64,000 bases of DNA from Candidatus Nitrosopumilus sp. SW (GTDB taxonomy: Archaea > Thermoproteota > Nitrososphaeria > Nitrososphaerales > Nitrosopumilaceae): assembly GCF_006740685.1 (NCBI RefSeq), contig NZ_CP035425.1:783687-847686 (forward strand). The letters are read 5' to 3'. A program made the position numbers and the translations under genes. The first letter of the stretch is position 1, and the number at the start of each line of letters is the position of its first letter. Below, in pieces: positions 1 through 64,000 of the stretch. Under the pieces are notes generated by a model. That model did no database searches and was not told where the DNA came from. It worked only from the letters and a program-made list of their open reading frames with translations.

Positions 1-575
1 TTTGGATTATTGACTTTCATTCTAATTGTTACATTTGGGGAATCTTCTTTTCGTAATGAAGAGTAAGGGCTTTTTCCAGTTAATGCGCTAGCTAAAGCAC
101 TAAATGCACTTTCCTTGTTTGTTTTCAAATTATCATAAGAATTTGCATGAATTGCAGCATTACTCTCTGCAAATGCAACTTGGGTTCCATCTTTTGGGAT
201 ATCAAAAATTTCGTAAGGAATACACGAAAAAGATGGAATAACACCCATTGTTTCATATGAATTTCTAATAGAGAGTTGTTTTGAGATAAAATTCTCATCT
301 AAGCCATAGTTTGATACATTATCAATGTCAAATCCCATTGGATTAAGAGTGGTCTTTACCTTAACTCGAGCATCTTTGCTAATGCTAGAAAGAAATTCTT
401 CACCTGCATCACCTATAGTGTTATAATTTACTCCTGAAAGATGTGCCCATTCAATTGGAACTAGTTTTTCTGCATCTGTTGCCTCACCGGTTGCAACAAG
501 AATTCTGTATGCCATCTGCATGATTTCGCCTTGTTCGCCCTTTAGTGCAGATTCTTCTTCTCTAGTTAGTTCCAA
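1..575 (-). CDS. aconitase X catalytic subunit (probable phosphomevalonate dehydratase large subunit), C-terminus outside window
   Basis: Partial gene; about the first 191 residues are inside the window. The reading frame is open from the window edge to a TTG start at 575, with an in-frame stop a short way upstream and no ATG between, so TTG is the likely start (MELTREEESALKG). The protein shows typical aconitase-X landmarks: the N-terminal LTREEE segment, HLSGVNYNTIGDAGEEFL, TTLNPMGFD, a CIPYE segment and FAESNAAIHANS. In archaea this family (formerly DUF521) is known as the large subunit of phosphomevalonate dehydratase in the modified mevalonate pathway, which would fit the isoprenoid-lipid gene GGGP synthase elsewhere in the window. 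Substrate assignment is by family; other aconitase-X members act on hydroxyproline derivatives. Confidence 0.8.
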   Translation of the reverse strand, partial: MELTREEESALKGEQGEIMQMAYRILVATGEATDAEKLVPIEWAHLSGVNYNTIGDAGEEFLSSISKDARVKVKTTLNPMGFDIDNVSNYGLDENFISKQLSIRNSYETMGVIPSFSCIPYEIFDIPKDGTQVAFAESNAAIHANSYDNLKTNKESAFSALASALTGKSPYSSLRKEDSPNVTIRMKVNNP

Positions 576-624
576 TGTGATTGATTTGGATTTACAGTTA
601 TAATACTTGTACGTAGTTTTTCAT

Positions 625-1281
625 ATGAAAATGGAAAAAATTCTAAGCAAAATGATGGATACAATGAATTCTGTAAAGACACCACGAATAACTGCACTAC
701 GAGATCTTCATGATGCTGAGACAGGTCCATTTAGTATTTTGATTGGAACCATACTTTCTGCTAGAACAAAAGATGAGAGTACAACGAAGGTAGTTAAGGT
801 GTTATTCTCAAAATACAAAAACCCAAAACAACTTGCAAATGCAAAACTAAAAGATGTTGAAAAAATCATCAAACCAATTGGATTCTATCATGTAAAATCC
901 AAAAGAATTATCGAAGTTGCAAAGATAATTGATTCAAAATACAAGGGTAAAGTACCTGAAGATCTGGATACTTTAGTAGAATTGCCAGGAGTGGGAAGAA
1001 AAACTGCAAATTGTGTTTTAGTTTATGCATTTGAAAAACCTGCAATTCCAGTTGATATTCACGTTCATAGAATTTCAAATAGATTAGGATTAGTTGAAAC
1101 AAAGAATCCTGAAGAGACAGAACAAGAATTAATGAAAAAAGTAGACAAGAAATTTTGGATTGACATTAATGATACTTTTGTTATGTATGGACAAAACATT
1201 TGCAAACCAATATCTCCAATGTGTGATGTATGCAAGATTAAGAGAAGCTGCAAGTTTTACAAATCTAAGAACGTTTCTTAG
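625..1281 (+). CDS. nth: endonuclease III (DNA glycosylase/AP lyase)
   Basis: Base-excision-repair glycosylase of the HhH-GPD superfamily, acting on oxidised pyrimidines. The helix-hairpin-helix LPGVGRKTANCVL carries the catalytic lysine, PVDIHVHRI holds the catalytic aspartate, and the C-terminal 4Fe-4S cluster has the standard C-X6-C-X2-C-X5-C spacing (CKPISPMCDVC...C). At 218 residues it has normal family length. An upstream in-frame TTG at 607 would add six residues, but the ATG at 625 gives a standard N-terminus. It is divergent from the aconitase-X gene, and its 3' end overlaps the convergent secreted-protein gene by 17 nt. Confidence 0.95.
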   Translation: MKMEKILSKMMDTMNSVKTPRITALRDLHDAETGPFSILIGTILSARTKDESTTKVVKVLFSKYKNPKQLANAKLKDVEKIIKPIGFYHVKSKRIIEVAKIIDSKYKGKVPEDLDTLVELPGVGRKTANCVLVYAFEKPAIPVDIHVHRISNRLGLVETKNPEETEQELMKKVDKKFWIDINDTFVMYGQNICKPISPMCDVCKIKRSCKFYKSKNVS

Positions 1282-1930
1282 TTAGAAACAACACTCCAAC
1301 TATAACACCAATTCCTGCTGCAACATAAAATGGAAACAATGCAAATGCATTCTTTGAAGGATCACCTGAAAGAAATTCTAAAAGAAGACTGCCCGAATTA
1401 ACTGCAGGAGGATCAGTAGAACCTTCCATTCCATGTACAGAGTAAGAAGCAATTGCAAATTCACCAATATTCAAATTGCTAACTACAATTCTTGCTCCAT
1501 TATTTACAGTGAGTCCGGCTCTATCAGTAAAGGATATGATTGATTTTGCTTGTGGATACCAACCTCTTTCCAAGTCACTATGAACTACAATGTATCCTTC
1601 TTTTGGAGTCTGTACTGCAACCCAGAACTTATTATCAGGAATTGAACCCATCCCAACTTCAATAAATTCATCTTCAGAATTTACATCATAGAGTCTAAAG
1701 ACTGCATTTCCATTAGGATTTGCATAAAGAAGATTGTTATCAATTGTTACTTGCCAGCTGACTGCATGAACATCATCTAGTGGAACAATAGGTGCATCAC
1801 GTAGTACTCTGTTAAATTCTTCAGCAGGAATCTCTATTGAATCAATGATTAATGATGGATTTACTTCCTGAGCAAATGCAGGAGTAATGAAAAATCCAGA
1901 AAGTAAAATTATTGTAAATAGGTATCTCAT
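1265..1930 (-). CDS. secreted or membrane-anchored protein of unknown function
   Basis: I do not recognise a named family. From the ATG at 1930 the protein begins with a clear signal peptide (MRYLFTIILLSGFFITPAFA) and ends with a single hydrophobic segment followed by KKRS, so it should sit on the outer face of the membrane, held by a C-terminal anchor. The middle ~170 residues look beta-rich, with the segment ARIVVSNLNIGEFAIASYSVHG before the anchor. A longer frame starting at 1972 would bury the signal peptide and is less likely. It lies directly downstream of sat on the same strand but overlaps nth at its 3' end. Confidence 0.75.
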   Translation of the reverse strand: MRYLFTIILLSGFFITPAFAQEVNPSLIIDSIEIPAEEFNRVLRDAPIVPLDDVHAVSWQVTIDNNLLYANPNGNAVFRLYDVNSEDEFIEVGMGSIPDNKFWVAVQTPKEGYIVVHSDLERGWYPQAKSIISFTDRAGLTVNNGARIVVSNLNIGEFAIASYSVHGMEGSTDPPAVNSGSLLLEFLSGDPSKNAFALFPFYVAAGIGVIVGVLFLTKKRS

Positions 1931-1961
1931 TGAGCTATTCCAAGATTGATTGAATAAATAT

Positions 1962-3104
1962 CTAATCAACAAAAGGTTTTGGGTGATTCAAGATTACTTG
2001 TGCAACTTCTGGTCTTAGAATAAATTCAGATGGTGCTTGTCCATTTTGAATCATCTCTCTTAATGCAGTTCCACTGATTTGCTCTTTGTCATCATTATCA
2101 TGTGGACATGCTTTTGGAGTTGTGTATGTAAGACATTTTCTACAATAGAAGAACGGTGGGAAGAATACTGGAGCAATATCTAATTCAGGATAATCTGAAA
2201 ATATCTCTTGTGCTGCAAATGGTTCATAGAACTTTCCAACACCTGCATGATCTCTACCGATAATTATGTGAGTACAACCATAGTTTTGTCTCATAATTGC
2301 ATGATGAATTGCTTCTTTTGGTCCAGCGTATTTCATCTCAGTATGCAAAGTTCCAAGACGACATCTATTTTCTGGATAGTATTTTTCAATCATGGTTTCA
2401 TAACATTTTACAATAACTTCATCAACAAAGTCACCAGACTTTTTCTTTCCAATAATTGGATTTACAAAAACACCATCTCTTGTAGTAATTGATGTCTTTT
2501 GTAACATCTCATGTGCCACATGTGGTGGATTTCTTGTTTGGAATGCACAGATGGTTTTCCATCCAGCTTGTGCAAATGCTTCTCTTGTTTGCTTTGGAGT
2601 TAGTCTGTATTTTCTAATCTCAGTGTCTTTAGGTCTTTGAATATAGTCAATCTTTCCTGAAACAAGGTAATCTTTCATAGACATTGTCTTTGCAACACCT
2701 GGATGAGAAGAATCAGTTGTTCCATAGATGCCTTGTGATGTTTTTTCTTTATCAAAAGTATAGACTTCTTCAACGTTTAACACTGCAACGCCTACACCTT
2801 GTGGATTTTTTAATAGAACTTTACCTGACTCTTTCATTTTAGAACCTGTTTGTTCATCGACATCTAGTACGATAGGAATAGTCCATGCCAGATCATTTGC
2901 AAGTCTTCCTCTTGATACAACACTCTCAAAGTCTTGTTGGCCTAAGAATCCCTCTAATGGACTAAAGATTCCATCTGCAATATTCTCTACATCATTTGCT
3001 AAGTCTTCTGAAATTGTAATTGAGAATAATCCAGTAGGATCAACATTTGTAATTCTGTTAACTAGTACTCCACCATGTGGTTTGATTGAATCGTTTTCTG
3101 ACAT
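1962..3104 (-). CDS. sat: sulfate adenylyltransferase (ATP sulfurylase)
   Basis: Converts sulfate and ATP to APS and pyrophosphate, the entry step of sulfate assimilation. Active-site motifs are present in order: [11 protein letters not shown], the [11 protein letters not shown] loop and SGTALREM near the C-terminus. A zinc-site motif ([16 protein letters not shown]) is present, as in the archaeal and bacterial monofunctional enzymes. The start at 3104 is preferred over 3116: it follows the cysH stop by one base and has GAGG six bases upstream. Together with cysH it forms a tight two-gene operon for APS formation and reduction. Confidence 0.95.
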
Positions 3105-3105
3105 A

Positions 3106-3831
3106 CTAATCCTCATTTTTACGCTCTATATGAAGGCCACACTCTTTGTGTTCTCCTTGTTCCCACCACCATCTTCCTGCTCGAATATCCTCTCCAGGTT
3201 TTATTGGTCTGGTACAAGGTTCACATCCAATACTAGGATAGCCTTTGTCAAGAAGGCTATTGTATGGCAAGTCATGTTTTTTGATATGTTCTTGAATTTG
3301 ATCCCATGTCCAATCAATTATTGGATTAATCTTTAGAATGTCACCATGTCCATGATCAATCTGAAACATTGTTACGTCTTCTCTGATTTTGGTTTGTTCT
3401 CGTCTTAGTCCAGTAATCCATCCATCAAGAGTATTCAACATTTTATTCATTGGATGTACTTTACGTATTTCACAACATAGTTTTCTATTTTCAACGCTTT
3501 CATAGAATAAGTTTAGTCCTTTTTCTTTTACCATATCTTCAACTTCTTTAGTATCAGGAAATAACACTTCAATTGTTATATTGTATTTTTTCCTCAACAC
3601 ATCCATGATGTCATATGTCTCTTGAGGTAATCTGCCAGTGTCCAAAGTAAAAAATCTAAACTCTGGATTAATTTTTAACATCATATCCATTACAACTGCG
3701 TCTTCAGCACCAAAGCTAGAAGCTTTTGCAACTTTAGGATGAAGATTATCTGATACCCATTGAAGAGCCTCTTCAGCTGTCTTTATCTTTGAATTAAGAT
3801 CATCTACTTGTTCTTGGGTAAATCTAGTCAC
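3106..3831 (-). CDS. cysH: assimilatory adenylyl-sulfate (APS) reductase, CysH family
   Basis: Reduces APS (or PAPS) to sulfite using thioredoxin-type electrons. The protein has the PP-loop-like [13 protein letters not shown], the [11 protein letters not shown] region, [14 protein letters not shown] and the C-terminal catalytic KECGLH. Paired cysteines (CCEIRK) plus CEPCTRP give the 4Fe-4S signature that marks APS-preferring enzymes; pure PAPS reductases lack it. The start MTRFTQEQ at 3831 fits the family. It is the first gene of the cysH-sat operon, divergent from the ThiI-like gene. The APS preference is inferred from the cysteine pattern. Confidence 0.92.
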
Positions 3832-3915
3832 ACATTCACTTGAAGTATTTGTTTTATATTGATTACCCGAAGTTTTGTCCTAAATTATAAACAAGTAGAT
3901 TTTCAAGTAGAAAAT

Positions 3916-5031
3916 ATGGATGAGACATCATATGTTATAGTTTTTCCAACTATATTTTCAAAAAATAAGATACCACAATTAATTTCAAATGTTAAAAAAA
4001 TACTCAAGATAAAAAATCAACAATTCATATCTGTAAAACGTGATGGAGATATCATCTTAGTAGATGCTAATGATCCAGTTTTTGCATCATCTGCAATCAA
4101 TATGCTATTTGGAATAAAAGAAATTGCAATTGCAAGACAAATAAAAAATAATTATCAAGATATTGTTTCTGAAATTACCTCGATAGGAGGTAATTTACTA
4201 TTAAAAGGTGAAAAATTTCTAGTCAAAGTTGAAGGGATCTCAAAAGGATTTCTTGTAAAAGATGTAGAGATTGCAGCAACTTCAAGTATTATTGAAAAAA
4301 AATCAAAGTTAGGTGCTCATCCAGGAACAGAGCAAGGATATGACAAATTATTGTATACGTATTTGACAAAGAATAATGCATACATCTGTATTTTTTCGGA
4401 TAAAGGAAAAGGAGGAATACCATATCAATCACAAAATGAAAAAACAATTTGTGCAGTATATGATGAATTATCAGCAGTTTCTTGTTATGAAACCATAAAG
4501 CAAGGATATGATACAAAGGTAATAGTTTGTTATAGACAAAAATCAGAACTGATGAATCTAGCTAAAATACTAAATCAGATAATTCCAAGATTAGTTCAAG
4601 AGAAAATAGAGTTAGAATTCTTTCATCTAAAAATAAACCCAAATGGAATTAAAAATTATTTGACATATGTAAATTCAATTTTGGAGATAATGTTGCAATT
4701 CCCAAATAAGCGAGTCTCATTGGCTATATCACCACAGATATTTTCATCAGATTTTATAGATAATTCTCTAAAACTAGTATTTTCCAAAAATAAAATTCCA
4801 CTTACTCCATTATCGGGTGTAGATACAAGTTTGTTTGATGAAGCAAAAGAGATTGGATTAGAGAGAAACATCAACAAGTTAGAAAAAATTGTGACTGGTA
4901 GTTCAAAAGAAATACCTGTTTTTGCAAGAAAAGAGGTAGAAAATGCGCTAAAAACAAAAAAAGCCATTTCCATTCAAGTAGGACCAAATAATGTACATGA
5001 CATTTTAGATTCATTAGAAGAGAATCATTGA
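3916..5031 (+). CDS. ThiI-like protein with degenerate PP-loop
   Basis: The overall plan resembles ThiI: an N-terminal ferredoxin-like/THUMP region (about residues 1-150, ending near SKLGAHPGTEQGYDKL) and a C-terminal Rossmann-type AANH domain. The ATP-binding PP-loop expected as SGGxDS is not present; the equivalent position reads YDELSAVSCYETIKQGYD. ThiI makes 4-thiouridine in tRNA, but without the PP-loop this protein probably cannot adenylate RNA and may act in binding only. An upstream TTG at 3859 is in frame, but the ATG at 3916 starts where the NFLD-like strand would begin. It is divergent from cysH. Confidence 0.65.
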   Translation: MDETSYVIVFPTIFSKNKIPQLISNVKKILKIKNQQFISVKRDGDIILVDANDPVFASSAINMLFGIKEIAIARQIKNNYQDIVSEITSIGGNLLLKGEKFLVKVEGISKGFLVKDVEIAATSSIIEKKSKLGAHPGTEQGYDKLLYTYLTKNNAYICIFSDKGKGGIPYQSQNEKTICAVYDELSAVSCYETIKQGYDTKVIVCYRQKSELMNLAKILNQIIPRLVQEKIELEFFHLKINPNGIKNYLTYVNSILEIMLQFPNKRVSLAISPQIFSSDFIDNSLKLVFSKNKIPLTPLSGVDTSLFDEAKEIGLERNINKLEKIVTGSSKEIPVFARKEVENALKTKKAISIQVGPNNVHDILDSLEENH

Positions 5032-5034
5032 GAA

Positions 5035-5042
5035 TTTAAACA
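5035..5042 (+). promoter_or_regulatory. TATA box for glycosyltransferase gene
   Basis: The motif TTTAAACA lies about 22-27 bases before the GTG start at 5062, the distance expected for a leaderless archaeal transcript. It begins immediately after the upstream stop codon. Confidence 0.4.
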
Positions 5043-5061
5043 GCATTTTTGTTGCAATATT

Positions 5062-6297
5062 GTGCTCAAAATAGGTGAATTCATCTACCCATGGGGAAGT
5101 GGTCATTATTCTAGAATGATGAGGCTAAACGAAGTTCTCGGTGACCATATAAAAGAAGAATTTGAGATTCATTTTTCAAGCAAAGATCATGTATATGAAA
5201 AATTATTGAAGAAATTTCCAAATGAAAAAGAAAAGATTCATGAAATTTTGATGCCAACTCCAATTGATGGAAAGTTTGGTCCAAGTGTTTCAATGTCATT
5301 AATGAATTTGTTATTGCCAATTTCAAAAAATCCACCTTTAGTTAGACAAATTGCAAATTATCTCAGAGAAGAAAGAAAGCTCTACAACAAGGAAAAATTT
5401 GATTTGGTAATCAATGATGGGGATATGGGATCAAATATTTTAGCGAAAAATAGAAACATACCAAGTTTATTTATAACAAATCAGTTTAGACCAAGATTGT
5501 ACAATTCTAGATCATATCTATACCCATCATTGATATTTGTTGCAAAACAAATTCAAAAAGCATCAAAGATTCTTGTTGCAGATTCTCCACCACCTTATAC
5601 AATGTGTGAATATAATCTAAATTTCATAAAAGAAGCTGAAGATAAAGTAACGTATGTTGGTCACTTTACAAATAGTAAAAAAATTAAGAAAGTAGAAAGT
5701 TCCGCTCTTGAAAAATTGGTTGAAAATAATGAATTTGGTTACTGGATGAGAACTGGAAATAAATCAACAAATGATGGAACTGGTCAGAGATATGAAGAAG
5801 TTTTTCAACAAGATGAAATGAAAAATGAAAAGAGGATTATTTCTCATGCAAGAAATGATCCAAAAATTGATTCAGTCATAGGAAAAGATGGAAAAAGATA
5901 TTCCATTACTGATGCATTAGATAAAAAAATAGATTGGATTCAAATTGATATCGGATTTCTTTCAGAACAAGAAAAAGATACAGTATTGGATTCATGCAAG
6001 TATGCTGTAGTAAATGGTTCACATACCGTAATGGGAGAAATTATGGGTGGAAAATCAAAACCAATTATTGGAATTCCCATCTATGATGAGCACACAAACA
6101 ACATCAAATGGGCCGAAGAGAAGAATTTGGGAATACTAGCCACAAAAACAAAACAGGTAATTGAAGGAATAGTGAAAATTAAAGAGAATTACGAGAATTT
6201 TGAAGAGAATTTAGATGAATTTTCAAAGAATTTTGTCCCAAATGGGGCTGAAAATTCAGCAAAAATTGCTGCTCAAACCTTAGAAGAAAAGAGATAA
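5062..6297 (+). CDS. GT-B family glycosyltransferase (GT28/MurG-like)
   Basis: A 411-residue protein with two Rossmann halves. The N-terminal part opens with IGEFIYPWGSGHYSRMMRL, a glycine-rich acceptor-side loop like that of MurG/GT28 enzymes. The C-terminal part has NGSHTVMGEIMGGKSKP followed by GIPIYDEHTNNIKWAEE, the typical donor-nucleotide site. It probably transfers a sugar to a lipid or protein acceptor at the cytoplasmic membrane; neither donor nor acceptor can be read from the sequence. The GTG start at 5062 is supported by a TATA box just upstream. A central acidic insertion (about residues 215-290) has no counterpart that I recognise. Confidence 0.7.
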   Translation: MLKIGEFIYPWGSGHYSRMMRLNEVLGDHIKEEFEIHFSSKDHVYEKLLKKFPNEKEKIHEILMPTPIDGKFGPSVSMSLMNLLLPISKNPPLVRQIANYLREERKLYNKEKFDLVINDGDMGSNILAKNRNIPSLFITNQFRPRLYNSRSYLYPSLIFVAKQIQKASKILVADSPPPYTMCEYNLNFIKEAEDKVTYVGHFTNSKKIKKVESSALEKLVENNEFGYWMRTGNKSTNDGTGQRYEEVFQQDEMKNEKRIISHARNDPKIDSVIGKDGKRYSITDALDKKIDWIQIDIGFLSEQEKDTVLDSCKYAVVNGSHTVMGEIMGGKSKPIIGIPIYDEHTNNIKWAEEKNLGILATKTKQVIEGIVKIKENYENFEENLDEFSKNFVPNGAENSAKIAAQTLEEKR

Positions 6298-6320
6298 TAC
6301 ATTATTTTTAGAATTTCGCT

Positions 6321-6390
6321 CATCTGGCACGCGGGATTTCGATGGGCGAACGGACCGAAAGGGATGATGAAAAAATCCGCGTGTCAGATG
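6321..6390. ncRNA. candidate structured RNA, long GC-rich hairpin
   Basis: Positions 6321-6339 pair with 6373-6390 in a stem of about 18 bp with one G-U pair and one bulged G (CATCTGGCACGCGG against CCGCGTGTCAGATG), closing a ~33-nt apical region that contains GATGGGCGAACGGACCGAAA and ATGATGA. The element is strikingly GC-rich for this chromosome, a common sign of structured RNA. It begins 24 nt after the glycosyltransferase stop. The TATA-like TTTTATGG at 6421-6428 for the next gene lies downstream, so it is not that gene's leader. It matches no class I know; the strand is not determined and a 3'-UTR element is possible. Confidence 0.45.
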
Positions 6391-6420
6391 TTTATCGATC
6401 AATTAACAATGTGGGAACGC

Positions 6421-6428
6421 TTTTATGG
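6421..6428 (+). promoter_or_regulatory. TATA box for small zinc-protein gene
   Basis: TTTTATGG is centred about 26 bases upstream of the GTG at 6451, consistent with leaderless transcription from that start. Confidence 0.35.
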
Positions 6429-6450
6429 AAAAAATTAAGCCAAATCATCA

Positions 6451-6762
6451 GTGCCTAACTGTCCAGAATGTACACATAGAGAGAAAAAAAAGATTCAAGA
6501 AAAATACGAGTCTGAAGTTCCTGAAGAAGAAAGAAGCAGAGAAGATCTTTTCAAATTATACGATGAAATTGACATTCCAATGAAAATGGATGAGAAGAAT
6601 AGAAGAAATTTTGTATGTAAGCGATGCGGTCTTTATGCCACTAGAGAACAAGTTTCAGACATTAGATACAAACTCAACCAAAAAGAAAGAACACGTGATG
6701 ATAAACATGACGACTATTTAGAATGGTGGTCAAAAAGCAAAAAAGAAAAAGCTGAAAACTAG
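6451..6762 (+). CDS. small protein with two CxxC zinc knuckles
   Basis: A 103-residue basic/acidic protein from a GTG start. One CPEC motif at residues 4-7 and one CKRC at about residues 57-60 could together hold a single zinc ion. The stretch between them is charged and probably helical, and the C-terminus is strongly charged (WWSKSKKEKAEN). No family is recognised; the fold suggests a nucleic-acid- or protein-binding adaptor. The next gene starts 11 bases after its stop on the same strand, so the two are probably co-transcribed. Confidence 0.75.
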   Translation: MPNCPECTHREKKKIQEKYESEVPEEERSREDLFKLYDEIDIPMKMDEKNRRNFVCKRCGLYATREQVSDIRYKLNQKERTRDDKHDDYLEWWSKSKKEKAEN

Positions 6763-6773
6763 CGTGAGTTATT

Positions 6774-7178
6774 ATGGTAAAAAAGAAAAAAGAAGATGAA
6801 ATTCCTGAATGGGTTACTGATGAAATTCAAAATGCAAAATTCAAGAAACCTGAAGAATTAAAAAAATCAGGATATATCCTCGAATTTTATTATGAAGATA
6901 ACAAGATTGATGTTCAATTGTATGATGCTGTAGAAGATGGCAGACATATTGTAACAATGGACGTTCCAAAAAGTGTCAAGATGGATGACTTGTTAAAAGG
7001 AGAAGTCTATGAGTTTGTTTTTGACCAACACAAAGCACCACTAAGCAAAAAAGTTTCAGAATATTTAGAAAAAGAAAAAGAGATCGAAATGAATGCAATT
7101 TATCAATTTGAATTAAAATCACTTGAATTGTTAGATGTAGGCTCCAATGAAGCCGAAGATGATGATGCTGAAGAATAA
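6774..7178 (+). CDS. hypothetical acidic protein
   Basis: A 134-residue protein with a lysine-rich first ten residues, a predicted mixed alpha/beta core (IPEWVTDEIQNAKFKKPEEL, then a beta-rich region with DVQLYDAVEDGRH) and a very acidic tail (NEAEDDDAEE). No signal peptide or membrane segment is present and no family was recognised. A GTGAG element about 8 bases before the ATG could act as a Shine-Dalgarno site, fitting translation as the second gene of a pair with the zinc-knuckle protein. Confidence 0.7.
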   Translation: MVKKKKEDEIPEWVTDEIQNAKFKKPEELKKSGYILEFYYEDNKIDVQLYDAVEDGRHIVTMDVPKSVKMDDLLKGEVYEFVFDQHKAPLSKKVSEYLEKEKEIEMNAIYQFELKSLELLDVGSNEAEDDDAEE

Positions 7179-7179
7179 T

Positions 7180-7980
7180 TCAGGATTTCTGTACAGAATC
7201 TAATTGTTTTTTGAAAGACTTTCCAATTATAGGATTTATGAAATAAGGAAATGTATGTTTTAGCCAAACAGCACTTCTAACTACAGAAGGAACAATAATT
7301 TCTAGTCTAGAAGAATTTGCAGCTTTTAGAATTGCTTTTGCAACAGTTTTGGAACTAAGCGATGTTGGAGAATATTTTGGTATTTTTACAAAAGAAGGGT
7401 GATCAAAAAAGTCTGTCCTGACCATTATAGGACTAACAACTGTGATTCCAACTCCAGTGCCATTTAGTTCATGTTTAAGGCCCTCTGAGAATCCAAGCAT
7501 AGCAGACTTTGATGCACAGTAAGATGCAATTCCTGGAAGGCCAAAGCTAGCAGCAACAGAAGCTACGTTGACTATATGACCTGATTTTTTCTCCAACATT
7601 GATGGGAGAAAATTTTTAATGCAATACATCATTCCAAAATAATTTGTCTCCATTTGAGATTCTATTTCATCAATGGACAAGTCTTTAACAGAACCATATA
7701 TTGCAAAACCTGCATTATTTACCAGTACATCAATAGAATGAAATTTTTCTAAAACGATTTTTGACATTTCTTTTACTTGTTCTTTGTCAGATACATCACA
7801 TTTACAAACAAGTGTCGACACGTTGAATTTTAGTAATTCATTCTCAAGTTCCTCGAGTTTTTCTTTTCTTCTTGCAACTAAAATTATGTTGGCACCAAGT
7901 TTTGCAAATTCTATTGCACTTTGTTTTCCAATTCCAGATGAAGCCCCAGTAATCAAAATTGTTTTATTTTTGAAATCCAC
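7180..7980 (-). CDS. short-chain dehydrogenase/reductase
   Basis: Classical SDR with N-terminal TGASSGIG cofactor loop, NNAG, catalytic serine in VASVA and the YCASK active site. After the glycine-rich motif comes VARRKEKL, whose arginines suggest NADP(H) preference. At 266 residues with a C-terminal hydrophobic helical extension (VVRSAVWLKHTFPYFINPII), it resembles membrane-associated SDRs of lipid metabolism. The start is a GTG at 7980. The UPF0104 membrane-protein gene lies just upstream on the same strand, so both may act on lipid substrates; that link is an inference. Confidence 0.85.
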   Translation of the reverse strand: MDFKNKTILITGASSGIGKQSAIEFAKLGANIILVARRKEKLEELENELLKFNVSTLVCKCDVSDKEQVKEMSKIVLEKFHSIDVLVNNAGFAIYGSVKDLSIDEIESQMETNYFGMMYCIKNFLPSMLEKKSGHIVNVASVAASFGLPGIASYCASKSAMLGFSEGLKHELNGTGVGITVVSPIMVRTDFFDHPSFVKIPKYSPTSLSSKTVAKAILKAANSSRLEIIVPSVVRSAVWLKHTFPYFINPIIGKSFKKQLDSVQKS

Positions 7981-8014
7981 AAATCAAAAAAAATGTTTTA
8001 AGATAAAGTGGTTT

Positions 8015-9031
8015 CTATGTGGCTTGAGGTTTTGAGATTCTACTCAAAGCCAACTTTACTAAAAGTAACCAAGTAATAGCAATTGGTACATAGTATGTTG
8101 CAATTCTCCAGCCTATTACTGCATCCCAGGCTAGACCCCCTTGAGAAACATCAAAGTCAAATGGATTTAGATTGTTAAGGTATGCTACAATTCCAAATTC
8201 GGCAAGACCAGAACCACCAATAGTTATTGGAAGATTTCCAATTGCATTTGCACCCATTACAGCCATAATAGAATCAAATGCATTGATAACATATCCTGTT
8301 CCCATTGCAATTATCATAAATGAAATTCCATAAAATGACCAAGATGCAAGTGAAAACAAAAATGACACAGTAAAAACTTTCTTTGATTCAGACGTTTTTA
8401 GATTTTCTCTACTCATAGTACATACTTCTTCCATCCAAGAGTTTGTTTGCTCGATGTATTTTACTCCTTTTTCTTTTCCAAATCTTTTTGCCAGACTTCC
8501 CAAAACTTTAGGAACTTGGAATGTACGTTTAGAAGACAAGAAGAAGAGTACCATCCATAAAGCAGTTACAGTAATGCTAGTTCCCAAAACTACTGCGGCA
8601 ACAACATATGCTCCATTTAGTAGTGCGATTATTCCTGCCATTATAGATAGTAAACCAGCTGCAAATACTTCAGTAACAATATCCATAATTGCAATCCATG
8701 TTGATTTAGAAGGCTTTACTCCTTTTTTATGCAGATAATAGATTACAATGAATTCAGCACCAATAAACATTGGAGTTGTGAATTTGATGAATTCACTACC
8801 TACACGAACACCAGTTAATTTCAAAACAGAATCAAAATTACCAAGATATTTTCTTGTAATGTATGCAAATTTGACTCCTTGAAGACCTAATTTGATCATC
8901 ATCGCTACGACGGCACCAACAAATGGAAAGAAACCGATTGCTAGAACATCTTCTAATTTGATATCAAATTGAATAGCTATAATCAAAATAGGAATTAAAG
9001 TAACAGGAATGGCTACTAGTCTCCAGTTCAT
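8015..9031 (-). CDS. UPF0104/lysylphosphatidylglycerol-synthase-like integral membrane protein
   Basis: Hydrophobic protein with about 8 membrane spans, related to the flippase-like membrane domain of MprF (UPF0104 family). Diagnostic features are the KFTTPMFIGAEF segment and the glycine-rich LPITIGGSGLAEFGI motif near the C-terminus. It lacks the soluble aminoacyl-transferase domain of MprF, so transport or scrambling of a lipid is more likely than lysine transfer. The ATG at 9031 starts MNWRLVAIPV; an in-frame TTG at 9055 would add eight polar residues. It sits upstream of an SDR gene on the same strand. Confidence 0.75.
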   Translation of the reverse strand: MNWRLVAIPVTLIPILIIAIQFDIKLEDVLAIGFFPFVGAVVAMMIKLGLQGVKFAYITRKYLGNFDSVLKLTGVRVGSEFIKFTTPMFIGAEFIVIYYLHKKGVKPSKSTWIAIMDIVTEVFAAGLLSIMAGIIALLNGAYVVAAVVLGTSITVTALWMVLFFLSSKRTFQVPKVLGSLAKRFGKEKGVKYIEQTNSWMEEVCTMSRENLKTSESKKVFTVSFLFSLASWSFYGISFMIIAMGTGYVINAFDSIMAVMGANAIGNLPITIGGSGLAEFGIVAYLNNLNPFDFDVSQGGLAWDAVIGWRIATYYVPIAITWLLLVKLALSRISKPQAT

Positions 9032-9121
9032 TTGATGATTTCTTCGAGGGATCAAATATGAAAGTTGACAAAATTAGTTAAAGTAATTCTTTATGCCTGA
9101 AAACAGGCATGAATTTTGTGC

Positions 9122-9274
9122 TTAATTGAGGGTTTTTTGACGGTTTTGAAGCTCTTCTTTAATTTCATTAAATAAAGAATCCAATAATTCAAAATCTTTC
9201 AGATTTTTTTCTTCTAATAATTTTATAACCAATTCTTTGAGATGGGCTTCTTTTTCAAGAACACTTTGAATCAT
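9122..9274 (-). CDS. small hypothetical protein, 50 residues
   Basis: A short frame from ATG at 9274 to TAA at 9122 encodes MIQSVLEKEAHLKELVIKLL followed by a charged helical tail ending NRQKTLN. The composition is that of a soluble amphipathic or coiled-coil helix pair, with the lysine/glutamate-rich usage of neighbouring real genes. It fills the otherwise empty gap between the UPF0104 gene and the GPN-GTPase gene. No family is recognised. Support is codon pattern and location only. Confidence 0.45.
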   Translation of the reverse strand: MIQSVLEKEAHLKELVIKLLEEKNLKDFELLDSLFNEIKEELQNRQKTLN

Positions 9275-9389
9275 AATGAATGTATAATTTTGTTAGTTAA
9301 AGATCAGATGGAATTTTTTTGTGTTTTTTAGTGCCAAACTGGTATTTCATAGATCAAAAAATCAAGCTAGTTTGAAATATGAGCAAATA

Positions 9390-10163
9390 ATGAATCAGAC
9401 AGGATTGAAGACCATTTTTGTTTCTGGGACTGCTGGTTCAGGAAAATCATTACTATCATCAAAATTGTATGATTACTATACAAAGAATGGAGCATTTACA
9501 TCCATTTTGAATTTAGACCCAGGAGTAGAGAATTTACCATACAGTTGTGATATTGATGTAAGAGATTTTGTAGATATTGTTTCTATCATGCAACAATATG
9601 ATCTTGGTCCCAATGGCGCACTAGTTATGGCAGCTGATTTAATTGCATCAAAGATTGATGAGATTCAAAATGAAGTAAACAGAGTTAATCCAGATTACCT
9701 TATAGTTGATACTCCAGGACAAATTGAATTATTTGCATATCGTTCTAGTGGACGTTTTCTCATAGATAACATCACATCTGAAGAAAAAACAAGTATCTTT
9801 CTTTTTGATGGTGCTTTAATTACTACACCAGTAAATTTTGTTTCAATTGCACTTCTTGCAACATCAATTAGATTACGATTGAATTTACCCACAGTTAACG
9901 TACTAACAAAAACTGATCTTATTGGAGCAAATCTCAAAAAGATTCTACAGTGGTCAACTAGTTTGAATACGTTAGAAAATGCTATTGCAAAAGACGCTGA
10001 TGGTGATACCTATGCTTTGACTACAAATATTTTGAGAGGGTTAAATCTTAGTGGATTTGCACAAGGATTAATTCCAATTTCAAATGTAACAGGTGAAGGA
10101 TTTGTAAATCTAGAAGGAGCTCTAAGCAGAATTCTTAATTTGGGTGAGGAGGTAGAAGACTAG
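9390..10163 (+). CDS. GPN-loop GTPase
   Basis: P-loop GTPase of the GPN/XAB1 family: Walker A GTAGSGKS, switch region LNLDPGVENLPY, the hallmark GPN insert (DLGPNGAL), Walker B/G3 VDTPGQIE and the guanine-specific NVLTKTD. Eukaryotic relatives help assemble RNA polymerase II; the archaeal role is unsettled. The ATG at 9390 gives 257 residues and places the P-loop 15-25 residues in, as in the family; the longer frame from 9321 adds 23 unlikely residues. Its stop overlaps the start of thrB by one base, so the two are translationally coupled. Confidence 0.9.
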   Translation: MNQTGLKTIFVSGTAGSGKSLLSSKLYDYYTKNGAFTSILNLDPGVENLPYSCDIDVRDFVDIVSIMQQYDLGPNGALVMAADLIASKIDEIQNEVNRVNPDYLIVDTPGQIELFAYRSSGRFLIDNITSEEKTSIFLFDGALITTPVNFVSIALLATSIRLRLNLPTVNVLTKTDLIGANLKKILQWSTSLNTLENAIAKDADGDTYALTTNILRGLNLSGFAQGLIPISNVTGEGFVNLEGALSRILNLGEEVED

Positions 10164-11086
10164 TGGTATCAAAAATTACAGTAAAAGCACCTTCTTCTAC
10201 AGCAAATTTAGGTCCAGGATTTGATGTGTTTGGGTTGGCAATAGATGCATTTTATGATGAAGTAACCTTGACTAAAACTAAAAGCGGGATAACAATTGTA
10301 ACCCAAGACAACATTCCAACAAATCCAGAAAACAATACTGCAGGATTAGTTGTAAAAAATATGAAAAAAAAATTCAAGATAAAAAATGGAATAGAAATTA
10401 AAATCAAAAAAGGAGTTCCTGCAGGGTTTGGAATGGGAAGTAGTGCCGCATCTGCAGCTGCTACTGCAGTAGCATTTGATAAGTTATTTGGATTAAAGTT
10501 GGATGGAAATTCTTTGGTAGAGTATGCAGGATATGGTGAAAAAGCTAGTGCAGGATCAGTTCATTACGACAATGTTGCAGCCTCTGTTTTGGGTGGATTT
10601 GTAATTGTAAAAACAAATCCATTACAAGTAACTAGAATCGAACCACCAACAAATCTTAGAATGTGCGTTGCTGTTCCAAAACTTGATGTACCAAAAAAGA
10701 AAACCAAAGTTTCTAGAGGAGTTATTCCAAAGAAAATAAAATTAACAGACAGTATTTTGAATTTATCAAATGCGTCAACTATTGTGGCAGGATTTTTGAA
10801 AAAAGATCCAGAATTAATTGGAAATTCAATTAAAGATGTAATTGTAGAACCTGCAAGACAACATATGATTCCAGGATTTGCTAAAGTCAAACAAAACGCT
10901 CTAAAAGCAGGTGCATTAGGCGTGACAATTAGTGGTGCAGGACCTTCAGTAATTGCATTTTCAAAGAGTTCTGCAGATTTAAAAAAAATTAGCTTAGCAA
11001 TGTCAAAAGGATTTTCATCAGCAAACACAAAATGCCAAACAGTAATCTGTAAACCAAGTAAAGGCGCTGCAGATAAAAGAAAATAA
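10163..11086 (+). CDS. thrB: homoserine kinase
   Basis: GHMP-family kinase phosphorylating L-homoserine in threonine synthesis. It starts VSKITVKAPSSTANLGPGFD, the typical ThrB N-terminus, and carries the glycine/serine-rich ATP loop PAGFGMGSSAASAAA and the C-terminal GAGPSVIAF motif. At 307 residues it has family length. The GTG start overlaps the GPN gene's TAG by one base, and queC follows after 11 bases, so GPN-thrB-queC is probably one operon. Confidence 0.93.
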   Translation: MVSKITVKAPSSTANLGPGFDVFGLAIDAFYDEVTLTKTKSGITIVTQDNIPTNPENNTAGLVVKNMKKKFKIKNGIEIKIKKGVPAGFGMGSSAASAAATAVAFDKLFGLKLDGNSLVEYAGYGEKASAGSVHYDNVAASVLGGFVIVKTNPLQVTRIEPPTNLRMCVAVPKLDVPKKKTKVSRGVIPKKIKLTDSILNLSNASTIVAGFLKKDPELIGNSIKDVIVEPARQHMIPGFAKVKQNALKAGALGVTISGAGPSVIAFSKSSADLKKISLAMSKGFSSANTKCQTVICKPSKGAADKRK

Positions 11087-11097
11087 TTTGAAGAGTC

Positions 11098-11772
11098 ATG
11101 AAAAAAGCTGTAGTTGTATTTAGTGGAGGGGTTGACTCTGTTTGTGCAGTATCATTTCTAAAATCAAAGTATGAGTTGTATGGAATTACATTTTCATATG
11201 GACAAAAAGCAAATATGGAAATTTCTGCTGCAAAATCTTTTGCAAAGAAACTAGGACTAAAACAACACAAGATTATAGATATTGGTTTTATGAAAGAATT
11301 GTATGGCGATTCTAATGTTTTGACGAGTTCCAAGAGAAAAATTCCGAGTAAATTCGAGTATTCAATAGTAGTACCAATTAGAAACGCAGTTTTTCTCTCA
11401 GTTGCATCTGCATGGGCATATACTCTAAATGCATCTCTAGTTGTGTATGGCGCACATACAGGAGACAAACATTATCCTGATTGCAGACCTATTTTTGCAA
11501 AGAAACTAGAAGCTGCATTCAACCAAGGTGAAATTGATGGAATTAATTCAAAATTAAGAAAGAAGATAGAGATTTGGTCTCCTTATAGAGAAGGATTATC
11601 AAAAAGTGATTTGCTAAGGAGGGGTAAAACAGTGCTAGGTGATTCTATCTTTAGAACATGGAGTTGTTATTCAAACAAAAAACTTCATTGTGGTGTTTGT
11701 GAGTCTTGTAATAACAGGAAAATTGCATTTGAAAAAGCAGGAATTTCAGATAAAACAAAATATCTAAAATAA
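11098..11772 (+). CDS. queC: 7-cyano-7-deazaguanine synthase
   Basis: Converts 7-carboxy-7-deazaguanine, ammonia and ATP to preQ0, the precursor of archaeosine in tRNA. The PP-loop SGGVDS is at residues 9-14 and the C-terminal zinc site reads HCGVCESCNNRK. GAHTGDKHYPDCRPIF is the family's conserved central motif. Two earlier enzymes of the same pathway, folE and queE, lie within 2 kb on the opposite strand; QueD and the transglycosylase are not in the window. Confidence 0.95.
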   Translation: MKKAVVVFSGGVDSVCAVSFLKSKYELYGITFSYGQKANMEISAAKSFAKKLGLKQHKIIDIGFMKELYGDSNVLTSSKRKIPSKFEYSIVVPIRNAVFLSVASAWAYTLNASLVVYGAHTGDKHYPDCRPIFAKKLEAAFNQGEIDGINSKLRKKIEIWSPYREGLSKSDLLRRGKTVLGDSIFRTWSCYSNKKLHCGVCESCNNRKIAFEKAGISDKTKYLK

Positions 11773-11774
11773 TT

Positions 11775-12029
11775 CTAATATCTGTTTTTTAGAATTTTCT
11801 TTTTTAGAACAAATCCTCTTATTCCAATATACCATGCTAAGAAGATCAATCCAGTGATTCCCCACCAGATGTAGTTCTGAATTTCAGGAGAAAGTTCTGT
11901 GAGAGTTCCAACAACTTCTCTTGCAACTAACATACAGATTGCAAGTACTATTGCAAATTCAATTGCGTACCAAGTAAAACTAGGCCACGATTCTTTTGGA
12001 ATATGAGCAATTTTTCTTCCATCATCCAT
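11775..12029 (-). CDS. small two-span membrane protein
   Basis: An 84-residue protein with two hydrophobic helices (about residues 20-42 and 52-76), a short soluble N-terminus (MDDGRKIAHIPKESWPS) and a lysine-rich C-terminus, which predicts both ends in the cytoplasm. No family is recognised. It is separated from folE by about 40 bases on the same strand and converges with queC, leaving two bases between stop codons. Confidence 0.7.
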   Translation of the reverse strand: MDDGRKIAHIPKESWPSFTWYAIEFAIVLAICMLVAREVVGTLTELSPEIQNYIWWGITGLIFLAWYIGIRGFVLKKKILKNRY

Positions 12030-12069
12030 GATTTTTTTGAAATAGAATCGCTATTTAATTTTTCAGATG

Positions 12070-12627
12070 TTAAAAGGAGGAATCAGAAGCACGTTTTCTA
12101 ATTAAGGTCATAATGCCTTCTTTTTCGTCTTTATTTTCATAAATTCCTCTAAATGCTGAGGAGGAGAGAGTTGCATCGTTTCTAACACCACGCATCTTCA
12201 TACAAAGATGTTCTGCATCAGCTAAAACTACAACTCCTTTAACACCTTGAGAATATAGTTCATCTGCAATGTTCTTTGTTAATCGTTCTTGAATTTGTAG
12301 TCGTTTTGAGTATTTTTCTACCAATCTCACAAGTTTGGAGATTCCAAAAACTCTACCATTTGGAGAATATGCAATGTGAATTTTACCAAAGAATGGAAGC
12401 ATATGATGCTCACACATGGAATAGAATTGAATATCACGTGCTACAACCACATCAGAATCTTCTGAGAATTGAACAGCTAATTCCGAATCAGAATCATATC
12501 CAGAGAAAATTTCTTTGTACATGTTTGCAATTCTTTCGGGAGTTTCTCTTAGACCCTCACGGGTAGGATCTTCGCCAACTTCAATTATCAACTCTCGGAC
12601 AAGTTTCTTTACACGTTCTTCATCCAT
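12070..12627 (-). CDS. folE: GTP cyclohydrolase I
   Basis: Converts GTP to dihydroneopterin triphosphate, first step toward preQ0/archaeosine and, in some organisms, folate. Zinc ligands are visible: CEHH with following MLPFFGKIHIAY, and the third ligand in HLCMKMRGV. Other conserved pieces are DPTREGLRETPERIANMY and the QERLT helix. At 185 residues it is a standard type IA enzyme. The gene is on the strand opposite queC and downstream of queE in the same direction. Confidence 0.95.
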   Translation of the reverse strand: MDEERVKKLVRELIIEVGEDPTREGLRETPERIANMYKEIFSGYDSDSELAVQFSEDSDVVVARDIQFYSMCEHHMLPFFGKIHIAYSPNGRVFGISKLVRLVEKYSKRLQIQERLTKNIADELYSQGVKGVVVLADAEHLCMKMRGVRNDATLSSSAFRGIYENKDEKEGIMTLIRKRASDSSF

Positions 12628-12690
12628 TTTGATGATTTGAGACGATTTTTCTAGTATTTGAACCTAATCTGATTATTAGGCTGGTGGTAA

Positions 12691-13404
12691 CTATGGTGCA
12701 CCAATGAATTTGTGTAATTGAGGAACAACTTTCACTTCATTATAGTGTGGAAAAACAACATCATACAAACTCAACAACAAATCTAGCGAAGGCTCTGCAA
12801 CACCATATGTTGGTTGGATGATGAATCCATCAATATTATCTTTTGATACAATATCAAAGATTTGATTTACTAATTCTTGAAAATCACCAGGTTTGGTTTT
12901 AGAACTAACAACTACTTTGATGTAAGTTGTTTTCTTTGCACGCACAGATGATTCTAAACACTTCATAGTATGACCAATTAATTTCTCATAGTGTTGAGAG
13001 TCAACAAAATCTGAATCTTTTGTTTTGAATTCAATTTTTACAATATCAATAAAGGGCAAAACATGATTGAATCTATCAATATCAAAGCAGGATGATTCTA
13101 GATATGTTGGAATTTTTTTGTCTTGAATGTGTTTAGCAAGTAGTGCAACTGCTTGGTGTTGAATGAGTGGGTCACCACCTGTGAAATTTACTTTGTATGT
13201 TTGGTTTTTCAGATTAGAGTCAATTAGTTGATTTGCTTCTTCAATAGAATATTCTGTTCCAGAGTCAAGTGGAAGAGATTCCTTTGTATCACAGTAAAAA
13301 CAAGTAAAAGGACAACCAGCTAGTCTTACAAAAAGTGTCTTTGTTCCATAAAGAATACCTTCTCCTTCTACAGATGTAAATATCTCAAATAGTCTGACTT
13401 TCAA
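12691..13404 (-). CDS. queE: 7-carboxy-7-deazaguanine synthase (radical SAM)
   Basis: Radical-SAM enzyme that contracts 6-carboxytetrahydropterin to 7-carboxy-7-deazaguanine. The N-terminus FEIFTSVEGEGILYGTKT is diagnostic, and the cluster-binding motif is CPFTCFYC (CX3CX2C). NFTGGDPLIQ is the SAM-binding GGE-like segment. Final residues PQLHKFIGAP match the family's C-terminus. With folE and queC it forms a dispersed archaeosine-precursor cluster. Confidence 0.93.
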   Translation of the reverse strand: MKVRLFEIFTSVEGEGILYGTKTLFVRLAGCPFTCFYCDTKESLPLDSGTEYSIEEANQLIDSNLKNQTYKVNFTGGDPLIQHQAVALLAKHIQDKKIPTYLESSCFDIDRFNHVLPFIDIVKIEFKTKDSDFVDSQHYEKLIGHTMKCLESSVRAKKTTYIKVVVSSKTKPGDFQELVNQIFDIVSKDNIDGFIIQPTYGVAEPSLDLLLSLYDVVFPHYNEVKVVPQLHKFIGAP

Positions 13405-13445
13405 GTAATAATGGTAATTTTTTTCATTATTTATTCAGTGAGTTT

Positions 13446-13640
13446 CTAATGCATCACAGGTTCTTTTGTGTAGAATAATCCACAGATAAAGAACACTATG
13501 CCTAGGATTCCAATTGTGCTTCCAATTAGTTCTACCTGATTTTGAAGATCTCCTTCCATAGGAGCCCATAACCATGCCATCAATGCACCAACTACAATCA
13601 TTGGAATTCCTACTCCAACTGTAATTGCCTTAGATGCCAT
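13446..13640 (-). CDS. small two-span membrane protein
   Basis: Starting from the ATG at 13640 (MASKAITVGVG), this 64-residue protein has two hydrophobic helices, roughly residues 5-25 and 35-58, joined by WAPMEGDLQNQVELIG. An in-frame TTG six bases upstream is the alternative start. The function is unknown; the short loop and glycine-rich helices suggest a small membrane subunit or anchor. Confidence 0.65.
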   Translation of the reverse strand: MASKAITVGVGIPMIVVGALMAWLWAPMEGDLQNQVELIGSTIGILGIVFFICGLFYTKEPVMH

Positions 13641-13699
13641 GCTCAATCCTGTTTGGAAAATGTATAATAAGTTTATGATAAATTTTAGAGATTTGAAAA

Positions 13700-14050
13700 T
13701 TATTGGTTAAGATTGACTATGAGTTGTTTTGCAGTGATGATGTTATTTTGAGAATCATAGCTAATCACATAAAGTAATGCATATGAGCCATTAGGAAATG
13801 GTGTAACATCATGGATGGTCATATTATTACCAGTTGTAAATTCTACAACATTTGGAGTACAGCTAACACAGCCAACTTTGTAGTTTTTAGCTGAATTATC
13901 ATTGTTCCAAGTAATCTTTACAGTTGCTGAATCACCATCATAGTTAGAGACGGAAGTTCTAACATCATCTAATGGCTCAGCAAATACTTCGTTTGTAGAA
14001 ATGACACCTACTGCCAAAAGCAATAATGCCAGTAATGCTAAACTCTTCAA
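13700..14050 (-). CDS. secreted fibronectin-III-like small protein
   Basis: A 116-residue exported protein with signal peptide (MKSLALLALLLLAVGVI...NEVFA) and one beta-sandwich-like domain (VKITWNNDNSAKNYKVGC through SYALLYVISYDSQNN), resembling a single FN3 module. Two cysteines close together (GCVSC) could form a tight disulfide. Its TTG start overlaps the stop of the membrane regulator gene by four bases (TTGA), so its translation is coupled to that regulator. It could be an exported partner or ligand of the regulator's outer domain; this is inference. Confidence 0.75.
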   Translation of the reverse strand: MKSLALLALLLLAVGVISTNEVFAEPLDDVRTSVSNYDGDSATVKITWNNDNSAKNYKVGCVSCTPNVVEFTTGNNMTIHDVTPFPNGSYALLYVISYDSQNNIITAKQLIVNLNQ

Positions 14051-15054
14051 TTTTCTTCCTCCAAATCGTTTCGTAATTTGACCATATTTAGAAGATCTTT
14101 TTTGTAGATTTCAACTACGCCTAGTCTTTCTAGTCTTTTGACTGCTCTCCACATGGTGGTTCTTGGTTGAAGGAACTTTTTTCTCAAATCACTTTCAAAC
14201 ACTTCACCACCATTCTCAGAAATGAATCTGACAATCTCTTTATCATCTTCTCTCATGTCAGGTCTAAGACTGAAAATTGTATCAGGATTTACTGAATCAG
14301 TTGTTGATTTTGGAGTGATTTGTATAACTTCGGTTTGCAATTGAGGTCTTGATTGTCTCTTTTTTGCTACAATTACTGAAGCGATTGCAGCTGCTGCAAT
14401 TGGACCAACTATCAGACCAATAGTAACAGAATCAAATGAAGATTCTGATGTGGTTGTAGGGGTTTCGATTGGAGTGCTAAAGATATAATCAATTTTTGCA
14501 GGACCAACAGGGATTTCTAGTTTAATTTGGGAATCTAATTGCTCCATATTTTCAGGTAAGATATCCATTCCCACAATTACAGAATTTTCTGGCATTAATA
14601 GAGAGTATTTTGTAGGAGAATCAAATGAAAATGTCCAGACTCTGCCTTCCTTAGAAATTAGATCATGAATATCATAGTTAACGGTAATAGAAGAATAATC
14701 ACTTGTTTGAATCATTACCTTGTCTTCAATAATATTTCCAGATAGAACAGTACCATCTTCTCCAAGTGCAACAAAATTATCAATAGATGGACCAAAAAGA
14801 CTTAGTTCAAAGTTTGAAGAATCTACATCAATTTGAGATGAGATATTTGTAGAACCATCAGAATTTATGATTAGATCAAGAGTTCGAGTAGTGGCAAATG
14901 AGGTCTGCAAAGGCATCGTTAGTGCTACAACTAGCAATCCTGCAACGATAAGAGGTGCATTAACCATTGTATCGATGATATTATCAGTCCTTACAAAAAG
15001 CATTCCATCTTCTCGAGACTCTGTCCTATGAATTGGTACGATTTGGGGATTCAT
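14047..15054 (-). CDS. membrane-anchored winged-helix regulator with extracellular sensor domain
   Basis: A 335-residue protein that reads as a one-component signalling receptor. Residues about 32-54 are a signal/transmembrane segment, 55-200 a beta-rich outer domain, about 205-228 a second membrane span (IGLIVGPIAAAAIASVIVAKK), and 265-330 a cytoplasmic winged helix of MarR type (ESDLRKKF...TTMWRAVKRLERLGVVEI). No kinase or receiver is present, so signal and DNA binding are in one chain. The gene lies between a soluble HTH gene and a secreted protein gene, both tightly spaced, and a tandem repeat lies before the operon. The start may lie closer to the first hydrophobic segment. Confidence 0.7.
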   Translation of the reverse strand: MNPQIVPIHRTESREDGMLFVRTDNIIDTMVNAPLIVAGLLVVALTMPLQTSFATTRTLDLIINSDGSTNISSQIDVDSSNFELSLFGPSIDNFVALGEDGTVLSGNIIEDKVMIQTSDYSSITVNYDIHDLISKEGRVWTFSFDSPTKYSLLMPENSVIVGMDILPENMEQLDSQIKLEIPVGPAKIDYIFSTPIETPTTTSESSFDSVTIGLIVGPIAAAAIASVIVAKKRQSRPQLQTEVIQITPKSTTDSVNPDTIFSLRPDMREDDKEIVRFISENGGEVFESDLRKKFLQPRTTMWRAVKRLERLGVVEIYKKDLLNMVKLRNDLEEEN

Positions 15055-15057
15055 TGG

Positions 15058-15345
15058 CTAATACCTTAGGTTCATGCTCTCCACGAGTCCCTGAAATCTC
15101 TTGAATTCCTGGAAAAACTGAAGTCCTTTTTCAGTGATTTGAAAGACTCTATTTCTGTCGTTTTTGACAGACTCGACTAAGCCTGCTTCTACCAGTTTCT
15201 CACATTTGTCTAGTACTGCATAGTGAGATAGGTTGGCTTTGCGAGATATTGCAGATACAATGATTCCTTCACGACCGCCATCAGCAGTAACGTTTAGGAT
15301 ATCACCCATGATGCCCATTTCGGACCTGTATTGTTGTTTTGACAT
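15058..15345 (-). CDS. winged-helix transcriptional regulator (HTH_45/ArnR-like)
   Basis: A 95-residue DNA-binding protein from the ATG at 15345 (MSKQQYRSEMGIM); the longer frame from 15363 lacks a good start. The fold is a small archaeal winged helix: GIIVSAISRKANLSHYAVLD as helix-turn-helix, then KLVEAGLVESVKNDRNRVFQ as wing, and a C-terminal helix that would give dimerisation. It is the first gene of a three-gene operon with the membrane-bound regulator and the secreted FN3-like protein. A tandem ATAGCGGAAC repeat 48 bases upstream is a likely operator, perhaps for itself. Confidence 0.8.
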   Translation of the reverse strand: MSKQQYRSEMGIMGDILNVTADGGREGIIVSAISRKANLSHYAVLDKCEKLVEAGLVESVKNDRNRVFQITEKGLQFFQEFKRFQGLVESMNLRY

Positions 15346-15392
15346 GGTATAGTATACAATCAATTAGTTATTGAGGAATGTTTTGAAACACT

Positions 15393-15414
15393 ATAGCGGA
15401 ACGCATAGCGGAAC
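15393..15414 (-). promoter_or_regulatory. tandem operator-like repeat ATAGCGGAAC x2
   Basis: Two perfect copies of ATAGCGGAAC start 12 bases apart (15393 and 15405), about one and a quarter helical turns. They lie 48-70 bases upstream of the winged-helix operon start, in the position expected for an archaeal promoter-proximal operator. Confidence 0.45.
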
Positions 15415-15589
15415 ACCATTTTTACTCAAAAAATTGGCTGATTTTTGGCAAAATCATTGCGGGAGAGAAAATTCCTAGAAATTTTGTGCATGGTTTTTTG
15501 TCTAAAAAATACCCGTTTTCATGTAAAAAACTGACTTTTAGAAAATTTGAAGAAAAATGTCTTGATTTTGTAGATTTTGCAGAAATTTA

Positions 15590-15598
15590 GTATATAAA
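15590..15598 (+). promoter_or_regulatory. TATA box for secreted protein gene
   Basis: GTATATAAA fits the archaeal TATA consensus closely. Transcription would start about 26 bases downstream, leaving a leader of roughly 30 bases before the ATG at 15652. Confidence 0.55.
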
Positions 15599-15651
15599 GA
15601 ACAGAACAATTCCTATCCGTTCCTAATCTATCATTTTGAGGTATACCATTC

Positions 15652-16293
15652 ATGGTAAAACCCCAAAACAGAACTATTGGTGTTATTGCTGTCCTTTTGA
15701 TGCTTGGTGCATCTCCAATCACTGTAACCTACTCGTTTGCAGATGATACTGGAGTGTATGAGCCAAAAGGAAGTTCCAAAGATGAGGGATTAGGAGTAAT
15801 CGTGACCGAAAAAATGGTTGATGGAAAGCTCAAAGTCCAACATTATGCCTTGCCATCAGATACTACAAAGGAAGACATGAAGAGAATTTTGTCTACCAAG
15901 GTATCAGGGTGGGCTATAATGAATAACAAGGCTTACAATGCTGGAATTACTCTCTTTGATGGAAAGGCAATAAAGGTCGGGCAAGACTTGTGGAAGATTT
16001 CAACTAGTGGAGTACTAAGTCTTGGAGAAAAAGAGTTTGACCTAGAATTAAGTGGAAAATCCAATGGTTCCCATGTAACTATGCATGGAACAGCCTCAGA
16101 TGAGGATCTCAGTTACAAAGTTGTATTTTCTGGCAAGTTTTCAGAAAAAGAGAATGTTTTTGAAATTTTCTTTAATTCTGTAGTAAATCCTGAGATGGGT
16201 CAAAATATCAAATTTCTTCAGATTGGAACTACCAGTTTTGAAAAATCAGTTGATTCTAACCAAGAGTTCAGAAATTCAATTTCGGTGAGATAA
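15652..16293 (+). CDS. secreted beta-rich protein
   Basis: A 213-residue exported protein with signal sequence (hydrophobic stretch IGVIAVLLMLGASPITV, cleavage near TYSFA-DD). The mature domain (about residues 80-190) alternates short beta strands and has the order SGWAIMNNKAYNAGI then a glycine/asparagine-rich turn. The N-terminal half of the cupredoxin-like protein at 39792-40694 has a similar strand pattern, so both may belong to one lipocalin-like envelope family; this is a weak visual similarity. A strong TATA box precedes the gene. Confidence 0.75.
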   Translation: MVKPQNRTIGVIAVLLMLGASPITVTYSFADDTGVYEPKGSSKDEGLGVIVTEKMVDGKLKVQHYALPSDTTKEDMKRILSTKVSGWAIMNNKAYNAGITLFDGKAIKVGQDLWKISTSGVLSLGEKEFDLELSGKSNGSHVTMHGTASDEDLSYKVVFSGKFSEKENVFEIFFNSVVNPEMGQNIKFLQIGTTSFEKSVDSNQEFRNSISVR

Positions 16294-16393
16294 TTCACCA
16301 CATTTTTCCTTTTTTTGAGTAAAAATCATTCACCTTGTCAGCTTTGGGATTCATAGTAACTTTTTATTCCCATTTTAGAAAGAAAATCATAAA

Positions 16394-16864
16394 ATGTTTG
16401 ATAAATTCAAGAAAGAAGAGGGCGAAGAAATGGTAGAAGAGAGACCTGATGAAAATACTGTACAAGGGACTTCAGAATCTACAGTTTCAGAGACTCCAAG
16501 TCAGATTGGAATTGGAGAATTAATGGGAAAACGCGCTCAGCTTGAAGAGGCAATTGATTATGTTGGTTTAATGATTAAGAATCTCAAAGACAAGCGAACT
16601 ATACTTGAAAAAGACATTGAAGAGGAGTCAGTAGATATCAAGAATCTCAAAGAGAAACTCCAAAAGGTCAACGAGTACATTGAGGAAGAAAACAGGGGAA
16701 TTTCAGAACTTGCTGAGAAGAGAAAGCAGGTCGAAGCCGAAGCTGATGAAGTAGGTACCATAATCAATAATTTACGGGAGAAACTATCAGGTGTTGATAG
16801 AATTATTGATGATGAAGGCAGTAGAGTCAGAAAAATAAAAGAATCTCGAGAATCATCAGAGTAG
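16394..16864 (+). CDS. coiled-coil protein
   Basis: A 156-residue soluble protein. After an acidic, serine/threonine-rich N-terminus (residues 1-40), residues 45-150 form a nearly continuous, heptad-like coiled coil (IKNLKDKRTILEKDIEEESV, IKNLKEKLQKVNEYIEEEN). The leucine/isoleucine spacing suggests a homodimeric rod. No family is recognised. It converges with the next gene, leaving two bases between stops. Confidence 0.75.
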   Translation: MFDKFKKEEGEEMVEERPDENTVQGTSESTVSETPSQIGIGELMGKRAQLEEAIDYVGLMIKNLKDKRTILEKDIEEESVDIKNLKEKLQKVNEYIEEENRGISELAEKRKQVEAEADEVGTIINNLREKLSGVDRIIDDEGSRVRKIKESRESSE

Positions 16865-16866
16865 TT

Positions 16867-17739
16867 CTAGTTTACAATTAAAATTCTGTTTTCTACCAAA
16901 AATTCAATTCCTTTAACAAATTCATCTTCAGAAATTAATCCTTCTGACCACCAACTAGCAGTATTCTTTATCCAACCAGGAATTGGTGTTGGTAATCCAA
17001 CTGCTTCTTCGATAGTATAATCAGGATAGTTATTATCAAACCATTCTTTGTATTGTTCTTCATTGTTGTATCTATCAATGTAATGTTGAGGATCTTTAGT
17101 TTCATCTACAAAGTTTGGTCTTGCTTTTTCCGAAGCTTGTTCTGGTAAATCTGGGATGTTTACAATTTTTTCTTTCATTAAATGTTGTATTCCTCCAACA
17201 AAGGTATCATCATCAATATTTCCCTCTGACCACCATTTTGCATTATTTTTTATCCATGTTGGAACTTTTTCTTTTTCCAGTTCTACTGTAGACTTCTCTG
17301 GTGAAGAATCTTGAGATATTACATGTACCTCTAATTCAATTGGCATTATCAGATCTTTCTTGTCTCCAAGATTATTCCATGCTCCAAAAATTAGCGTATG
17401 TTTTCCTTCTTTTTGCGGATTCCATGTTAAAGCAAGTGTAAAGTCTTGATCAGGATTAATTGATGCTGAAAAAGAATTCAACTCTATCAATTTATTGCCA
17501 TCATCAACTAGAGCATAAAAGGTAAAATCTACAGGGGATGTTCCAGTATTCTTCAATACTGCAGATGGTTGATAGGAAAAAGGTACGCCATCAATTGGGG
17601 CGAGAATTTCATCTACAATATTGCCAAGACTATTAACAATTTTTGGTTCAGAAATTTCTAATTCAGTATTTTCTGCATAAGAAGCTACAGGGATCAAAAT
17701 AAAGGATAGAATTAGTCCAAAGATTAGATAATTTTTCAA
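16867..17739 (-). CDS. secreted protein with two WIKN..WWSEG repeats
   Basis: A 290-residue exported protein with a signal peptide, a beta-rich domain (about residues 30-140, likely Ig-like: LKNTGTSPVDFTFYALVDDG) and two copies of a ~35-residue helical motif: PTWIKNNAKWWSEGNIDDD near residue 160 and PGWIKNTASWWSEGLISED near residue 255, each followed by F(V)xGI(E/Q)xL(M/V)...I. From memory this repeat is common in exported proteins of ammonia-oxidising archaea; its function is unknown. A wall or protein-binding role is possible. Confidence 0.8.
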   Translation of the reverse strand: MKNYLIFGLILSFILIPVASYAENTELEISEPKIVNSLGNIVDEILAPIDGVPFSYQPSAVLKNTGTSPVDFTFYALVDDGNKLIELNSFSASINPDQDFTLALTWNPQKEGKHTLIFGAWNNLGDKKDLIMPIELEVHVISQDSSPEKSTVELEKEKVPTWIKNNAKWWSEGNIDDDTFVGGIQHLMKEKIVNIPDLPEQASEKARPNFVDETKDPQHYIDRYNNEEQYKEWFDNNYPDYTIEEAVGLPTPIPGWIKNTASWWSEGLISEDEFVKGIEFLVENRILIVN

Positions 17740-17789
17740 CTTTGAACCTCACAACAGAGTGATATTTAGATTATCAGCCAAAATGGGAA

Positions 17790-19166
17790 TTATTTGGATT
17801 TTGGTCCATTTTCCTTTGATTCTAATTTAGATAACTTCTCTTTTTCTTTCTGAGCTTTCTCAGCATCTCTTTGTTTTTGGTCAGCTTGTTGTTTTGCTAG
17901 TTTTTCAGCTTCTTGAGCAGCTTTCTTTGCATCTCTTTGTTTTTGGTCAGCTTGTTGTTTTGCTAGTTTTTCAGCTTCTTGAGCAGCTTTCTTTGCATCT
18001 CTTTGTTTTTGGTCAGCTTGTTGTTTTGCTAGTTTTTCAGCTTCTAGTTGAGATGTAGAATTAGGAGTACATTGACCTAGATAGTCATCATCATGATGCT
18101 CCAAGTGATGTCTTGCAGCATTTCCTGGGAGAGATAGAGTTGCTTTTCCGTTGTGACATACATCAACTTTCTCATTTGAGAATGTGATTTGTGGTGTAAC
18201 AGGTGATGTTACGGTTGAAAATGAGTTAGAGGAAACATCATTTGTACAGTTACCTTTTGTATCACCATGATTAAGATGTGCAAGTAATGCATTTGTAGAA
18301 ATTGTTATAGTGTTTTTACCTTTATGACAGATGGTTACCTTTTCATTATTTCCTGATGTCTCAGTTCTATGAAATGCTTCAAGTGTAGAAATTCTTTCTT
18401 CAAGTAAGGCATTTTCTTCTTTGAGTTGAGTTATTTCATTTTCTAATGCTAGAACTTTATCAAAAATTAATTGGATTTGCTCAAAAATTTCCTCAAATAG
18501 AGAGTCATTTGATTCCTCATCAACTTCAATTACAGATATTGTTACATTTGCAGAATTACTGATATCTTCTCCATCAGATGTCCAATAAGAAAATGTCGTA
18601 TTTCCAACAAATCCTGCTAGAGGGGTAAACAAAACTTCAGATTCTTGGATTTCAACAAATCCTCTAATTTCTGATGGATCATTTTGTAAAAAGATATTCA
18701 ATGAATCATTATCTACATCAAAATCATTTTCAAGAACATCTATACGAATAGGGACGTTTTGTTGAGTTTCAACATGATCATTTTGTGCAACAGGTGCATC
18801 ATTAATTGGATTAACAAAAATTATTACGGTAGCTTCATTGCTGTTGTCAGTTCCATTATTTGCTACATAAGTAAATGAATCAGTATTAACAGAATTTTCA
18901 TTTGGCTGATAAGTAAAATTACCATTATGATGGAATGTCAAAGTTCCAAAATTAACATCAGTTAGAAGAATTGCATTTAATGGTTCATTTGTGGTGTTGG
19001 TATCGTTTCCCAATATTCCAATAGGCTCAACAGTTAGAAGGGAATCCTCATCAACAGAGTAAAAGTCATCTTCTGCAATTGGAAATTCTTGAGCAAACGC
19101 AAAACTAGAGAATAAACCTCCTGAAATTAGTACAGTATACAAGAATATTCCTGGAACTTTTTGCAT
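17790..19166 (-). CDS. large secreted protein: cadherin-like repeats, CHKG motifs, charged repeat tail
   Basis: A 458-residue exported protein. After the signal peptide come two tandem cadherin-like/VCBS-type modules (about residues 30-125 and 125-215: DDFYSVDEDS and DAPVAQNDHV starts), then a coiled coil (residues 225-270). Next are two copies of a C-H-K/N-G-K...H-x-x-H...G-x-C motif (VTICHKGKNTITIS and VDVCHNGKATLSLP) that could bind metal, and a lysine/glutamine-rich tail of 22-residue repeats (LAKQQADQKQRDAKKAAQ). It is probably a surface adhesin or S-layer-associated protein. Confidence 0.75.
   Translation of the reverse strand: MQKVPGIFLYTVLISGGLFSSFAFAQEFPIAEDDFYSVDEDSLLTVEPIGILGNDTNTTNEPLNAILLTDVNFGTLTFHHNGNFTYQPNENSVNTDSFTYVANNGTDNSNEATVIIFVNPINDAPVAQNDHVETQQNVPIRIDVLENDFDVDNDSLNIFLQNDPSEIRGFVEIQESEVLFTPLAGFVGNTTFSYWTSDGEDISNSANVTISVIEVDEESNDSLFEEIFEQIQLIFDKVLALENEITQLKEENALLEERISTLEAFHRTETSGNNEKVTICHKGKNTITISTNALLAHLNHGDTKGNCTNDVSSNSFSTVTSPVTPQITFSNEKVDVCHNGKATLSLPGNAARHHLEHHDDDYLGQCTPNSTSQLEAEKLAKQQADQKQRDAKKAAQEAEKLAKQQADQKQRDAKKAAQEAEKLAKQQADQKQRDAEKAQKEKEKLSKLESKENGPKSK
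17863..18044 (-). repeat. 66-nt coding tandem repeat, 2.8 copies
   Basis: Units begin at 17863, 17929 and 17995 and are almost identical; each encodes 22 residues of the charged tail of the secreted protein. Because 66 is a multiple of three, copy number could change without a frameshift. Confidence 0.9.
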
Positions 19167-19272
19167 TATTGAAAAATCTCAAAATAGCATTTAACCAACA
19201 AGCAGAAAAGCTCAGTATCAATACAGAGTAATGGTTATAAGAAAAGATTTTGAAAAAAATAATTTATTTTTT

Positions 19273-19920
19273 CTAGTAAAATTTGGAGGAAGATTCTGTA
19301 GATGCAGTTGATTGTGTTGGAACTGATGGGAACATTTGTCCTGCAGAACTCTCAGCTACTGCTGCAGCTTCTTTGAGTATTGCATCAGATTCAGCGTTTG
19401 TAGATTCATCCATTCCAAATGCTGCATCACCTGAGAAACTCTCAGTCATAAATCCGCCTAACATTTCAGCCATTTGGCCAATTTCAGCTTCTGCTCCAGG
19501 CATCACTTTACCTAGTGATGATTTGAGATTCTTCATTAATCCCATTGTCGGCATGATAGCTACCACAGTATCTCCAAGATCACTAAATGTTGTTAATCGT
19601 AATTCAATTTGTTCAAGAGCAATTCTTGCACTGCTCATAATTTTGATAACTTTTCTAATTTCTGCTAGTTCATTTCCTAAAACTTTACTTGTTTGAGTAT
19701 CATGTTTCTGAGTTGCTTCTACAATTCTTGCAAATAGTTGTCCGTCACGCTCTTGTAATCCAGATAACATTTTATCTAATTTTTGAATCTGTAATCGTAA
19801 TCTTTTGACTCCTTCTTGAACTCGTGGTTTTAGAGCGCCTTTTGGCTTTACAGTATCACTAATTTTTTCACCTATGCTAGTAGTAGGTGGTTTTGTCCAC
19901 TTGTTACTCAAATTAGCCAT
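19273..19920 (-). CDS. cdvB: CdvB / ESCRT-III (Snf7) family protein
   Basis: A 215-residue protein of the Snf7 fold: a basic N-terminal helix (about residues 25-60: KGALKPRVQEGVKRLRLQI), a second long helix (65-110) making the coiled hairpin core, and a C-terminal acidic/alanine-rich region. ESCRT-III proteins polymerise on the membrane and drive cell division with the Vps4-type ATPase CdvC. The usual cdvA and cdvC neighbours are absent, so this could be one of the unlinked CdvB paralogues of this lineage. No MIM2-like proline-rich motif was seen at the C-terminus. Confidence 0.8.
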   Translation of the reverse strand: MANLSNKWTKPPTTSIGEKISDTVKPKGALKPRVQEGVKRLRLQIQKLDKMLSGLQERDGQLFARIVEATQKHDTQTSKVLGNELAEIRKVIKIMSSARIALEQIELRLTTFSDLGDTVVAIMPTMGLMKNLKSSLGKVMPGAEAEIGQMAEMLGGFMTESFSGDAAFGMDESTNAESDAILKEAAAVAESSAGQMFPSVPTQSTASTESSSKFY

Positions 19921-20044
19921 GATTTGGGTTTAAGAAAATGTACTTAATTTCAGGTGTAAAGAATGATTCACAGTGTGTGTAACTTCACTAACAAAGGCAA
20001 AATTCAATCCAAAAATCTATTTACCATTTTCCTAGGCATAACTC

Positions 20045-20596
20045 ATGAGTGAACATTTTAGTTTTGATTTACCAGACAATTCCAAAGAGCTAACAGATAG
20101 AGAATATGTCAATTTAGTAAACCGAATTCGAGGTAATTTTCTTAGTTATGTTTCAGTGTTAGACTCAACACTTACTGTAATTATTTCAGATCTATTTTTG
20201 CGAGACAAGAACGACTTTGCATTATGGGCAAAAACAGTATTTGATGAGGATAGAACTGCATCTTTTGGAACAAAGATTGTTTGGATATCAAGAATAATGA
20301 AAAACCATCAAGATTTTCAAAAAGCAATTGATGAAAAAACTAGAGTAAAGATTCAACAAAAGCTAAATGAAATTAGGGAAATTAGAAATGATTTTGCACA
20401 TAATTTTGCACATAACAAAAAGATAGAAGATAAAAATGTCAAAAATAGAATTATCAAATTGTATGATTTTGAAGAAGGAATGACTACTCCAAAATTATTC
20501 AAAATGGAAGAAATTATGGATTTGATAAATGATCCATGGATTTTAGAGCAGCTTGAAAAAATAGAAGTATTAACAAAAAAAATAAGAGAAAAATAG
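20045..20596 (+). CDS. HEPN-like protein
   Basis: A 183-residue, almost all-helical protein. The segment IREIRNDFAHNFAHNK has the R-x4-H core of HEPN domains (R-N-D-F-A-H), directly followed by a near-duplicate FAHN. The order of long helices before and after (residues 20-50, 85-125, 150-180) fits HEPN/MtlR-like folds. Many HEPN proteins are RNases of toxin or defence systems, but others are regulatory; no antitoxin-like minimal nucleotidyltransferase gene is adjacent. The function is therefore open. Confidence 0.55.
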   Translation: MSEHFSFDLPDNSKELTDREYVNLVNRIRGNFLSYVSVLDSTLTVIISDLFLRDKNDFALWAKTVFDEDRTASFGTKIVWISRIMKNHQDFQKAIDEKTRVKIQQKLNEIREIRNDFAHNFAHNKKIEDKNVKNRIIKLYDFEEGMTTPKLFKMEEIMDLINDPWILEQLEKIEVLTKKIREK

Positions 20597-20633
20597 AAAT
20601 TTATTTTTATAATGGAATTTCTAAAATGTTTTT

Positions 20634-21062
20634 GTGAATAAAAAAATCATCATCATTTCCATTATAGTGATTATAGGATTTTTTACAATATTATCGTTGG
20701 ATTCATCTGAGAAAAAAGATAATGTTGTTTTTCATGTGACACTAGCAGATCCACAATTATATGAAAATGGTGAATATACAGAAAGTTTTGAGATTAAGAA
20801 TGGTGAATATTATTTCAGATTTGTTCCAAATGGAAGTAGTCCTGAGATTTTATCCATATCAATAAAAGGAAAAGATTTTGGTTTTGATGAAGATTTTCAA
20901 TTAAGAAATACATTACACCAAACTGGAATTTCAGAATATTACACATGGGAATATGATGGTACATCTTCTTTCAAAATACATCAATCAGATGAAGTCATGA
21001 TTATTATCAATCCAAATGGAAATGTAATGGGTTCAGTATCTGTAGATATTTTACAAAATTAA
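20634..21062 (+). CDS. membrane-anchored small extracellular protein
   Basis: A 142-residue protein from a GTG start. Residues 2-20 form a hydrophobic anchor (KKIIIISIIVIIGFFTILSL) with lysines before it, putting the rest outside. The remainder is beta-rich (FHVTLADPQLYENGEYTE, YYFRFVPNGSSPEILSIS) and ends with a GSVSVDILQ strand; it may be a small jelly-roll or GOLD-like fold. No family is assigned. Confidence 0.6.
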   Translation: MNKKIIIISIIVIIGFFTILSLDSSEKKDNVVFHVTLADPQLYENGEYTESFEIKNGEYYFRFVPNGSSPEILSISIKGKDFGFDEDFQLRNTLHQTGISEYYTWEYDGTSSFKIHQSDEVMIIINPNGNVMGSVSVDILQN

Positions 21063-21063
21063 G

Positions 21064-21192
21064 AGGCGTAATCCCCTTCATTGCAGAACTTTGAGAGATT
21101 CCCTCTCGTTGTCAAACGACCTTAGCGCCTGATTACCTTTATTGTTCTGCGGGGATACGCAATTTTAGTCGATAGGAATTATATCCATCGGC
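21064..21192. ncRNA. candidate structured RNA with multi-helix fold
   Basis: Positions 21066-21076 pair with 21151-21160 (GCGTAATCCCC with GGGGATACGC, one bulged A), and 21083-21089 pair with 21144-21150 (GCAGAAC with GTTCTGC), stacking directly on the first helix. Inside are two hairpins (21093-21107, GAGAG..CTCTC; 21108-21120). A further hairpin lies at 21170-21190 (CGAT.GGA..TCC.ATCG). AGGCG at 21064-21068 could also pair with CGCCT at 21126-21130, giving a competing fold. The TATA for the SDR gene lies downstream, so this is not its leader. It matches no known family; the strand is uncertain. Confidence 0.5.
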
Positions 21193-21295
21193 ATTAATTA
21201 TTATAGGAACTACAAGTATTTAAGATTTAATATAATAAATTACAAATAATTCTTTAATTATTAAAATATTTTATTCCTATTTCTTAAAAATCGAT

Positions 21296-21303
21296 CTATA
21301 AAT
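21296..21303 (+). promoter_or_regulatory. TATA box for SDR gene
   Basis: CTATAAAT is centred about 27 bases before the TTG start at 21327, a spacing that predicts a leaderless mRNA and supports the TTG. Confidence 0.5.
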
Positions 21304-21326
21304 TACGAATTTTCATGTAAAAGCTA

Positions 21327-22070
21327 TTGAGTTTATCAGGTAAAGTTGCCCTTGTAACTGGTGGAAGTAGAGGAATTGGATTTGCCACTGCAAAAGTTTT
21401 GTCAGATAATGGAGCCAGTGTAGTAATTACAGGAAAAGATCAAAAGCGATTAGAAAAATCAGCTTGTGAAATTTCTAATTCGTTTGCAATAGTAGCTGAT
21501 GTTAGAAAAACAGACGATGTAAAAAATGCAATAAAAAAAACTGTAGAGAAATTTGGAAGGTTAGATATTCTTGTAAACAATGCAGGAGTGTTTCCAAGAA
21601 TCAAAAAATTACATGAAATTGAAGAAGAAGAATGGAATGAGGTTTTAGACGTAAATCTTACAGGACCATACAGAGTTACAAAAGAGGCAATTCCTCATTT
21701 ACAGAAAACATCTGGTTCAATAATTAACATTTCATCAGATGCTGGACTAAAAGCATATCAAGGATTTAATGCTGATGCATATTCTGCAACAAAGGCTGCA
21801 TTAATTGTACTAACAAAATGTTGGGCACTTGAATATTCCAAAGATAAGATTAGAGTTAATTGCATTTGTCCTGGAGTAGTAGATACAGATATGACAAAAC
21901 CATTTGTAAAAACTCAAAAAGATAGAGATTTTATGGATGCAGAACACCCATTAGGCAGAATTGGAAAACCTGAAGAAGTAGCAAAGGCGGCACTTTATTT
22001 TGCCTCAGATGATGCATCGTGGACTACAGGAGCAATTTTAGCAGTAGATGGAGGAGAATCTACAAAATAA
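21327..22070 (+). CDS. SDR family oxidoreductase (FabG-like)
   Basis: A 247-residue classical SDR: TGGSRGIG cofactor loop, NNAGVFP, ISSDAG with the catalytic serine, and YSATKAAL as active site. The C-terminal GAILAVDGGES segment is typical of 3-oxoacyl-ACP reductase-like members. Archaea of this type lack bacterial fatty-acid synthesis, so the substrate is probably another 3-oxo or sugar alcohol compound. It starts with TTG, supported by a TATA box at leaderless distance. Confidence 0.85.
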   Translation: MSLSGKVALVTGGSRGIGFATAKVLSDNGASVVITGKDQKRLEKSACEISNSFAIVADVRKTDDVKNAIKKTVEKFGRLDILVNNAGVFPRIKKLHEIEEEEWNEVLDVNLTGPYRVTKEAIPHLQKTSGSIINISSDAGLKAYQGFNADAYSATKAALIVLTKCWALEYSKDKIRVNCICPGVVDTDMTKPFVKTQKDRDFMDAEHPLGRIGKPEEVAKAALYFASDDASWTTGAILAVDGGESTK

Positions 22071-22111
22071 ATTCACATGAATTTAATAGCACCCAAACAC
22101 AGTGAATTATG

Positions 22112-22318
22112 ATGAAAGATAGGAAAGCAAAAGCAAAGTTGATTATATTATTAGGAATTATTTGGATAATTGTATCATTACCACTTCCTTGGATAATAAA
22201 CAATCCACAAGTTTCAGAATCCCAATTTTTCACAATTCTCGGAATTATTGGAATTATTTCCATTCCATTTATTGCACTTGGAGTGGTATGGACATTAAAG
22301 CCAGAACTTACAACTTAG
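22112..22318 (+). CDS. small two-span membrane protein
   Basis: A 68-residue protein (MKDRKAKAKLI) with two hydrophobic helices of about 20 residues flanking a polar loop (NNPQVSESQ). The first ATG is at 22109; the second at 22112 is equally possible. It begins 40 bases after the SDR stop and ends nine bases before cysQ. No family was recognised. Confidence 0.6.
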   Translation: MKDRKAKAKLIILLGIIWIIVSLPLPWIINNPQVSESQFFTILGIIGIISIPFIALGVVWTLKPELTT

Positions 22319-22327
22319 GAATACATT

Positions 22328-23143
22328 TTGAAAGACATACCAATTTCTGATAAGATTCCTGAATTAGATATTGCTATCAAGGCAGCATTAGGTGCTGGAA
22401 ATACAATTTTAGAGATCTACAAAGGAGAATTTGAAGAGTTTACAAAAAAAGATGACTCCCCAATCACGGAAGCGGATCTAAAAAGTAATGAAATAATCAA
22501 AGGAATTCTGTCTCAAACAAAACACAAAATTCTATCTGAAGAAGATAATGATGATCAAACTAGGTTATCTGAGGACACAATCTGGATAGTTGACCCATTA
22601 GATGGCACTTCTGACTTTATTGATAAAACGGGTGAGTTTACCGTTATGATAGCACTTGTAAAAAACAAAAAGCCAATTCTTGGTGTAATAGGTTGGCCAA
22701 CTGAAAAAACATTATTTGTTGCACAAGAAGGGAAGGGTGCATTTAGGTATTCAAATGAAGAATGGAGAAAAATTAGAGTAACTACAACTAAGGAGATTCC
22801 AAAATGTAGAACTGTGGGTTCAAGACATCATCTATCAGATAAAGAAAAAGCCTTTATCAAAAAATTGGGAATTGAAGATTTTACAAGTATAGGGAGTTCA
22901 TTAAAAGTTGGAAAAATTGCATCAGGTGAAGCTGAAGCATACATTACAACTACAGACAAAATGAAAGAATGGGATTCAGCTGCATCACATTGTATAATTT
23001 CTGAGGCTGGAGGAAAAATGACAGATATGTTAGGAAATGAGATTTCATATAACAATAAGGAAGTTCACCACAAAAATGGAATTCTAGTTACAAATGGGAT
23101 TATTCATCAAACAATAGTTGATGAATTTAAAAAATTAGAGTAG
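22328..23143 (+). CDS. cysQ: 3'(2'),5'-bisphosphate nucleotidase / inositol monophosphatase family
   Basis: Metal-dependent sugar/nucleotide phosphatase. Motifs are the N-terminal DDSPITEAD, EED for the metal site, WIVDPLDGTSDF (the family signature) and EWDSAASHCII in the C-terminal half. With APS kinase directly opposite, removal of the 3'-phosphate from PAP is the most likely function, but inositol or fructose-1,6-bisphosphate phosphatase activity cannot be excluded. TTG is the start (22328), one of the many non-ATG starts here. Its stop overlaps the cysC 3' end. Confidence 0.85.
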   Translation: MKDIPISDKIPELDIAIKAALGAGNTILEIYKGEFEEFTKKDDSPITEADLKSNEIIKGILSQTKHKILSEEDNDDQTRLSEDTIWIVDPLDGTSDFIDKTGEFTVMIALVKNKKPILGVIGWPTEKTLFVAQEGKGAFRYSNEEWRKIRVTTTKEIPKCRTVGSRHHLSDKEKAFIKKLGIEDFTSIGSSLKVGKIASGEAEAYITTTDKMKEWDSAASHCIISEAGGKMTDMLGNEISYNNKEVHHKNGILVTNGIIHQTIVDEFKKLE

Positions 23144-23674
23144 GTTTCTTGATTTAAGAAATTCCTTTACTTTGTTTGCACTATCATCAAGTGATTCATT
23201 TTCTGTATCAACTATGAGGTCTGCTTTTTCAGGAGCTTCATAAGGATCATCAATTCCTGTAAATCCTTTGATCTCTCCTTTTCTTGCTTTGGCATACATG
23301 CCTTTGACGTCTCTTTTCTCACATTCTTCTAGTGAACATTTGACGTAGCATTCTGCAAACTGATCACCTGCATCAATAATAGCTCTAGCATTTTCTCTAT
23401 TCTCAAGATATGGTGAAACTAGAGATACTGCACTTGGAACACCATGTTTTAACAATAGTTTTGCCAAGTGTGCAACTTTTTTGTTATGTTCATCACGTCC
23501 TGCTTTGGAGAAATCTTTTGGAGAAAACCATTCTCTGAGTTCATCTCCATCAAGCATTGCCAAATTTGGAATATCTTTTTGCAAGTCTTTTACGATGGTA
23601 GTCTTTCCTGAACATGGAAGACCAGTCATCCAAAGAACAAAAGGTTTCATATTAAAAATTTCTAATTTGCCCAT
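23135..23674 (-). CDS. cysC: adenylylsulfate kinase
   Basis: Phosphorylates APS to PAPS. Walker A is GLPCSGKTT; DGDELREWFS, RDEHNKKVAHLA and the GEIKGFTGIDDPYEAPEKAD region are family marks. In the middle, VSLVSPYLENRENAR matches the APS-binding segment. The upstream ATG (MGKLEIFNM) and ATG at about 23650 are both possible starts; the second is closer to usual family length. It overlaps the 3' end of cysQ by nine bases. The pair suggests PAPS use beyond cysteine synthesis, because the CysH here looks APS-specific. Confidence 0.9.
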   Translation of the reverse strand: MGKLEIFNMKPFVLWMTGLPCSGKTTIVKDLQKDIPNLAMLDGDELREWFSPKDFSKAGRDEHNKKVAHLAKLLLKHGVPSAVSLVSPYLENRENARAIIDAGDQFAECYVKCSLEECEKRDVKGMYAKARKGEIKGFTGIDDPYEAPEKADLIVDTENESLDDSANKVKEFLKSRNLL

Positions 23675-23686
23675 AAAGAGCTTACG

Positions 23687-24229
23687 TTAATTTTGAACCC
23701 AAGATTGATTTTCTAAATATTCAATCTCTTTAATCATATCTTCCAATTTTTTTGAAATTGTCATAACAGATCTGAATTGCTCATACATGTCAATCTCTTC
23801 TTCTTTTGACAAAACTTCAGCTTCTGCTTTATCAAAAAAATCTTCTTCCTTATTCATATGATCCATAAGATACACAGAATATGTCTTGAGATATCGAGCA
23901 ACAGGTTCTCTTGCATCCTCACCTTCTTTCCATCTTTTAAGATGTTTTTTAATTTGTAATGCAATTCGTCTAGAAAATTCATGCTCAATTAACAAGCCTC
24001 TAATCTCTTGTTTTAGGTGATCATATGTTGCAACACATGGAAAATAGGAATCTTCTTCTCTAGAATAGTGAATAGAATCTAAAAATTCTTCAATAATTAA
24101 TGTGATTTTATCAATATCAGAAAAAGGAATATCTTTTCCTGCATAAAGTTCTGTATAGCATTTTATGATGACTTTTTCTAATCTTCGTATTTGTTTATGA
24201 TCTTCGCGTAATGTCTCAGTGCCACTCAA
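23687..24229 (-). CDS. hemerythrin-like HHE cation-binding protein
   Basis: A 180-residue all-helical protein with hemerythrin-type ligands: LREDHKQIRRLE (first H), DSIHYSREEDSYF (H..E), LLIEHEFSRRI (H) and LMDHMNKEEDFF (H..E). These would bind a di-iron centre that senses or stores oxygen, or scavenges reactive species. No DNA-binding, signalling or membrane domain is attached. The cysC gene lies just downstream on the same strand. Confidence 0.85.
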   Translation of the reverse strand: MSGTETLREDHKQIRRLEKVIIKCYTELYAGKDIPFSDIDKITLIIEEFLDSIHYSREEDSYFPCVATYDHLKQEIRGLLIEHEFSRRIALQIKKHLKRWKEGEDAREPVARYLKTYSVYLMDHMNKEEDFFDKAEAEVLSKEEEIDMYEQFRSVMTISKKLEDMIKEIEYLENQSWVQN

Positions 24230-24332
24230 TTAAGGAAATTATATCCTAGTTGATTTAATGTGTATCTAAAATTACAACTGAGCCTAAAACAGTAGACCAA
24301 ATCTAGTTTAATTTTTATCCGAAGAAAATGAG

Positions 24333-25802
24333 ATGCAATCAGAAATGAATCCAATAGTGTTATCTATTTTAAAATTAATGACAGGTCAGATTAACGATAT
24401 ACCATTAGGTAATTTTGATTCAAGTTTTATTTTTGAAAAATTTACGGAGTTACAGAATTCAGTTGGAACATTGTCATCCTCTCAGGATGGGTTTATTGCA
24501 CCTGCTCATGTAATTTTACTTGCAGCAGGAGTAGTAATCTTTCTGGGAGTTGCAGGTGAGGCATTTTTCAAAAGAACTGGAATTCCAGATGTAGCGTTTT
24601 TGATGATTCTAGGAGTAATTTTGGGTCCAGTACTTGGATTGATTCAACCAGAAGCTGTAATTCAAGTGGTTCCATATTTTGCAGCTCTTGCATTGATAAT
24701 TATCATGTTTGATGGTGGATTGAATTTAGATATCAAGCATGTCATCAAAACAGCACACTTTTCATCAACACTGGCCATTCTTGGTTTTGTTTTATCAGTT
24801 GGAGTAATTGCAATAGGTGCACATTATGCATTAGGGTGGCTTTGGTTAGAAAGCATATTGCTAGGTTCAATTGTCGGAGGAAGTAGTTCTGCAATTGTAT
24901 TTGGGCTGGTCAGAAATGTCAAAATTTCTGAAGAAACAAAGTCAATGCTAAGTTTTGAATCTGCATTAACAGATATTTTGGCTACAATAGTAGCATTCAT
25001 TCTATTTGAGGCAGTGCTTGCAGGAACATTTGATTTACAAATCTTACAAGAAACTATTGGAAGAGCAGTTGTTGTAGGTCTAGTTCTTGGATTTGGTGTA
25101 GGAATTCCCTGGATGTATGTGTCAACAAAGCTTGGAAATGCTCAACACGCATACATGCTCACATTAGGAATTTTGTTTGTGCTGTTTTTCTTGGCAAACT
25201 CATTTGGAGAGTCAGGTGCCTTGACTGCATTGGTATTTGGTTTAATGTTGGGAAACAAAAATCATCTATCACGAATTCTTAGATTTAAACTGCCAAAAAT
25301 TGAAATGGACGATCCAACTCACAACCAACTTACATTTTTGGTAAGAGCATTTTTCTTTGTGTTTGTTGGATTAATGGCAAGTTTTGGACAAATAGAATAC
25401 ATGGTATTTGGAATTTTGATAACAATTGTAGTTTTCTTTGGAAGAGGAATTATTGCAAAAGTAACTTTAACAAAAAGATTCTCCAAATTAGATAAAGCTG
25501 TTACAAACTCTATGATTCCTAGAGGGTTAGCTGCAGCAGTGCTTGCAACATATCCAATAACCATGGGATTACCAAATGCTGAAGCTTATCCACAAATAAT
25601 ATTCTTCATCATTTTGTCATCAGTAATTATTACAACAATTGGAATGGGAAGATCAAAAAATATTCCACCACCTGATCCAGTAAAAGGGGGATTTGTAAAA
25701 CCACCTGAAGATTCTGATGATGCATCTAAAAATGAATCAGAAGATATTATTGATGAGTCAAATGAAGGCGGATTTGTTAAAAAAATAAATTCTCAAGAAT
25801 AA
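24333..25802 (+). CDS. cation:proton antiporter (CPA family)
   Basis: A 489-residue protein with 11-13 membrane spans. Family features include the RTGIPDVAFLMILGVILGPV region, FDGGLNLD and the GGSSSAIVFGLV and ESALTDILATI helices, where ESALTD supplies the ion-binding aspartate. It has an extra ~60-residue N-terminus (QSEMNPIVLSIL...) before the first span and an acidic C-terminal tail (DDASKNESEDIIDESNEGG). It probably exports Na+ or K+ in exchange for protons. No TrkA-type regulator domain is attached. Confidence 0.85.
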   Translation: MQSEMNPIVLSILKLMTGQINDIPLGNFDSSFIFEKFTELQNSVGTLSSSQDGFIAPAHVILLAAGVVIFLGVAGEAFFKRTGIPDVAFLMILGVILGPVLGLIQPEAVIQVVPYFAALALIIIMFDGGLNLDIKHVIKTAHFSSTLAILGFVLSVGVIAIGAHYALGWLWLESILLGSIVGGSSSAIVFGLVRNVKISEETKSMLSFESALTDILATIVAFILFEAVLAGTFDLQILQETIGRAVVVGLVLGFGVGIPWMYVSTKLGNAQHAYMLTLGILFVLFFLANSFGESGALTALVFGLMLGNKNHLSRILRFKLPKIEMDDPTHNQLTFLVRAFFFVFVGLMASFGQIEYMVFGILITIVVFFGRGIIAKVTLTKRFSKLDKAVTNSMIPRGLAAAVLATYPITMGLPNAEAYPQIIFFIILSSVIITTIGMGRSKNIPPPDPVKGGFVKPPEDSDDASKNESEDIIDESNEGGFVKKINSQE

Positions 25803-25876
25803 CTAGGTAGAACTATGCAATTTTGTTTAATGAGCATAAGAAATATTGTCCTTTAAATTCAAACTAATTTGAAAAA

Positions 25877-26782
25877 TTAAAGGTCTAGTGACTCTTTGAG
25901 TCCTTTGTACCTATTTCTGATAGTAACTTCAGTCACATTTGCAGCCTCTGCAATGTCTCTCTGAGTTTTATCCTCACCGTTTTTGACACATGATAGGTAC
26001 AATGCTGCAGCTGCTAGACCCATTGGATCTTTTCCTGCAGAAACCTCATTTTCTTGTGCTTTTTTGAGTACTTTTACTGCATATCTTTTTGTTTTCTCTG
26101 CAATACCAATTCTGCTTGCAATTCTTGCAACACACTGAATTGAATCTGTTACTGGCATTTTCAAGTCAAGTTCTTTGACAAGTAATCTGTAACATCTTGC
26201 AATATCTTTTCTTTTGATGTTTGCTGCTTGTTCTACATCTTTTAGATTTCTTGGGGTTTCAGTATCACGACATGCAGCATAAAGTGCAGATGCCATCAAA
26301 GCTGAAATAGAACGTCCTCTAACAAGTCCCTTATCTAGTGCTTTTCTGTAAATGTAAGCTGCTTTTTCAATTACTGCATCAGAAATTGCTAGTTTGTCTT
26401 TAAGTCTATTTAATTCACTAAATGCTTGTCTAAAGTTTCTATCAACTGGTTCATGAACTTGACTTCTACTATCCCATGTTCTTAATCTCTCAATAGTACT
26501 TTTCATAGAAGCTGTAAGTGGTCTTCCAGATGCATCTTTGTTTACTGGATTAATTATTGTAGCAAGACCCATGTCATGCATAGTTAACGAAGTAGGAGCT
26601 CCAGCTCTTGCTCTATCACCGTGTTCATCTTGTGTAAAGGAACGCCATTCAGGACCTGCTTCTTGTAATTTTTCAGTGATAACAAAGCCACATTTGGAGC
26701 AAAACATCTCGCCGGATTCATTATCAGTAACTAATTTTCCCTGTGCACATCTAGGACAGAGTTCTTTTGTTTTACTTACCAT
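25877..26782 (-). CDS. tfb: transcription initiation factor B (TFB)
   Basis: General transcription factor that bridges TBP and RNA polymerase. The N-terminal zinc ribbon CPRCAQGK...CSKCGF is followed by the B-finger (PEWRSFTQDEHGDRARAGAP) and two cyclin-like repeats (about residues 115-200 and 205-300), ending with the DNA-contacting helix TEVTIRNRYKGLKESL. At 301 residues it is a full-length TFB. This is one of two TFB genes in the window and, having a normal ribbon, is the likelier housekeeping copy. Confidence 0.95.
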   Translation of the reverse strand: MVSKTKELCPRCAQGKLVTDNESGEMFCSKCGFVITEKLQEAGPEWRSFTQDEHGDRARAGAPTSLTMHDMGLATIINPVNKDASGRPLTASMKSTIERLRTWDSRSQVHEPVDRNFRQAFSELNRLKDKLAISDAVIEKAAYIYRKALDKGLVRGRSISALMASALYAACRDTETPRNLKDVEQAANIKRKDIARCYRLLVKELDLKMPVTDSIQCVARIASRIGIAEKTKRYAVKVLKKAQENEVSAGKDPMGLAAAALYLSCVKNGEDKTQRDIAEAANVTEVTIRNRYKGLKESLDL

Positions 26783-26899
26783 AGTTGATTCTGGAATCCT
26801 AGGATTGGTGGTATTTATGAATCAACAAGTTATTTTTGGTAATTTTTGAGCCTACAATTACCCAGAATAGTCATAATGCAGTTGTAATAATAAAAAAAT

Positions 26900-27844
26900 A
26901 TGAATCAATTTTGGATTACGCCCTTTCTAGTAGGGTTATTCTTTCTGATTCCCAGTATTCATGCAGAGACACTAGTTCAGAATCTAGAAGGAGGGATGGA
27001 CATTGAGATAACACACCCTGATGAAATAGTTGAAGGACGAGAAGGAATTATTTCAATTTTAGTAAAAAATAACGGATGGGAAGAAAAACGAGATATTTCA
27101 TTCGAGTTCTTATTGTCTGAATTTCCAGGATTAATTGTAGAGCCAAAAAATGTGAGAATTGATAAGCTTGCCCAAGGCGGTTCGTATGGAGAAAATGTTA
27201 ATTTACGAATTACAAATGATGCAAGTTCAGGAATTCATTTTCTTAACATAAAATATTCTCAAGTTCTAGTTTCAAATAACGAAATACCACAAAAACCATT
27301 TTATCACGATATTGCGATTCCAATTACAATAAAAGAAGATCCAAGTATAACAATCTACACAAAGACTCCTGAATCAATCTTTGCTAATGCAGAATTTCCA
27401 ATTGAAGTTGAAGTAATATCTGAAGATATTGACATTACGGATGTTAGAATCAAAATCATTCCACCTAAAGATATTGAATTTAGAGGAGAAACAATGCATT
27501 CATTTTCAAAAATTGAAAAAAATATTCCTGTAGGAATAACATCAAGAATTATCACTCCAACTGAAGAAGTAAATACGGAATACAAACTTCCATTTGAAAT
27601 TATTGTACAATATACAGATGATATTGGAGAACAAAAAGAAGATTCACAAACTGTTTCAGTTGTTCTAAGACCCAGAACATTTATGGAATTGACAACCGAT
27701 GGTGGAATTTGGATTGGAGATTTTTTTATTGCACCCTATGTTAGTCTTGGGACAATTATAGGAATTCCAGCAGGTGCAATCATAACACTATTGGCAAAAA
27801 GAAAAACATCTACAAAAAAACGTCCCAAAAAGAAGAAAACTTAG
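26900..27844 (+). CDS. membrane-anchored secreted protein with Ig-like/S-layer-type domains
   Basis: A 314-residue protein. An N-terminal signal peptide (FLVGLFFLIPSIHA-E) leads to two beta-rich Ig-like modules (about residues 30-140 and 145-265; e.g. EGREGIISILVKNNGWEE), then a C-terminal membrane helix (FIAPYVSLGTIIGIPAGAII) followed by a strongly basic tail KRPKKKKT. Such COG1361-like proteins are often anchored to the archaeal cell surface. Its 3' end overlaps the opposite gene by four bases. Confidence 0.75.
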   Translation: MNQFWITPFLVGLFFLIPSIHAETLVQNLEGGMDIEITHPDEIVEGREGIISILVKNNGWEEKRDISFEFLLSEFPGLIVEPKNVRIDKLAQGGSYGENVNLRITNDASSGIHFLNIKYSQVLVSNNEIPQKPFYHDIAIPITIKEDPSITIYTKTPESIFANAEFPIEVEVISEDIDITDVRIKIIPPKDIEFRGETMHSFSKIEKNIPVGITSRIITPTEEVNTEYKLPFEIIVQYTDDIGEQKEDSQTVSVVLRPRTFMELTTDGGIWIGDFFIAPYVSLGTIIGIPAGAIITLLAKRKTSTKKRPKKKKT

Positions 27845-28140
27845 GATTCTAATTTTTCTTTAATTTTTTGTATGTATTTTTGACTATATTTGGTAAATAA
27901 TTGAATTTTAGGTTGTGATAAAGCCATTGCACCAGGCCTACTGTTTACATGTGCCTCTGCAGTTTTTTGTTGTTCTAAGAGTTTTTCTAGATTCTCTTTT
28001 GGTTGTGAGTCTAGTTCTGAAATTAAAGTTGCAAGTTCATTTTCTAAAAGATCTTTTGTGTCAGGATCTTCAGGTGGTTCTGCTCCAATGATTTCTTTTG
28101 TTGTAATCTTGCCAAATACTTTTTCGTCTAAATAATGCAA
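27841..28140 (-). CDS. hypothetical helical protein
   Basis: A 99-residue soluble protein with mainly alpha-helical character (LLENELATLISELDSQPKEN, LEKLLEQQKTAEAHV) and a proline/glycine stop between helices (NSRPGAMALSQP). No family is recognised. It lies tail-to-tail with the secreted Ig-like gene. Confidence 0.6.
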   Translation of the reverse strand: MHYLDEKVFGKITTKEIIGAEPPEDPDTKDLLENELATLISELDSQPKENLEKLLEQQKTAEAHVNSRPGAMALSQPKIQLFTKYSQKYIQKIKEKLES

Positions 28141-28247
28141 CAGTCAGAAATGGAGACTAGTGTTATAAATTCAATTTGGATAAAAATCAAAATCTGAATG
28201 GCACTGCAATCAAACCTTTTATTTTTGAATAATTTGAGTCAATATTG

Positions 28248-28475
28248 ATGACTTATTGTATAGGTAAGTGTAAAGAGTACAAAGCACTAAAGCCATCACA
28301 GATTGGAAGATATGCAGCAGGTCAAAAGAGATGTAATTATTGTGAAGTATTTGTAGAATATGACGGCCTTACTTGTCCTTGTTGTAATAGACAGTTAAGA
28401 TGTTTGCCTAGAAGTAGAAAAGGAAAAGAAAAGTATCTATCCCAAATTATAGTTAAAAAACAATTATTGAACTGA
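28248..28475 (+). CDS. small cysteine-rich zinc-binding protein
   Basis: A 75-residue basic protein starting at the ATG at 28248. It carries CIGKC near the start, CNYC at residues 30-33 and CPCCNRQLRC at residues 45-54, giving enough cysteines for two zinc sites. The sequence between them is KALKPSQIGRYAAGQKR, lysine/arginine-rich. It may bind nucleic acid or act as a zinc-ribbon adaptor. The 3' end overlaps the opposite sHSP gene by 12 bases. Confidence 0.7.
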   Translation: MTYCIGKCKEYKALKPSQIGRYAAGQKRCNYCEVFVEYDGLTCPCCNRQLRCLPRSRKGKEKYLSQIIVKKQLLN

Positions 28476-28943
28476 GACAGATTTCTTTTTTTGAGTCTTT
28501 GTAGGTTTAGATTTTGGCAATGTTATATCTAAAACCCCATCACTAAGTTTTGCTTTTACTTTTGATGCAACTACATTTTCTGAAAGAGGTAATGTTCTAT
28601 AGTAAGATATTTGACTGCGCTCTTTTGTAAGGTAGTTTTTCTTCTTTTCTTCAGATTCCTCTTTGTGTTCACCTGATATTTCAAGTGAATTTTCAGTTAC
28701 ATTGAGTTTTATTTCATTTTTCTTTATTCCAGGAACATCCATTTTAACACGGAATTGTTTTCCTTCATCAATAACATCACAAGATGATTGTGGCATTTTT
28801 GGCATAGATATTGATGGGAATGAAGAAAATGCTTTTTCCATCTCCTTTCTTAAATTGTCAATGGACTTGTCAATATCAAGCCAGCTTGATGTTAGAAATG
28901 GAGACATAGCAGGACTTTTTTTCACAGGTTTTTTGGCTGCCAT
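28464..28943 (-). CDS. small heat shock protein (Hsp20/alpha-crystallin)
   Basis: A 159-residue sHSP. The alpha-crystallin domain spans about residues 50-145 (DEGKQFRVKMDVPGIKKNEI, LEISGEHKEESEEK, YRTLPLSENV, DGVLDITLPK), with a variable N-terminal arm rich in basic residues. These proteins form oligomers that hold unfolded proteins until Hsp70/thermosome chaperones take over. The 5' end lies in a divergent region with the gene at 29050. Confidence 0.9.
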   Translation of the reverse strand: MAAKKPVKKSPAMSPFLTSSWLDIDKSIDNLRKEMEKAFSSFPSISMPKMPQSSCDVIDEGKQFRVKMDVPGIKKNEIKLNVTENSLEISGEHKEESEEKKKNYLTKERSQISYYRTLPLSENVVASKVKAKLSDGVLDITLPKSKPTKTQKKKSVSVQ

Positions 28944-29049
28944 GAATTTTGTATGTTGTTTTTTTTTATAAAGGATCCATTGACTATCAATACTGATTCT
29001 AAATCCGGAATCAAAGATCTACTTATAAGAAATCAAATTAAATGAAATT

Positions 29050-29322
29050 ATGGCAATACCGTCAGATGTAGAAGATTTTGTTGAGAGGCACATAAAATTA
29101 ATGATTTCTCAAACAGAATCATATTTACCATTTATCAAAGTTGCATTTCCATATTCAAATAATGTGGCTGATGGTGTATACAATCTAATCATAGGTAGTG
29201 CTCTATCTGTATTTGTAAACCAATATGCAATGAGAATGATAAATCCAACCGTAGAAGATTTTTCAGATTTTGGAAAGATTGCACTAAAATACAGAGATCA
29301 GGTTGATCAATTTTTTAAATAA
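29050..29322 (+). CDS. hypothetical helical protein
   Basis: A 90-residue protein, entirely helical, with an aromatic/hydrophobic central part (YLPFIKVAFPYSNNVADGVY) and the motif NLIIGSALSVFVNQYAMRMI. It may bind a membrane surface or form a dimer. No family is recognised. It is divergent from the sHSP gene and converges with the next small gene directly at its stop. Confidence 0.6.
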   Translation: MAIPSDVEDFVERHIKLMISQTESYLPFIKVAFPYSNNVADGVYNLIIGSALSVFVNQYAMRMINPTVEDFSDFGKIALKYRDQVDQFFK

Positions 29323-29550
29323 TTAGGATAGTTCGCCTAGAAAATGTACAGTATCATTTGTAACAATTACAGTTCTATCTTTTGGAACACGGTATAGTTT
29401 TTTTGAATCATTTGTTTGAACAATTAATTTTGAAAATGGATCCTTTAGTGATTTGTACAGTATTCCTTTATCACCTGCAGATTGGGACCAATGAGTACCT
29501 TGAACAAATGAGATTGTTTGAAATTTTATAACTTGATATGAATAAACCAT
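29323..29550 (-). CDS. hypothetical small protein
   Basis: A 75-residue soluble protein with mainly beta-strand pattern (VYSYQVIKFQTISF, LYRVPKDRTVIVTND) and a conserved-looking GTHWSQSAGDKG loop. It abuts its convergent neighbour and is seven bases from the crcB stop on the same strand. No recognised family. Confidence 0.55.
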   Translation of the reverse strand: MVYSYQVIKFQTISFVQGTHWSQSAGDKGILYKSLKDPFSKLIVQTNDSKKLYRVPKDRTVIVTNDTVHFLGELS

Positions 29551-29557
29551 TTCCTAA

Positions 29558-29938
29558 TTAATTAGATATTATCGCACTCATTAAGGATTTTCCTCCAATT
29601 AGTGCTCCAATAGATAGTCCAATGTTTGCAACAATGTTGATTGCTAGTGTTCCATAATGACTATTTTCTAACAAATTACTAGAGTCAAGGGCAAATGAAG
29701 ACATTGTTGTTAAAGAGCCACAAAATCCTATTGCTGCAAACAGTGAATATCTTCCATCAAGATTCCATTGTTCTGAAACAACAATGAATATTCCAAGAAT
29801 AAATGCGCCAATTACATTTACTATCAAAACGTTTAGTGGTAATGTATTGAAAATCAAAGGAGATTCTGTTACTTTGTACCTCAGAAATGCTCCAAGAACT
29901 GAACCTGCTGCAAGGAAGACAAACTCTAATCCTTTCAT
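29558..29938 (-). CDS. crcB: fluoride ion channel/exporter CrcB (Fluc)
   Basis: A 126-residue protein with four membrane helices. The family motifs are GSVLGAFLRY at the start, NVIGAFILG and the fluoride-pore segment GFCGSLTTMSSF. The protein forms an antiparallel dimer that lets fluoride leave the cell. No fluoride riboswitch was seen in the short upstream region. A TTAGGT..ACCTAA inverted repeat lies between this gene and the divergent DUF1059 gene. Confidence 0.93.
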   Translation of the reverse strand: MKGLEFVFLAAGSVLGAFLRYKVTESPLIFNTLPLNVLIVNVIGAFILGIFIVVSEQWNLDGRYSLFAAIGFCGSLTTMSSFALDSSNLLENSHYGTLAINIVANIGLSIGALIGGKSLMSAIISN

Positions 29939-29984
29939 ATTTTGTTGATAGTATCAGGACGTTATTAGTGCTATTTGGGACATT

Positions 29985-30003
29985 TTAGGTTCAAAATACC
30001 TAA
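29985..30003. promoter_or_regulatory. inverted repeat TTAGGT-N7-ACCTAA between divergent genes
   Basis: Six-base arms with a seven-base spacer lie between crcB and the DUF1059 gene. A further TTAGGT follows at about 30022. The position suits an operator or a shared promoter element, but the evidence is only the repeat itself. Confidence 0.3.
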
Positions 30004-30065
30004 TTTCGTTTTTGTGTGAAATTAGGTCCATGGTTTTTATAGGTTTGACATTTTTTCCAGACTAC

Positions 30066-30257
30066 ATGACTATCAAACTAAGATGTGAAGATTATGGTTT
30101 TGAATGTCAATACGAAATTGATGAGGAGAAATCTATCAGCACAATTGAGAAATTAAGAAATCATTTTGAAGAAGAACACGGAATTGATTATACCATTGAG
30201 GCAGTCACACAAATGATTCAAAATCGTGGTCACTCTTTAGAATCAATTAAAAAATAA
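30066..30257 (+). CDS. DUF1059 family small protein
   Basis: The start is moved to the ATG at 30066 (MTIKLRCEDYGFECQYEI); upstream codons in the same frame include the TATA-like TTTTTATA near 30034-30041, 28 bases before the ATG, which argues for a leaderless mRNA. The 63-residue product has C...C and H..EEHG features of the DUF1059 family (CEDYGFEC, NHFEEEHGI), a small ferredoxin-like or zinc-binding fold. Its function is unknown. Confidence 0.75.
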   Translation: MTIKLRCEDYGFECQYEIDEEKSISTIEKLRNHFEEEHGIDYTIEAVTQMIQNRGHSLESIKK

Positions 30258-30290
30258 TTTCAAAAAATTATTTTTCATTTTTAACATTTA

Positions 30291-30308
30291 ATACAATGTA
30301 CGTTGTAT
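30291..30308. promoter_or_regulatory. near-perfect 18-bp palindrome upstream of second tfb
   Basis: ATACAATGTACGTTGTAT is palindromic apart from one mismatched pair. It lies 120 bases before the TFB gene start and downstream of the DUF1059 stop. Length and symmetry fit a dimeric regulator's binding site. Confidence 0.35.
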
Positions 30309-30430
30309 TCATTTTAAGAAGTAATTTTTCTAAAAAGATTAGGAATTTTTTGTTTGTAAAGTATAGTTTTGATTACAAAATTTCCTGTAACAATTTCTTT
30401 TTATTTTATGTTTACCAATCATAGTTAATA

Positions 30431-31351
30431 GTGGTAGAAAATTATTCAAACGATTATGATGTCAAGTGTGAACTAGATGCTTGCAAAACCTACCCTGCAA
30501 TAACAGATTCTGAACGAGGAGAAATTGTTTGTGGGGGTTGCGGTCTTATTCTAGTGCAAAACTTAGCTGACGCATCATATGAAAACAATGGTTACACTCA
30601 GGAAGACTTTATGAAGCAAGCAAGAACAGGTCCTGCAACATCGCTAACGATGTTTGATAAAGGATTATCAACTGTTATTGGAAACAATAAAGATTCTTCA
30701 GGAAATGCATTATCCAGTAAAACAAAATATGAATTCAATAGACTCAGAACATGGGATCAAAGAAGTAAATCAAGAAAAACTGCTACTTTGAGTAAGGCCT
30801 TTACTTTACTTCATTCAATGAAGACAAAGTTAGGAGTACCAGATAATGTGGTAGAAAATGCTGCCTATATCTACAGAAAAACTGTTAGTGCAAAATTAAC
30901 ACGAGGAAGAACAATGGCATCATTGATCTCAGCCTCATTATATGCAGCATGTAGAGAAAACAACATCCCAAGAACATTAGACGATATTGCCGAAGCTGGT
31001 AATGTGGAAAGAAGAATACTTTCCCGAGATTTGAGAACCATAATCAGAAAGCTTGAATTGAATCTTAATCAGTATGATACTTCCTCGTTTATCTCAAAGA
31101 TTTCAAACAACATGAATTTGAAAGAAAAAACAAAGCGTGGAGCATTTGAGATACTAAAGCGCTGTGAAGAAGAAGAAATTACTGCTGGAAAACACCCAGT
31201 AGCACAAGCAGCTGCTTCGTTATACATTTCATGTATAATTAATGGAGAAAAAGTTAGTCAAAAGAAATTCTCAGTAGAAGCAGGAGTAAGTGATGTAACA
31301 ATTCGAAACAGAACTGCTTTGATTAAGAAAATACTAAAGCTTGATGAGTAG
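30431..31351 (+). CDS. second transcription factor B paralogue
   Basis: A 306-residue TFB from a GTG start. It has the B-finger region (YTQEDFMKQARTGPATSLTM) and both cyclin folds (about residues 120-205, 210-300), ending in SDVTIRNRTALIKKIL. The N-terminal zinc site is unusual: CELDAC (CX4C) followed by CGGC, instead of CX2C...CX2C. This may be a specialised TFB that selects a subset of promoters, as multiple TFBs do in other archaea. A palindrome lies upstream. Confidence 0.9.
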   Translation: MVENYSNDYDVKCELDACKTYPAITDSERGEIVCGGCGLILVQNLADASYENNGYTQEDFMKQARTGPATSLTMFDKGLSTVIGNNKDSSGNALSSKTKYEFNRLRTWDQRSKSRKTATLSKAFTLLHSMKTKLGVPDNVVENAAYIYRKTVSAKLTRGRTMASLISASLYAACRENNIPRTLDDIAEAGNVERRILSRDLRTIIRKLELNLNQYDTSSFISKISNNMNLKEKTKRGAFEILKRCEEEEITAGKHPVAQAAASLYISCIINGEKVSQKKFSVEAGVSDVTIRNRTALIKKILKLDE

Positions 31352-31367
31352 AAAATCCAAAAAAGTC

Positions 31368-31802
31368 CTACATGTTAATTGTAGGAGAAATTATTTTTTC
31401 ATAAAAAACATCTTTTAGTCTATTTACCAGATCCATAATTACACGAATTTGCTCCATTGTGATTTGTTCCAAATCCTTTATCCTGTCATGCAAATGAGAT
31501 ATTTGAGATTGCAGTCCTGATTTTTCATTTTTTAAAGTAGATACTTGACCTTGAAGGTTTTTGTTTTGTTGTTTTAGTTTTTCATTTTCTTCAGTTAGTC
31601 TTTGAATTTTTTCTGATTCAGTTTCTCCTGGAAATGGATCTGGAACAGGTTCAGGTTCAGGAAGTGGAATTGGTTCAGGTTCAGGTGAAGGTTCCGGAAG
31701 TCCTGGGGGCTCAGGTTCTTGATCAGTCTCAACACCAAACGAAGAGGGCATGCTAAACAAGAAGGTAATTGCAATCAAACCAAATAGAAAATTTATTTTC
31801 AT
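31368..31802 (-). CDS. secreted proline-rich coiled-coil protein
   Basis: A 144-residue exported protein with signal peptide (FLFGLIAITFLFSMPSSFG) followed by a proline/glutamate-rich spacer (residues 25-55, PEPEPIPLPEPEPVPDP) and a coiled coil (residues 62-125, LTEENEKLKQQNKNLQ). The architecture suits a cell-surface spacer or periplasm-like tether. The proline-rich stretch resembles wall-spanning segments. No family was recognised. Confidence 0.7.
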   Translation of the reverse strand: MKINFLFGLIAITFLFSMPSSFGVETDQEPEPPGLPEPSPEPEPIPLPEPEPVPDPFPGETESEKIQRLTEENEKLKQQNKNLQGQVSTLKNEKSGLQSQISHLHDRIKDLEQITMEQIRVIMDLVNRLKDVFYEKIISPTINM

Positions 31803-31873
31803 TTTATATCAAAAAGTTTAGGATAATTTTGTATATGAATATGATTACTGGTTGTTAAGAATGAAAAAGAAGA

Positions 31874-32092
31874 TTATTTGTAGAAATCAGGTTCTTGATC
31901 TCTTTTTTGTTTTGGAAGATCATTCATGACGGCTTGAACCACTTCATTGTGATTATATGTCAAATGTCGGAGAAATTTTGCAGATTCATCTGCTCTAGTT
32001 TTCTCATCTGCAAATAACATCTCAGGGCTACTAAGCTCTGCCATCATTGTATTGCATTCTTGGCAAGGGTCAAAGTCAAGATACAGTTTCAT
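31874..32092 (-). CDS. hypothetical small protein
   Basis: A 72-residue soluble protein starting MKLYLDFDPCQECNTMMAEL. The two cysteines in CQEC and a histidine pair (HLTYNHNE) give a possible zinc site. The remainder is helical with an acidic-lysine tail. It lies 30 bases from the stop of cdc48 and the same strand, so it may be transcribed with the upstream chaperone genes. Confidence 0.55.
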   Translation of the reverse strand: MKLYLDFDPCQECNTMMAELSSPEMLFADEKTRADESAKFLRHLTYNHNEVVQAVMNDLPKQKRDQEPDFYK

Positions 32093-32121
32093 GTTTTGTC
32101 TCATTTTCCTTAGTATTTAGA

Positions 32122-34263
32122 CTATTTTATGGATTGAGCAAGTGGTGCCTCTTTTTTCTGAGGCTTTACCTTGTCAATTGCGTCAATTAGTTCTTGTTGA
32201 GATATCTTGATGTCTTTGATATTTTGTGTTTTACCACCAACATATTTTTTGAGAGCTGCAACTGCTGCTCTGTTTGCAACTGCTGCAATTTCTGCTCCAC
32301 TGAATCCATCAGTTAATTCTACAAGTTTTGCAATATCTACATCACTTGCAAGTGGCTTCTTTTTGGTATGAATCTCAAAGATGTTTTTTCTTCCTTTTGC
32401 ATCTGGATTTGGAACTTCAATAATTCTGTCAAATCTTCCAGGTCTAAGTAATGCATCATCTACAATATCTAGTCGGTTTGTTGCACCAACTATCAACACA
32501 TTATGTAGTTCTTCTAATCCATCAATCTCAGTTAGTATTTGAGACACTACACTTTCTGTGACATGGGATTCTGAGCCTCCACTACCTCTTCTAGGCACAA
32601 GTGCATCTACTTCATCTAAAAAGATGATACATGGTGCTGCTTGTCTTGCCTTTCTGAAGATTTCTCTGACTCCTTTTTCAGATTCACCAACCCATTTTGA
32701 GAGTAGTTCTGGTCCCTTTATGCTGATAAAGTTTGATTCTGTCATTTTTGCGAGTGCTTTTGCAATCAATGTTTTGCCAGTTCCTGGCGGGCCATGAAGT
32801 AAGATTCCTTTTGGCGTTTCAACATCAACATAATCAAATGCTTCTTTGTGTTTGATGGGCCATTCAACTGCTTCGCGTAATTCTTCTTTTAGTTCATCAA
32901 GACCACCAACATCATCCCAACTTACATTAGGAATCTGTACTTGAACTTCACGCAATGCACTTGGTCTGACTTCTTTTAGTGCATCTCTAAAGTCTTCACT
33001 TGTAATCTCTATTTTTTGAAGAATTTCTGATGATATCTTATCTTCATCAAGATCTATCTCAGGAAGAATTCTGCGGAGTGATCTCATTGCAGCTTCTTTT
33101 GATAGGACTTCCAAGTCAGCTCCGACAAATCCATGGGTTGTCTTTGAGATTTGTTTAAGATCTACTTTTTCATCTATTGGCATTCCACGTGTATGGATTG
33201 AAAGAATTTCAAATCTTCCTTCATCATCAGGAATTCCAATTTCAATCTCTCTATCGAATCTACCAGGTCGTCTAAGAGCAGGATCAATAGAATCTGGTCT
33301 ATTGGTAGCTGCAATTACTACAACTTTGCCTCTAGATTTCATTCCATCCATCAAAGTCAAAAGTTGAGAAACTATTCTCTTTTCAACTTCGCCTGAAACT
33401 TCGTCTCTTTTTGGAGCAATAGAATCAATTTCATCAATGAAGACTATACTAGGAGAATTTTCTTCAGCTTGATTGAAAATTTCTCGTATTTTCTCTTCAC
33501 TTTCGCCATAGTATTTTCCCATGATTTCAGGGCCACTAAGTGAGATAAAGTGAGCATTGGTTTCACCAGCTACTGCCTTAGCAAGTAAAGTCTTTCCTGT
33601 TCCTGGAGGACCATACAATAAGACGCCTTTTGGAGCTTCCACACCTATTTTATCAAACAATTCTGGATGTCTCATTGGTAATTCAACCATCTCACGAATT
33701 TTTTGGACTTCGTTTTTGAGGCCACCTAACTCGTCATAGGTTATTCTTGGAACAGATGCATCAACTGATTTTGTCATTGTGCCAAGTTTGAAAACTGTAT
33801 TTTCAGTAACTATAACTGGTTTTGATGGTTTAGTACTAGTTACAATGAATTGAACTCTTCCACCCATTTGAGTATTAAGAGATAATGTATCTCCAGTTGT
33901 AAATACATGATTAAGATAATTGTAAATCATGTATTCTTGTAAGCCTTCAGCAGATATTTTCTCAGTAGGAGACAAGACAATTTGTTCAGCATTGGAAGCT
34001 TCAACTGATTTTAGAGAAATCTTATCACCAATTCCTGCTCCAATATTTTGTCTTGTCATTCCATCAATTTTGATAATTCCTGTTCCATATTCTTCAGGAT
34101 TACCTGGCCAAAGTTTTACATGTGTTTTTTTGTTATATGTTAATTCTAAGATTTGGCCAGTATTCCATTTTTGATCTTCAATAATTTTTGGATCAATTAT
34201 TGCTCTTCCTCGTCCAACATGTTGTTGCGGAATTTCATCAACTTTTAAAATAATTTCACTCAT
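32122..34263 (-). CDS. cdc48: Cdc48/p97 (VAT) AAA+ ATPase
   Basis: A 713-residue segregase with an N-domain (residues 1-170) and two AAA modules: Walker A GPPGTGKT and Walker B IVFIDEID in D1 (about residues 215-330), and GPPGTGKT with IIFLDEVD in D2 (about 490-610). It unfolds and extracts proteins, often for the proteasome. A good ribosome-binding site (GAGGT seven bases before ATG) is present. It is separated from the upstream Hsp20 by 27 bases, suggesting a joint stress operon. Confidence 0.95.
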
Positions 34264-34290
34264 TTTTTTACCTCAAAAATCAAAGGGGGT

Positions 34291-34788
34291 TTATTCAACC
34301 TCCACCTTTTTGCCAGTTGGTTTTTCTTCAACTAATTTGAAGACTAGTTGTAAAATTCCATTTTTGTATGAAGCCTTTGCAGAGTTCTCATCAACTTTGT
34401 GTTGTACTGGAACTTTAACATGGTATTTTTTTTCACCATGTTCTGCAGATAGATCTACAACTTTGTTGTCAACAACAATTTTGACATCAGTTTTTTCAAC
34501 TCCCGGCATCTCAGCTATGAGTTTTACAACTTTTTCTTTTTCATCAACAATTGTGTCAACTATTGGTTCTCGTGTATCAGAGGTTGGAAGTTGGCCTGGT
34601 TTGACGTTTCCATATTCTTTTACAACAGGTTTTCCATCAGGACCCACGGTCATTGTATAACCATAATAAAATGGGCCAGATTCAGAACCATTTCCCTTGA
34701 ATTCTTCAAACATGTCTTCTGTGTCAAAAAAAGATCTAGACATTCTCTTGAAGATTCTATCAAATTCACTATCAAAGAACATTGTCAT
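34291..34788 (-). CDS. Hsp20-family protein
   Basis: A 165-residue protein with an N-terminal acidic segment (residues 5-30, FKRMSRSFFDTEDMFEEF), a spacer (YGYTMTVGPDGKPVVKEYGN) and a C-terminal Hsp20-type beta-sandwich (about residues 75-160; IVDTIVDEKEKVVKLIAEMP, VDLSAEHGEKKYHV). Alternative starts are GTG at 34794 and ATG at 34782, the last having AGGTGA eight bases before it. Placement upstream of cdc48 implies a role in substrate handover. It is less conserved than the sHSP at 28464-28943. Confidence 0.85.
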   Translation of the reverse strand: MTMFFDSEFDRIFKRMSRSFFDTEDMFEEFKGNGSESGPFYYGYTMTVGPDGKPVVKEYGNVKPGQLPTSDTREPIVDTIVDEKEKVVKLIAEMPGVEKTDVKIVVDNKVVDLSAEHGEKKYHVKVPVQHKVDENSAKASYKNGILQLVFKLVEEKPTGKKVEVE

Positions 34789-34816
34789 ATTCACCTATAG
34801 TATGTAATATCTATGA

Positions 34817-34826
34817 CATTATATAA
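34817..34826 (-). promoter_or_regulatory. TATA box for hsp20-cdc48 operon
   Basis: On the minus strand the sequence reads TTTATATAATG about 30-40 bases before the candidate starts at 34782-34794. This is a standard archaeal TATA sequence and would give a leader that contains the AGGTGA ribosome-binding site. The opposite strand of the same gap serves the ACT-domain gene. Confidence 0.4.
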
Positions 34827-34907
34827 AGATTATTGAAATTTCTTTGATTTCTTACATAATCCTATTATAACTGACATATTATAATAATTTTAATGAGATT
34901 AACAAGT

Positions 34908-35558
34908 ATGTCTGTGCCTGAGGTTGTCAGGGAGATAATTACCAGAAATCGTTCAATTTATGATTGTATGAAGATGGATTTGATAAATTATACAGCATTG
35001 GCAGTAAAGATTCAACCAGAAATTGAAAGAATTCTTGGAAACAGTGTTAATCTCAATACAATAGTTGTAGCAATCAAGAGGTATGCAGATTCATTTGAGA
35101 TCAAAGATGAGGTAAAGGAAGAACCAGTTTTGAAAAATGCGAGGTTGGTTTTGACTGATGGAATTATGGATGTTAAATTTTCAATTAAAGATTCCAATCA
35201 GATGGATCCTATGGCAATTTTAGATAAATTCTCAAAGATTACAAACAATTATGAATTTTTCAGAATGTCTGATTCATTTAGATTTCTTACAGAAGACATG
35301 GAAGATATTAGACAAATTTTTGATGATGTTTCAAATAGAGATGACATATTTAGTACAGGTCTTGCAAAAATCAAAATCACCATACCAAACTCACAAAATC
35401 AATCAGATGTGGTTTCCTATGTTGCCGAGGTATTACATGCAAATGGGATTGAACTTGTAAATGCTTTTTTCAGTCAGGATAACATCATAATTATTCTCAA
35501 TGAAAGAGATGCATCTAGAGCATATGAGATTTTACACTCTGACATAATGAGAGCCTGA
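34908..35558 (+). CDS. ACT-domain-like regulatory protein
   Basis: A 216-residue protein starting MSVPEVVREIITRNRS (an in-frame ATG 15 bases upstream is possible). The N-terminus is helical and HTH-like; the C-terminal ~75 residues (AKIKITIPNSQNQSDVVSYV to DNIIIILNERDASRAYEIL) form a beta-alpha-beta-beta-alpha-beta pattern of ACT domains that bind small effectors. No catalytic domain is attached. The lack of ACT-linked enzymes nearby suggests a stand-alone sensor or a transcription factor. Confidence 0.6.
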   Translation: MSVPEVVREIITRNRSIYDCMKMDLINYTALAVKIQPEIERILGNSVNLNTIVVAIKRYADSFEIKDEVKEEPVLKNARLVLTDGIMDVKFSIKDSNQMDPMAILDKFSKITNNYEFFRMSDSFRFLTEDMEDIRQIFDDVSNRDDIFSTGLAKIKITIPNSQNQSDVVSYVAEVLHANGIELVNAFFSQDNIIIILNERDASRAYEILHSDIMRA

Positions 35559-35631
35559 AAATAGGCACATACGCATAGTTTTTGAAAGTAAACTCATAGG
35601 GATATATTCAGTAATTTTCTGGGGTAAGCAA

Positions 35632-36987
35632 ATGGCTCGAAATAAGAAGAAAATTGTCGTTTTAGGAGGAGGTTTTGCAGGTGTAGAGTGCACTAGGAAA
35701 CTAGAGGAATATTTCAAGAATGATTCAGAAATTGAGATCGTTCTAGTCAGTGAAGATAATTTTCTATTATTTACTCCAATGTTACCTCAAGTAGCATCTG
35801 GAACTATTGAAACTAGACATATTGTAATGCCAATTAGAACAATTACAAAAAAAGCAACCTTCTATGAGGGCAGAGTCAAAAACATTGATCCATATGGAAA
35901 GATAGTAAATTTATGGGGGAGTGGAAACAAGAGAGGAATTTCACTTCATTATGATTTTCTTGTAGTTGCATTAGGAAGTGAAACTAACTTTTTTGGAATG
36001 AATGATCTTGAAAAAAATGCCTATCAAATGAAGACACTCAATGATGCAGTTATGGTTAGAAACAGAATGATAGACATGTTAGAACAAGCAGAAAATGAAA
36101 CAAATCCAATCTTAAAACAAAGTCTTCTAAATTTTGTTGTTGTAGGTGGAGGTTTTGCAGGAATTGAAACTGCCGGAGAGATCATGGATCTTTTGTTAGA
36201 TGTAAGAAAATATTATCCAAATATCAAAAAGGAAGACATTCATGTTGTAGTGTTAGAAGCATTACCAAATATCTTGCCGGGTTTTTCTGAAAGTCTTGCA
36301 AAATTTGCACAAGAAAAACTGACAGAGCATGGAATTGAAATCAAACTGCAAACAGCTGTGACTAGTTTTGATGGAGATGAAGTAATGATAAAGAGATTAG
36401 ATGTAGACAAAGATGCCATAGATGATTCAATAGTAAGTTCAATTCAATCAAAAACTGTAATTTGGACTGCAGGTGTTACTCCAGTCAATACAATCAAAAG
36501 ATCATTATTCAAAACAGACAAAGGAAAAATCATTGTTGATAAAAATTTAGAAGTAAATGATTTTCCAGGTGTTTTTGCGATTGGAGATTGTGCATTATTT
36601 TTAGATCCTAGTACTCAAAGACCATTTGCACCAACTGCACAAATTGCTGAAGCTCAAGCAAAAATTGCTGCAAAAAACCTTCATGCTTTGATTAGAAATG
36701 AAGAAAAAACCGAATTTACATATGAATCAAAAGGCCAAATGGCAATTATTGGTAAGAGAACAGGTATTGCATCATTTTTAGGAATGAATATTCATGGAAT
36801 TTTTGCATGGTTTCTTTGGAGAAATATTTACCTCTCAAAAATTCCAACATGGGACAAACGATTTAGAGTATTTCTTGATTGGACAGCTGATGCAATTTTT
36901 GATAGGGATATCTCAAGATTAAAGTTCATGAGACGTGAACCAGAAAAAGAATACAAGGTTCTTGATGAAGTTGATGATGTTTGGTAA
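35632..36987 (+). CDS. ndh: type II NADH dehydrogenase (NDH-2) family flavoprotein
   Basis: A 451-residue two-dinucleotide-binding flavoprotein. FAD site IVVLGGGFAGVECT at residues 8-21, second Rossmann NFVVVGGGFAGIETAG near residue 165, the FAD-pyrophosphate motif GVFAIGDCALF near residue 310, and an amphipathic membrane-associating C-terminus with FAWFLWRNIYLSKI. It should move electrons from NADH to the quinone pool without proton pumping. Complex I genes are not in the window. The gene ends directly at the next gene's stop. Confidence 0.88.
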   Translation: MARNKKKIVVLGGGFAGVECTRKLEEYFKNDSEIEIVLVSEDNFLLFTPMLPQVASGTIETRHIVMPIRTITKKATFYEGRVKNIDPYGKIVNLWGSGNKRGISLHYDFLVVALGSETNFFGMNDLEKNAYQMKTLNDAVMVRNRMIDMLEQAENETNPILKQSLLNFVVVGGGFAGIETAGEIMDLLLDVRKYYPNIKKEDIHVVVLEALPNILPGFSESLAKFAQEKLTEHGIEIKLQTAVTSFDGDEVMIKRLDVDKDAIDDSIVSSIQSKTVIWTAGVTPVNTIKRSLFKTDKGKIIVDKNLEVNDFPGVFAIGDCALFLDPSTQRPFAPTAQIAEAQAKIAAKNLHALIRNEEKTEFTYESKGQMAIIGKRTGIASFLGMNIHGIFAWFLWRNIYLSKIPTWDKRFRVFLDWTADAIFDRDISRLKFMRREPEKEYKVLDEVDDVW

Positions 36988-38514
36988 TTAGTTTAGTTTT
37001 CGAATTTTATAGATAATTATTGCAGGTGCTGCAAAATACATTCCAACATTCATTAGAATAATTCCTACTCCATAGGAGATCATTTCTTGTTCAGAATTGA
37101 TCTCAGCATAGTTTAGAATTGAGAGTGTGGATAACATTGGAGTGATTGATAGTTTTACAATTTCTTTGAATAATGGAGATTCACGTTCTAAATCAGCTAT
37201 GGTTGGAGAGAATGAATAGTACAGTTGGTTAAATCCACTCATAAATGCAGTTCCAGATTCTGTTGTAAGAATAGTATTATCTCTTAATTCCCTTAACTTC
37301 TGAACTTGTGGAGCCATCTCAGAGCCAAATGTTGCAGTTGCAATCAAACAGCCACCATTTTCTTCAGTAGAATCTTCAGATAATTTTTTAAAAGAATCTA
37401 TTGTTTCGTTAAATCTTTCTAGTTTAGAATCAAAATCGTCTACTCCATTACTGTATGAAAAAGTGTAGTAATTTTCTGAATCATAAATCATGACTTCTTT
37501 AAACTTTACATTGTAACTTTGGCCATTGGCAGAAAACAATCCCACTGCGTTAATCACATATGCACTCTTTCCATTAATTGTGGTTTTATCTTTTGAAATT
37601 ACATTCAACTGTCCAGATTCAATAACTTCTGTTAATTGTTCAGATTTTTCTTCAATAAGATCATCTAAAGTTTTTTGTTCAGTTGGATAAATTGTTAAAG
37701 AGAATACAGGGTTCATCTCTCCAACCTTAGGTCCTACTGCAACAAAATCTGGGGAATTTTCTTGAGTTTTTTCGGGTTGTTGTAACATCCATCCTTCAGG
37801 CACATTAAATGCAATATCATATTCTTCATTTTCAAATTGTTGAGTTCCAGTAGGTGGTTCTACATTTGTTTGAATTCTTTCAGGTTCAGACAATTCTAGT
37901 AAATCAGAAATTTCAGATTCATTAACAACTGTGACTTTAGTAATTCTGACTTGTTCAGGATTCAGAGGCTCATCTCTATTTCCAGTAGAAACTGATGCAA
38001 TTTTATCAAGTGTTTCGAAACTTTCTTCAGTTACAATTCTTCCAAATACAGTATATTGTTCATCAAGGAAATTGGAATCTTGATGAACAATGAAAAATTG
38101 TGAACCTCCACTATTTGGATCAGTAGATCTTGCCATTGAAACTATTCCACGATTATGTTTAATGTTGTTAAACTCAGCATTTAATCTCGTATCAGGACCA
38201 CCTGTGCCCCAAGTGCTTGGATCTCCATCAATGGTGTTTGGATCACCACCTTGAATCATAAACCCTGGAATAATTCTATGAAAAAGTGTTCCATCGTAAA
38301 ATCCAGAAGTTGATAGTTTTAGAAAATTTTCGACATGATTTGGTGCATCATTTGGAAAAAAGCCAATTGCAATATTCCCTAAATTAGTTTCAATGATTAC
38401 TATAGGATCCATTATCTTAATTGGGTTAATTTCAACTGTTTGGGCTGTTGCTTGATTAACAATTCCTAAAAATAATAATGAAAATGTAATTGCAAGAAAT
38501 ATTTTCTTCAACAT
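36988..38514 (-). CDS. secreted cyclophilin-PsbP-like-CFI-box fusion protein
   Basis: A 508-residue exported protein with several domains. Signal peptide 1-24; cyclophilin-type peptidyl-prolyl isomerase (about residues 35-200: FHRIIPGFMIQGGDPN, SMARSTDPNSGGSQFFI); PsbP-like region (about 225-370, YDIAFNVPEGWMLQQPE); and a C-terminal CFI-box-like segment (CLIATATFGSEMAPQVQKLR at about residue 389) ending in a membrane helix and IRKLN. The combination suggests folding work at the outer membrane face. The cyclophilin's Arg/Phe/Gln active-site segment looks intact. Confidence 0.8.
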   Translation of the reverse strand: MLKKIFLAITFSLLFLGIVNQATAQTVEINPIKIMDPIVIIETNLGNIAIGFFPNDAPNHVENFLKLSTSGFYDGTLFHRIIPGFMIQGGDPNTIDGDPSTWGTGGPDTRLNAEFNNIKHNRGIVSMARSTDPNSGGSQFFIVHQDSNFLDEQYTVFGRIVTEESFETLDKIASVSTGNRDEPLNPEQVRITKVTVVNESEISDLLELSEPERIQTNVEPPTGTQQFENEEYDIAFNVPEGWMLQQPEKTQENSPDFVAVGPKVGEMNPVFSLTIYPTEQKTLDDLIEEKSEQLTEVIESGQLNVISKDKTTINGKSAYVINAVGLFSANGQSYNVKFKEVMIYDSENYYTFSYSNGVDDFDSKLERFNETIDSFKKLSEDSTEENGGCLIATATFGSEMAPQVQKLRELRDNTILTTESGTAFMSGFNQLYYSFSPTIADLERESPLFKEIVKLSITPMLSTLSILNYAEINSEQEMISYGVGIILMNVGMYFAAPAIIIYKIRKLN

Positions 38515-38584
38515 ATTTCCCCCTTAGAATCTCACTTAAAAGCCAATTGTATTAGTTTTTAACAAAGTCAAAAAGATTACTCCT

Positions 38585-39076
38585 ATGCAACCTGATGAAA
38601 AGATTCAGGCACATATTGTTTCAGTATGGAGAGAATCAAAAAAATTTCTATCAATTGGTGGAAAAGAAGGAATGTTGATTCTTACCGATAAACATCTAAT
38701 GTTTATTCATAAAACAGAAGCCAAGATGAAATGGTGGAAAGCAATTACTCAAAGACAAGTGATAAATTTTATCAGATCAAAAAACACAATGATTCGTCAT
38801 GATGGTTATGACGAAGAAGAATTAATGAATGATGTAGAGGATAAAAGAAACACAGAATTATCATTTGATGATATTTCTGATATTAGTTTTGAAGAAAAGA
38901 CTTGGGGAAGTGTTCTACAGTTAGAATATGAAAAAAACGGTAAAAAAGAAAAATTTCAGTATTCCATTGCTCAAGATTGGGTAAAATATCCAGCAAAAGA
39001 GCCTACAAAATACATGAAAGTAGATTGGGCACCATTTGTGCAATATATTAAAGACAGACAGAAATTTACAAAGTAA
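38585..39076 (+). CDS. PH/GRAM-like domain protein
   Basis: A 163-residue soluble protein. The segment KEGMLILTDKHLMFIHKTEA is typical of a GRAM or bacterial PH-like fold, and later strands follow at SVLQLEYEKNGKKEKFQYSI. A basic/aromatic patch (KMKWWKAITQRQ) may bind lipid or nucleic acid. Its function is unknown. It stops two bases before the cbiE start, so the genes are in one transcript. Confidence 0.55.
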   Translation: MQPDEKIQAHIVSVWRESKKFLSIGGKEGMLILTDKHLMFIHKTEAKMKWWKAITQRQVINFIRSKNTMIRHDGYDEEELMNDVEDKRNTELSFDDISDISFEEKTWGSVLQLEYEKNGKKEKFQYSIAQDWVKYPAKEPTKYMKVDWAPFVQYIKDRQKFTK

Positions 39077-39078
39077 AA

Positions 39079-39795
39079 TTGGGAAAAATTTTCGCTGTAG
39101 GTGTAGGTCCAGGTTCACCGAAATATGTAACAGAAATTGTCAAAGAGATAGTTCAAAATTGTGATATTGTAATTGGTTACAAATACACCCTAAAAACAAT
39201 TGAACATCTTCTTGAAGGAAAAGAAATTCACGAAATTACTATGAATAATCAAGAAAAGTCCTATCAAGAAGTTCTTCCAAGATTAGGAGACAAAACTCTA
39301 GTAATTCCATTTACAGGAGATGTGAATTTTTCAGAATCAGAGGTTGTTGATAGATTAATAGAAATTTTTGGTAAAGTGGAAATTGTTCCAGGAATTAGTT
39401 CAATCCAAGTTGCAGCATCAAGAGCGCAAGTACCACTTGATAAATCTAAAGTAATCACAATGCATGTAACAACTCCAATTGAAGACAAAAAATTGGAGCT
39501 GCAAAAGGCGTTGATTGATGGGTTTAGTGTTGTTTTAGTTCCAAGACCTTGGCCAAAACAACCAGACAAGCATTTTATGCCGTCAGAAATTGCAGTTTAT
39601 CTTCGTGAAAATGGTTTTGACACTGAGAAAATTAAGGTTCATGTCTTTGAAGCCATAACGACTGAAGACGAAACTAATTTTGAAGGAACTGTAAAAGATT
39701 TGGAAGGAAAGGAATTTTCAGATTTGTCAGTAATGGTGTTTAATCAAACAAGCCTAGACTCTTACATGAATTATAGATGGCAATGGGAAAACTAA
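39079..39795 (+). CDS. cbiE: cobalt-precorrin methyltransferase, CbiE family
   Basis: A 238-residue tetrapyrrole methylase. VGVGPGSPKYVT near the N-terminus is the SAM-binding start, and VIPFTGDVNFSE and VPGISSIQVAASRA are the family's middle motifs. CbiE adds the methyl groups at C5 in cobalamin ring formation; this lineage is known to make B12. Other cob genes are not in the window. The TTG start is placed because the normal MGKIFAVGVGPG start follows from it. Confidence 0.82.
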   Translation: MGKIFAVGVGPGSPKYVTEIVKEIVQNCDIVIGYKYTLKTIEHLLEGKEIHEITMNNQEKSYQEVLPRLGDKTLVIPFTGDVNFSESEVVDRLIEIFGKVEIVPGISSIQVAASRAQVPLDKSKVITMHVTTPIEDKKLELQKALIDGFSVVLVPRPWPKQPDKHFMPSEIAVYLRENGFDTEKIKVHVFEAITTEDETNFEGTVKDLEGKEFSDLSVMVFNQTSLDSYMNYRWQWEN

Positions 39796-40694
39796 TTTCC
39801 TAGATTTTGACCTTGTCCGAGAACTAGAGAATCTGAACTAGGGAAAACATATGCCACAATTTTCATCCAAGGATAATCAGGATCATACAATCTGTAAAAT
39901 CCTGCATCATCAAATGTTATGTTGATAGAATCTCCTGGTGAAACATTACCAGTTGAAATTCTTCCATCAGGATCAAAGGGATCATGTCTGTCACCATAGT
40001 TTTCTTTTCCACTAAGAATGCTATGAGATACAACGTCATTATTTACTAAAGTTATTGTAGAACCCGGTTCTACTGAAATTCTATCCTTAGAAAAATACCC
40101 TAATCTTGTTGAATCCGAACCGGTGGTATCAAGTCCAATATAACTATCAGCACCTCCTTGTGAAGAAGAACCTTTAAGAATTCTAATTACAAGATTTTTT
40201 GGTTCTTCTATTGTTGATACTAAATTAATTTTTGATAAGGTAGATAATTTTGTAGTGTAGATAATTTTGTAAGTATCATCAGATGTTGTAATTCTACCAG
40301 TAAAACCATAAATTGATGCATCTTTACTTTCTGCAACTAGTCGTCCAAAGAAACTGATTGTTGTTTCATCTCCACTAGAACTTTCTATATTTCCATTAAT
40401 TCGAATATAACGGCCTTCACGCAAAAACTTTCCTTCTAGATCTGAAATAATGAATTCCTCATCATCAAGTGTGAGAAATCCATCTTCTATTACAAAACTA
40501 ATGGTACTCCCACGTTGGTCTTGAGAGGATAAACCTAGATCAATTTCTGTAAATTTAATTTGTTCTTCAGTTACCGCAAACCCAGATCCCTCTAAAAGAA
40601 ACGCTTGGTTTTTAGAAACTTCTGCAAATGATTCATTGAAAAGAAATCCTGAAAAAACTATCAATAATGCTACTAATGATATTACTAACTTCAC
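39792..40694 (-). CDS. secreted protein with degenerate cupredoxin-like domain
   Basis: A 300-residue exported protein. After the signal peptide (ISLVALLIVFSGFLFNESFA) there is a beta-rich domain (about residues 30-165) similar in pattern to the protein at 15652-16293. A cupredoxin-like domain follows at about residues 205-285: GSTITLVNNDVVSHSILS provides one histidine, but the usual C-x(2-4)-H-x-x-M is replaced by YRLYDPDYPWM. The copper site is therefore probably lost or unusual. The domain would still have a cupredoxin fold. Confidence 0.65.
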   Translation of the reverse strand: MKLVISLVALLIVFSGFLFNESFAEVSKNQAFLLEGSGFAVTEEQIKFTEIDLGLSSQDQRGSTISFVIEDGFLTLDDEEFIISDLEGKFLREGRYIRINGNIESSSGDETTISFFGRLVAESKDASIYGFTGRITTSDDTYKIIYTTKLSTLSKINLVSTIEEPKNLVIRILKGSSSQGGADSYIGLDTTGSDSTRLGYFSKDRISVEPGSTITLVNNDVVSHSILSGKENYGDRHDPFDPDGRISTGNVSPGDSINITFDDAGFYRLYDPDYPWMKIVAYVFPSSDSLVLGQGQNLGN

Positions 40695-40770
40695 AATAGA
40701 TTTGTCCTCTAATTTGGTTTATAATTTGCTACTAAATTATTTTAGACTCAATAGGCAAATCCTAAGGGTG

Positions 40771-41313
40771 TTAGATATCCAATCCAGGCATTTGGAGGCC
40801 TTGTTCTTGGGCAAGCTCAATCATATAAAATTCCAAATATCCACCTGATAATAACAACCCAACTACAATTCCAATCTCAATTATCGTGGGTTTGATGAAG
40901 GTTCTAAGATCAATTTTTTTGGTAATTCCTCTAATCAAAATAAAACTCCTAGAAATTCCTAAAGAATATGCAGTTAGTTCCATCAATCCGAATGGAGACA
41001 AAAATAGGATTGTTAGTGGAGGAATTTGTTCTAAAATTGGAGTTGTTGTAGTTATTGCTGCAAATGCAAATCCTGTCGACCAGGCTGAAAAAAGCCCCCA
41101 CGCAACACCAAATCCGGGAATAAACATTGGAAGTGCTATTGTTGTATTATGAGTAAATATTCCAAATCCGTCAATATCCAATACTAGTTCTTCAAATTCT
41201 GACATGAAAACGTCTGCTTCTTCTTGGCTTACAGTAGACATTGAACCAATTTGATATGTTGCTGCAAAGATTCCCATGAAAATGAAAAACAATGAGATTC
41301 GAAGTTTATTCAC
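40771..41313 (-). CDS. SpoIIM/DUF95-like membrane protein
   Basis: A 180-residue integral membrane protein with four or five spans. The core is FTHNTTIALPMFIPGFGVAWG followed by STGFAFAAITT and the ELTAYSLGISRSFILIRGI segment, which matches the stage II sporulation protein M/DUF95 family. That family has no sporulation role in archaea; proposed roles include membrane fusion or remodelling. Its N-terminus has a lone span before the core. It lies divergent to DP1. Confidence 0.7.
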   Translation of the reverse strand: MNKLRISLFFIFMGIFAATYQIGSMSTVSQEEADVFMSEFEELVLDIDGFGIFTHNTTIALPMFIPGFGVAWGLFSAWSTGFAFAAITTTTPILEQIPPLTILFLSPFGLMELTAYSLGISRSFILIRGITKKIDLRTFIKPTIIEIGIVVGLLLSGGYLEFYMIELAQEQGLQMPGLDI

Positions 41314-41387
41314 AATACACTACAATTAGAACAATATTTGAGGGTTCGTAGGCGCAGATTTAATTAAACCATATCATATTTTTTGAT

Positions 41388-42833
41388 ATGAAAAAGGAAC
41401 TATCCTTTGCATTAAACTATGCATTAAACAAAGGATTCCAGATTCATCCAGATGCTTTTAAAATCTTAGAAAATGTAGATGTGAAAAAACTAGAGAAAAT
41501 AATAAAGGAAATTGTTAGAGAGAAAACAAAACAGAAATTATTTCAAATCAACCAAGATGATTTAGAGACATATCTTGGAATCAAGGATGACCCATCATTA
41601 GAAAATGAAGTCAAGGTTTTGTTGGATCCAACAGATAAGATAACTACTGGTGAGGGAGTAAAGGGGTATAACGCATTATTTTCTAGTAGATTTAACAAAC
41701 TAAAACGAATAATTTCAGACAGACCAGAGGCTCGAATGTTAAAGTCTCTAACTTTTGTCAAAAATGAAAGATCAAAGGATGACATGTATGTTTGTGGTTT
41801 AGTGACTACAAGAAATAGTGAGAGAAATGTCACAAAATTGGTTTTGGAGGACCCATCAGGCTCATTTGAAGGGATAATCTTTGATAATGAGCTGCAAAAA
41901 ACAGCAGATACGCTTCTAGCAGACCAATTTATCATGGCAAGAGTTAGTGTAGGGAAAAATTCAGGATTCATAATAAAAGATTTGATTTTACCTGATATTC
42001 CTGATCAGGCCACAAACAAGTCTGAATCAGAAGCATATGCTGTATTTCTGTCTGATTTACATATTGGAAGTAAGTACTTCATGGAAGAAGAACTAACAGA
42101 ATTCATTTCTTGGATATCTAGTCCAGACCCTACTGCAAGAAAAATTCGATTTATCTTAATTGGTGGAGATGTAGTTGATGGGGTCGGAATATACCCAAAT
42201 CAGAATAAAGAATTGGTTTGTCAAACCATAGAAGAACAGCTCAAAAAAGTTGAAGGTTTGATTGACCAAATTCCAAAAAATATCAAAATTATCATAATGC
42301 CTGGAAACCATGATCCTGGAAGGAGGGCACTTCCTCAACCAGCAATACCAAAAAAATACAATTCTGGATTATGGGATAGAGAAAATGTCATAATGGTTGG
42401 AAATCCAGCTGTCGTCTCATTAAATGGTGTGAAAGTAATGATGTTTCATGGGCAAAGTATTGATGATATTGTAAAGACAACTCCAGGCCTCAGTTACGAC
42501 AAACCAACAAATGTGATGAAGCATCTTCTTAGGGCAAGACACCTGAGTCCAATTTACGGTAGTCAGACTCCGATTGCTCCTGAAATGCAAGATTTGATGG
42601 TCATTGAGGATATTCCAGATATTTTTCATGTAGGTCATGTCCACAAGGCCCAATTAGACATGTACAAGGGTATTTTGTTAGTTAATTCAGGCTCTTGGCA
42701 AAAACAGACACCATTTCAGGCAAGTGTTGGAATGACACCAAATCCTGGAATTGCTTTGTTAGTAAATTTGAAGACTTTTCAGGTTTTCCACCAAAATTAC
42801 AATTCTAATCTAGACAATATCTTGCAAAGTTAG
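41388..42833 (+). CDS. polB: DNA polymerase D small subunit DP1 (exonuclease subunit)
   Basis: A 481-residue DP1: the N-terminal helical region, an OB-fold (about residues 110-205), and a calcineurin-like phosphoesterase domain carrying the 3'-5' exonuclease. Metal-binding motifs in order are DLHIGS, GGDVVDG, MPGNHDPGRR, FHGQS and VGHVHKAQ; none is missing. It pairs with DP2 (47092-50469). The gene converges with cdc6 with a 24-bp overlap. Placement one gene from the candidate origin is typical in archaea that use polymerase D. Confidence 0.95.
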   Translation: MKKELSFALNYALNKGFQIHPDAFKILENVDVKKLEKIIKEIVREKTKQKLFQINQDDLETYLGIKDDPSLENEVKVLLDPTDKITTGEGVKGYNALFSSRFNKLKRIISDRPEARMLKSLTFVKNERSKDDMYVCGLVTTRNSERNVTKLVLEDPSGSFEGIIFDNELQKTADTLLADQFIMARVSVGKNSGFIIKDLILPDIPDQATNKSESEAYAVFLSDLHIGSKYFMEEELTEFISWISSPDPTARKIRFILIGGDVVDGVGIYPNQNKELVCQTIEEQLKKVEGLIDQIPKNIKIIIMPGNHDPGRRALPQPAIPKKYNSGLWDRENVIMVGNPAVVSLNGVKVMMFHGQSIDDIVKTTPGLSYDKPTNVMKHLLRARHLSPIYGSQTPIAPEMQDLMVIEDIPDIFHVGHVHKAQLDMYKGILLVNSGSWQKQTPFQASVGMTPNPGIALLVNLKTFQVFHQNYNSNLDNILQS

Positions 42834-44012
42834 ATCATCTTTGAAGGTTTTTTTTATCATTTCAGTGGAAACTGTTAGTTTGTATTTTTTTGTTCTACCA
42901 TGAATTCCTTGATGGACAAGTCTTCCAGAGATTATTCCAGAAAGTTCGATCTCACTAAGCATTTGGGTGATTCTTCTTTGTGTCAGTTCATCTCGTCCTA
43001 CTACCTTACAGAGGTTTTTGTATGATGAGTAGATTTCCCCAGTAGATGAACCGTTTGCTTTCATTATAGCAAGTATGACTAGTTTTTCGTGGAGAGGATA
43101 TGATTTGAGAGATGTTTCTTCTTTGTTTTCTTCAATTTTTTGAGAGGCGTCCCTAACATGAATTTCAGTGACTTTATCTGATTGTTGTCTTTCAGCTAAT
43201 TCTCCTGCAACCCTAATCAAATCAATTGCTCGCCTTGCATCGCCATGCTCTCCGCCAGCTAGGGCAGCACATAGGTTCAGGGCAGATTCATCCACAGAAT
43301 CAACCTCAAATGCTTCTGATATTCTCTCCTCTAGAATCTTCTTTATTTGTTCAACATTATAATTTGTAAATACAATCTCTTCCTCACCCAGACTGCTGAT
43401 CACCCTAGGATCTAGTTTTTCTTTGAATGTAAGGTCATTTGATATTCCAATCAAAGTCAGCGAACCAGTATCAAGGCTCTCATTTGCTCTAGTTAATTGA
43501 TAGAGGATGTCCTTTCCAGTTTTTGATACTAATTCAGCTAGATAATCAATTTCATCAATTACAAAGACCACATTGGTTTTTTCTTGATCAATATTGTTTA
43601 GGATTCTTTTGAATACCTCACTAATAGCCAAACCAGTTGAGGGTAATTCTTTATCATTTAGGCCTAATTGACGCCCAAAACTAACCAATAATCCATAAAG
43701 TGTTGTCTCTTTTTTTGCATTTGAATAGATTAGTTTTATTGGAAAATTTGATTTTTCAACTCTCTCTTGGATTTTTGAGATGACTTTTTTGACGACAAGT
43801 GTTTTACCAGTACCAGGTTTACCATAGACAAGAAGGTTTGACGGTCTTGATTGTTTGAGAATTGGTAAGAGAGATTGGGTAACCTGTTCTTGTTCATTAT
43901 TTCTATGTTGGATGGTTTTTGGGATATAGGTAAAATGAAGGATTTCTCTATTTTTGATAATTGATTTTCCAGATTCAGCTGCGTCTAACAATCTATCAAT
44001 CGGATCTGACAT
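42810..44012 (-). CDS. cdc6: Orc1/Cdc6 replication initiator
   Basis: A 400-residue AAA+ origin-binding protein from the ATG at 44012 (MSDPIDRLLDAAESGKSIIK). Walker A is YGKPGTGKT, Walker B is VFVIDEIDYL, sensor 1 is LIGISND, and a C-terminal winged helix (about residues 320-395) binds ORB sites. A GTG six bases upstream is possible. An ORB-like box overlaps the codons just before the start (44017-44032), so initiator binding there could also repress the gene. Confidence 0.95.
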   Translation of the reverse strand: MSDPIDRLLDAAESGKSIIKNREILHFTYIPKTIQHRNNEQEQVTQSLLPILKQSRPSNLLVYGKPGTGKTLVVKKVISKIQERVEKSNFPIKLIYSNAKKETTLYGLLVSFGRQLGLNDKELPSTGLAISEVFKRILNNIDQEKTNVVFVIDEIDYLAELVSKTGKDILYQLTRANESLDTGSLTLIGISNDLTFKEKLDPRVISSLGEEEIVFTNYNVEQIKKILEERISEAFEVDSVDESALNLCAALAGGEHGDARRAIDLIRVAGELAERQQSDKVTEIHVRDASQKIEENKEETSLKSYPLHEKLVILAIMKANGSSTGEIYSSYKNLCKVVGRDELTQRRITQMLSEIELSGIISGRLVHQGIHGRTKKYKLTVSTEMIKKTFKDDLTLQDIV

Positions 44013-44016
44013 ACTC

Positions 44017-44032
44017 ACACACCTTTGTTTCC
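44017..44032 (-). promoter_or_regulatory. ORB-like box 1
   Basis: Minus strand reads GGAAACAAAGGTGTGT, identical to the inverted copy at 44166-44181. It overlaps the cdc6 start region. Confidence 0.75.
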
Positions 44033-44165
44033 TATCAATATCATCATATCCATATCTGAATTAAGAGAGTATAGAATAGAATAGTAATTGTAGTTTAGTT
44101 TGTAATTAATTATTTTTAGTTAGTTTTTGTTTTTTCTCAAAAAAAAAATTAAGAAAAAGAAGAGT

Positions 44166-44181
44166 GGAAACAAAGGTGTGT
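44166..44181 (+). promoter_or_regulatory. ORB-like box 2
   Basis: GGAAACAAAGGTGTGT in plus orientation, preceded by AGT so that the extended match is AGTGGAAACAAAGGTGTG. It marks the right side of the AT-rich element. Confidence 0.78.
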
Positions 44182-44246
44182 GGGTTGGTTCATAAGTTAA
44201 CAGACTGTTAACATGATGTTAAGAAAATACCCAAAAAGGTTATTTT

Positions 44247-44271
44247 GACCCCTTAATTTCCATTCCAGGCG
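44247..44271 (-). promoter_or_regulatory. ORB-like box 3
   Basis: The minus strand reads CCTGGAATGGAAATTAAGGG GT-type sequence, sharing TGGAAA and the G-string with the other boxes. It lies 66 bases right of box 2. Confidence 0.75.
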
Positions 44272-44308
44272 TTAAGATCGATGTTAACACTGTGAATATC
44301 TCAAATCT

Positions 44309-44333
44309 AACCCCTTTATTTCCACTCCAGGCA
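44309..44333 (-). promoter_or_regulatory. ORB-like box 4
   Basis: Minus strand reads CCTGGAGTGGAAATAAAGGG GT-type sequence, nearly identical to box 3 over 22 bases. The pair is spaced 62 bases apart, close to six helical turns, in the same orientation. Confidence 0.75.
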
Positions 44334-44490
44334 TGATTAATTTCTAATTTAGGGGGCTTAATTATGGTTAATTGTTAATAACAAAAAAATGGTTAGGCGT
44401 GACTTAGGCAGTCAACGTTAACAAACCATTTAGTTAACAAAATTTCGCGGATCATTTGAACTGTTAACATCAGATCGATTAGATCCTAAC

Positions 44491-44877
44491 ATGGCCAAAA
44501 AACGTATTCGTATAGATATGGAAGACTCTGACGGTGCACGTTATGATATCAAACTTGAAGGTAATGTAACCAGAGATAAAGTCTTGAAAATATTTGAAAT
44601 GATGGATTTGATGAATATTGAAGAAGAACAAGAGACAACAAACATAGATTCTGTAGGCTCTAAAATTTGGCATATTGTGGATAAATTCTTCCCTATGGGC
44701 AAATTCACATCTACTAACATTCTTGAAAAATACGAAGATGAATTCAATGAACCTATCAAACTTAGTGTAATTTCGACATACCTCTCAAGATTTTCATCAA
44801 AAGGCAGGGTGGATAGGATTAGAAATGGTAGAGAATGGACCTATCAAACCATAAAAATCGGCCAAAAACAACACTAA
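44491..44877 (+). CDS. origin-adjacent winged-helix protein
   Basis: A 128-residue basic protein. The N-terminal ~50 residues (RIRIDMEDSDGARYDIKLEG, then KVLKIFEMMDLMN) are strand-helix, and residues 60-120 are a winged helix (GSKIWHIVDKFFPMGKFTST, SVISTYLSRFSSKGRVDRIR, GREWTYQTI wing). The family is not recognised. It begins 23 bases after the last GTTAAC and about 160 bases from the last ORB, so a role in origin regulation is possible. WhiP of Sulfolobus is a precedent for a winged-helix origin protein, but no relation was established. Confidence 0.75.
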   Translation: MAKKRIRIDMEDSDGARYDIKLEGNVTRDKVLKIFEMMDLMNIEEEQETTNIDSVGSKIWHIVDKFFPMGKFTSTNILEKYEDEFNEPIKLSVISTYLSRFSSKGRVDRIRNGREWTYQTIKIGQKQH

Positions 44878-44882
44878 ATTAA

Positions 44883-45044
44883 TCAAGAAATAGTGATTTT
44901 TCTCACAATTAGACGGTCTTTCCCAAGTATTAATTTGACATATTCACCTTTTTGGATGTCCATATACTTTCTAAACTGTTTTGGAATGGAAATGGTTCCA
45001 GCTGATGTAATTTTTACCAAGACCTCGTTTTCCTGAATGGACAT
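44883..45044 (-). CDS. AbrB/SpoVT-type small DNA-binding protein
   Basis: A 53-residue frame, ATG at 45044 to TGA at 44883. The sequence contains VKITSAGTISIPKQFRKYMD followed by GEYVKLILGKDRLIVRKI, matching the AbrB/MazE swapped-hairpin fold (xxITxxGxIxIPxxxR then V). As a dimer it would bind DNA; as a MazE-like antitoxin it would need a toxin, and none lies adjacent. It converges with the origin-adjacent winged-helix gene (five bases apart). Confidence 0.8.
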   Translation of the reverse strand: MSIQENEVLVKITSAGTISIPKQFRKYMDIQKGEYVKLILGKDRLIVRKITIS

Positions 45045-45170
45045 ATTATGACTATAAATTAATAATATATATAATTTAATAAATTATGTTGATTATAATT
45101 GATAATAAAAAACTACTTTTTTTGCCTAAAATTAAATAAAATGACTTTGAAAAAACTTGAAAGATATCTT

Positions 45171-45773
45171 TTAGGCAACAGTTGGGTTTACTTCAACTTC
45201 TTCAACCTTTGCCATTCCCTTTTCAGTAATGGAATATGTATATGGTTTAGTTTCAGTATTTCTTTCAACAAGACCCTCTTCAAATAACTTCTTCATTAAC
45301 CTTGAAGTGTGCTCTCTACTCTTCTTTAATGTGACTTGTATGTCACGTGATGTCATAGCTTTGTTTGTGATTAGATGCAACACATAGTTGGTAGGATTTG
45401 TGTGCTCAATATTGGGAATTTTAGGCGTGGGAACTGGTTTTTCAGGAACTTTTTCAGACTCTTGTGATATTGTGACTTCCTTTTCTTGGACTTCATTTTT
45501 TGCTAATTTTTCTAAGAACTGCTTTAACTCTAAATTTGGATCCTCTGTTTTTTGCTCAATTCCCTGTATTTCTAATGCATCTAGGCGTATTTTCATGTCA
45601 ATTAACTGCCTTTCATAATATTCTAAACGCTCAGACTGTGATGCATCAACCATGTCACTTTTTGATTTTATGAATGGGCGAATCTTATAGTATCCATACA
45701 AACCTCCTAAACCTATAATGAAGGCCAATATCACACCCAAAATCACTTCTGGGTCAGGAATCTCAACTAACAT
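45171..45773 (-). CDS. membrane-anchored MarR-like winged-helix protein
   Basis: A 200-residue protein starting MLVEIPDPEV. Residues about 8-30 are a membrane span (VILGVILAFIIGLGGLYGYY), then a basic stretch, a coiled coil (about 48-75), a proline-rich linker (VPEKPVPTPKIPNIE), and a C-terminal winged helix of MarR type (about residues 130-195; SRDIQVTLKKSREHTSRLMK, GLVERNTETKPYTYSI). There is no extracellular domain to speak of. The DNA-binding end probably faces the cytoplasm, tethering DNA near the origin to the membrane; this is an inference. Confidence 0.75.
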   Translation of the reverse strand: MLVEIPDPEVILGVILAFIIGLGGLYGYYKIRPFIKSKSDMVDASQSERLEYYERQLIDMKIRLDALEIQGIEQKTEDPNLELKQFLEKLAKNEVQEKEVTISQESEKVPEKPVPTPKIPNIEHTNPTNYVLHLITNKAMTSRDIQVTLKKSREHTSRLMKKLFEEGLVERNTETKPYTYSITEKGMAKVEEVEVNPTVA

Positions 45774-45898
45774 CACAAATTTTATGCCTATATTGTGATT
45801 TATCGTGATAGACCAACATTATTTCACACTTTAGATTAACAAACTCACACAATTATCACAATCAATCAAATCAACTGAACTAAAGAATTATCACAACA
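45770..45898. promoter_or_regulatory. cluster of ATCACA/TGTGAT motifs
   Basis: ATCACAA, TTGTGAT, ATCGTGATA, TTATCACAATC, TTATCACAACATCACAT and similar sites crowd this 130-bp gap between two regulator genes, and TATCACACTAAT occurs twice just inside the next gene. The opposing copies (e.g. ATTGTGATTTATCGTGATA) suggest binding of a dimeric regulator. This could autoregulate the flanking genes. Confidence 0.4.
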
Positions 45899-46261
45899 TC
45901 ACATACTACATGCCTGCCTAACGAGCCTATCTATCACACTAATGACCTCTTCCTCTCTTTCTGGGAATATATCACTCTCATTTATCACACTAATCTGCTC
46001 AGATAACTTGGATATCACATCAATATCATCAGGTAAAATGATGCCTAAACCGCGTAAAAGTATGATTGAATAGAATAATGAGACTAATTTCTCCCTAGAC
46101 TGCCCAACTTGCCTATAATACGCACCTTTTGAAATTGAAAACTCTGACTCAAGGAGATTCTTCTGATTTAAAATAATTTCAATTTGTCGCTCTGTAAACA
46201 AAGATTTTTTGATAATTTTCTTAATTATATTGTTAAAATTAGATCCTTCAAACTCCGACAT
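45899..46261 (-). CDS. HTH-like small protein of unknown family
   Basis: A 120-residue helical protein. LFTERQIEIILNQKNLLESE followed by FSISKGAYYRQVGQSREKL reads like a sigma-region-4/LuxR-type HTH with an interrupted turn. The C-terminal half (LFYSIILLRGLGIILPDDID) is helical and hydrophobic and may dimerise. It is divergent from GGGP synthase and the third small DNA-binding-like gene of the cluster on this strand. Confidence 0.55.
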   Translation of the reverse strand: MSEFEGSNFNNIIKKIIKKSLFTERQIEIILNQKNLLESEFSISKGAYYRQVGQSREKLVSLFYSIILLRGLGIILPDDIDVISKLSEQISVINESDIFPEREEEVISVIDRLVRQACSM

Positions 46262-46264
46262 AGC

Positions 46265-46280
46265 TATACAAATCTGTATA
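46265..46280. promoter_or_regulatory. inverted repeat TATACA-AATC-TGTATA
   Basis: Perfect six-base arms with four-base spacer lie just upstream of the HTH-like gene and 47 bases before GGGP synthase. It may work as a TATA-overlapping operator in this divergent promoter. Confidence 0.4.
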
Positions 46281-46326
46281 ATGGCATTCCAATTAAACTT
46301 TAAAGAGCGACATACAAACCACTTCT

Positions 46327-47079
46327 ATGACTGGAAATAAAGTTGAAACATTCCTAAAATCAGAATTAAAAAAGAAAAATGCATTATTGTTTGTTCTAAT
46401 AGATTCAGAAGTATCAAATCTAGAGGCATCTGCTAAACTAGCAAAAGATGTTGAAAAGATTGGAGCGTCTGCAATCTTAGTTGGTGGCTCATCTGCTACA
46501 GATCAGATAGAGATGGCACAGGTGGTAAAAGGCATCAAAAAAGGCATCAAAATACCAATAATCCTGTTCCCTGGAAACGTTACAGGTGTTGTGCCTGACG
46601 CTGATGCCATCCTGTTTAGTTCCTTAATGAACTCTGAAAACCCATATTTTATCACACAAGCACAGGCCCTAGGGGCACCAAGTGTCCTGAAATTTGGTCT
46701 TGAACCTCTGCCTACTGCATATTTGGTGATAGGTGATGGTACAACTGCATGGTTTGTTGGCTCTGCAAGAGGAATTCCATTTGAAAAGCCCAAAATTGCT
46801 GCAGCATATGCACTCGCAGCCCAATTCCTTGGAATGAGATTTGTCTATCTTGAGGCAGGTTCTGGTGCAAAGTCTAGTGTTACTCCTGAGATGGTCAAGA
46901 CTGTAAGACACATGTTTAACGGATTTTTGATTGTAGGTGGTGGTATTAAGGATGTAAAGACTGCCCAAAATTTGGTAAAAGCAGGAGCTGACGCTCTAGT
47001 AATTGGTACTTTCCTTGAGAAAGGCGGTAGTCTCAAAAAACTCGAAGAAATAACAAAAGCAATTCAAAGAAGCAAGTAA
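46327..47079 (+). CDS. geranylgeranylglyceryl phosphate synthase
   Basis: A 250-residue TIM-barrel prenyltransferase that joins glycerol-1-phosphate to geranylgeranyl diphosphate, the first ether bond in archaeal lipids. Family motifs are VLIDSE near residue 22, GGSSATD, FPGNVTGVV, YLEAGSGAKSSV and the phosphate-binding VGGGIKD and AGADALVIGTFLE. It sits between the DNA-binding cassette and DP2, 12 bases before the DP2 start. Confidence 0.93.
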   Translation: MTGNKVETFLKSELKKKNALLFVLIDSEVSNLEASAKLAKDVEKIGASAILVGGSSATDQIEMAQVVKGIKKGIKIPIILFPGNVTGVVPDADAILFSSLMNSENPYFITQAQALGAPSVLKFGLEPLPTAYLVIGDGTTAWFVGSARGIPFEKPKIAAAYALAAQFLGMRFVYLEAGSGAKSSVTPEMVKTVRHMFNGFLIVGGGIKDVKTAQNLVKAGADALVIGTFLEKGGSLKKLEEITKAIQRSK

Positions 47080-47091
47080 TAGAACTCTATT

Positions 47092-50000
47092 ATGTCTGAA
47101 AACGACGCAATTTCTCGTATTAGTGGCATCAAAATGCCTGACTATTATCTTGATTACTATTCTAGCCTATCTACAGAAACATACTCTATTTTTGAAAATG
47201 CTGCTGCAGCAAAATCAAGTCTGGTTGACTCCTCAGGCATAATTGAGCCGAAAATCGCATTTGATCTGGCAGATCGTGTGGCAAAAATGCACGAAATTGA
47301 TATCGCTGAACCGCTTAGAGAACTTTTAAAAATTAACGGAAAAGAACTCTCTGCACTTATTCTTTCAAAAGAGATTGCACAAGGAAAATACTCCCTACCT
47401 GATTCTACATTAGAAGAAAAACTTGATCTGGCAGTTCGTGTTGGATTAGCAATTGTTACAGAAGGTGTCACCATTGCCCCTTTACAAGGAATTAGCGAGG
47501 TAAAAATAAAGAAAAACAAGGATGGTTCTGAATATCTATCAGTCTCTATTGCAGGTCCCATGCGTTCTGCTGGTGGAACAGAATCTGCCGTAACTATGCT
47601 AATAGCAGATCATGTCAGAAAGACTGCAGGATTATCAAAATTTCAAGCCAATTCTTTTGATGATGAAACTGGCCGATTTGTTGAAGAATTAAGAATCTAT
47701 GAAAGAGAAGCTAGTAGTTTTCAATTCCATATCTTAGATGAAGATATTGAACATGTGATTTCAAACCTACCAGTAGAACTAGACGGCGTAGATACGGACC
47801 CTTATGAAGTTGTAAATCATAAATCTATGACACGAATCAAAACCGATAGAGTAAGAGGAGGAGCTTTACGTGTTCTAAATGACGGTCTTATTGGAAGATC
47901 CAAAAAACTACTCAAAAGAATTGAAATGTACAATCTTGATGGTTGGGAGTGGTTAAATGATCTAAAAGGTGCTGTTCAGACTGGTGAAAAACAAGAGGAT
48001 GCTGCCACTAAAAGAATGCATGAAGTTATTACAGGCAGATCAGTCTTGTCCATGCCTAACAAACTAGGCGGATTTCGACTAAGATATGGCAGATCATGCA
48101 ATACTGGTTTTGCTGCAGTTGGAATACATCCTGTGATAGCTGAGATACTTGATCATACGATTGCAGTTGGAACTCAAATCAAAATTGACATCCCAGGAAA
48201 AGGCGCAACTGTAGCATTTGTTGATTCAATTGAAACCCCTGTAGTTCGTTTGAAAAACGGTAATGTTGTAAAAATCAGGGATGTGAAACATGGAATTGAA
48301 ATCAAAAATGATATTGAAAAAATACTTCACCTTGGAGATATTTTGATATCTTTTGGAGACTTCCTTGAAAACAATGCACAACTTGTTCCATCAGGATATG
48401 TAGAAGAATATTGGATAGAAGAATTAAAACAAAAAATCGAAAAATATGAGCCTGAAGATCAATATCTAACCCAATTTATCAACAAAATTCCAACAATAGA
48501 TGAAGCACTAAAAATCTCCATTGATTTTGATATGGCTCTTCACCCTCGCTATCTCTATTTTTGGGATAAGATATCTGCTAAAGAACTTGAGTCACTTTTG
48601 GAACCTAAAAAAATCAATGAAACATCAATCCAATATCCTACACAAATAAAGAAAATTCTTGAAAACTTAGGGACTCCACATGTAGTTGGAGATGATGGAA
48701 TTGTCCTTGAAAACATTGAAGCTAAAATCTTCTTTAATTTGTTATTTAGAGAACAACCCAAAATTGATGATTCTTCTGTTCCTCAAATAATTTCAAAATC
48801 TTCTGGAATTAGAATCAGAAATAAATTTTCTACATCTATTGGTGTGAGGATTGGAAGACCTGAGAAAGCAGCACCTAGACAGATGAAACCACCAACTCAT
48901 GTGTTGTTTCCTATTAATGATAAAGGAGGACCAACACGAGACCTTCTAAAGGCATCTAGAAATGAACACTTTTTCACTAATATTCACAACAGACATTGCA
49001 CTCAATGTAATATTCCATCAATTGGAATTAAATGCTCAAAATGTGGTACAAAAACAACTGTTACCTATAGATGCCCTCATTGTAGAGATACGCTTGAGGA
49101 GCCTTTTTGTGAGAAATGTAAACGAAACGCTCTAGCTTATTCTCATAAAGAATTTCCATTAAAATCAAAACTTCTTGAAGCTCAAGAAAAAATCCGTTTA
49201 CGTGCCCAAGAACCATTCAAAGGTGTTAAGGAACTAATCAGCCAAGATAAGATTGCTGAACCTCTAGAAAAGGGACTGGTTCGACAAAACTTTGGACTAA
49301 CAGTATTCAAAGATGGTACGGTTCGATTTGATGCAACAAATTCTCCTTTAACACAATTCAAACCATCATGGATTGGAACATCTATTGAGAAACTCAAGGA
49401 ATTAGGATATTCTCATGATATTGATGGTAATCCACTTGAAAACTCTGAACAGATAGTTGAACTTCGTATGCAAGATGTGATTATTCCATATGAGAGTGGG
49501 AGATATCTTGTTTCTATTTGTAAATACATTGATACACTTTTAGAAAAATTCTATGGAAAAACTGCATTCTATAATGTCAGTAATTCTGAGGAGTTAATTG
49601 GACATCTAATTATTGGTCTTGCTCCTCATACTTCAGTCGGAATTGTAGGTAGAATCATTGGGTACTCTGAAACTCATGTATGTTTTGCAACCCCAAACTG
49701 GCATTCTGCAAAAAGAAGAGATGCAGACGGTGATGCAGACTCTATAATGCTCCTCATGGATAGTCTTTTGAATTTCTCCAGACAATTCCTTTCAGATGCA
49801 ATAGGTGGATTAATGGATGCACCACTACTTGTTCAACCTCTTGTTTTGCCACATGAATCTCAACCACAGGCACACAATTTAGAAGTCACAAAATCACTTC
49901 CATTGGAATTCTTTGAATCAACATCACAACAAGTTAAAGCATCTGATATCTCATCAGTTGAGATAATCAAATCTAGACTTGAAACAGAAAGGCAGTTCTA

Positions 50001-50469
50001 TGATTATTATTTTACTCACTCCACCTCATCTCTGACAACTTCAAAATCACGTAGTGCATATTCTACTCTTGGTTCAATGCTTGACAAATTTGATATGCAA
50101 GTTAGAAATGCCGAATTAATTGATGCTGTAAATACTTCAGAAATTGTTTCAGATGTAATTTCAACTCATCTTGTACCTGACATTATGGGAAATTTGAGGG
50201 CATATGCAAGACAAAACTTTAGGTGTACTGGCTGTGGTAAATCATACCGTCGTATGCCTTTGATCCAAACTTGTGTTTGTGGTCATAAACTAATTCCCAC
50301 AATAACTCGTGGTTCTGTTGAAAAATATCTAAAACTTGCAAAAAGACTTGTTGACAAATATGATGTTAGTGAATATCAAAGAGGAAGAATCCATGCACTT
50401 TCTGATGAAATTGAATTAGTATTTGGGAAAAGTCCAGGCGACCAATCACTTCTTACTGATTATGCCTAA
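47092..50469 (+). CDS. polC: DNA polymerase D large subunit DP2
   Basis: An 1125-residue catalytic subunit of polymerase D with no intein. The double-psi barrel catalytic aspartates are in RRDADGDADSIM (about residues 876-886). Zinc sites are CTQCNIPSIGIKCSKC, YRCPHC..CEKCKR (about residues 640-685) and near the C-terminus CTGCGKSYRRMP..CVCG. Preceding GGGP synthase gene is in the same operon (12 bases). With DP1 it makes the replicative polymerase. Its distance from the origin is about 3 kb. Confidence 0.97.
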   Translation: MSENDAISRISGIKMPDYYLDYYSSLSTETYSIFENAAAAKSSLVDSSGIIEPKIAFDLADRVAKMHEIDIAEPLRELLKINGKELSALILSKEIAQGKYSLPDSTLEEKLDLAVRVGLAIVTEGVTIAPLQGISEVKIKKNKDGSEYLSVSIAGPMRSAGGTESAVTMLIADHVRKTAGLSKFQANSFDDETGRFVEELRIYEREASSFQFHILDEDIEHVISNLPVELDGVDTDPYEVVNHKSMTRIKTDRVRGGALRVLNDGLIGRSKKLLKRIEMYNLDGWEWLNDLKGAVQTGEKQEDAATKRMHEVITGRSVLSMPNKLGGFRLRYGRSCNTGFAAVGIHPVIAEILDHTIAVGTQIKIDIPGKGATVAFVDSIETPVVRLKNGNVVKIRDVKHGIEIKNDIEKILHLGDILISFGDFLENNAQLVPSGYVEEYWIEELKQKIEKYEPEDQYLTQFINKIPTIDEALKISIDFDMALHPRYLYFWDKISAKELESLLEPKKINETSIQYPTQIKKILENLGTPHVVGDDGIVLENIEAKIFFNLLFREQPKIDDSSVPQIISKSSGIRIRNKFSTSIGVRIGRPEKAAPRQMKPPTHVLFPINDKGGPTRDLLKASRNEHFFTNIHNRHCTQCNIPSIGIKCSKCGTKTTVTYRCPHCRDTLEEPFCEKCKRNALAYSHKEFPLKSKLLEAQEKIRLRAQEPFKGVKELISQDKIAEPLEKGLVRQNFGLTVFKDGTVRFDATNSPLTQFKPSWIGTSIEKLKELGYSHDIDGNPLENSEQIVELRMQDVIIPYESGRYLVSICKYIDTLLEKFYGKTAFYNVSNSEELIGHLIIGLAPHTSVGIVGRIIGYSETHVCFATPNWHSAKRRDADGDADSIMLLMDSLLNFSRQFLSDAIGGLMDAPLLVQPLVLPHESQPQAHNLEVTKSLPLEFFESTSQQVKASDISSVEIIKSRLETERQFYDYYFTHSTSSLTTSKSRSAYSTLGSMLDKFDMQVRNAELIDAVNTSEIVSDVISTHLVPDIMGNLRAYARQNFRCTGCGKSYRRMPLIQTCVCGHKLIPTITRGSVEKYLKLAKRLVDKYDVSEYQRGRIHALSDEIELVFGKSPGDQSLLTDYA

Positions 50470-51792
50470 TTATCTTAATTTGACGTATTCGTATCCGCCC
50501 AGTTTGTTGTCAAAACAGAATTTTACCTTTTGGTAATTCTTTCTAAATGATTTTACTTTGGAAAGAATCTTCTTTGGATCTTTCTTTTCTATTACCACTT
50601 GTTTGATGAATGAAGCAATTTCTTGCATCTCATTTTTCTTCATTCCGAGTCTAGTAATTTCTGAAACTCCCAATCTAATTCCACCTGGATGGAAATAGTT
50701 TCTTCCAGCCTTGATATCTCCTGGAATTAGTTGTCTATTTACAATTATGTTGGCTTTCTCCAAATCGGCCTCAACTTTTCCACCATCAGAATAATCTAAG
50801 ACATTTACAGCAATTTGATGTGATTGTGTAAATCCTCTACTTTCACCTAAGACTTTGAATCCTGCATCACTTAATGCCTCTGCTAATGTTTTTGCATTCT
50901 TTATGACTTGTATAGCATAATCTTTTCCAAACTCTAATGCCTCAGCAAATGCAACTGCTTTTCCTGCCATGTTGTTGATGTGGTGGCTACTGGTAAGTCC
51001 TGGGAAGGTTGCTTTTTTGATTGGCTCTTCATGTTTTTCAGAACCTAAAACCAATCCTCCCTGAGGTCCAAACAAAGTTTTATGAGTACTCATTGTCATT
51101 GTATCTGCTCCTTCTCGAAGTGGATCTTGGAATTTACCTCCTGCAATTAATCCTGCAACATGGGCTGCATCATAATTGATGTGCATATCATAATTCTTTA
51201 GAAAATCTGATAGCTCTTTGACTGGATGTGGGAACAAGAATAATGAGCCTCCAAACATTGCAATTTTTGGCAGTCGTTTGTTTTTCTTTAACTCCTCTAC
51301 TTTCTGTTTTGTCTTGTCAACATCAATAGTCATCTCTTCTGCATCAAATGGATAGAATTCAATTTCTAAACCATGAACCAATCCTGCAGTTCCAGAATGC
51401 TCTTTTTTACCATGTGATATGTGACCTCCTGCTGGAATAGAAGGAGCTAACATAACATCACCTGGATTTGAATAAGCAGAATATACGGCAAGATTTGCTA
51501 CCACTCCTGATATTGGTCTTACATCAGCAAATTTTGCTTTGAAAAGTTTTTTAGCTAATTTCATACATTCAAACTCTACCTCGTCAATGTAGATACAACC
51601 AGCGTAGACTCTTTCACCAGGCCAACCTTCAGCATATCTATTACCAAAATCTGAAATTATGGCTTCTCTAACTGCTGGGCTGGGAATGTTTTCACTGGCA
51701 ATTAATGGAATTGAATTTTCAAACCATTTGTGGTGTTCCTTTAATTTTGTAAAAATTTTATTGTAAGATTCTCTATTTTGTGATTTTGCCAT
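50470..51792 (-). CDS. glyA: serine hydroxymethyltransferase
   Basis: PLP enzyme interconverting serine and glycine with a one-carbon carrier (in this lineage probably a modified folate). STHKTLFGPQGG carries the PLP-lysine, and NRYAEGWPGERVYAG, SGVVANLAVYSA and the NYDAAHVAGLIAGG region are well preserved. The C-terminal HPGGIRLGVSEITRLG is also typical. The ATG at 51792 is favoured over the one nine bases upstream. It converges with polC directly. Confidence 0.95.
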   Translation of the reverse strand: MAKSQNRESYNKIFTKLKEHHKWFENSIPLIASENIPSPAVREAIISDFGNRYAEGWPGERVYAGCIYIDEVEFECMKLAKKLFKAKFADVRPISGVVANLAVYSAYSNPGDVMLAPSIPAGGHISHGKKEHSGTAGLVHGLEIEFYPFDAEEMTIDVDKTKQKVEELKKNKRLPKIAMFGGSLFLFPHPVKELSDFLKNYDMHINYDAAHVAGLIAGGKFQDPLREGADTMTMSTHKTLFGPQGGLVLGSEKHEEPIKKATFPGLTSSHHINNMAGKAVAFAEALEFGKDYAIQVIKNAKTLAEALSDAGFKVLGESRGFTQSHQIAVNVLDYSDGGKVEADLEKANIIVNRQLIPGDIKAGRNYFHPGGIRLGVSEITRLGMKKNEMQEIASFIKQVVIEKKDPKKILSKVKSFRKNYQKVKFCFDNKLGGYEYVKLR

Positions 51793-51864
51793 ATTTTGCA
51801 ACTTGATTTTCCCAATTTAAAAACACCGATAGACTATCAAATTCCTCACTCTTGATCTGGAAGG

Positions 51865-51872
51865 TATAAAAG
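51865..51872 (+). promoter_or_regulatory. TATA box for thermosome gene
   Basis: TATAAAAG with preceding purine-rich GGAAGG (BRE-like) is centred 28 bases before the ATG at 51896. This strong promoter implies a leaderless, highly expressed transcript. Confidence 0.65.
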
Positions 51873-51895
51873 GGGAATCTGGAGTTTTTGCATCA

Positions 51896-53602
51896 ATGGG
51901 TATGCAAGCTACTTCCAAAGGAAATATGCCAGTCGTATTGCTTAAAGAAGGCGGTTCAGAAACTAAAGGCAGAGATGCACAAAAGAACAACATTGCTGCA
52001 TCAAAAATAGTAGCTGAAATTGTTCATACCAGTTTAGGTCCTAGAGGAATGGATAAGATGTTAGTTGATTCACTAGGCGATGTTACTATTACAAATGATG
52101 GTGCAACAATTCTCAAAGAAATTGATGTCCAACACCCAGCAGCAAAAATGCTTGTTGAAATTTCTAAAACAACTGATAATGAAGTTGGAGATGGAACGAC
52201 CTCTGCTGTAGTTTTGGCAGGTGCTTTACTTGAAAATGCTGAATCATTAATTGATCAAGATGTTCACCCAACAATTATTGTTGATGGATACAGAAAGGCT
52301 GCAAGAAAAGCCAAACAATTCCTTGAGAGCATCTCAGATAAAATTTCACCAAATGATAAGAATATTCTAAATAAAATTGCTAAAACTTCTATGCAAACAA
52401 AACTTGTTAGAAAAGACTCTGATCTACTTGCAGATATCATTGTAAAATCAGTTCTTGCTGTTGCAGAAAAAGACTCAGAGAGTTATGATGTTGACATTGA
52501 TGACATTAAAGTTGAAAAGAAAGCTGGTGGTTCAATAAAAGATTCAATGATTGTTCAAGGTATTGTTTTGGATAAAGAAATTGTTCATGGTGGCATGCCA
52601 AGAAAAATCAATGAGGCTAAAATTGCTTTAATCAACACTGCATTAGAAATCAGTAAAACTGAAACTGATGCCAAAATCAATATTTCAAATCCACAACAAT
52701 TGAAATCATTCCTAGATGAAGAAAACAGAATGCTAAAAACAATGGTTGACAAAGTTATTGGTTCTGGCGCAAACGTAGTCTTGTGTCAAAAAGGAATTGA
52801 TGATATGGCACAACACTATCTAGCAAAAGCTGGAATCATCGCTGTTAGAAGAATTAAAGAAAGCGACTTGACAAAACTAGCAAAGGCAACAGGTGCAAGA
52901 ATAGTTACAAACCTTGATGATCTCTTTGAAAAAGATCTTGGTGATGCTGACCTTGTTGAGGAAAGAAAGATTGAGGAAGACAAATGGGTATTTGTCGAAG
53001 GATGTAAACATCCAAAATCTGTAACATTACTTCTTCGTGGTGGTTCACAAAGAGTTGTTGATGAAGTAGAACGTTCTGTTCATGACGCATTAATGGTTGT
53101 AAAAGATGTAATTGAAAAACCAGAAATTGTAGCCGGTGGAGGAGCTCCCGAAACATATGCTGCTACAAAACTTAGAAACTGGGCTAAATCTCTTGAAGGA
53201 CGAGAACAATTAGCTGCAGAGAAATTTGCTGATGCTTTAGAAGCAATTCCATTAACACTTGCTGAGAATGCTGGAATGGATCCAATTGATACTCTTACCT
53301 TGTTACGTTCAAAACAACAGAAAGGTGAGAAATGGACTGGTATAGATGTCATGAAAGGAAAAATTGGTAACATGAAATCTAGTGATATCATTGAACCTCT
53401 TGCAGTAAAACTCCAAATTGTATCCGCATCTGCCGAAGCTGCATGTATGATTCTTAGAATTGATGATGTAATTGCTACTCAGAAATCTGCTGGTGGTCCA
53501 CCTGGTGGTGGCGAAGGTGGAATGCCTGGAATGGGTGGAATGCCTGGAATGGGTGGAATGCCTGGAATGGGTGGAATGCCTGACATGGGCGGAATGATGT
53601 AA
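51896..53602 (+). CDS. thsA: thermosome (group II chaperonin) subunit
   Basis: A 568-residue subunit of the double-ring chaperonin. ATP-site motifs: [32 protein letters not shown] and GGGAPE. The C-terminus has the glycine/methionine tail typical of the family but made of GGMPGM repeats (53515-53590). With sHSPs and Cdc48 elsewhere in the window this builds a protein-quality set. It has a strong TATA box. Confidence 0.97.
53515..53590 (+). repeat. 18-nt tandem coding repeat in thermosome tail
   Basis: Units of GGTGGAATGCCTGGAATG recur about four times and encode GGMPGM. The unit length keeps the frame, so the tail could lengthen or shorten freely. Confidence 0.85.
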
Positions 53603-53657
53603 ATTATTTTGAAAAGAATTTCAAAAGTTTATTTGATAACCAACTTTACGAACAACA

Positions 53658-53936
53658 TTGAATAAAACCTCTTCAAAGTTCCTTACTGGTTTCAAGTATG
53701 TCTATTTGGTTGCATTTTTTGCATTACTTGCAGGATTCTTTCATCCATTAATTACTAACACCAGTTTTGATAGTGTTGTTGTAGGGGTTTTGGTATTGTT
53801 TGTAGGTCTTGCAGGCGGTGTATTGTTGTACAAGGCTGCAACATCAGAGAAAAGAAGAGGAATATTTCTTGGAGGTGGATTTGCTCTAATGTCAATTTCA
53901 TTATACTATATTTTCCAACTTAGTGGAAGAGTCTAA
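53658..53936 (+). CDS. small three-span membrane protein
   Basis: A 92-residue protein with three hydrophobic segments (FKYVYLVAFFALLAGFF, VVVGVLVLFVGLAGGVLL and a last GIFLGGGFALMSISLYYIF). The start is a TTG. A basic loop (KAATSEKRRG) lies between spans two and three. No family is assigned. It overlaps the glnA stop by four bases tail-to-tail. Confidence 0.6.
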   Translation: MNKTSSKFLTGFKYVYLVAFFALLAGFFHPLITNTSFDSVVVGVLVLFVGLAGGVLLYKAATSEKRRGIFLGGGFALMSISLYYIFQLSGRV

Positions 53937-55393
53937 ACATCAAAATACAGATAAAACTCGTGTGGATGTGGTCTGATGGAAATCTCACGCTGATCTCTTC
54001 TCTCTAATTCAATGATTTTATCAATTACATCATTTGTATAAATCGGATTAAGGAATTTTCTGTCACTTTCTAACTCGTCAAGTGCTTCTCCAAGACTCTT
54101 TGGAAGAACTCCTATACCTCTCTTGTTTCTATCACCTTTTGTCATCTTGAAAATATCATCACGAACTTCATCTCCAGGATCCATCTTCTTCTTAACTCCA
54201 TCCATTCCTGCAGCAGTAACTGCTGCAAATACTAGATATGGATTTGATGAAGGATCAGGGGCTCTAAACTCTAATCTCTTTAGATTTGAATAATTTTTGC
54301 CTTTCAAATGTTTTGGAACTCTAACTATTGCTGAACGATTTCCAGAACTCCATGCAATGTATGCTGGAGCCTCGTAACCTGGAACTAATCTGTGGTAGGA
54401 GTTTGTAGTTGGATTACAAATTGCTGATAATGCTTTTGCATGATTAATTATTCCACCACAAAAGTATCTTCCAAGTTGGCTTAATTCAATTTCGTCATCT
54501 GGATCATAAAATGCATTTTCCTTTCCTTTCCATAAACTAACATTAACATGCATTCCTGAACCTGAATCCATTGCAATTGGTTTTGGCATCATTGTTGCAA
54601 CTTTACCATACTTTTGAGCAACGTTTCTAATTACATACTTGTAAGATTGGGCAGCGTCTGCAGCATTTGTCATATAATCATATTTGATATCAATTTCACA
54701 TTGTCCTGCTGTTGCTACTTCGTGATGATGGTTATCACATAAAATTCCAAAATTTTTGTTGAGAATGTTTACACATTCATTTCTGTATGGCGTAAGAGTA
54801 TCTGCAGGGGTACTAGGATAATATCCCTCTTGTAATCCCATAGGATATCCATCACCTGATTGATTCCATGGAGCTTCTTTGGATTCAATTGAGTAAGATT
54901 GTCCTTTGTATGGCGTTAGAACATCCCAATGTACTTTATCAAAAACAAAAAATTCTACCTCTGGACCCCATGTACTAAAATCAAATCCTTGTGTCTTGAT
55001 GAACTCTTCAGCTTTTTGAGAAATTCCTCTGGGATCTCTTGATAATCTACCTCTGTCTTCTCCCCAATAAACATCACATAGTAATCTGGCAGTTTTATTT
55101 TCGGTCATCCATGGAATTATTGCAAATGTATTTGGATCAGGTTTTAAGAGTAAATCTGAATCATCAATACTTGTAAATCCAACAATTGATGAACCATCTA
55201 ATTTTGGTAACCCATCTCTCATCTGTTCGGGAGTAAAAGTATTAGCAGAAATTGTAGTGTGATGGAAATGACCAGTTAAGCCAGTAAATTGAAGATCAAT
55301 GAACTGAATTCCTTCATGTTGAATTCTTGAGAAAACCTCGTCAGATGAATACGATACTTGAATTGCTTTTCCGTGACTGACTTTATAGGGCAA
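53933..55393 (-). CDS. glnA: glutamine synthetase
   Basis: Forms glutamine from glutamate, ammonia and ATP, the main ammonia-assimilation route in an ammonia oxidiser. A 486-residue type I enzyme. The metal-binding EVEFFVFD, EIDIKYD, GSGMHVNVSLW, and the ATP/glutamate site NRSAIVRVP (NRxxxxRxP) are in order. A TTG is the start. There is no evidence here for GlnK or an adenylyltransferase in the neighbourhood. Confidence 0.95.
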   Translation of the reverse strand: MPYKVSHGKAIQVSYSSDEVFSRIQHEGIQFIDLQFTGLTGHFHHTTISANTFTPEQMRDGLPKLDGSSIVGFTSIDDSDLLLKPDPNTFAIIPWMTENKTARLLCDVYWGEDRGRLSRDPRGISQKAEEFIKTQGFDFSTWGPEVEFFVFDKVHWDVLTPYKGQSYSIESKEAPWNQSGDGYPMGLQEGYYPSTPADTLTPYRNECVNILNKNFGILCDNHHHEVATAGQCEIDIKYDYMTNAADAAQSYKYVIRNVAQKYGKVATMMPKPIAMDSGSGMHVNVSLWKGKENAFYDPDDEIELSQLGRYFCGGIINHAKALSAICNPTTNSYHRLVPGYEAPAYIAWSSGNRSAIVRVPKHLKGKNYSNLKRLEFRAPDPSSNPYLVFAAVTAAGMDGVKKKMDPGDEVRDDIFKMTKGDRNKRGIGVLPKSLGEALDELESDRKFLNPIYTNDVIDKIIELERRDQREISIRPHPHEFYLYFDV

Positions 55394-55447
55394 TTTTATA
55401 CTTCAATCAAACACAAATACATCCAGCATTTAAGGATTAGGTAAGAA

Positions 55448-56005
55448 ATGTCCGAAACAAATCAAATCGATATCAACTATCTACACCATGTAGTATTACG
55501 TGAAATTGAAGATGATTCTTTACTAGAAATTGATCCAAACTTTTACAGAAATCTATCTGACTTTATAGGAAATCTGAAGAAACAAGAATTTGATGGTGTT
55601 GAAAGCAAAATTAAAGATGCTATGATAGAAATGGCCACAGAACTAACATCTTTGTTGATAAATATTAGATTAGAAAAAATCTTAAAATCAAAAGATCTTA
55701 AAATTGGTTTTCTGCTTGATGAAGAAAAATTCATTCTAGACTCACAAGAAGAAGAAAAAGATAGAAAAGAAATGATTCTTTCTGCAACAATTAATGGAAA
55801 ATCAAAATTCCTTGAATCTTTATCTCAAAATCACAAAACAAAGAGAGTTGCAGTAAGATTTTTGCAAGAAGTAGATGAAATTGTAGGTGCTGATCTTGAA
55901 AAATATGGACCATTCAAAACAGAGGATATTGCCACTATTCCATATGAAAATGCACAGGCATTAATTGCCAAAAATGCTGCAACGAAAGTTCGTTTGGAAG
56001 ATTAG
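55448..56005 (+). CDS. GINS complex subunit (Gins51/Gins15 type)
   Basis: A 185-residue replication factor that with the MCM helicase and Cdc45/RecJ forms the CMG complex. The N-terminal helical A domain (residues 1-130) is followed by a C-terminal B domain with VAVRFLQEVDEIVGADLEKY and GPFKTEDIATIPYENAQALI, diagnostic of Gins51-type. The partner gins23 is not in the window. It lies about 11 kb from the candidate origin. Confidence 0.85.
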   Translation: MSETNQIDINYLHHVVLREIEDDSLLEIDPNFYRNLSDFIGNLKKQEFDGVESKIKDAMIEMATELTSLLINIRLEKILKSKDLKIGFLLDEEKFILDSQEEEKDRKEMILSATINGKSKFLESLSQNHKTKRVAVRFLQEVDEIVGADLEKYGPFKTEDIATIPYENAQALIAKNAATKVRLED

Positions 56006-56038
56006 ATAGAAATTACACCTTATTCATTTCTAATTAGA

Positions 56039-56323
56039 ATGTCTCATACGGGCGTTGATGTAATTGATTTTTTATTCTATACAATTTATCCTGTAATTGG
56101 AATCTTTCTTGTTGAGGGTATTAGCAGAGCAGTAAAGGCCCCTAAATGGATAAAATTATGGACTCAAGCTGCAGTTTCAATTGGTTTTGGAGTATACTAC
56201 TGGTTCATTTTACCAGCACCACAAAACTTTCCACTAACTGCATTGGTAATGTTTGCACTTGCTATTGCACTAATTTATCAAGGACGACGTGCAAAAATTT
56301 CTCCTGAAAAAAGTCCGTACTAA
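56039..56323 (+). CDS. small three-span membrane protein
   Basis: A 94-residue protein with three hydrophobic segments: FLFYTIYPVIGIFLVEGI, AAVSIGFGVYYWFIL and LTALVMFALAIALIYQG. The N-terminus is short and the C-terminus basic (RRAKISPEKS). It is likely in one transcript with the GINS gene (33 bases apart). The function is unknown. Confidence 0.6.
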   Translation: MSHTGVDVIDFLFYTIYPVIGIFLVEGISRAVKAPKWIKLWTQAAVSIGFGVYYWFILPAPQNFPLTALVMFALAIALIYQGRRAKISPEKSPY

Positions 56324-56541
56324 AAACGTCCAAAAATTCTTCTAAAAATATTTGGTCTATCTCTTCCTCCATCTCTGATAACTTTCTTTTCACCAAATCG
56401 TTTTGCTCGGATTTGGCTTAGTTTAACACATCGATGTTCTTCAGGAAGCCTATGTTCTGAACAAAATGGATCCTTGCAGTAATTGCATTGAAATGGCAAA
56501 TCCGTTAAATCTCCACAATATGCACATTTTTCAGACTTCAT
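56320..56541 (-). CDS. AN1-type zinc finger protein
   Basis: A 73-residue protein. The AN1 pattern is C-x2-C (CAYC), C-x2-C (CNYC) followed by FCSEHRLPEEHRC with the ligands Cys, His, His and Cys. The C-terminus is basic and aromatic (RDRPNIFRRIFGRF). In archaea such proteins are thought to bind ubiquitin-like proteins or RNA. It overlaps the opposite gene by four bases. Confidence 0.85.
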   Translation of the reverse strand: MKSEKCAYCGDLTDLPFQCNYCKDPFCSEHRLPEEHRCVKLSQIRAKRFGEKKVIRDGGRDRPNIFRRIFGRF

Positions 56542-56643
56542 AATTTCATTTACTGTTTTTCTTTTAATAAAGTTGCCAATATTTTATTTAGAATTGTTTT
56601 GTCGTCTAAACGTTTTTACGATGTGAAAATTTAGTGTGATTAC

Positions 56644-57384
56644 TTGATTAAAGATAAAGTAGCAATAATAACTGGAGCTAGTAGCGGTATTGGGTTTGCC
56701 ACTGCATTGGCATTATCAAAAGCAGGTGCTAAAGTTGCTATTGGTGCCAGAAGAGTTGATAGATTAGAAGAACTTGCAAAAAAAATAACTGAAAATGGTG
56801 GAGAAGTATTTTATCAAAAACTGGATGTCACAAAAAAATCCGAATGTGATGATTTTGCAAAAGCTGTTTTAGAAAAATGGAATTCTATTGATATTTTAGT
56901 AAACAACGCAGGACTTATGCCTCTAAGCTTCTTCAAGAATCTCAAAGTAGATGAATGGGATAGAATGGTCGATGTAAATATCAAGGGTGTGTTGTATTCT
57001 ACTGCAGCAGTTATCACACACATGAAGGAAAAAAAATCAGGCCATATTGTCAATCTATCATCTGTAGCAGGAAGAATTGTATTTCCTGCTGGTAGTGTTT
57101 ATTGTGCAACAAAACATGCAGTTGCAGCATTTAGTGAGGGATTAAGACAAGAATTTAGTGTTCGTTCAAACATTAGGGTGACAAGTATTGAACCTGGGGT
57201 TGTCGCAACAGAACTTAATGATACAATCACTGATGAATCATTGAAAGGTTTTGTAGAGAATACAAAAAAGATGGAAGCTCTCCAAGCTGACGATATTGCA
57301 AATGCAATTTTGTTTGCAGTAGATTCACCATCATACGTTAATGTTAATGAAATTCTAATAAGACCTACAACACAAGAACGTTAA
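56644..57384 (+). CDS. SDR family oxidoreductase (YdfG-like)
   Basis: A 246-residue classical SDR: GASSGIGFAT cofactor loop, RRVDRLEEL after the second strand suggesting NADP(H), NNAGLMP, LSSVAG and YCATKHAV. C-terminal residues (YVNVNEILIRPTTQER) match serine/3-hydroxy acid dehydrogenase relatives like YdfG. The TTG start is used. The flavoprotein gene follows one base after its stop, making a tight pair. Confidence 0.88.
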   Translation: MIKDKVAIITGASSGIGFATALALSKAGAKVAIGARRVDRLEELAKKITENGGEVFYQKLDVTKKSECDDFAKAVLEKWNSIDILVNNAGLMPLSFFKNLKVDEWDRMVDVNIKGVLYSTAAVITHMKEKKSGHIVNLSSVAGRIVFPAGSVYCATKHAVAAFSEGLRQEFSVRSNIRVTSIEPGVVATELNDTITDESLKGFVENTKKMEALQADDIANAILFAVDSPSYVNVNEILIRPTTQER

Positions 57385-57385
57385 C

Positions 57386-58534
57386 TTGACAGATATTCCA
57401 CATGTTGTTATTTTGGGAGGGGGTTTTGGTGGACTCTCTACTGCAAATGAGATAAGAAATTCATTGCCTTCATCTAAAGTGAAAATCACAATAATTGATA
57501 AAAAAGACTGGTTTATGGTAGGATTTGCTAAACTATGGATCATCAATGGAACTAGAACTTTTGAAAACTCTATTGGTCACTTGAATGAACTTGAAAAAAA
57601 AGAAATCAACTTCATACAAGATGAAATATTATCAATTGATCTGCAAAACAAAAATGTCAAAACAAAACAACAAAACATATCGTATGATTTTCTTGTGATA
57701 TCATTAGGTGCAGTTTTAGCTCCAGAAAAAATTCCTGGATTAACAGAAAATGGATTCAATTTGTATGATCATGAACAACTTTCAGAAATTCATAATAAAC
57801 TTGCAAATATTGATTCTGGAAAAATTGCTATTTCTATAATGGGAATGCCATACAAGTGTCCTCCAGCACCATTTGAGGCTAGTCTGTTGATAGAATCTAT
57901 GCTCAGAAAGCGTGGAGTACGTGATGATGTTCAAATTGATTTTTACAGCCCAGCTCCAATTACATTACCTGCAGCTGGACCAGAAGTTAGCAAAAAAATC
58001 CTTGAATTAGTAAATTCTGAAAAAATCAACTTTCATAATTCATCTAAAATAAAATCAGTTGAATCAAACAAATTAATTTTTGAAAATGGTGAAGCTGAAT
58101 TTGATTTACTATTAGCAGTTCCACCTCATATTGCCCCAAAAATCATCTATGATTCTGGATTAGCAAAAGAACCTGGATTTATTGCAATAGATAGAGACTG
58201 CAAAACTCCTTTTGAAGATGTATTTGCAATAGGTGATGTAACTAGTTTAGTTGTTACTGAAAATATAGCAGTGCCCAAAGCAGGAGTTTTTGCAGAAGGA
58301 GAAGGCATTACTGTTGCAAAAAATATTATTTCAAAACTTCAATCAAAAGAAGAATCTGAATTATTTGATGGAAAAGGGGGATGTTTTATCGAATCGGGTA
58401 GAGATACTGCTTCAGTTATTGAAGTAGATATGTTTTCACAATCAAAACCTTCCACTAGTATTTCTGAACAAACTTCTGAAAATCTTTCAAGTAAACTTGA
58501 ATTTGAAAAAGAAAGACTCTCAAAATGGCTTTAA
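57386..58534 (+). CDS. FAD-dependent oxidoreductase, sulfide:quinone oxidoreductase-like
   Basis: A 382-residue flavoprotein: VVILGGGFGGLSTANEI binds FAD, and PFEDVFAIGDVTSL is the second FAD contact. PYKCPPAPFEASLLIESMLRK has the cysteine and P-rich stretch seen in SQR-type enzymes near the catalytic cysteine pair; only this cysteine and CFIESG near the end are evident. A sulfide, flavocytochrome or other quinone-linked role is possible. It has a TTG start one base after the SDR stop. Confidence 0.75.
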   Translation: MTDIPHVVILGGGFGGLSTANEIRNSLPSSKVKITIIDKKDWFMVGFAKLWIINGTRTFENSIGHLNELEKKEINFIQDEILSIDLQNKNVKTKQQNISYDFLVISLGAVLAPEKIPGLTENGFNLYDHEQLSEIHNKLANIDSGKIAISIMGMPYKCPPAPFEASLLIESMLRKRGVRDDVQIDFYSPAPITLPAAGPEVSKKILELVNSEKINFHNSSKIKSVESNKLIFENGEAEFDLLLAVPPHIAPKIIYDSGLAKEPGFIAIDRDCKTPFEDVFAIGDVTSLVVTENIAVPKAGVFAEGEGITVAKNIISKLQSKEESELFDGKGGCFIESGRDTASVIEVDMFSQSKPSTSISEQTSENLSSKLEFEKERLSKWL

Positions 58535-58744
58535 TCAATCAGAATTATCTTTCTCTCTTGCTAAGTGTTCCAAAACAGCCCTCATTTCTACACTCAAATC
58601 TTTATCATTTTTAGAAAGATTCAATTTCTCGGGAATACTATTCTTAAAATCTTCAGCCTCTAATTCTATACTTCTTTTTTGAACACAATCTGTATGGTCT
58701 TCACCAGTCGCAGAGATCTTATGACAAATATTACAAATTTTCAC
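58535..58744 (-). CDS. small zinc-binding protein
   Basis: A 69-residue protein with CNICHK near the N-terminus and later H...C (EDHTDC), giving a possible C-x2-C-x(n)-H-x3-C zinc site. The rest is acidic and helical. No family is recognised. It ends at the stop of the convergent flavoprotein gene. Confidence 0.65.
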   Translation of the reverse strand: MKICNICHKISATGEDHTDCVQKRSIELEAEDFKNSIPEKLNLSKNDKDLSVEMRAVLEHLAREKDNSD

Positions 58745-58800
58745 AATTTCTGTTTGTTAATACGACGATTTAATAATTTCATTTTGTGCCTCTGTGACAA

Positions 58801-58874
58801 GGGATCGTCGTCTAGCTTGGTATGATACTAGTCTGGGGGACTAGTGGTCGCAGGTTCAAATCCTGCCGGTCCCA
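58801..58874 (+). tRNA. tRNA-Pro(GGG)
   Basis: Complete cloverleaf of 74 nt. Acceptor GGGATCG pairs with CGGTCCC (one G-U); the D arm begins GTCT; anticodon stem CTAGT/ACTAG encloses loop CTGGGGG, anticodon GGG; the T arm is GCAGG-TTCAAAT-CCTGC. The discriminator base is A and CCA is not encoded, so the window's CCA-adding enzyme is required. No intron is present. A TATA-like TTTAATAA lies about 27 bases upstream. Confidence 0.97.
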
Positions 58875-59636
58875 TTATAATTTCAAAATTTTCAAGAGAT
58901 TTTCAAAATTTTCAAGAGATTTTTCTTGTTTATACTGTTTTAGAGCCTCGATAATCTTTTCTTTGGATGGATTCCTGTAAATTTTTTGTACTTTTTTTGA
59001 AATTCCTGAACCAATAAAAATTGCTTGAGTAACTGATGTTACATTTGATGGCCTTCTTTTAACACTAGAACTTTCAAAATCAATTAGAGTTGATTTTGTT
59101 TTTCCAACAATAACATGTTTTGAGATATTGCTCAATTCACCATGATCAAAACCTATTTGATCTAAATTAAAACAGTCTTCAAGAATTTTTCTTATTGTTG
59201 ATTTTAATTTTTTTGTACTACCTACACCCTTTAACGAATTTACCCAATCAATAATTTTCTCTCCTTCTATGTATTCCATAATCAAAAAATTCTTACTGAC
59301 GCCAAGCATTTTTGGTCCAACATTAACTGAATTTACAAATTTCAATAAATTAGCCTCACTTTTCATTTCTTTTCTTTGTGAATCTGTTCTTCTAATTTTT
59401 AATGCAATTTCTTTACTTCCTTTTTTTGCAAGAACAACTACACCTACGTATCCTTTTCCAAGAATTTCTAATTTTCCTAATGTCATTGGACCAGTTAAGG
59501 AAATTGATTTGATTTCTAATTTTTCTAATTCACTAATTCGAGATTTTATTTGACGTGACGTTGCTTTTGGATATCCAAGAATTTCTGAGTACGGCTCATC
59601 TACAAATTTCTTAATTGAAATGAATGAATGTACCAT
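58875..59636 (-). CDS. COG2112-type atypical Ser/Thr kinase
   Basis: A 253-residue kinase-like protein: glycine-rich loop LGKGYVGVVVLA, ATP-lysine IALKIRR, catalytic loop HGELSN (in place of HxDxxxN) and LIDFESS for the metal-binding DFG. These features fit the archaeal COG2112 predicted kinases that are related to Rio/Bud32. The unusual catalytic-loop acid may still act. Its stop codon directly touches the 3' end of tRNA-Pro, and its 3' end carries a 20-bp tandem repeat. Start overlaps cca by 26 bases. Confidence 0.8.
   Translation of the reverse strand: MVHSFISIKKFVDEPYSEILGYPKATSRQIKSRISELEKLEIKSISLTGPMTLGKLEILGKGYVGVVVLAKKGSKEIALKIRRTDSQRKEMKSEANLLKFVNSVNVGPKMLGVSKNFLIMEYIEGEKIIDWVNSLKGVGSTKKLKSTIRKILEDCFNLDQIGFDHGELSNISKHVIVGKTKSTLIDFESSSVKRRPSNVTSVTQAIFIGSGISKKVQKIYRNPSKEKIIEALKQYKQEKSLENFENLLKILKL
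58881..58920. repeat. 20-bp perfect tandem duplication
   Basis: TTTCAAAATTTTCAAGAGAT occurs twice without spacing at the 3' end of the kinase gene, starting six bases after tRNA-Pro. It encodes part of the repeated leucine-rich end of the kinase (ENFENLLKILKL). Because 20 is not a multiple of 3, the duplication alters the C-terminus frame and may have extended it. Confidence 0.85.
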
Positions 59637-60942
59637 CTGTTGAAATCAGCTCACTTGCAACCTCTTTAATTGATTTGCTTAATCCTTTTTCTCCAACATT
59701 AATTTTGAAACCATGTTTAAAGTCAGTTTCAAGGCCTTTAGGTATGCCTGTGTGAAGATTATTTTTCAAAAATTTAGTCATGAATTTACCAGCATCTGTA
59801 TACTTTCTTTTCTCTAGAGAAATGATTTTTTTATTTTTGCCTACCCACATTAATTCTGCACCTGAAAGATTTTTAGAAATAAAACTTTTGGAACTACCTT
59901 CTCTAAAAAACTCTGGTCCATTTTTTACATATGTGTCAGAAATTTTAGTTGATTCTAAAAAGAAAAAGAGATATGCATCATTCTGTTGGTCAGTGTAAGC
60001 TTTACTTCTTAGTACTGTAAAACCAGCTAATTCTAATTGTGTACTTAATGATGAAGTAGCTCTCTTAATTTGTCCCCAAATTATATCTGGACTTCTAGTT
60101 TTGAAACTAAATTTTATTGATAGTAAATTTTTCCAATACTTTCTTGAAGCTTTTGCTTTCCTACTCTTAAAAAATTCTAATTTTGGATTTTCTTTAAATG
60201 CTCTACAGATAAGAATGAATTTTCCAATATTTTCATCAGAAATTGCAGCAGCCAAGTTTCTGTTACTATCTATTGGATCAATTATTACCAATGATGTATC
60301 AAATTTCTTTGAAGTTTTTCCAATTACATGATTTTCTTCAATTTTAGAAATTGATTTTATAATATTCTCAAAACTTCCAAAATGTAAAATTAAAACTTCT
60401 GAAACATATCCACTAAATCCCTGCTTTGCGATTTCTGCACCATAAATTTTATTTGCTTTTAGAAATGTTTTCAAAATTCTAACCTCGTCTCTCATTTTTT
60501 GTGTTAATGATTTTGACATGAATTTCGTGTGAAATGGTGACCTATCTGCAGCACTCTTCCATTCTCCAACTTTAACATCATAAAATGGGACAACATTGAT
60601 CTTCGTATCCTTCATTTTAGCCTCAACATATGGGTGCTCAGAATATCTCACGTATGGCGAAAATTTTTTCAACGCATCAAAACCAATTTTTTTAGAAATT
60701 CTTTCAAATTTATCTTCTGATGTAGATTTTTTGAATCTTACAAAAATATCTATATCTGCATCTTTTGATAGCCATGTACCTTTAGCAAATGAACCTCCAA
60801 ACTCTAGCCCAACAATTTCAGGAAATTTTGTAATTTCTTTCTTCACTAATTCTAATGCAGCTTCTGCAATTTCTTTTTTTGATCTCTCTGCTGTTTTTGT
60901 AGGAATAACACTCTTCATTACACTGGAAATAGTTTTCTTCAT
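59611..60942 (-). CDS. cca: archaeal CCA tRNA nucleotidyltransferase
   Basis: A 443-residue class I CCA-adding enzyme. Nucleotidyltransferase motif GGSFAKGTWLSKDADIDIF (about residues 49-67) has the two metal-binding aspartates. The central poly(A)-polymerase-like and C-terminal RNA-binding regions follow, with the tail KHGFKINVGEKGLSKSIKEV. Required because the tRNA gene in the window lacks CCA. It overlaps thpR by four bases and the kinase gene by 26, making one operon of tRNA-related genes. Confidence 0.95.
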   Translation of the reverse strand: MKKTISSVMKSVIPTKTAERSKKEIAEAALELVKKEITKFPEIVGLEFGGSFAKGTWLSKDADIDIFVRFKKSTSEDKFERISKKIGFDALKKFSPYVRYSEHPYVEAKMKDTKINVVPFYDVKVGEWKSAADRSPFHTKFMSKSLTQKMRDEVRILKTFLKANKIYGAEIAKQGFSGYVSEVLILHFGSFENIIKSISKIEENHVIGKTSKKFDTSLVIIDPIDSNRNLAAAISDENIGKFILICRAFKENPKLEFFKSRKAKASRKYWKNLLSIKFSFKTRSPDIIWGQIKRATSSLSTQLELAGFTVLRSKAYTDQQNDAYLFFFLESTKISDTYVKNGPEFFREGSSKSFISKNLSGAELMWVGKNKKIISLEKRKYTDAGKFMTKFLKNNLHTGIPKGLETDFKHGFKINVGEKGLSKSIKEVASELISTDGTFIHFN

Positions 60943-61481
60943 TTTACAGCAATTACCTCCTCTAAATCAGAATAGATTGGTCCACTAGATGTAAGTTCAC
61001 TTTTTTTCAATTTTACACTGAAAATTTTCTGTATTCCAAAATCGACTAGTTTTTGTTCATTCAATTCTTTTGTTATATCTCCAATCTTCTTTTTAATCCT
61101 AAATATTGTAATGTGAGGCTTGAATGGTTTATCTGGAACTAATCCTAATGGTTTTAACACATTTTCTACTTTTTTTGCTAATTCAATTAGATTTTCTCCA
61201 CCTTTCTCATCTGTTCCAATCCAAATTATACGTGGAAATTTAGGTTTAGGAAATACTCCTATACCCTTCAAGTTTATACTAAACTCAGAAAACTTGATTG
61301 TTTGCAACGACTCACTAATCTTTTCTAGCAAATCTTCGGAAATTTCACCCAGAAATTGTAATGTAAAATGTAATTGGTTTACGTCTATTGGGTTTGCATC
61401 AATTTTCAAATTATTTTGAAAATTCTTTATTGCATTTTTTACATCATTATTTGAAATTTCAATTGCCACAAAAGTACGCAT
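60939..61481 (-). CDS. thpR: RNA 2',3'-cyclic phosphodiesterase (2H family)
   Basis: A 180-residue 2H phosphoesterase with two HxT/S motifs: HFTLQFLG near residue 43 and HITIFR near residue 123. This family opens 2',3'-cyclic phosphates or works as tRNA ligase in vitro. The ATGA overlap with cca shows translational coupling. The order thpR-cca-kinase suggests tRNA end processing. Confidence 0.92.
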   Translation of the reverse strand: MRTFVAIEISNNDVKNAIKNFQNNLKIDANPIDVNQLHFTLQFLGEISEDLLEKISESLQTIKFSEFSINLKGIGVFPKPKFPRIIWIGTDEKGGENLIELAKKVENVLKPLGLVPDKPFKPHITIFRIKKKIGDITKELNEQKLVDFGIQKIFSVKLKKSELTSSGPIYSDLEEVIAVK

Positions 61482-61553
61482 TACAATTTTCTTTGATCTA
61501 TCTTTATAATAATTTCCGGTAGCTTCATAGACGAGTTTAGTTTTTGATGTACA

Positions 61554-62102
61554 ATGACAAAACTAATTGTGTGTTTAACAGGCATGCCTGGTGCTGGAAA
61601 ATCCACTATTGCTGAAGGACTAAAACCAAAAGGCTATGATATTGTCAATATGGGAAATGCTGTAAGAGAAGAAGCTAAAAAAAGAAATTTGGAACCCTCA
61701 AGATCAAATCTTGGAAAATTGATGCTTGAACTTAGAGAAAAAAATGGACCTGGTGCAGTAGCTGAATTAGTAAAACCACAAATTGAATCATCTACCGCTA
61801 ATGTAATTTTAATTGATGGCGTTCGTTCAAATGATGAAATTGAAGTTCTAAGAAAAATTGGAAATGTAAAATTATTAGCCATTCATGCATCAACTGATAC
61901 CCGATTTGATTTCTTACAGAAAAGAGGCAGATCAGATGATCCTCAAACTAAAGAACATTTTGAAGAAAGAGACAATCGTGAATTAGGTGTTGGAATTAGT
62001 AACTCTATTGCATTATCTGATTATGCAATATCAAATATTGGATTAACAAAAGATGAATTAATAGAATCTGCATATGAAATTATCCAAAGTTGGGTAGAAT
62101 GA
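61554..62102 (+). CDS. UPF0200 family nucleotide kinase-like protein
   Basis: A 182-residue P-loop kinase: CLTGMPGAGKST at residues 7-18, a lid-like segment NMGNAVREEAKKRNL, and IDGVRSNDEIEVLRK. This is the archaeal UPF0200 family, related to dephospho-CoA kinase. The substrate is unknown to me. It overlaps the UPF0201 gene with ATGA; the two families occur fused in some archaea, which strongly supports a joint function. Confidence 0.85.
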   Translation: MTKLIVCLTGMPGAGKSTIAEGLKPKGYDIVNMGNAVREEAKKRNLEPSRSNLGKLMLELREKNGPGAVAELVKPQIESSTANVILIDGVRSNDEIEVLRKIGNVKLLAIHASTDTRFDFLQKRGRSDDPQTKEHFEERDNRELGVGISNSIALSDYAISNIGLTKDELIESAYEIIQSWVE

Positions 62103-62503
62103 AAACTCCAAATTTTAATTGTAAAATTGAGATGTTTTGTGCAATTAACCCTTCAGAAGATCCTAAAAAAATTCAAAAAATACTTTCGAACGTTTTTCCA
62201 TATTCCACAATTAAAACTGAAAATTTCTCAATTTCTGCAGAATCAAAAGACCTGAATTCTTTAGAAAAAATATACGAGGCAATTCATTCAAAACAATCTC
62301 AAAAAACCTACAGACGAAATCTACAAAAAAACCTAAGAGATAATTCAACTTGGTTTTATCTCAACAAACAAGCAGCATTTGTAGACAAAATAGCTATTTG
62401 TGAAGAATCTGCAGAATCTCCCTTGGGACCCATCAAAGTCATTCTTACTTCATCAAAAATTGATGAAATTATTGATTGGTTTGTGTATGGCGATGAGAAT
62501 TAG
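62099..62503 (+). CDS. UPF0201 family RNA-binding-like protein
   Basis: A 134-residue protein with start ATG at 62099 overlapping the upstream stop by ATGA. It has a ferredoxin-like alternation (CKIEMFCAINPSEDPKKIQK, KVILTSSKIDEIIDWF) and RNLQKNLRDNSTWFYLNKQAAF in the middle. UPF0201 has been linked to exosome/RNA processing by neighbourhood. No catalytic residues were seen, so a binding role is likely. Confidence 0.82.
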   Translation: MKTPNFNCKIEMFCAINPSEDPKKIQKILSNVFPYSTIKTENFSISAESKDLNSLEKIYEAIHSKQSQKTYRRNLQKNLRDNSTWFYLNKQAAFVDKIAICEESAESPLGPIKVILTSSKIDEIIDWFVYGDEN

Positions 62504-62577
62504 CTAAGAAAATTCAATCATTTTTGACTATTTTTTTTAGTATGAATCTAAAATCTATTTTTTTTGATTATTAGCAA

Positions 62578-62976
62578 ATGTTCATAAAATTAGGCATAAT
62601 TGCAGGAATAGTTATTCTTGCAGGAATGGTTTTTTCAAATGAGATAGAAACTATATTCCCATCAACATCTGCTACTGTAGTCGATTCCATAAAGAGTGAT
62701 GTATCAAATCTTAGTTCTAAGGCTGTAAATTCTGTAGAACAAAGAATTGATAATTCTGTTGATAAGATCACTGAAAAAACAAGTAATGCAATCACAAATG
62801 AAATAAACGAAGTTGGAAAAACTATTCAAAGTGAAATTTCTGATGTGAAAGAATCATCTCAAAAAACTATTCAAAGTGAAATTTCTGATGTGAAAGAATC
62901 ATCTCAAAAAGCAATCACAAATTTTAATCCATTAGAATCAATTCAAAATATTTTTGCAAATTGGAATTTTTTCTAG
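62578..62976 (+). CDS. membrane-anchored helical-repeat protein
   Basis: A 132-residue protein with an N-terminal membrane segment (LGIIAGIVILAGMVFSN) and a long helical region that includes two identical 15-residue units (TIQSEISDVKESSQK). Serine, lysine and isoleucine spacing fits an extended coiled coil like those of apolipoprotein-type or LEA-like proteins. It ends FANWNFF. No family assigned. Confidence 0.65.
   Translation: MFIKLGIIAGIVILAGMVFSNEIETIFPSTSATVVDSIKSDVSNLSSKAVNSVEQRIDNSVDKITEKTSNAITNEINEVGKTIQSEISDVKESSQKTIQSEISDVKESSQKAITNFNPLESIQNIFANWNFF
62821..62910 (+). repeat. 45-bp perfect coding tandem repeat
   Basis: Two adjacent, identical 45-bp copies (62821-62865, 62866-62910) in frame in the helical protein gene. 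Exact DNA identity, including synonymous positions, implies a recent duplication. Confidence 0.95.
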
Positions 62977-62986
62977 AAGTTTTTAA

Positions 62987-63709
62987 TTAATTTGGCTTAA
63001 ACAATGAAACAAATTCTGGTAGTGCATTTGCACTAGTATTTCTTATTGTGACATCCATCTCTGACGACATTTCAGTATTTTCTGGATTAATTTCTATTAG
63101 AATTGCATTGTTTTGTTTTGCATATATTGGTAGAGTGTTTGCAGGTGATACTACAAGTGATGTGCCTGCAATTATCATTAAATCTGATTGGTTTGCATGA
63201 ATTATTGCTTTTCCCCAAACATCTTGTGGAAGAGATTCTCCAAACCAAACAACATCTGGTCTTAGAATATTTCCACATTTACATATAGGAGGATTTTCAG
63301 AAAACTCTGTCATAATTTCATCATGAAAATTACAAACAGTGCATTTTATTTTTACAATACTTCCATGTAATTCCAAAACTTTAGTGCTTCCTGCTTTTTG
63401 ATGTAATCCATCAATATTTTGCGTTAAAACTACAACATCTGTATATTTCTCAAGTTCTGCAATTGCCTTGTGTCCTTGATTTGGTTCTGCTGAAAAAATA
63501 TTATGTCTCCTTTCATTATACCACTCCCAAACTAATTTTGGATCATCATAAAATGCATCAATTGTGGCTAATTTCATAGCATCATAGTTTCTCCAGAGGC
63601 CATCTTTGCCTCTAAACGTAGGGATTCCACTCTCTTGTGAGATCCCTGCACCAGTTACAAATACGATCTTCTTTGCATTCTCAATTTGGTCTTTAATTGA
63701 TTCAAACAT
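62987..63709 (-). CDS. cobB: NAD-dependent protein deacylase (sirtuin)
   Basis: A 240-residue Sir2 enzyme: GAGISQESGIPTFRG, TQNIDGLHQKAG with catalytic histidine in ELHGS, zinc site CTVC..CKCG and NAD-binding AGTSLVVSPAN. WEWYNERRH holds the Tyr-x-x-Arg pair seen in class III (SIRT5-like) enzymes that remove succinyl or similar acyl groups. It probably regulates metabolic or chromatin proteins. It lies two bases from RNase Z on the same strand. Confidence 0.93.
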   Translation of the reverse strand: MFESIKDQIENAKKIVFVTGAGISQESGIPTFRGKDGLWRNYDAMKLATIDAFYDDPKLVWEWYNERRHNIFSAEPNQGHKAIAELEKYTDVVVLTQNIDGLHQKAGSTKVLELHGSIVKIKCTVCNFHDEIMTEFSENPPICKCGNILRPDVVWFGESLPQDVWGKAIIHANQSDLMIIAGTSLVVSPANTLPIYAKQNNAILIEINPENTEMSSEMDVTIRNTSANALPEFVSLFKPN

Positions 63710-63711
63710 GC

Positions 63712-64000
63712 TTATTTGATCTCTATTTTCAAAAGATCTTTTGCAGTAATTACTGAGTCATGAATTTCTTTTGCTTCTTTCAAATGTTCAACTTCATCTT
63801 TGTATCTTGCTGAAAAATGTGTTAAGATTAGATTTTTCACTTTGGCATTTTTTGCTACTGTTGCAGCTTGTTTTGCAGTTGAATGACATGTATCTTGGGC
63901 CTTTTGTTTTTCATTCTCAAGAAATGTGGAATCAAACACAAGATAATCACATTCTTCAAAAAATTCTTCTAATTCCTTTGTAGGCATTGTATCTCCTGAA
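63712..64000 (-). CDS. rnz: ribonuclease Z, C-terminal part (N-terminus outside window)
   Basis: Partial; about 95 C-terminal residues are present and the frame is open to the window edge. [20 protein letters not shown] and [20 protein letters not shown] then [12 protein letters not shown] are the family's HST loop and final metal-ligand histidine motif. RNase Z cuts the 3' trailer from tRNA precursors, making the end to which CCA is added. It is two bases from the sirtuin gene in the same direction. Confidence 0.93.

Follow-up and report, generated by a model that had tools for sequence, protein, structure and literature searches.

Which strand of the strongly folding segment at 21064-21192 is transcribed, and what could the resulting RNA do? 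In the window, by which we mean the whole 64-kb stretch of DNA analyzed here, this segment had been described from its letters alone as a multi-helix RNA with a riboswitch-like choice between two pairings. Both strands fold well, with energies of -42.2 kcal/mol on the plus strand (z = -4.1) and -44.6 kcal/mol on the minus strand (z = -4.8), and none of 200 shuffles folded as well on either. When relatives were aligned together with their flanks, conservation was found to run past the 21192 end into promoter elements, and a T-rich stretch was found beyond the 21064 end; the RNA is thus assigned to the minus strand, opposite to the one first assumed. We regard an RNA family encoded on this strand as near certain, and 21064-21192 as one copy of a small stand-alone RNA gene. 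Judging from the conserved promoter and the T-rich side of the aligned relatives, its transcript would extend from 21194 toward 21055 on the minus strand, and the members of this RNA family are about 130-140 nt in size. The sequence-only reading had already counted a stand-alone RNA among its options, and the RNA does have its own promoter. It made no mention of a nine-codon reading frame, which stops at the foot of the conserved fold and suggests a previously undescribed RNA that holds or senses a ribosome.

Promoter, transcript ends and fold

All parts of the window copy described below lie on the minus strand. Upstream of the frame's ATG, a BRE-like AAAT (21225..21228, -34 to -31 from the ATG; 86-95% conserved per position among 175 distinct copies), a TATA box TTAAATA (21217..21223, beginning 29 nt upstream of the ATG, -29 to -23; 86-98%) and a proximal -10 element TATA (21202..21205, -11 to -8; 77-93%) were identified. 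The sequence-only reading had placed the TATA box of the next gene further downstream; the box conserved beside the element is the RNA's own. An exact T[TA]AAATA is present upstream in 169 of 189 copies, 142 of which have it at a distance of 29 nt from the ATG. Among 561 protein genes in the fetched loci, which served as a host-type comparison, such boxes peak 26-30 nt before the ATG. Because the two spacings match, the ORF would start close to the 5' end of the transcript, very probably at that end or one base after it. On the other side, a C and a U-rich tail (CTCTTAATTTTGTAAA, 21050..21065), T-rich in relatives, mark the probable transcription end and overlap the 3' end of the convergent gene at 20634-21062.

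From 5' to 3', the fold comprises a P1 hairpin within the ORF (21170..21190 in its MFE form; the register differs between relatives), a 4-nt spacer between the stop codon and P2 (21161..21164), P2 itself (5' strand GCGTATCCCC, 21151..21160; 3' strand GGGGA.T.TACGC with one bulge, 21066..21076) and P3 (GCAGAAC, 21144..21150, with GTTCTGC, 21083..21089). P3 encloses the P4 hairpin TCAGGCG...CGTTTGA (21112..21132), which evolves fast and has both-side changes at 7 of 7 pairs, and the P5 hairpin GAGAG-GGAAT-CTCTC (21093..21107), the most conserved of the hairpins. The 10-bp bulged helix stacked on a 7-bp helix, the inner hairpins and the outer hairpin, all noted earlier by eye, are supported by both folding and covariation. 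An alignment of 42 Nitrosopumilus-type copies has 90.6% of its cells paired and both-side changes at 17 of 42 pairs, a set that took in a tentative pseudoknot; the slid controls were all much worse. The covariation check proposed with the original description was borne out family-wide: over 70 copies including distant genera, compensatory changes were observed at 34 of 37 pairs, with a covariation score of 0.391 versus 0.17 in shuffled and at most 0.08 in slid versions, figures that lean toward the model to which this alignment was fitted. The proportion of paired cells over these copies is 95-97% for P2, P3 and P5, 86% for P4 and 70% for P1. The three basal pairs of P2 (G-C, C-G, G-C) are nearly invariant and the pairs above them vary freely. 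P1 shows both-side changes at 8 of 8 pairs, is weak in paralog C, and beats codon-shuffled versions in 99 of 101 ORFs (-6.4 vs -2.1 kcal/mol).

The mutually exclusive pairing of AGGCG with an inner CGCCT is present in the window copy. Its conservation as a switch was rejected: TCAGGCG occurs in only 42 of 190 relatives, and AGGCG anywhere in the region in 52 of 190. Another candidate, in which the junction AAAAAGGC would pair with the 3' tail GCCTTTT, reaches 4.0 bp versus 3.4 bp in shuffles. It covaries in one clade (TGGC/GCCA in L060, L061 and L064) and fails in L041-type and distant copies, so that it is possibly a clade-specific pseudoknot or an alternative pairing. The three copies of this clade combine the junction AATGGC with the tail GCCATT, and other copies combine AAAGGC with GCCTTT.

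No established RNA family was recognized. At gathering score, only tRNA reaches the Rfam 15 threshold within the 64-kb window; permissive searches around the locus (up to E = 10) returned nothing relevant, and six relatives including paralogs B and C had no Rfam match up to E = 1. The snoRNA families of Rfam (box C/D and H/ACA) gave no window match at gathering score; one weak snoRNA match, with 15 bits against a cut-off of 48, lies outside the RNA. The lack of resemblance to 5S rRNA, SRP RNA and RNase P RNA, previously judged by eye, agrees with these searches: RNaseP_arch is not matched at the locus, and the RNase P RNA of the host is located elsewhere (C1:279358-279637). ARAGORN detected no tmRNA in the 64-kb window. 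No description of such an RNA was found in the openly licensed papers searched; the transcript may nevertheless have been mentioned before.

The nine-codon reading frame

The predicted transcript of the window copy opens with a leaderless ORF of nine codons, ATG CCG ATG GAT ATA ATT CCT ATC GAC TAA (MPMDIIPID*, 21165..21194). In 189 of 190 distinct loci, an ORF terminates immediately ahead of the closing stem P2; its length is exactly nine codons in 178 of the 190, counts that are not independent since the sequences are related. When the ORFs were clustered at 60% identity, 20 groups were obtained, most of them nine-codon. The start codon is ATG in 181 loci, some copies having TTG or GTG, and the distance from stop codon to P2 is 3 or 4 nt in 183 of the 189 relatives with an ORF. 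The exceptions are a few copies with 8, 10 or 12 codons and one locus (L121) without a stop at the usual place. Copies too divergent for alignment by eye keep the nine-codon rule as well, such as L124 (MFVKPLRMA), L136 (MAEKSRQMT), L134 (MTFVVRAMD) and L144 (MLVQCRMMD).

This regularity could mean that the RNA is a tiny mRNA encoding a functional peptide of nine residues, for example a signal or an inhibitor, with the structured part as a 3' UTR for stability and termination. Start and stop are indeed kept in nearly all copies, and weak residue preferences exist within subfamilies (e.g., xxKDxxxxD). However, the peptides are nearly wholly different between lineages and even between paralogs of the same genome (compare MPMDIIPID, MSLVKKSNE, MFVKPLRMA and MEKRAIFTA), no residue after Met is common to all of them, and the RNA domain is conserved far better than the peptide. 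Comparison of distinct ORFs yielded 58 single-base differences, of which 52 alter the encoded residue and only 6 are synonymous, versus 22.6% synonymous expected, and codon position 2 is the most changed. This nonsynonymous excess is partly due to P1 pairing; the hairpin lies within the ORF and puts its own constraint on these bases, so that codon tests are harder to interpret. Taken together, a peptide product appears unlikely to be what the gene is kept for.

Alternatively, the RNA might be an ordinary untranslated structured RNA whose ATG, frame and stop arise incidentally from the transcription start site and from P1. Most copies do form the P1 hairpin, and the interval between P1 and P2 is A/T-rich, hence stops are easily met there. 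Against this, no in-frame stop occurs in the 856 codons of 107 distinct nine-codon ORFs, compared with a mean of 62 in within-ORF shuffles, and the other two frames of the same ORFs contain 98 and 49 stops. All three stop codons are in use (TAA in 117, TAG in 57 and TGA in 15 copies). Moreover, the frame and its 3-4-nt spacer persist where P1 shifts or weakens, both in divergent lineages and in paralog C, the third paralog of the host genome (MEKRAIFTA), which has different hairpins and still has nine codons and a 3-nt spacer. We therefore consider an untranslated RNA distinctly unlikely and translation of the ORF very likely. The 5' part of the RNA is thus a hairpin and a reading frame at once, and of the frame only the length and the end, not the peptide, are kept.

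Genomic context and a possible role for translation

Next to the window copy, a short-chain dehydrogenase gene at 21327 points away from the RNA gene, and the gene at 20634-21062 converges on it. Both neighbors are on the opposite strand in 126 of 190 copies, the downstream neighbor is on the same strand in only 23 of 190, and neighbors differ among paralogs. As the neighbors are mostly on the opposite strand and a conserved downstream gene is lacking, the RNA is a stand-alone gene rather than a leader.

This arrangement bears most directly on a third explanation, a transcription or translation attenuator in which a leader peptide and a terminator control a gene. The anatomy is suggestive: a leaderless short ORF at the 5' end is followed by a stem at its stop codon and by a U-rich end, and the bacterial rnTrpL RNA likewise starts at the ATG of its ORF. 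However, a regulated gene on the same strand would have to lie downstream, which is contradicted by the variable neighbors described above, and the frames share no codon able to sense an amino acid. Control of a neighboring gene by attenuation is thus improbable. The initial proposal of a plus-strand riboswitch-like element or trailer is barely credible: good folding of the plus strand is expected for a sequence complementary to a structured RNA, but the promoter is conserved on the minus strand, the exclusive AGGCG pairing is not conserved, the paralogs adjoin unrelated genes with no conserved same-strand downstream gene whose 5' UTR the RNA could occupy, and the transcript, coming from the opposite strand, ends against a convergent gene instead of trailing one.

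The best explanation, to which we assign a probability of roughly 0.55, is that the short ORF of this stand-alone RNA serves to park a single ribosome at the foot of the structured domain. A ribosome would load on the leaderless AUG, open P1, translate nine codons and, on termination, have the base of P2 at its mRNA entry. Counted from the first base of the last sense codon, a nine-codon frame and a spacer of 3-4 nt put the start of P2 10 or 11 nt downstream. Bacterial ribosomes unwind mRNA about 11 nt ahead of the P site; a terminating ribosome would accordingly stand at the foot of P2, a position that rests on bacterial footprint values in an archaeal host. In simulations on the window RNA fold, blocking at least nt 1-38 removed lower P2, and blocking nt 1-40 removed all of it. 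An alternative 3' hairpin that forms when nt 1-40 are covered was rejected, since its conserved pairing did not exceed that of the best among 300 shuffles.

On balance, translation would act in cis and not via the peptide, with the ORF placing one ribosome beside the structured domain. Presentation of the domain, stability of the RNA or ribosome occupancy would then depend on translation; the outcomes we considered are opening of P2, protection of the RNA, and ribosome sequestration or a docking complex. Because most loci have no downstream gene on the RNA's strand, the RNA may afterwards act in trans or as a ribosome-bound particle. We tentatively propose a class of ribosome-parking RNAs, in which a leaderless ORF of fixed length and arbitrary peptide would serve only to hold a ribosome against a conserved domain. 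If this is true, such an RNA would sense translation, or sequester or modulate ribosomes, with neither a coding product nor a downstream gene, and an ORF preserved for its length and end point, irrespective of its peptide, would give a clean example in nature of translation serving as a mechanical signal.

Several known systems combine a short frame with a structured RNA. The dual-function bacterial small RNAs SgrS, RNAIII and SR1 contain a short ORF and a structured or regulatory part; their ORFs have ribosome-binding sites and encode conserved peptides, whereas the archaeal ORF is leaderless and conserved only in its length and end point. tmRNA is a structured RNA with a reading frame of about ten codons beside a stem, together with a tRNA-like domain and a tag frame that has no start codon. 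In the archaeal RNA, by contrast, no tRNA-like domain was found, and the ORF has its own ATG and promoter. The nearest known design that we could verify is rnTrpL/peTrpL of Sinorhizobium meliloti, a trans-acting small RNA that begins directly with the ATG of a 14-aa ORF; as in the archaeal RNA, the ORF at the 5' end is followed by stems and a terminator-like end (PMC7298713). rnTrpL, however, arises by attenuation of a downstream trp gene and encodes a functional peptide (PMC7298713), whereas the archaeal RNA has no conserved downstream gene and keeps frame length and stop position rather than a peptide. Tan1, an abundant 229-nt structured ncRNA of marine group II Euryarchaeota reported only from Thalassoarchaea, is likewise a structured RNA of marine archaea and differs in phylum and in its greater length (PMC5069720).

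Distribution and paralogs

The RNA architecture is confined to the Nitrosopumilaceae, the family to which the ocean's dominant ammonia oxidizers belong. A core-free pattern (TATA, spacing, 8 codons, TRR, GCG) matched 101 of 115 Nitrosopumilaceae genomes versus 1 of 85 genomes of the order's other families, with four control matches in each group; its TRR element permits TGG, which is seen in none of the family matches listed. In the host genome, three pattern matches and no control match were obtained. BLAST with the window copy as query was positive in 86 of the genus's 95 genomes, and relatives were found in Nitrosopumilus, Nitrosarchaeum and related genera. Within the order, the covariance model R1 gave matches in 205 of 400 genomes and 18 of 66 genera, all in the window's own family. 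A broader model, R2, matched 205 of 399 genomes of the class, with only Nitrosopumilaceae among the matches listed. No model match was found in genera g14, g15 and g21. Two loci labelled 'Nitrososphaeraceae' (L160 and L188) have the same gene neighbors as Nitrosopumilaceae copies. A phage or viral origin was also considered and rejected, as searches of viral contigs and phage records gave no match. The covariance model could be used to annotate a missing gene family in Nitrosopumilaceae genomes.

Genomes carry one to five copies, usually two or three paralogs. The host genome has the window copy (C1:804747-804879), copy B (C1:143360-143488) and a third copy (C1:342029-342149), and another genome (G006) has copies at C1:22399-22531, 488161-488281 and 690172-690301. 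The third host paralog surfaced only with R2; its P3 and P5 differ and its P1 is weak. This paralog (L273, G000:C1:342029-342149, minus strand, together with L274-L283) has near-invariant GCGAAAAA-ACATGTTATC and GAGAATGCTTTTCA segments and a different inner structure. Copy number also differs among related genomes, up to at least four (G238 and G285). In G238, R2 gave five matches up to E = 1, the weakest being the reverse strand of another match; in G285, two copies on separate contigs begin identically. A weak match in genus g17 (L279, G324:C52:3577-3698, minus strand, E = 4e-4) has a P2-like stem and a GGGGGCAATCCCCC hairpin. No nine-codon ORF is recognizable in it, and it could be either a chance match or an exception to the nine-codon rule. 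Tandem copies about 300 nt apart, each with the short ORF, were detected at locus L113 (G312:C184:10096-10212 and 10402-10520), which suggests a recent local duplication. Elsewhere in the window, the minus-strand gene at 17790-19166 encodes a predicted secreted protein with several repeats of EAEKLAKQQADQKQRDAKKAAQ in its C-terminal part.
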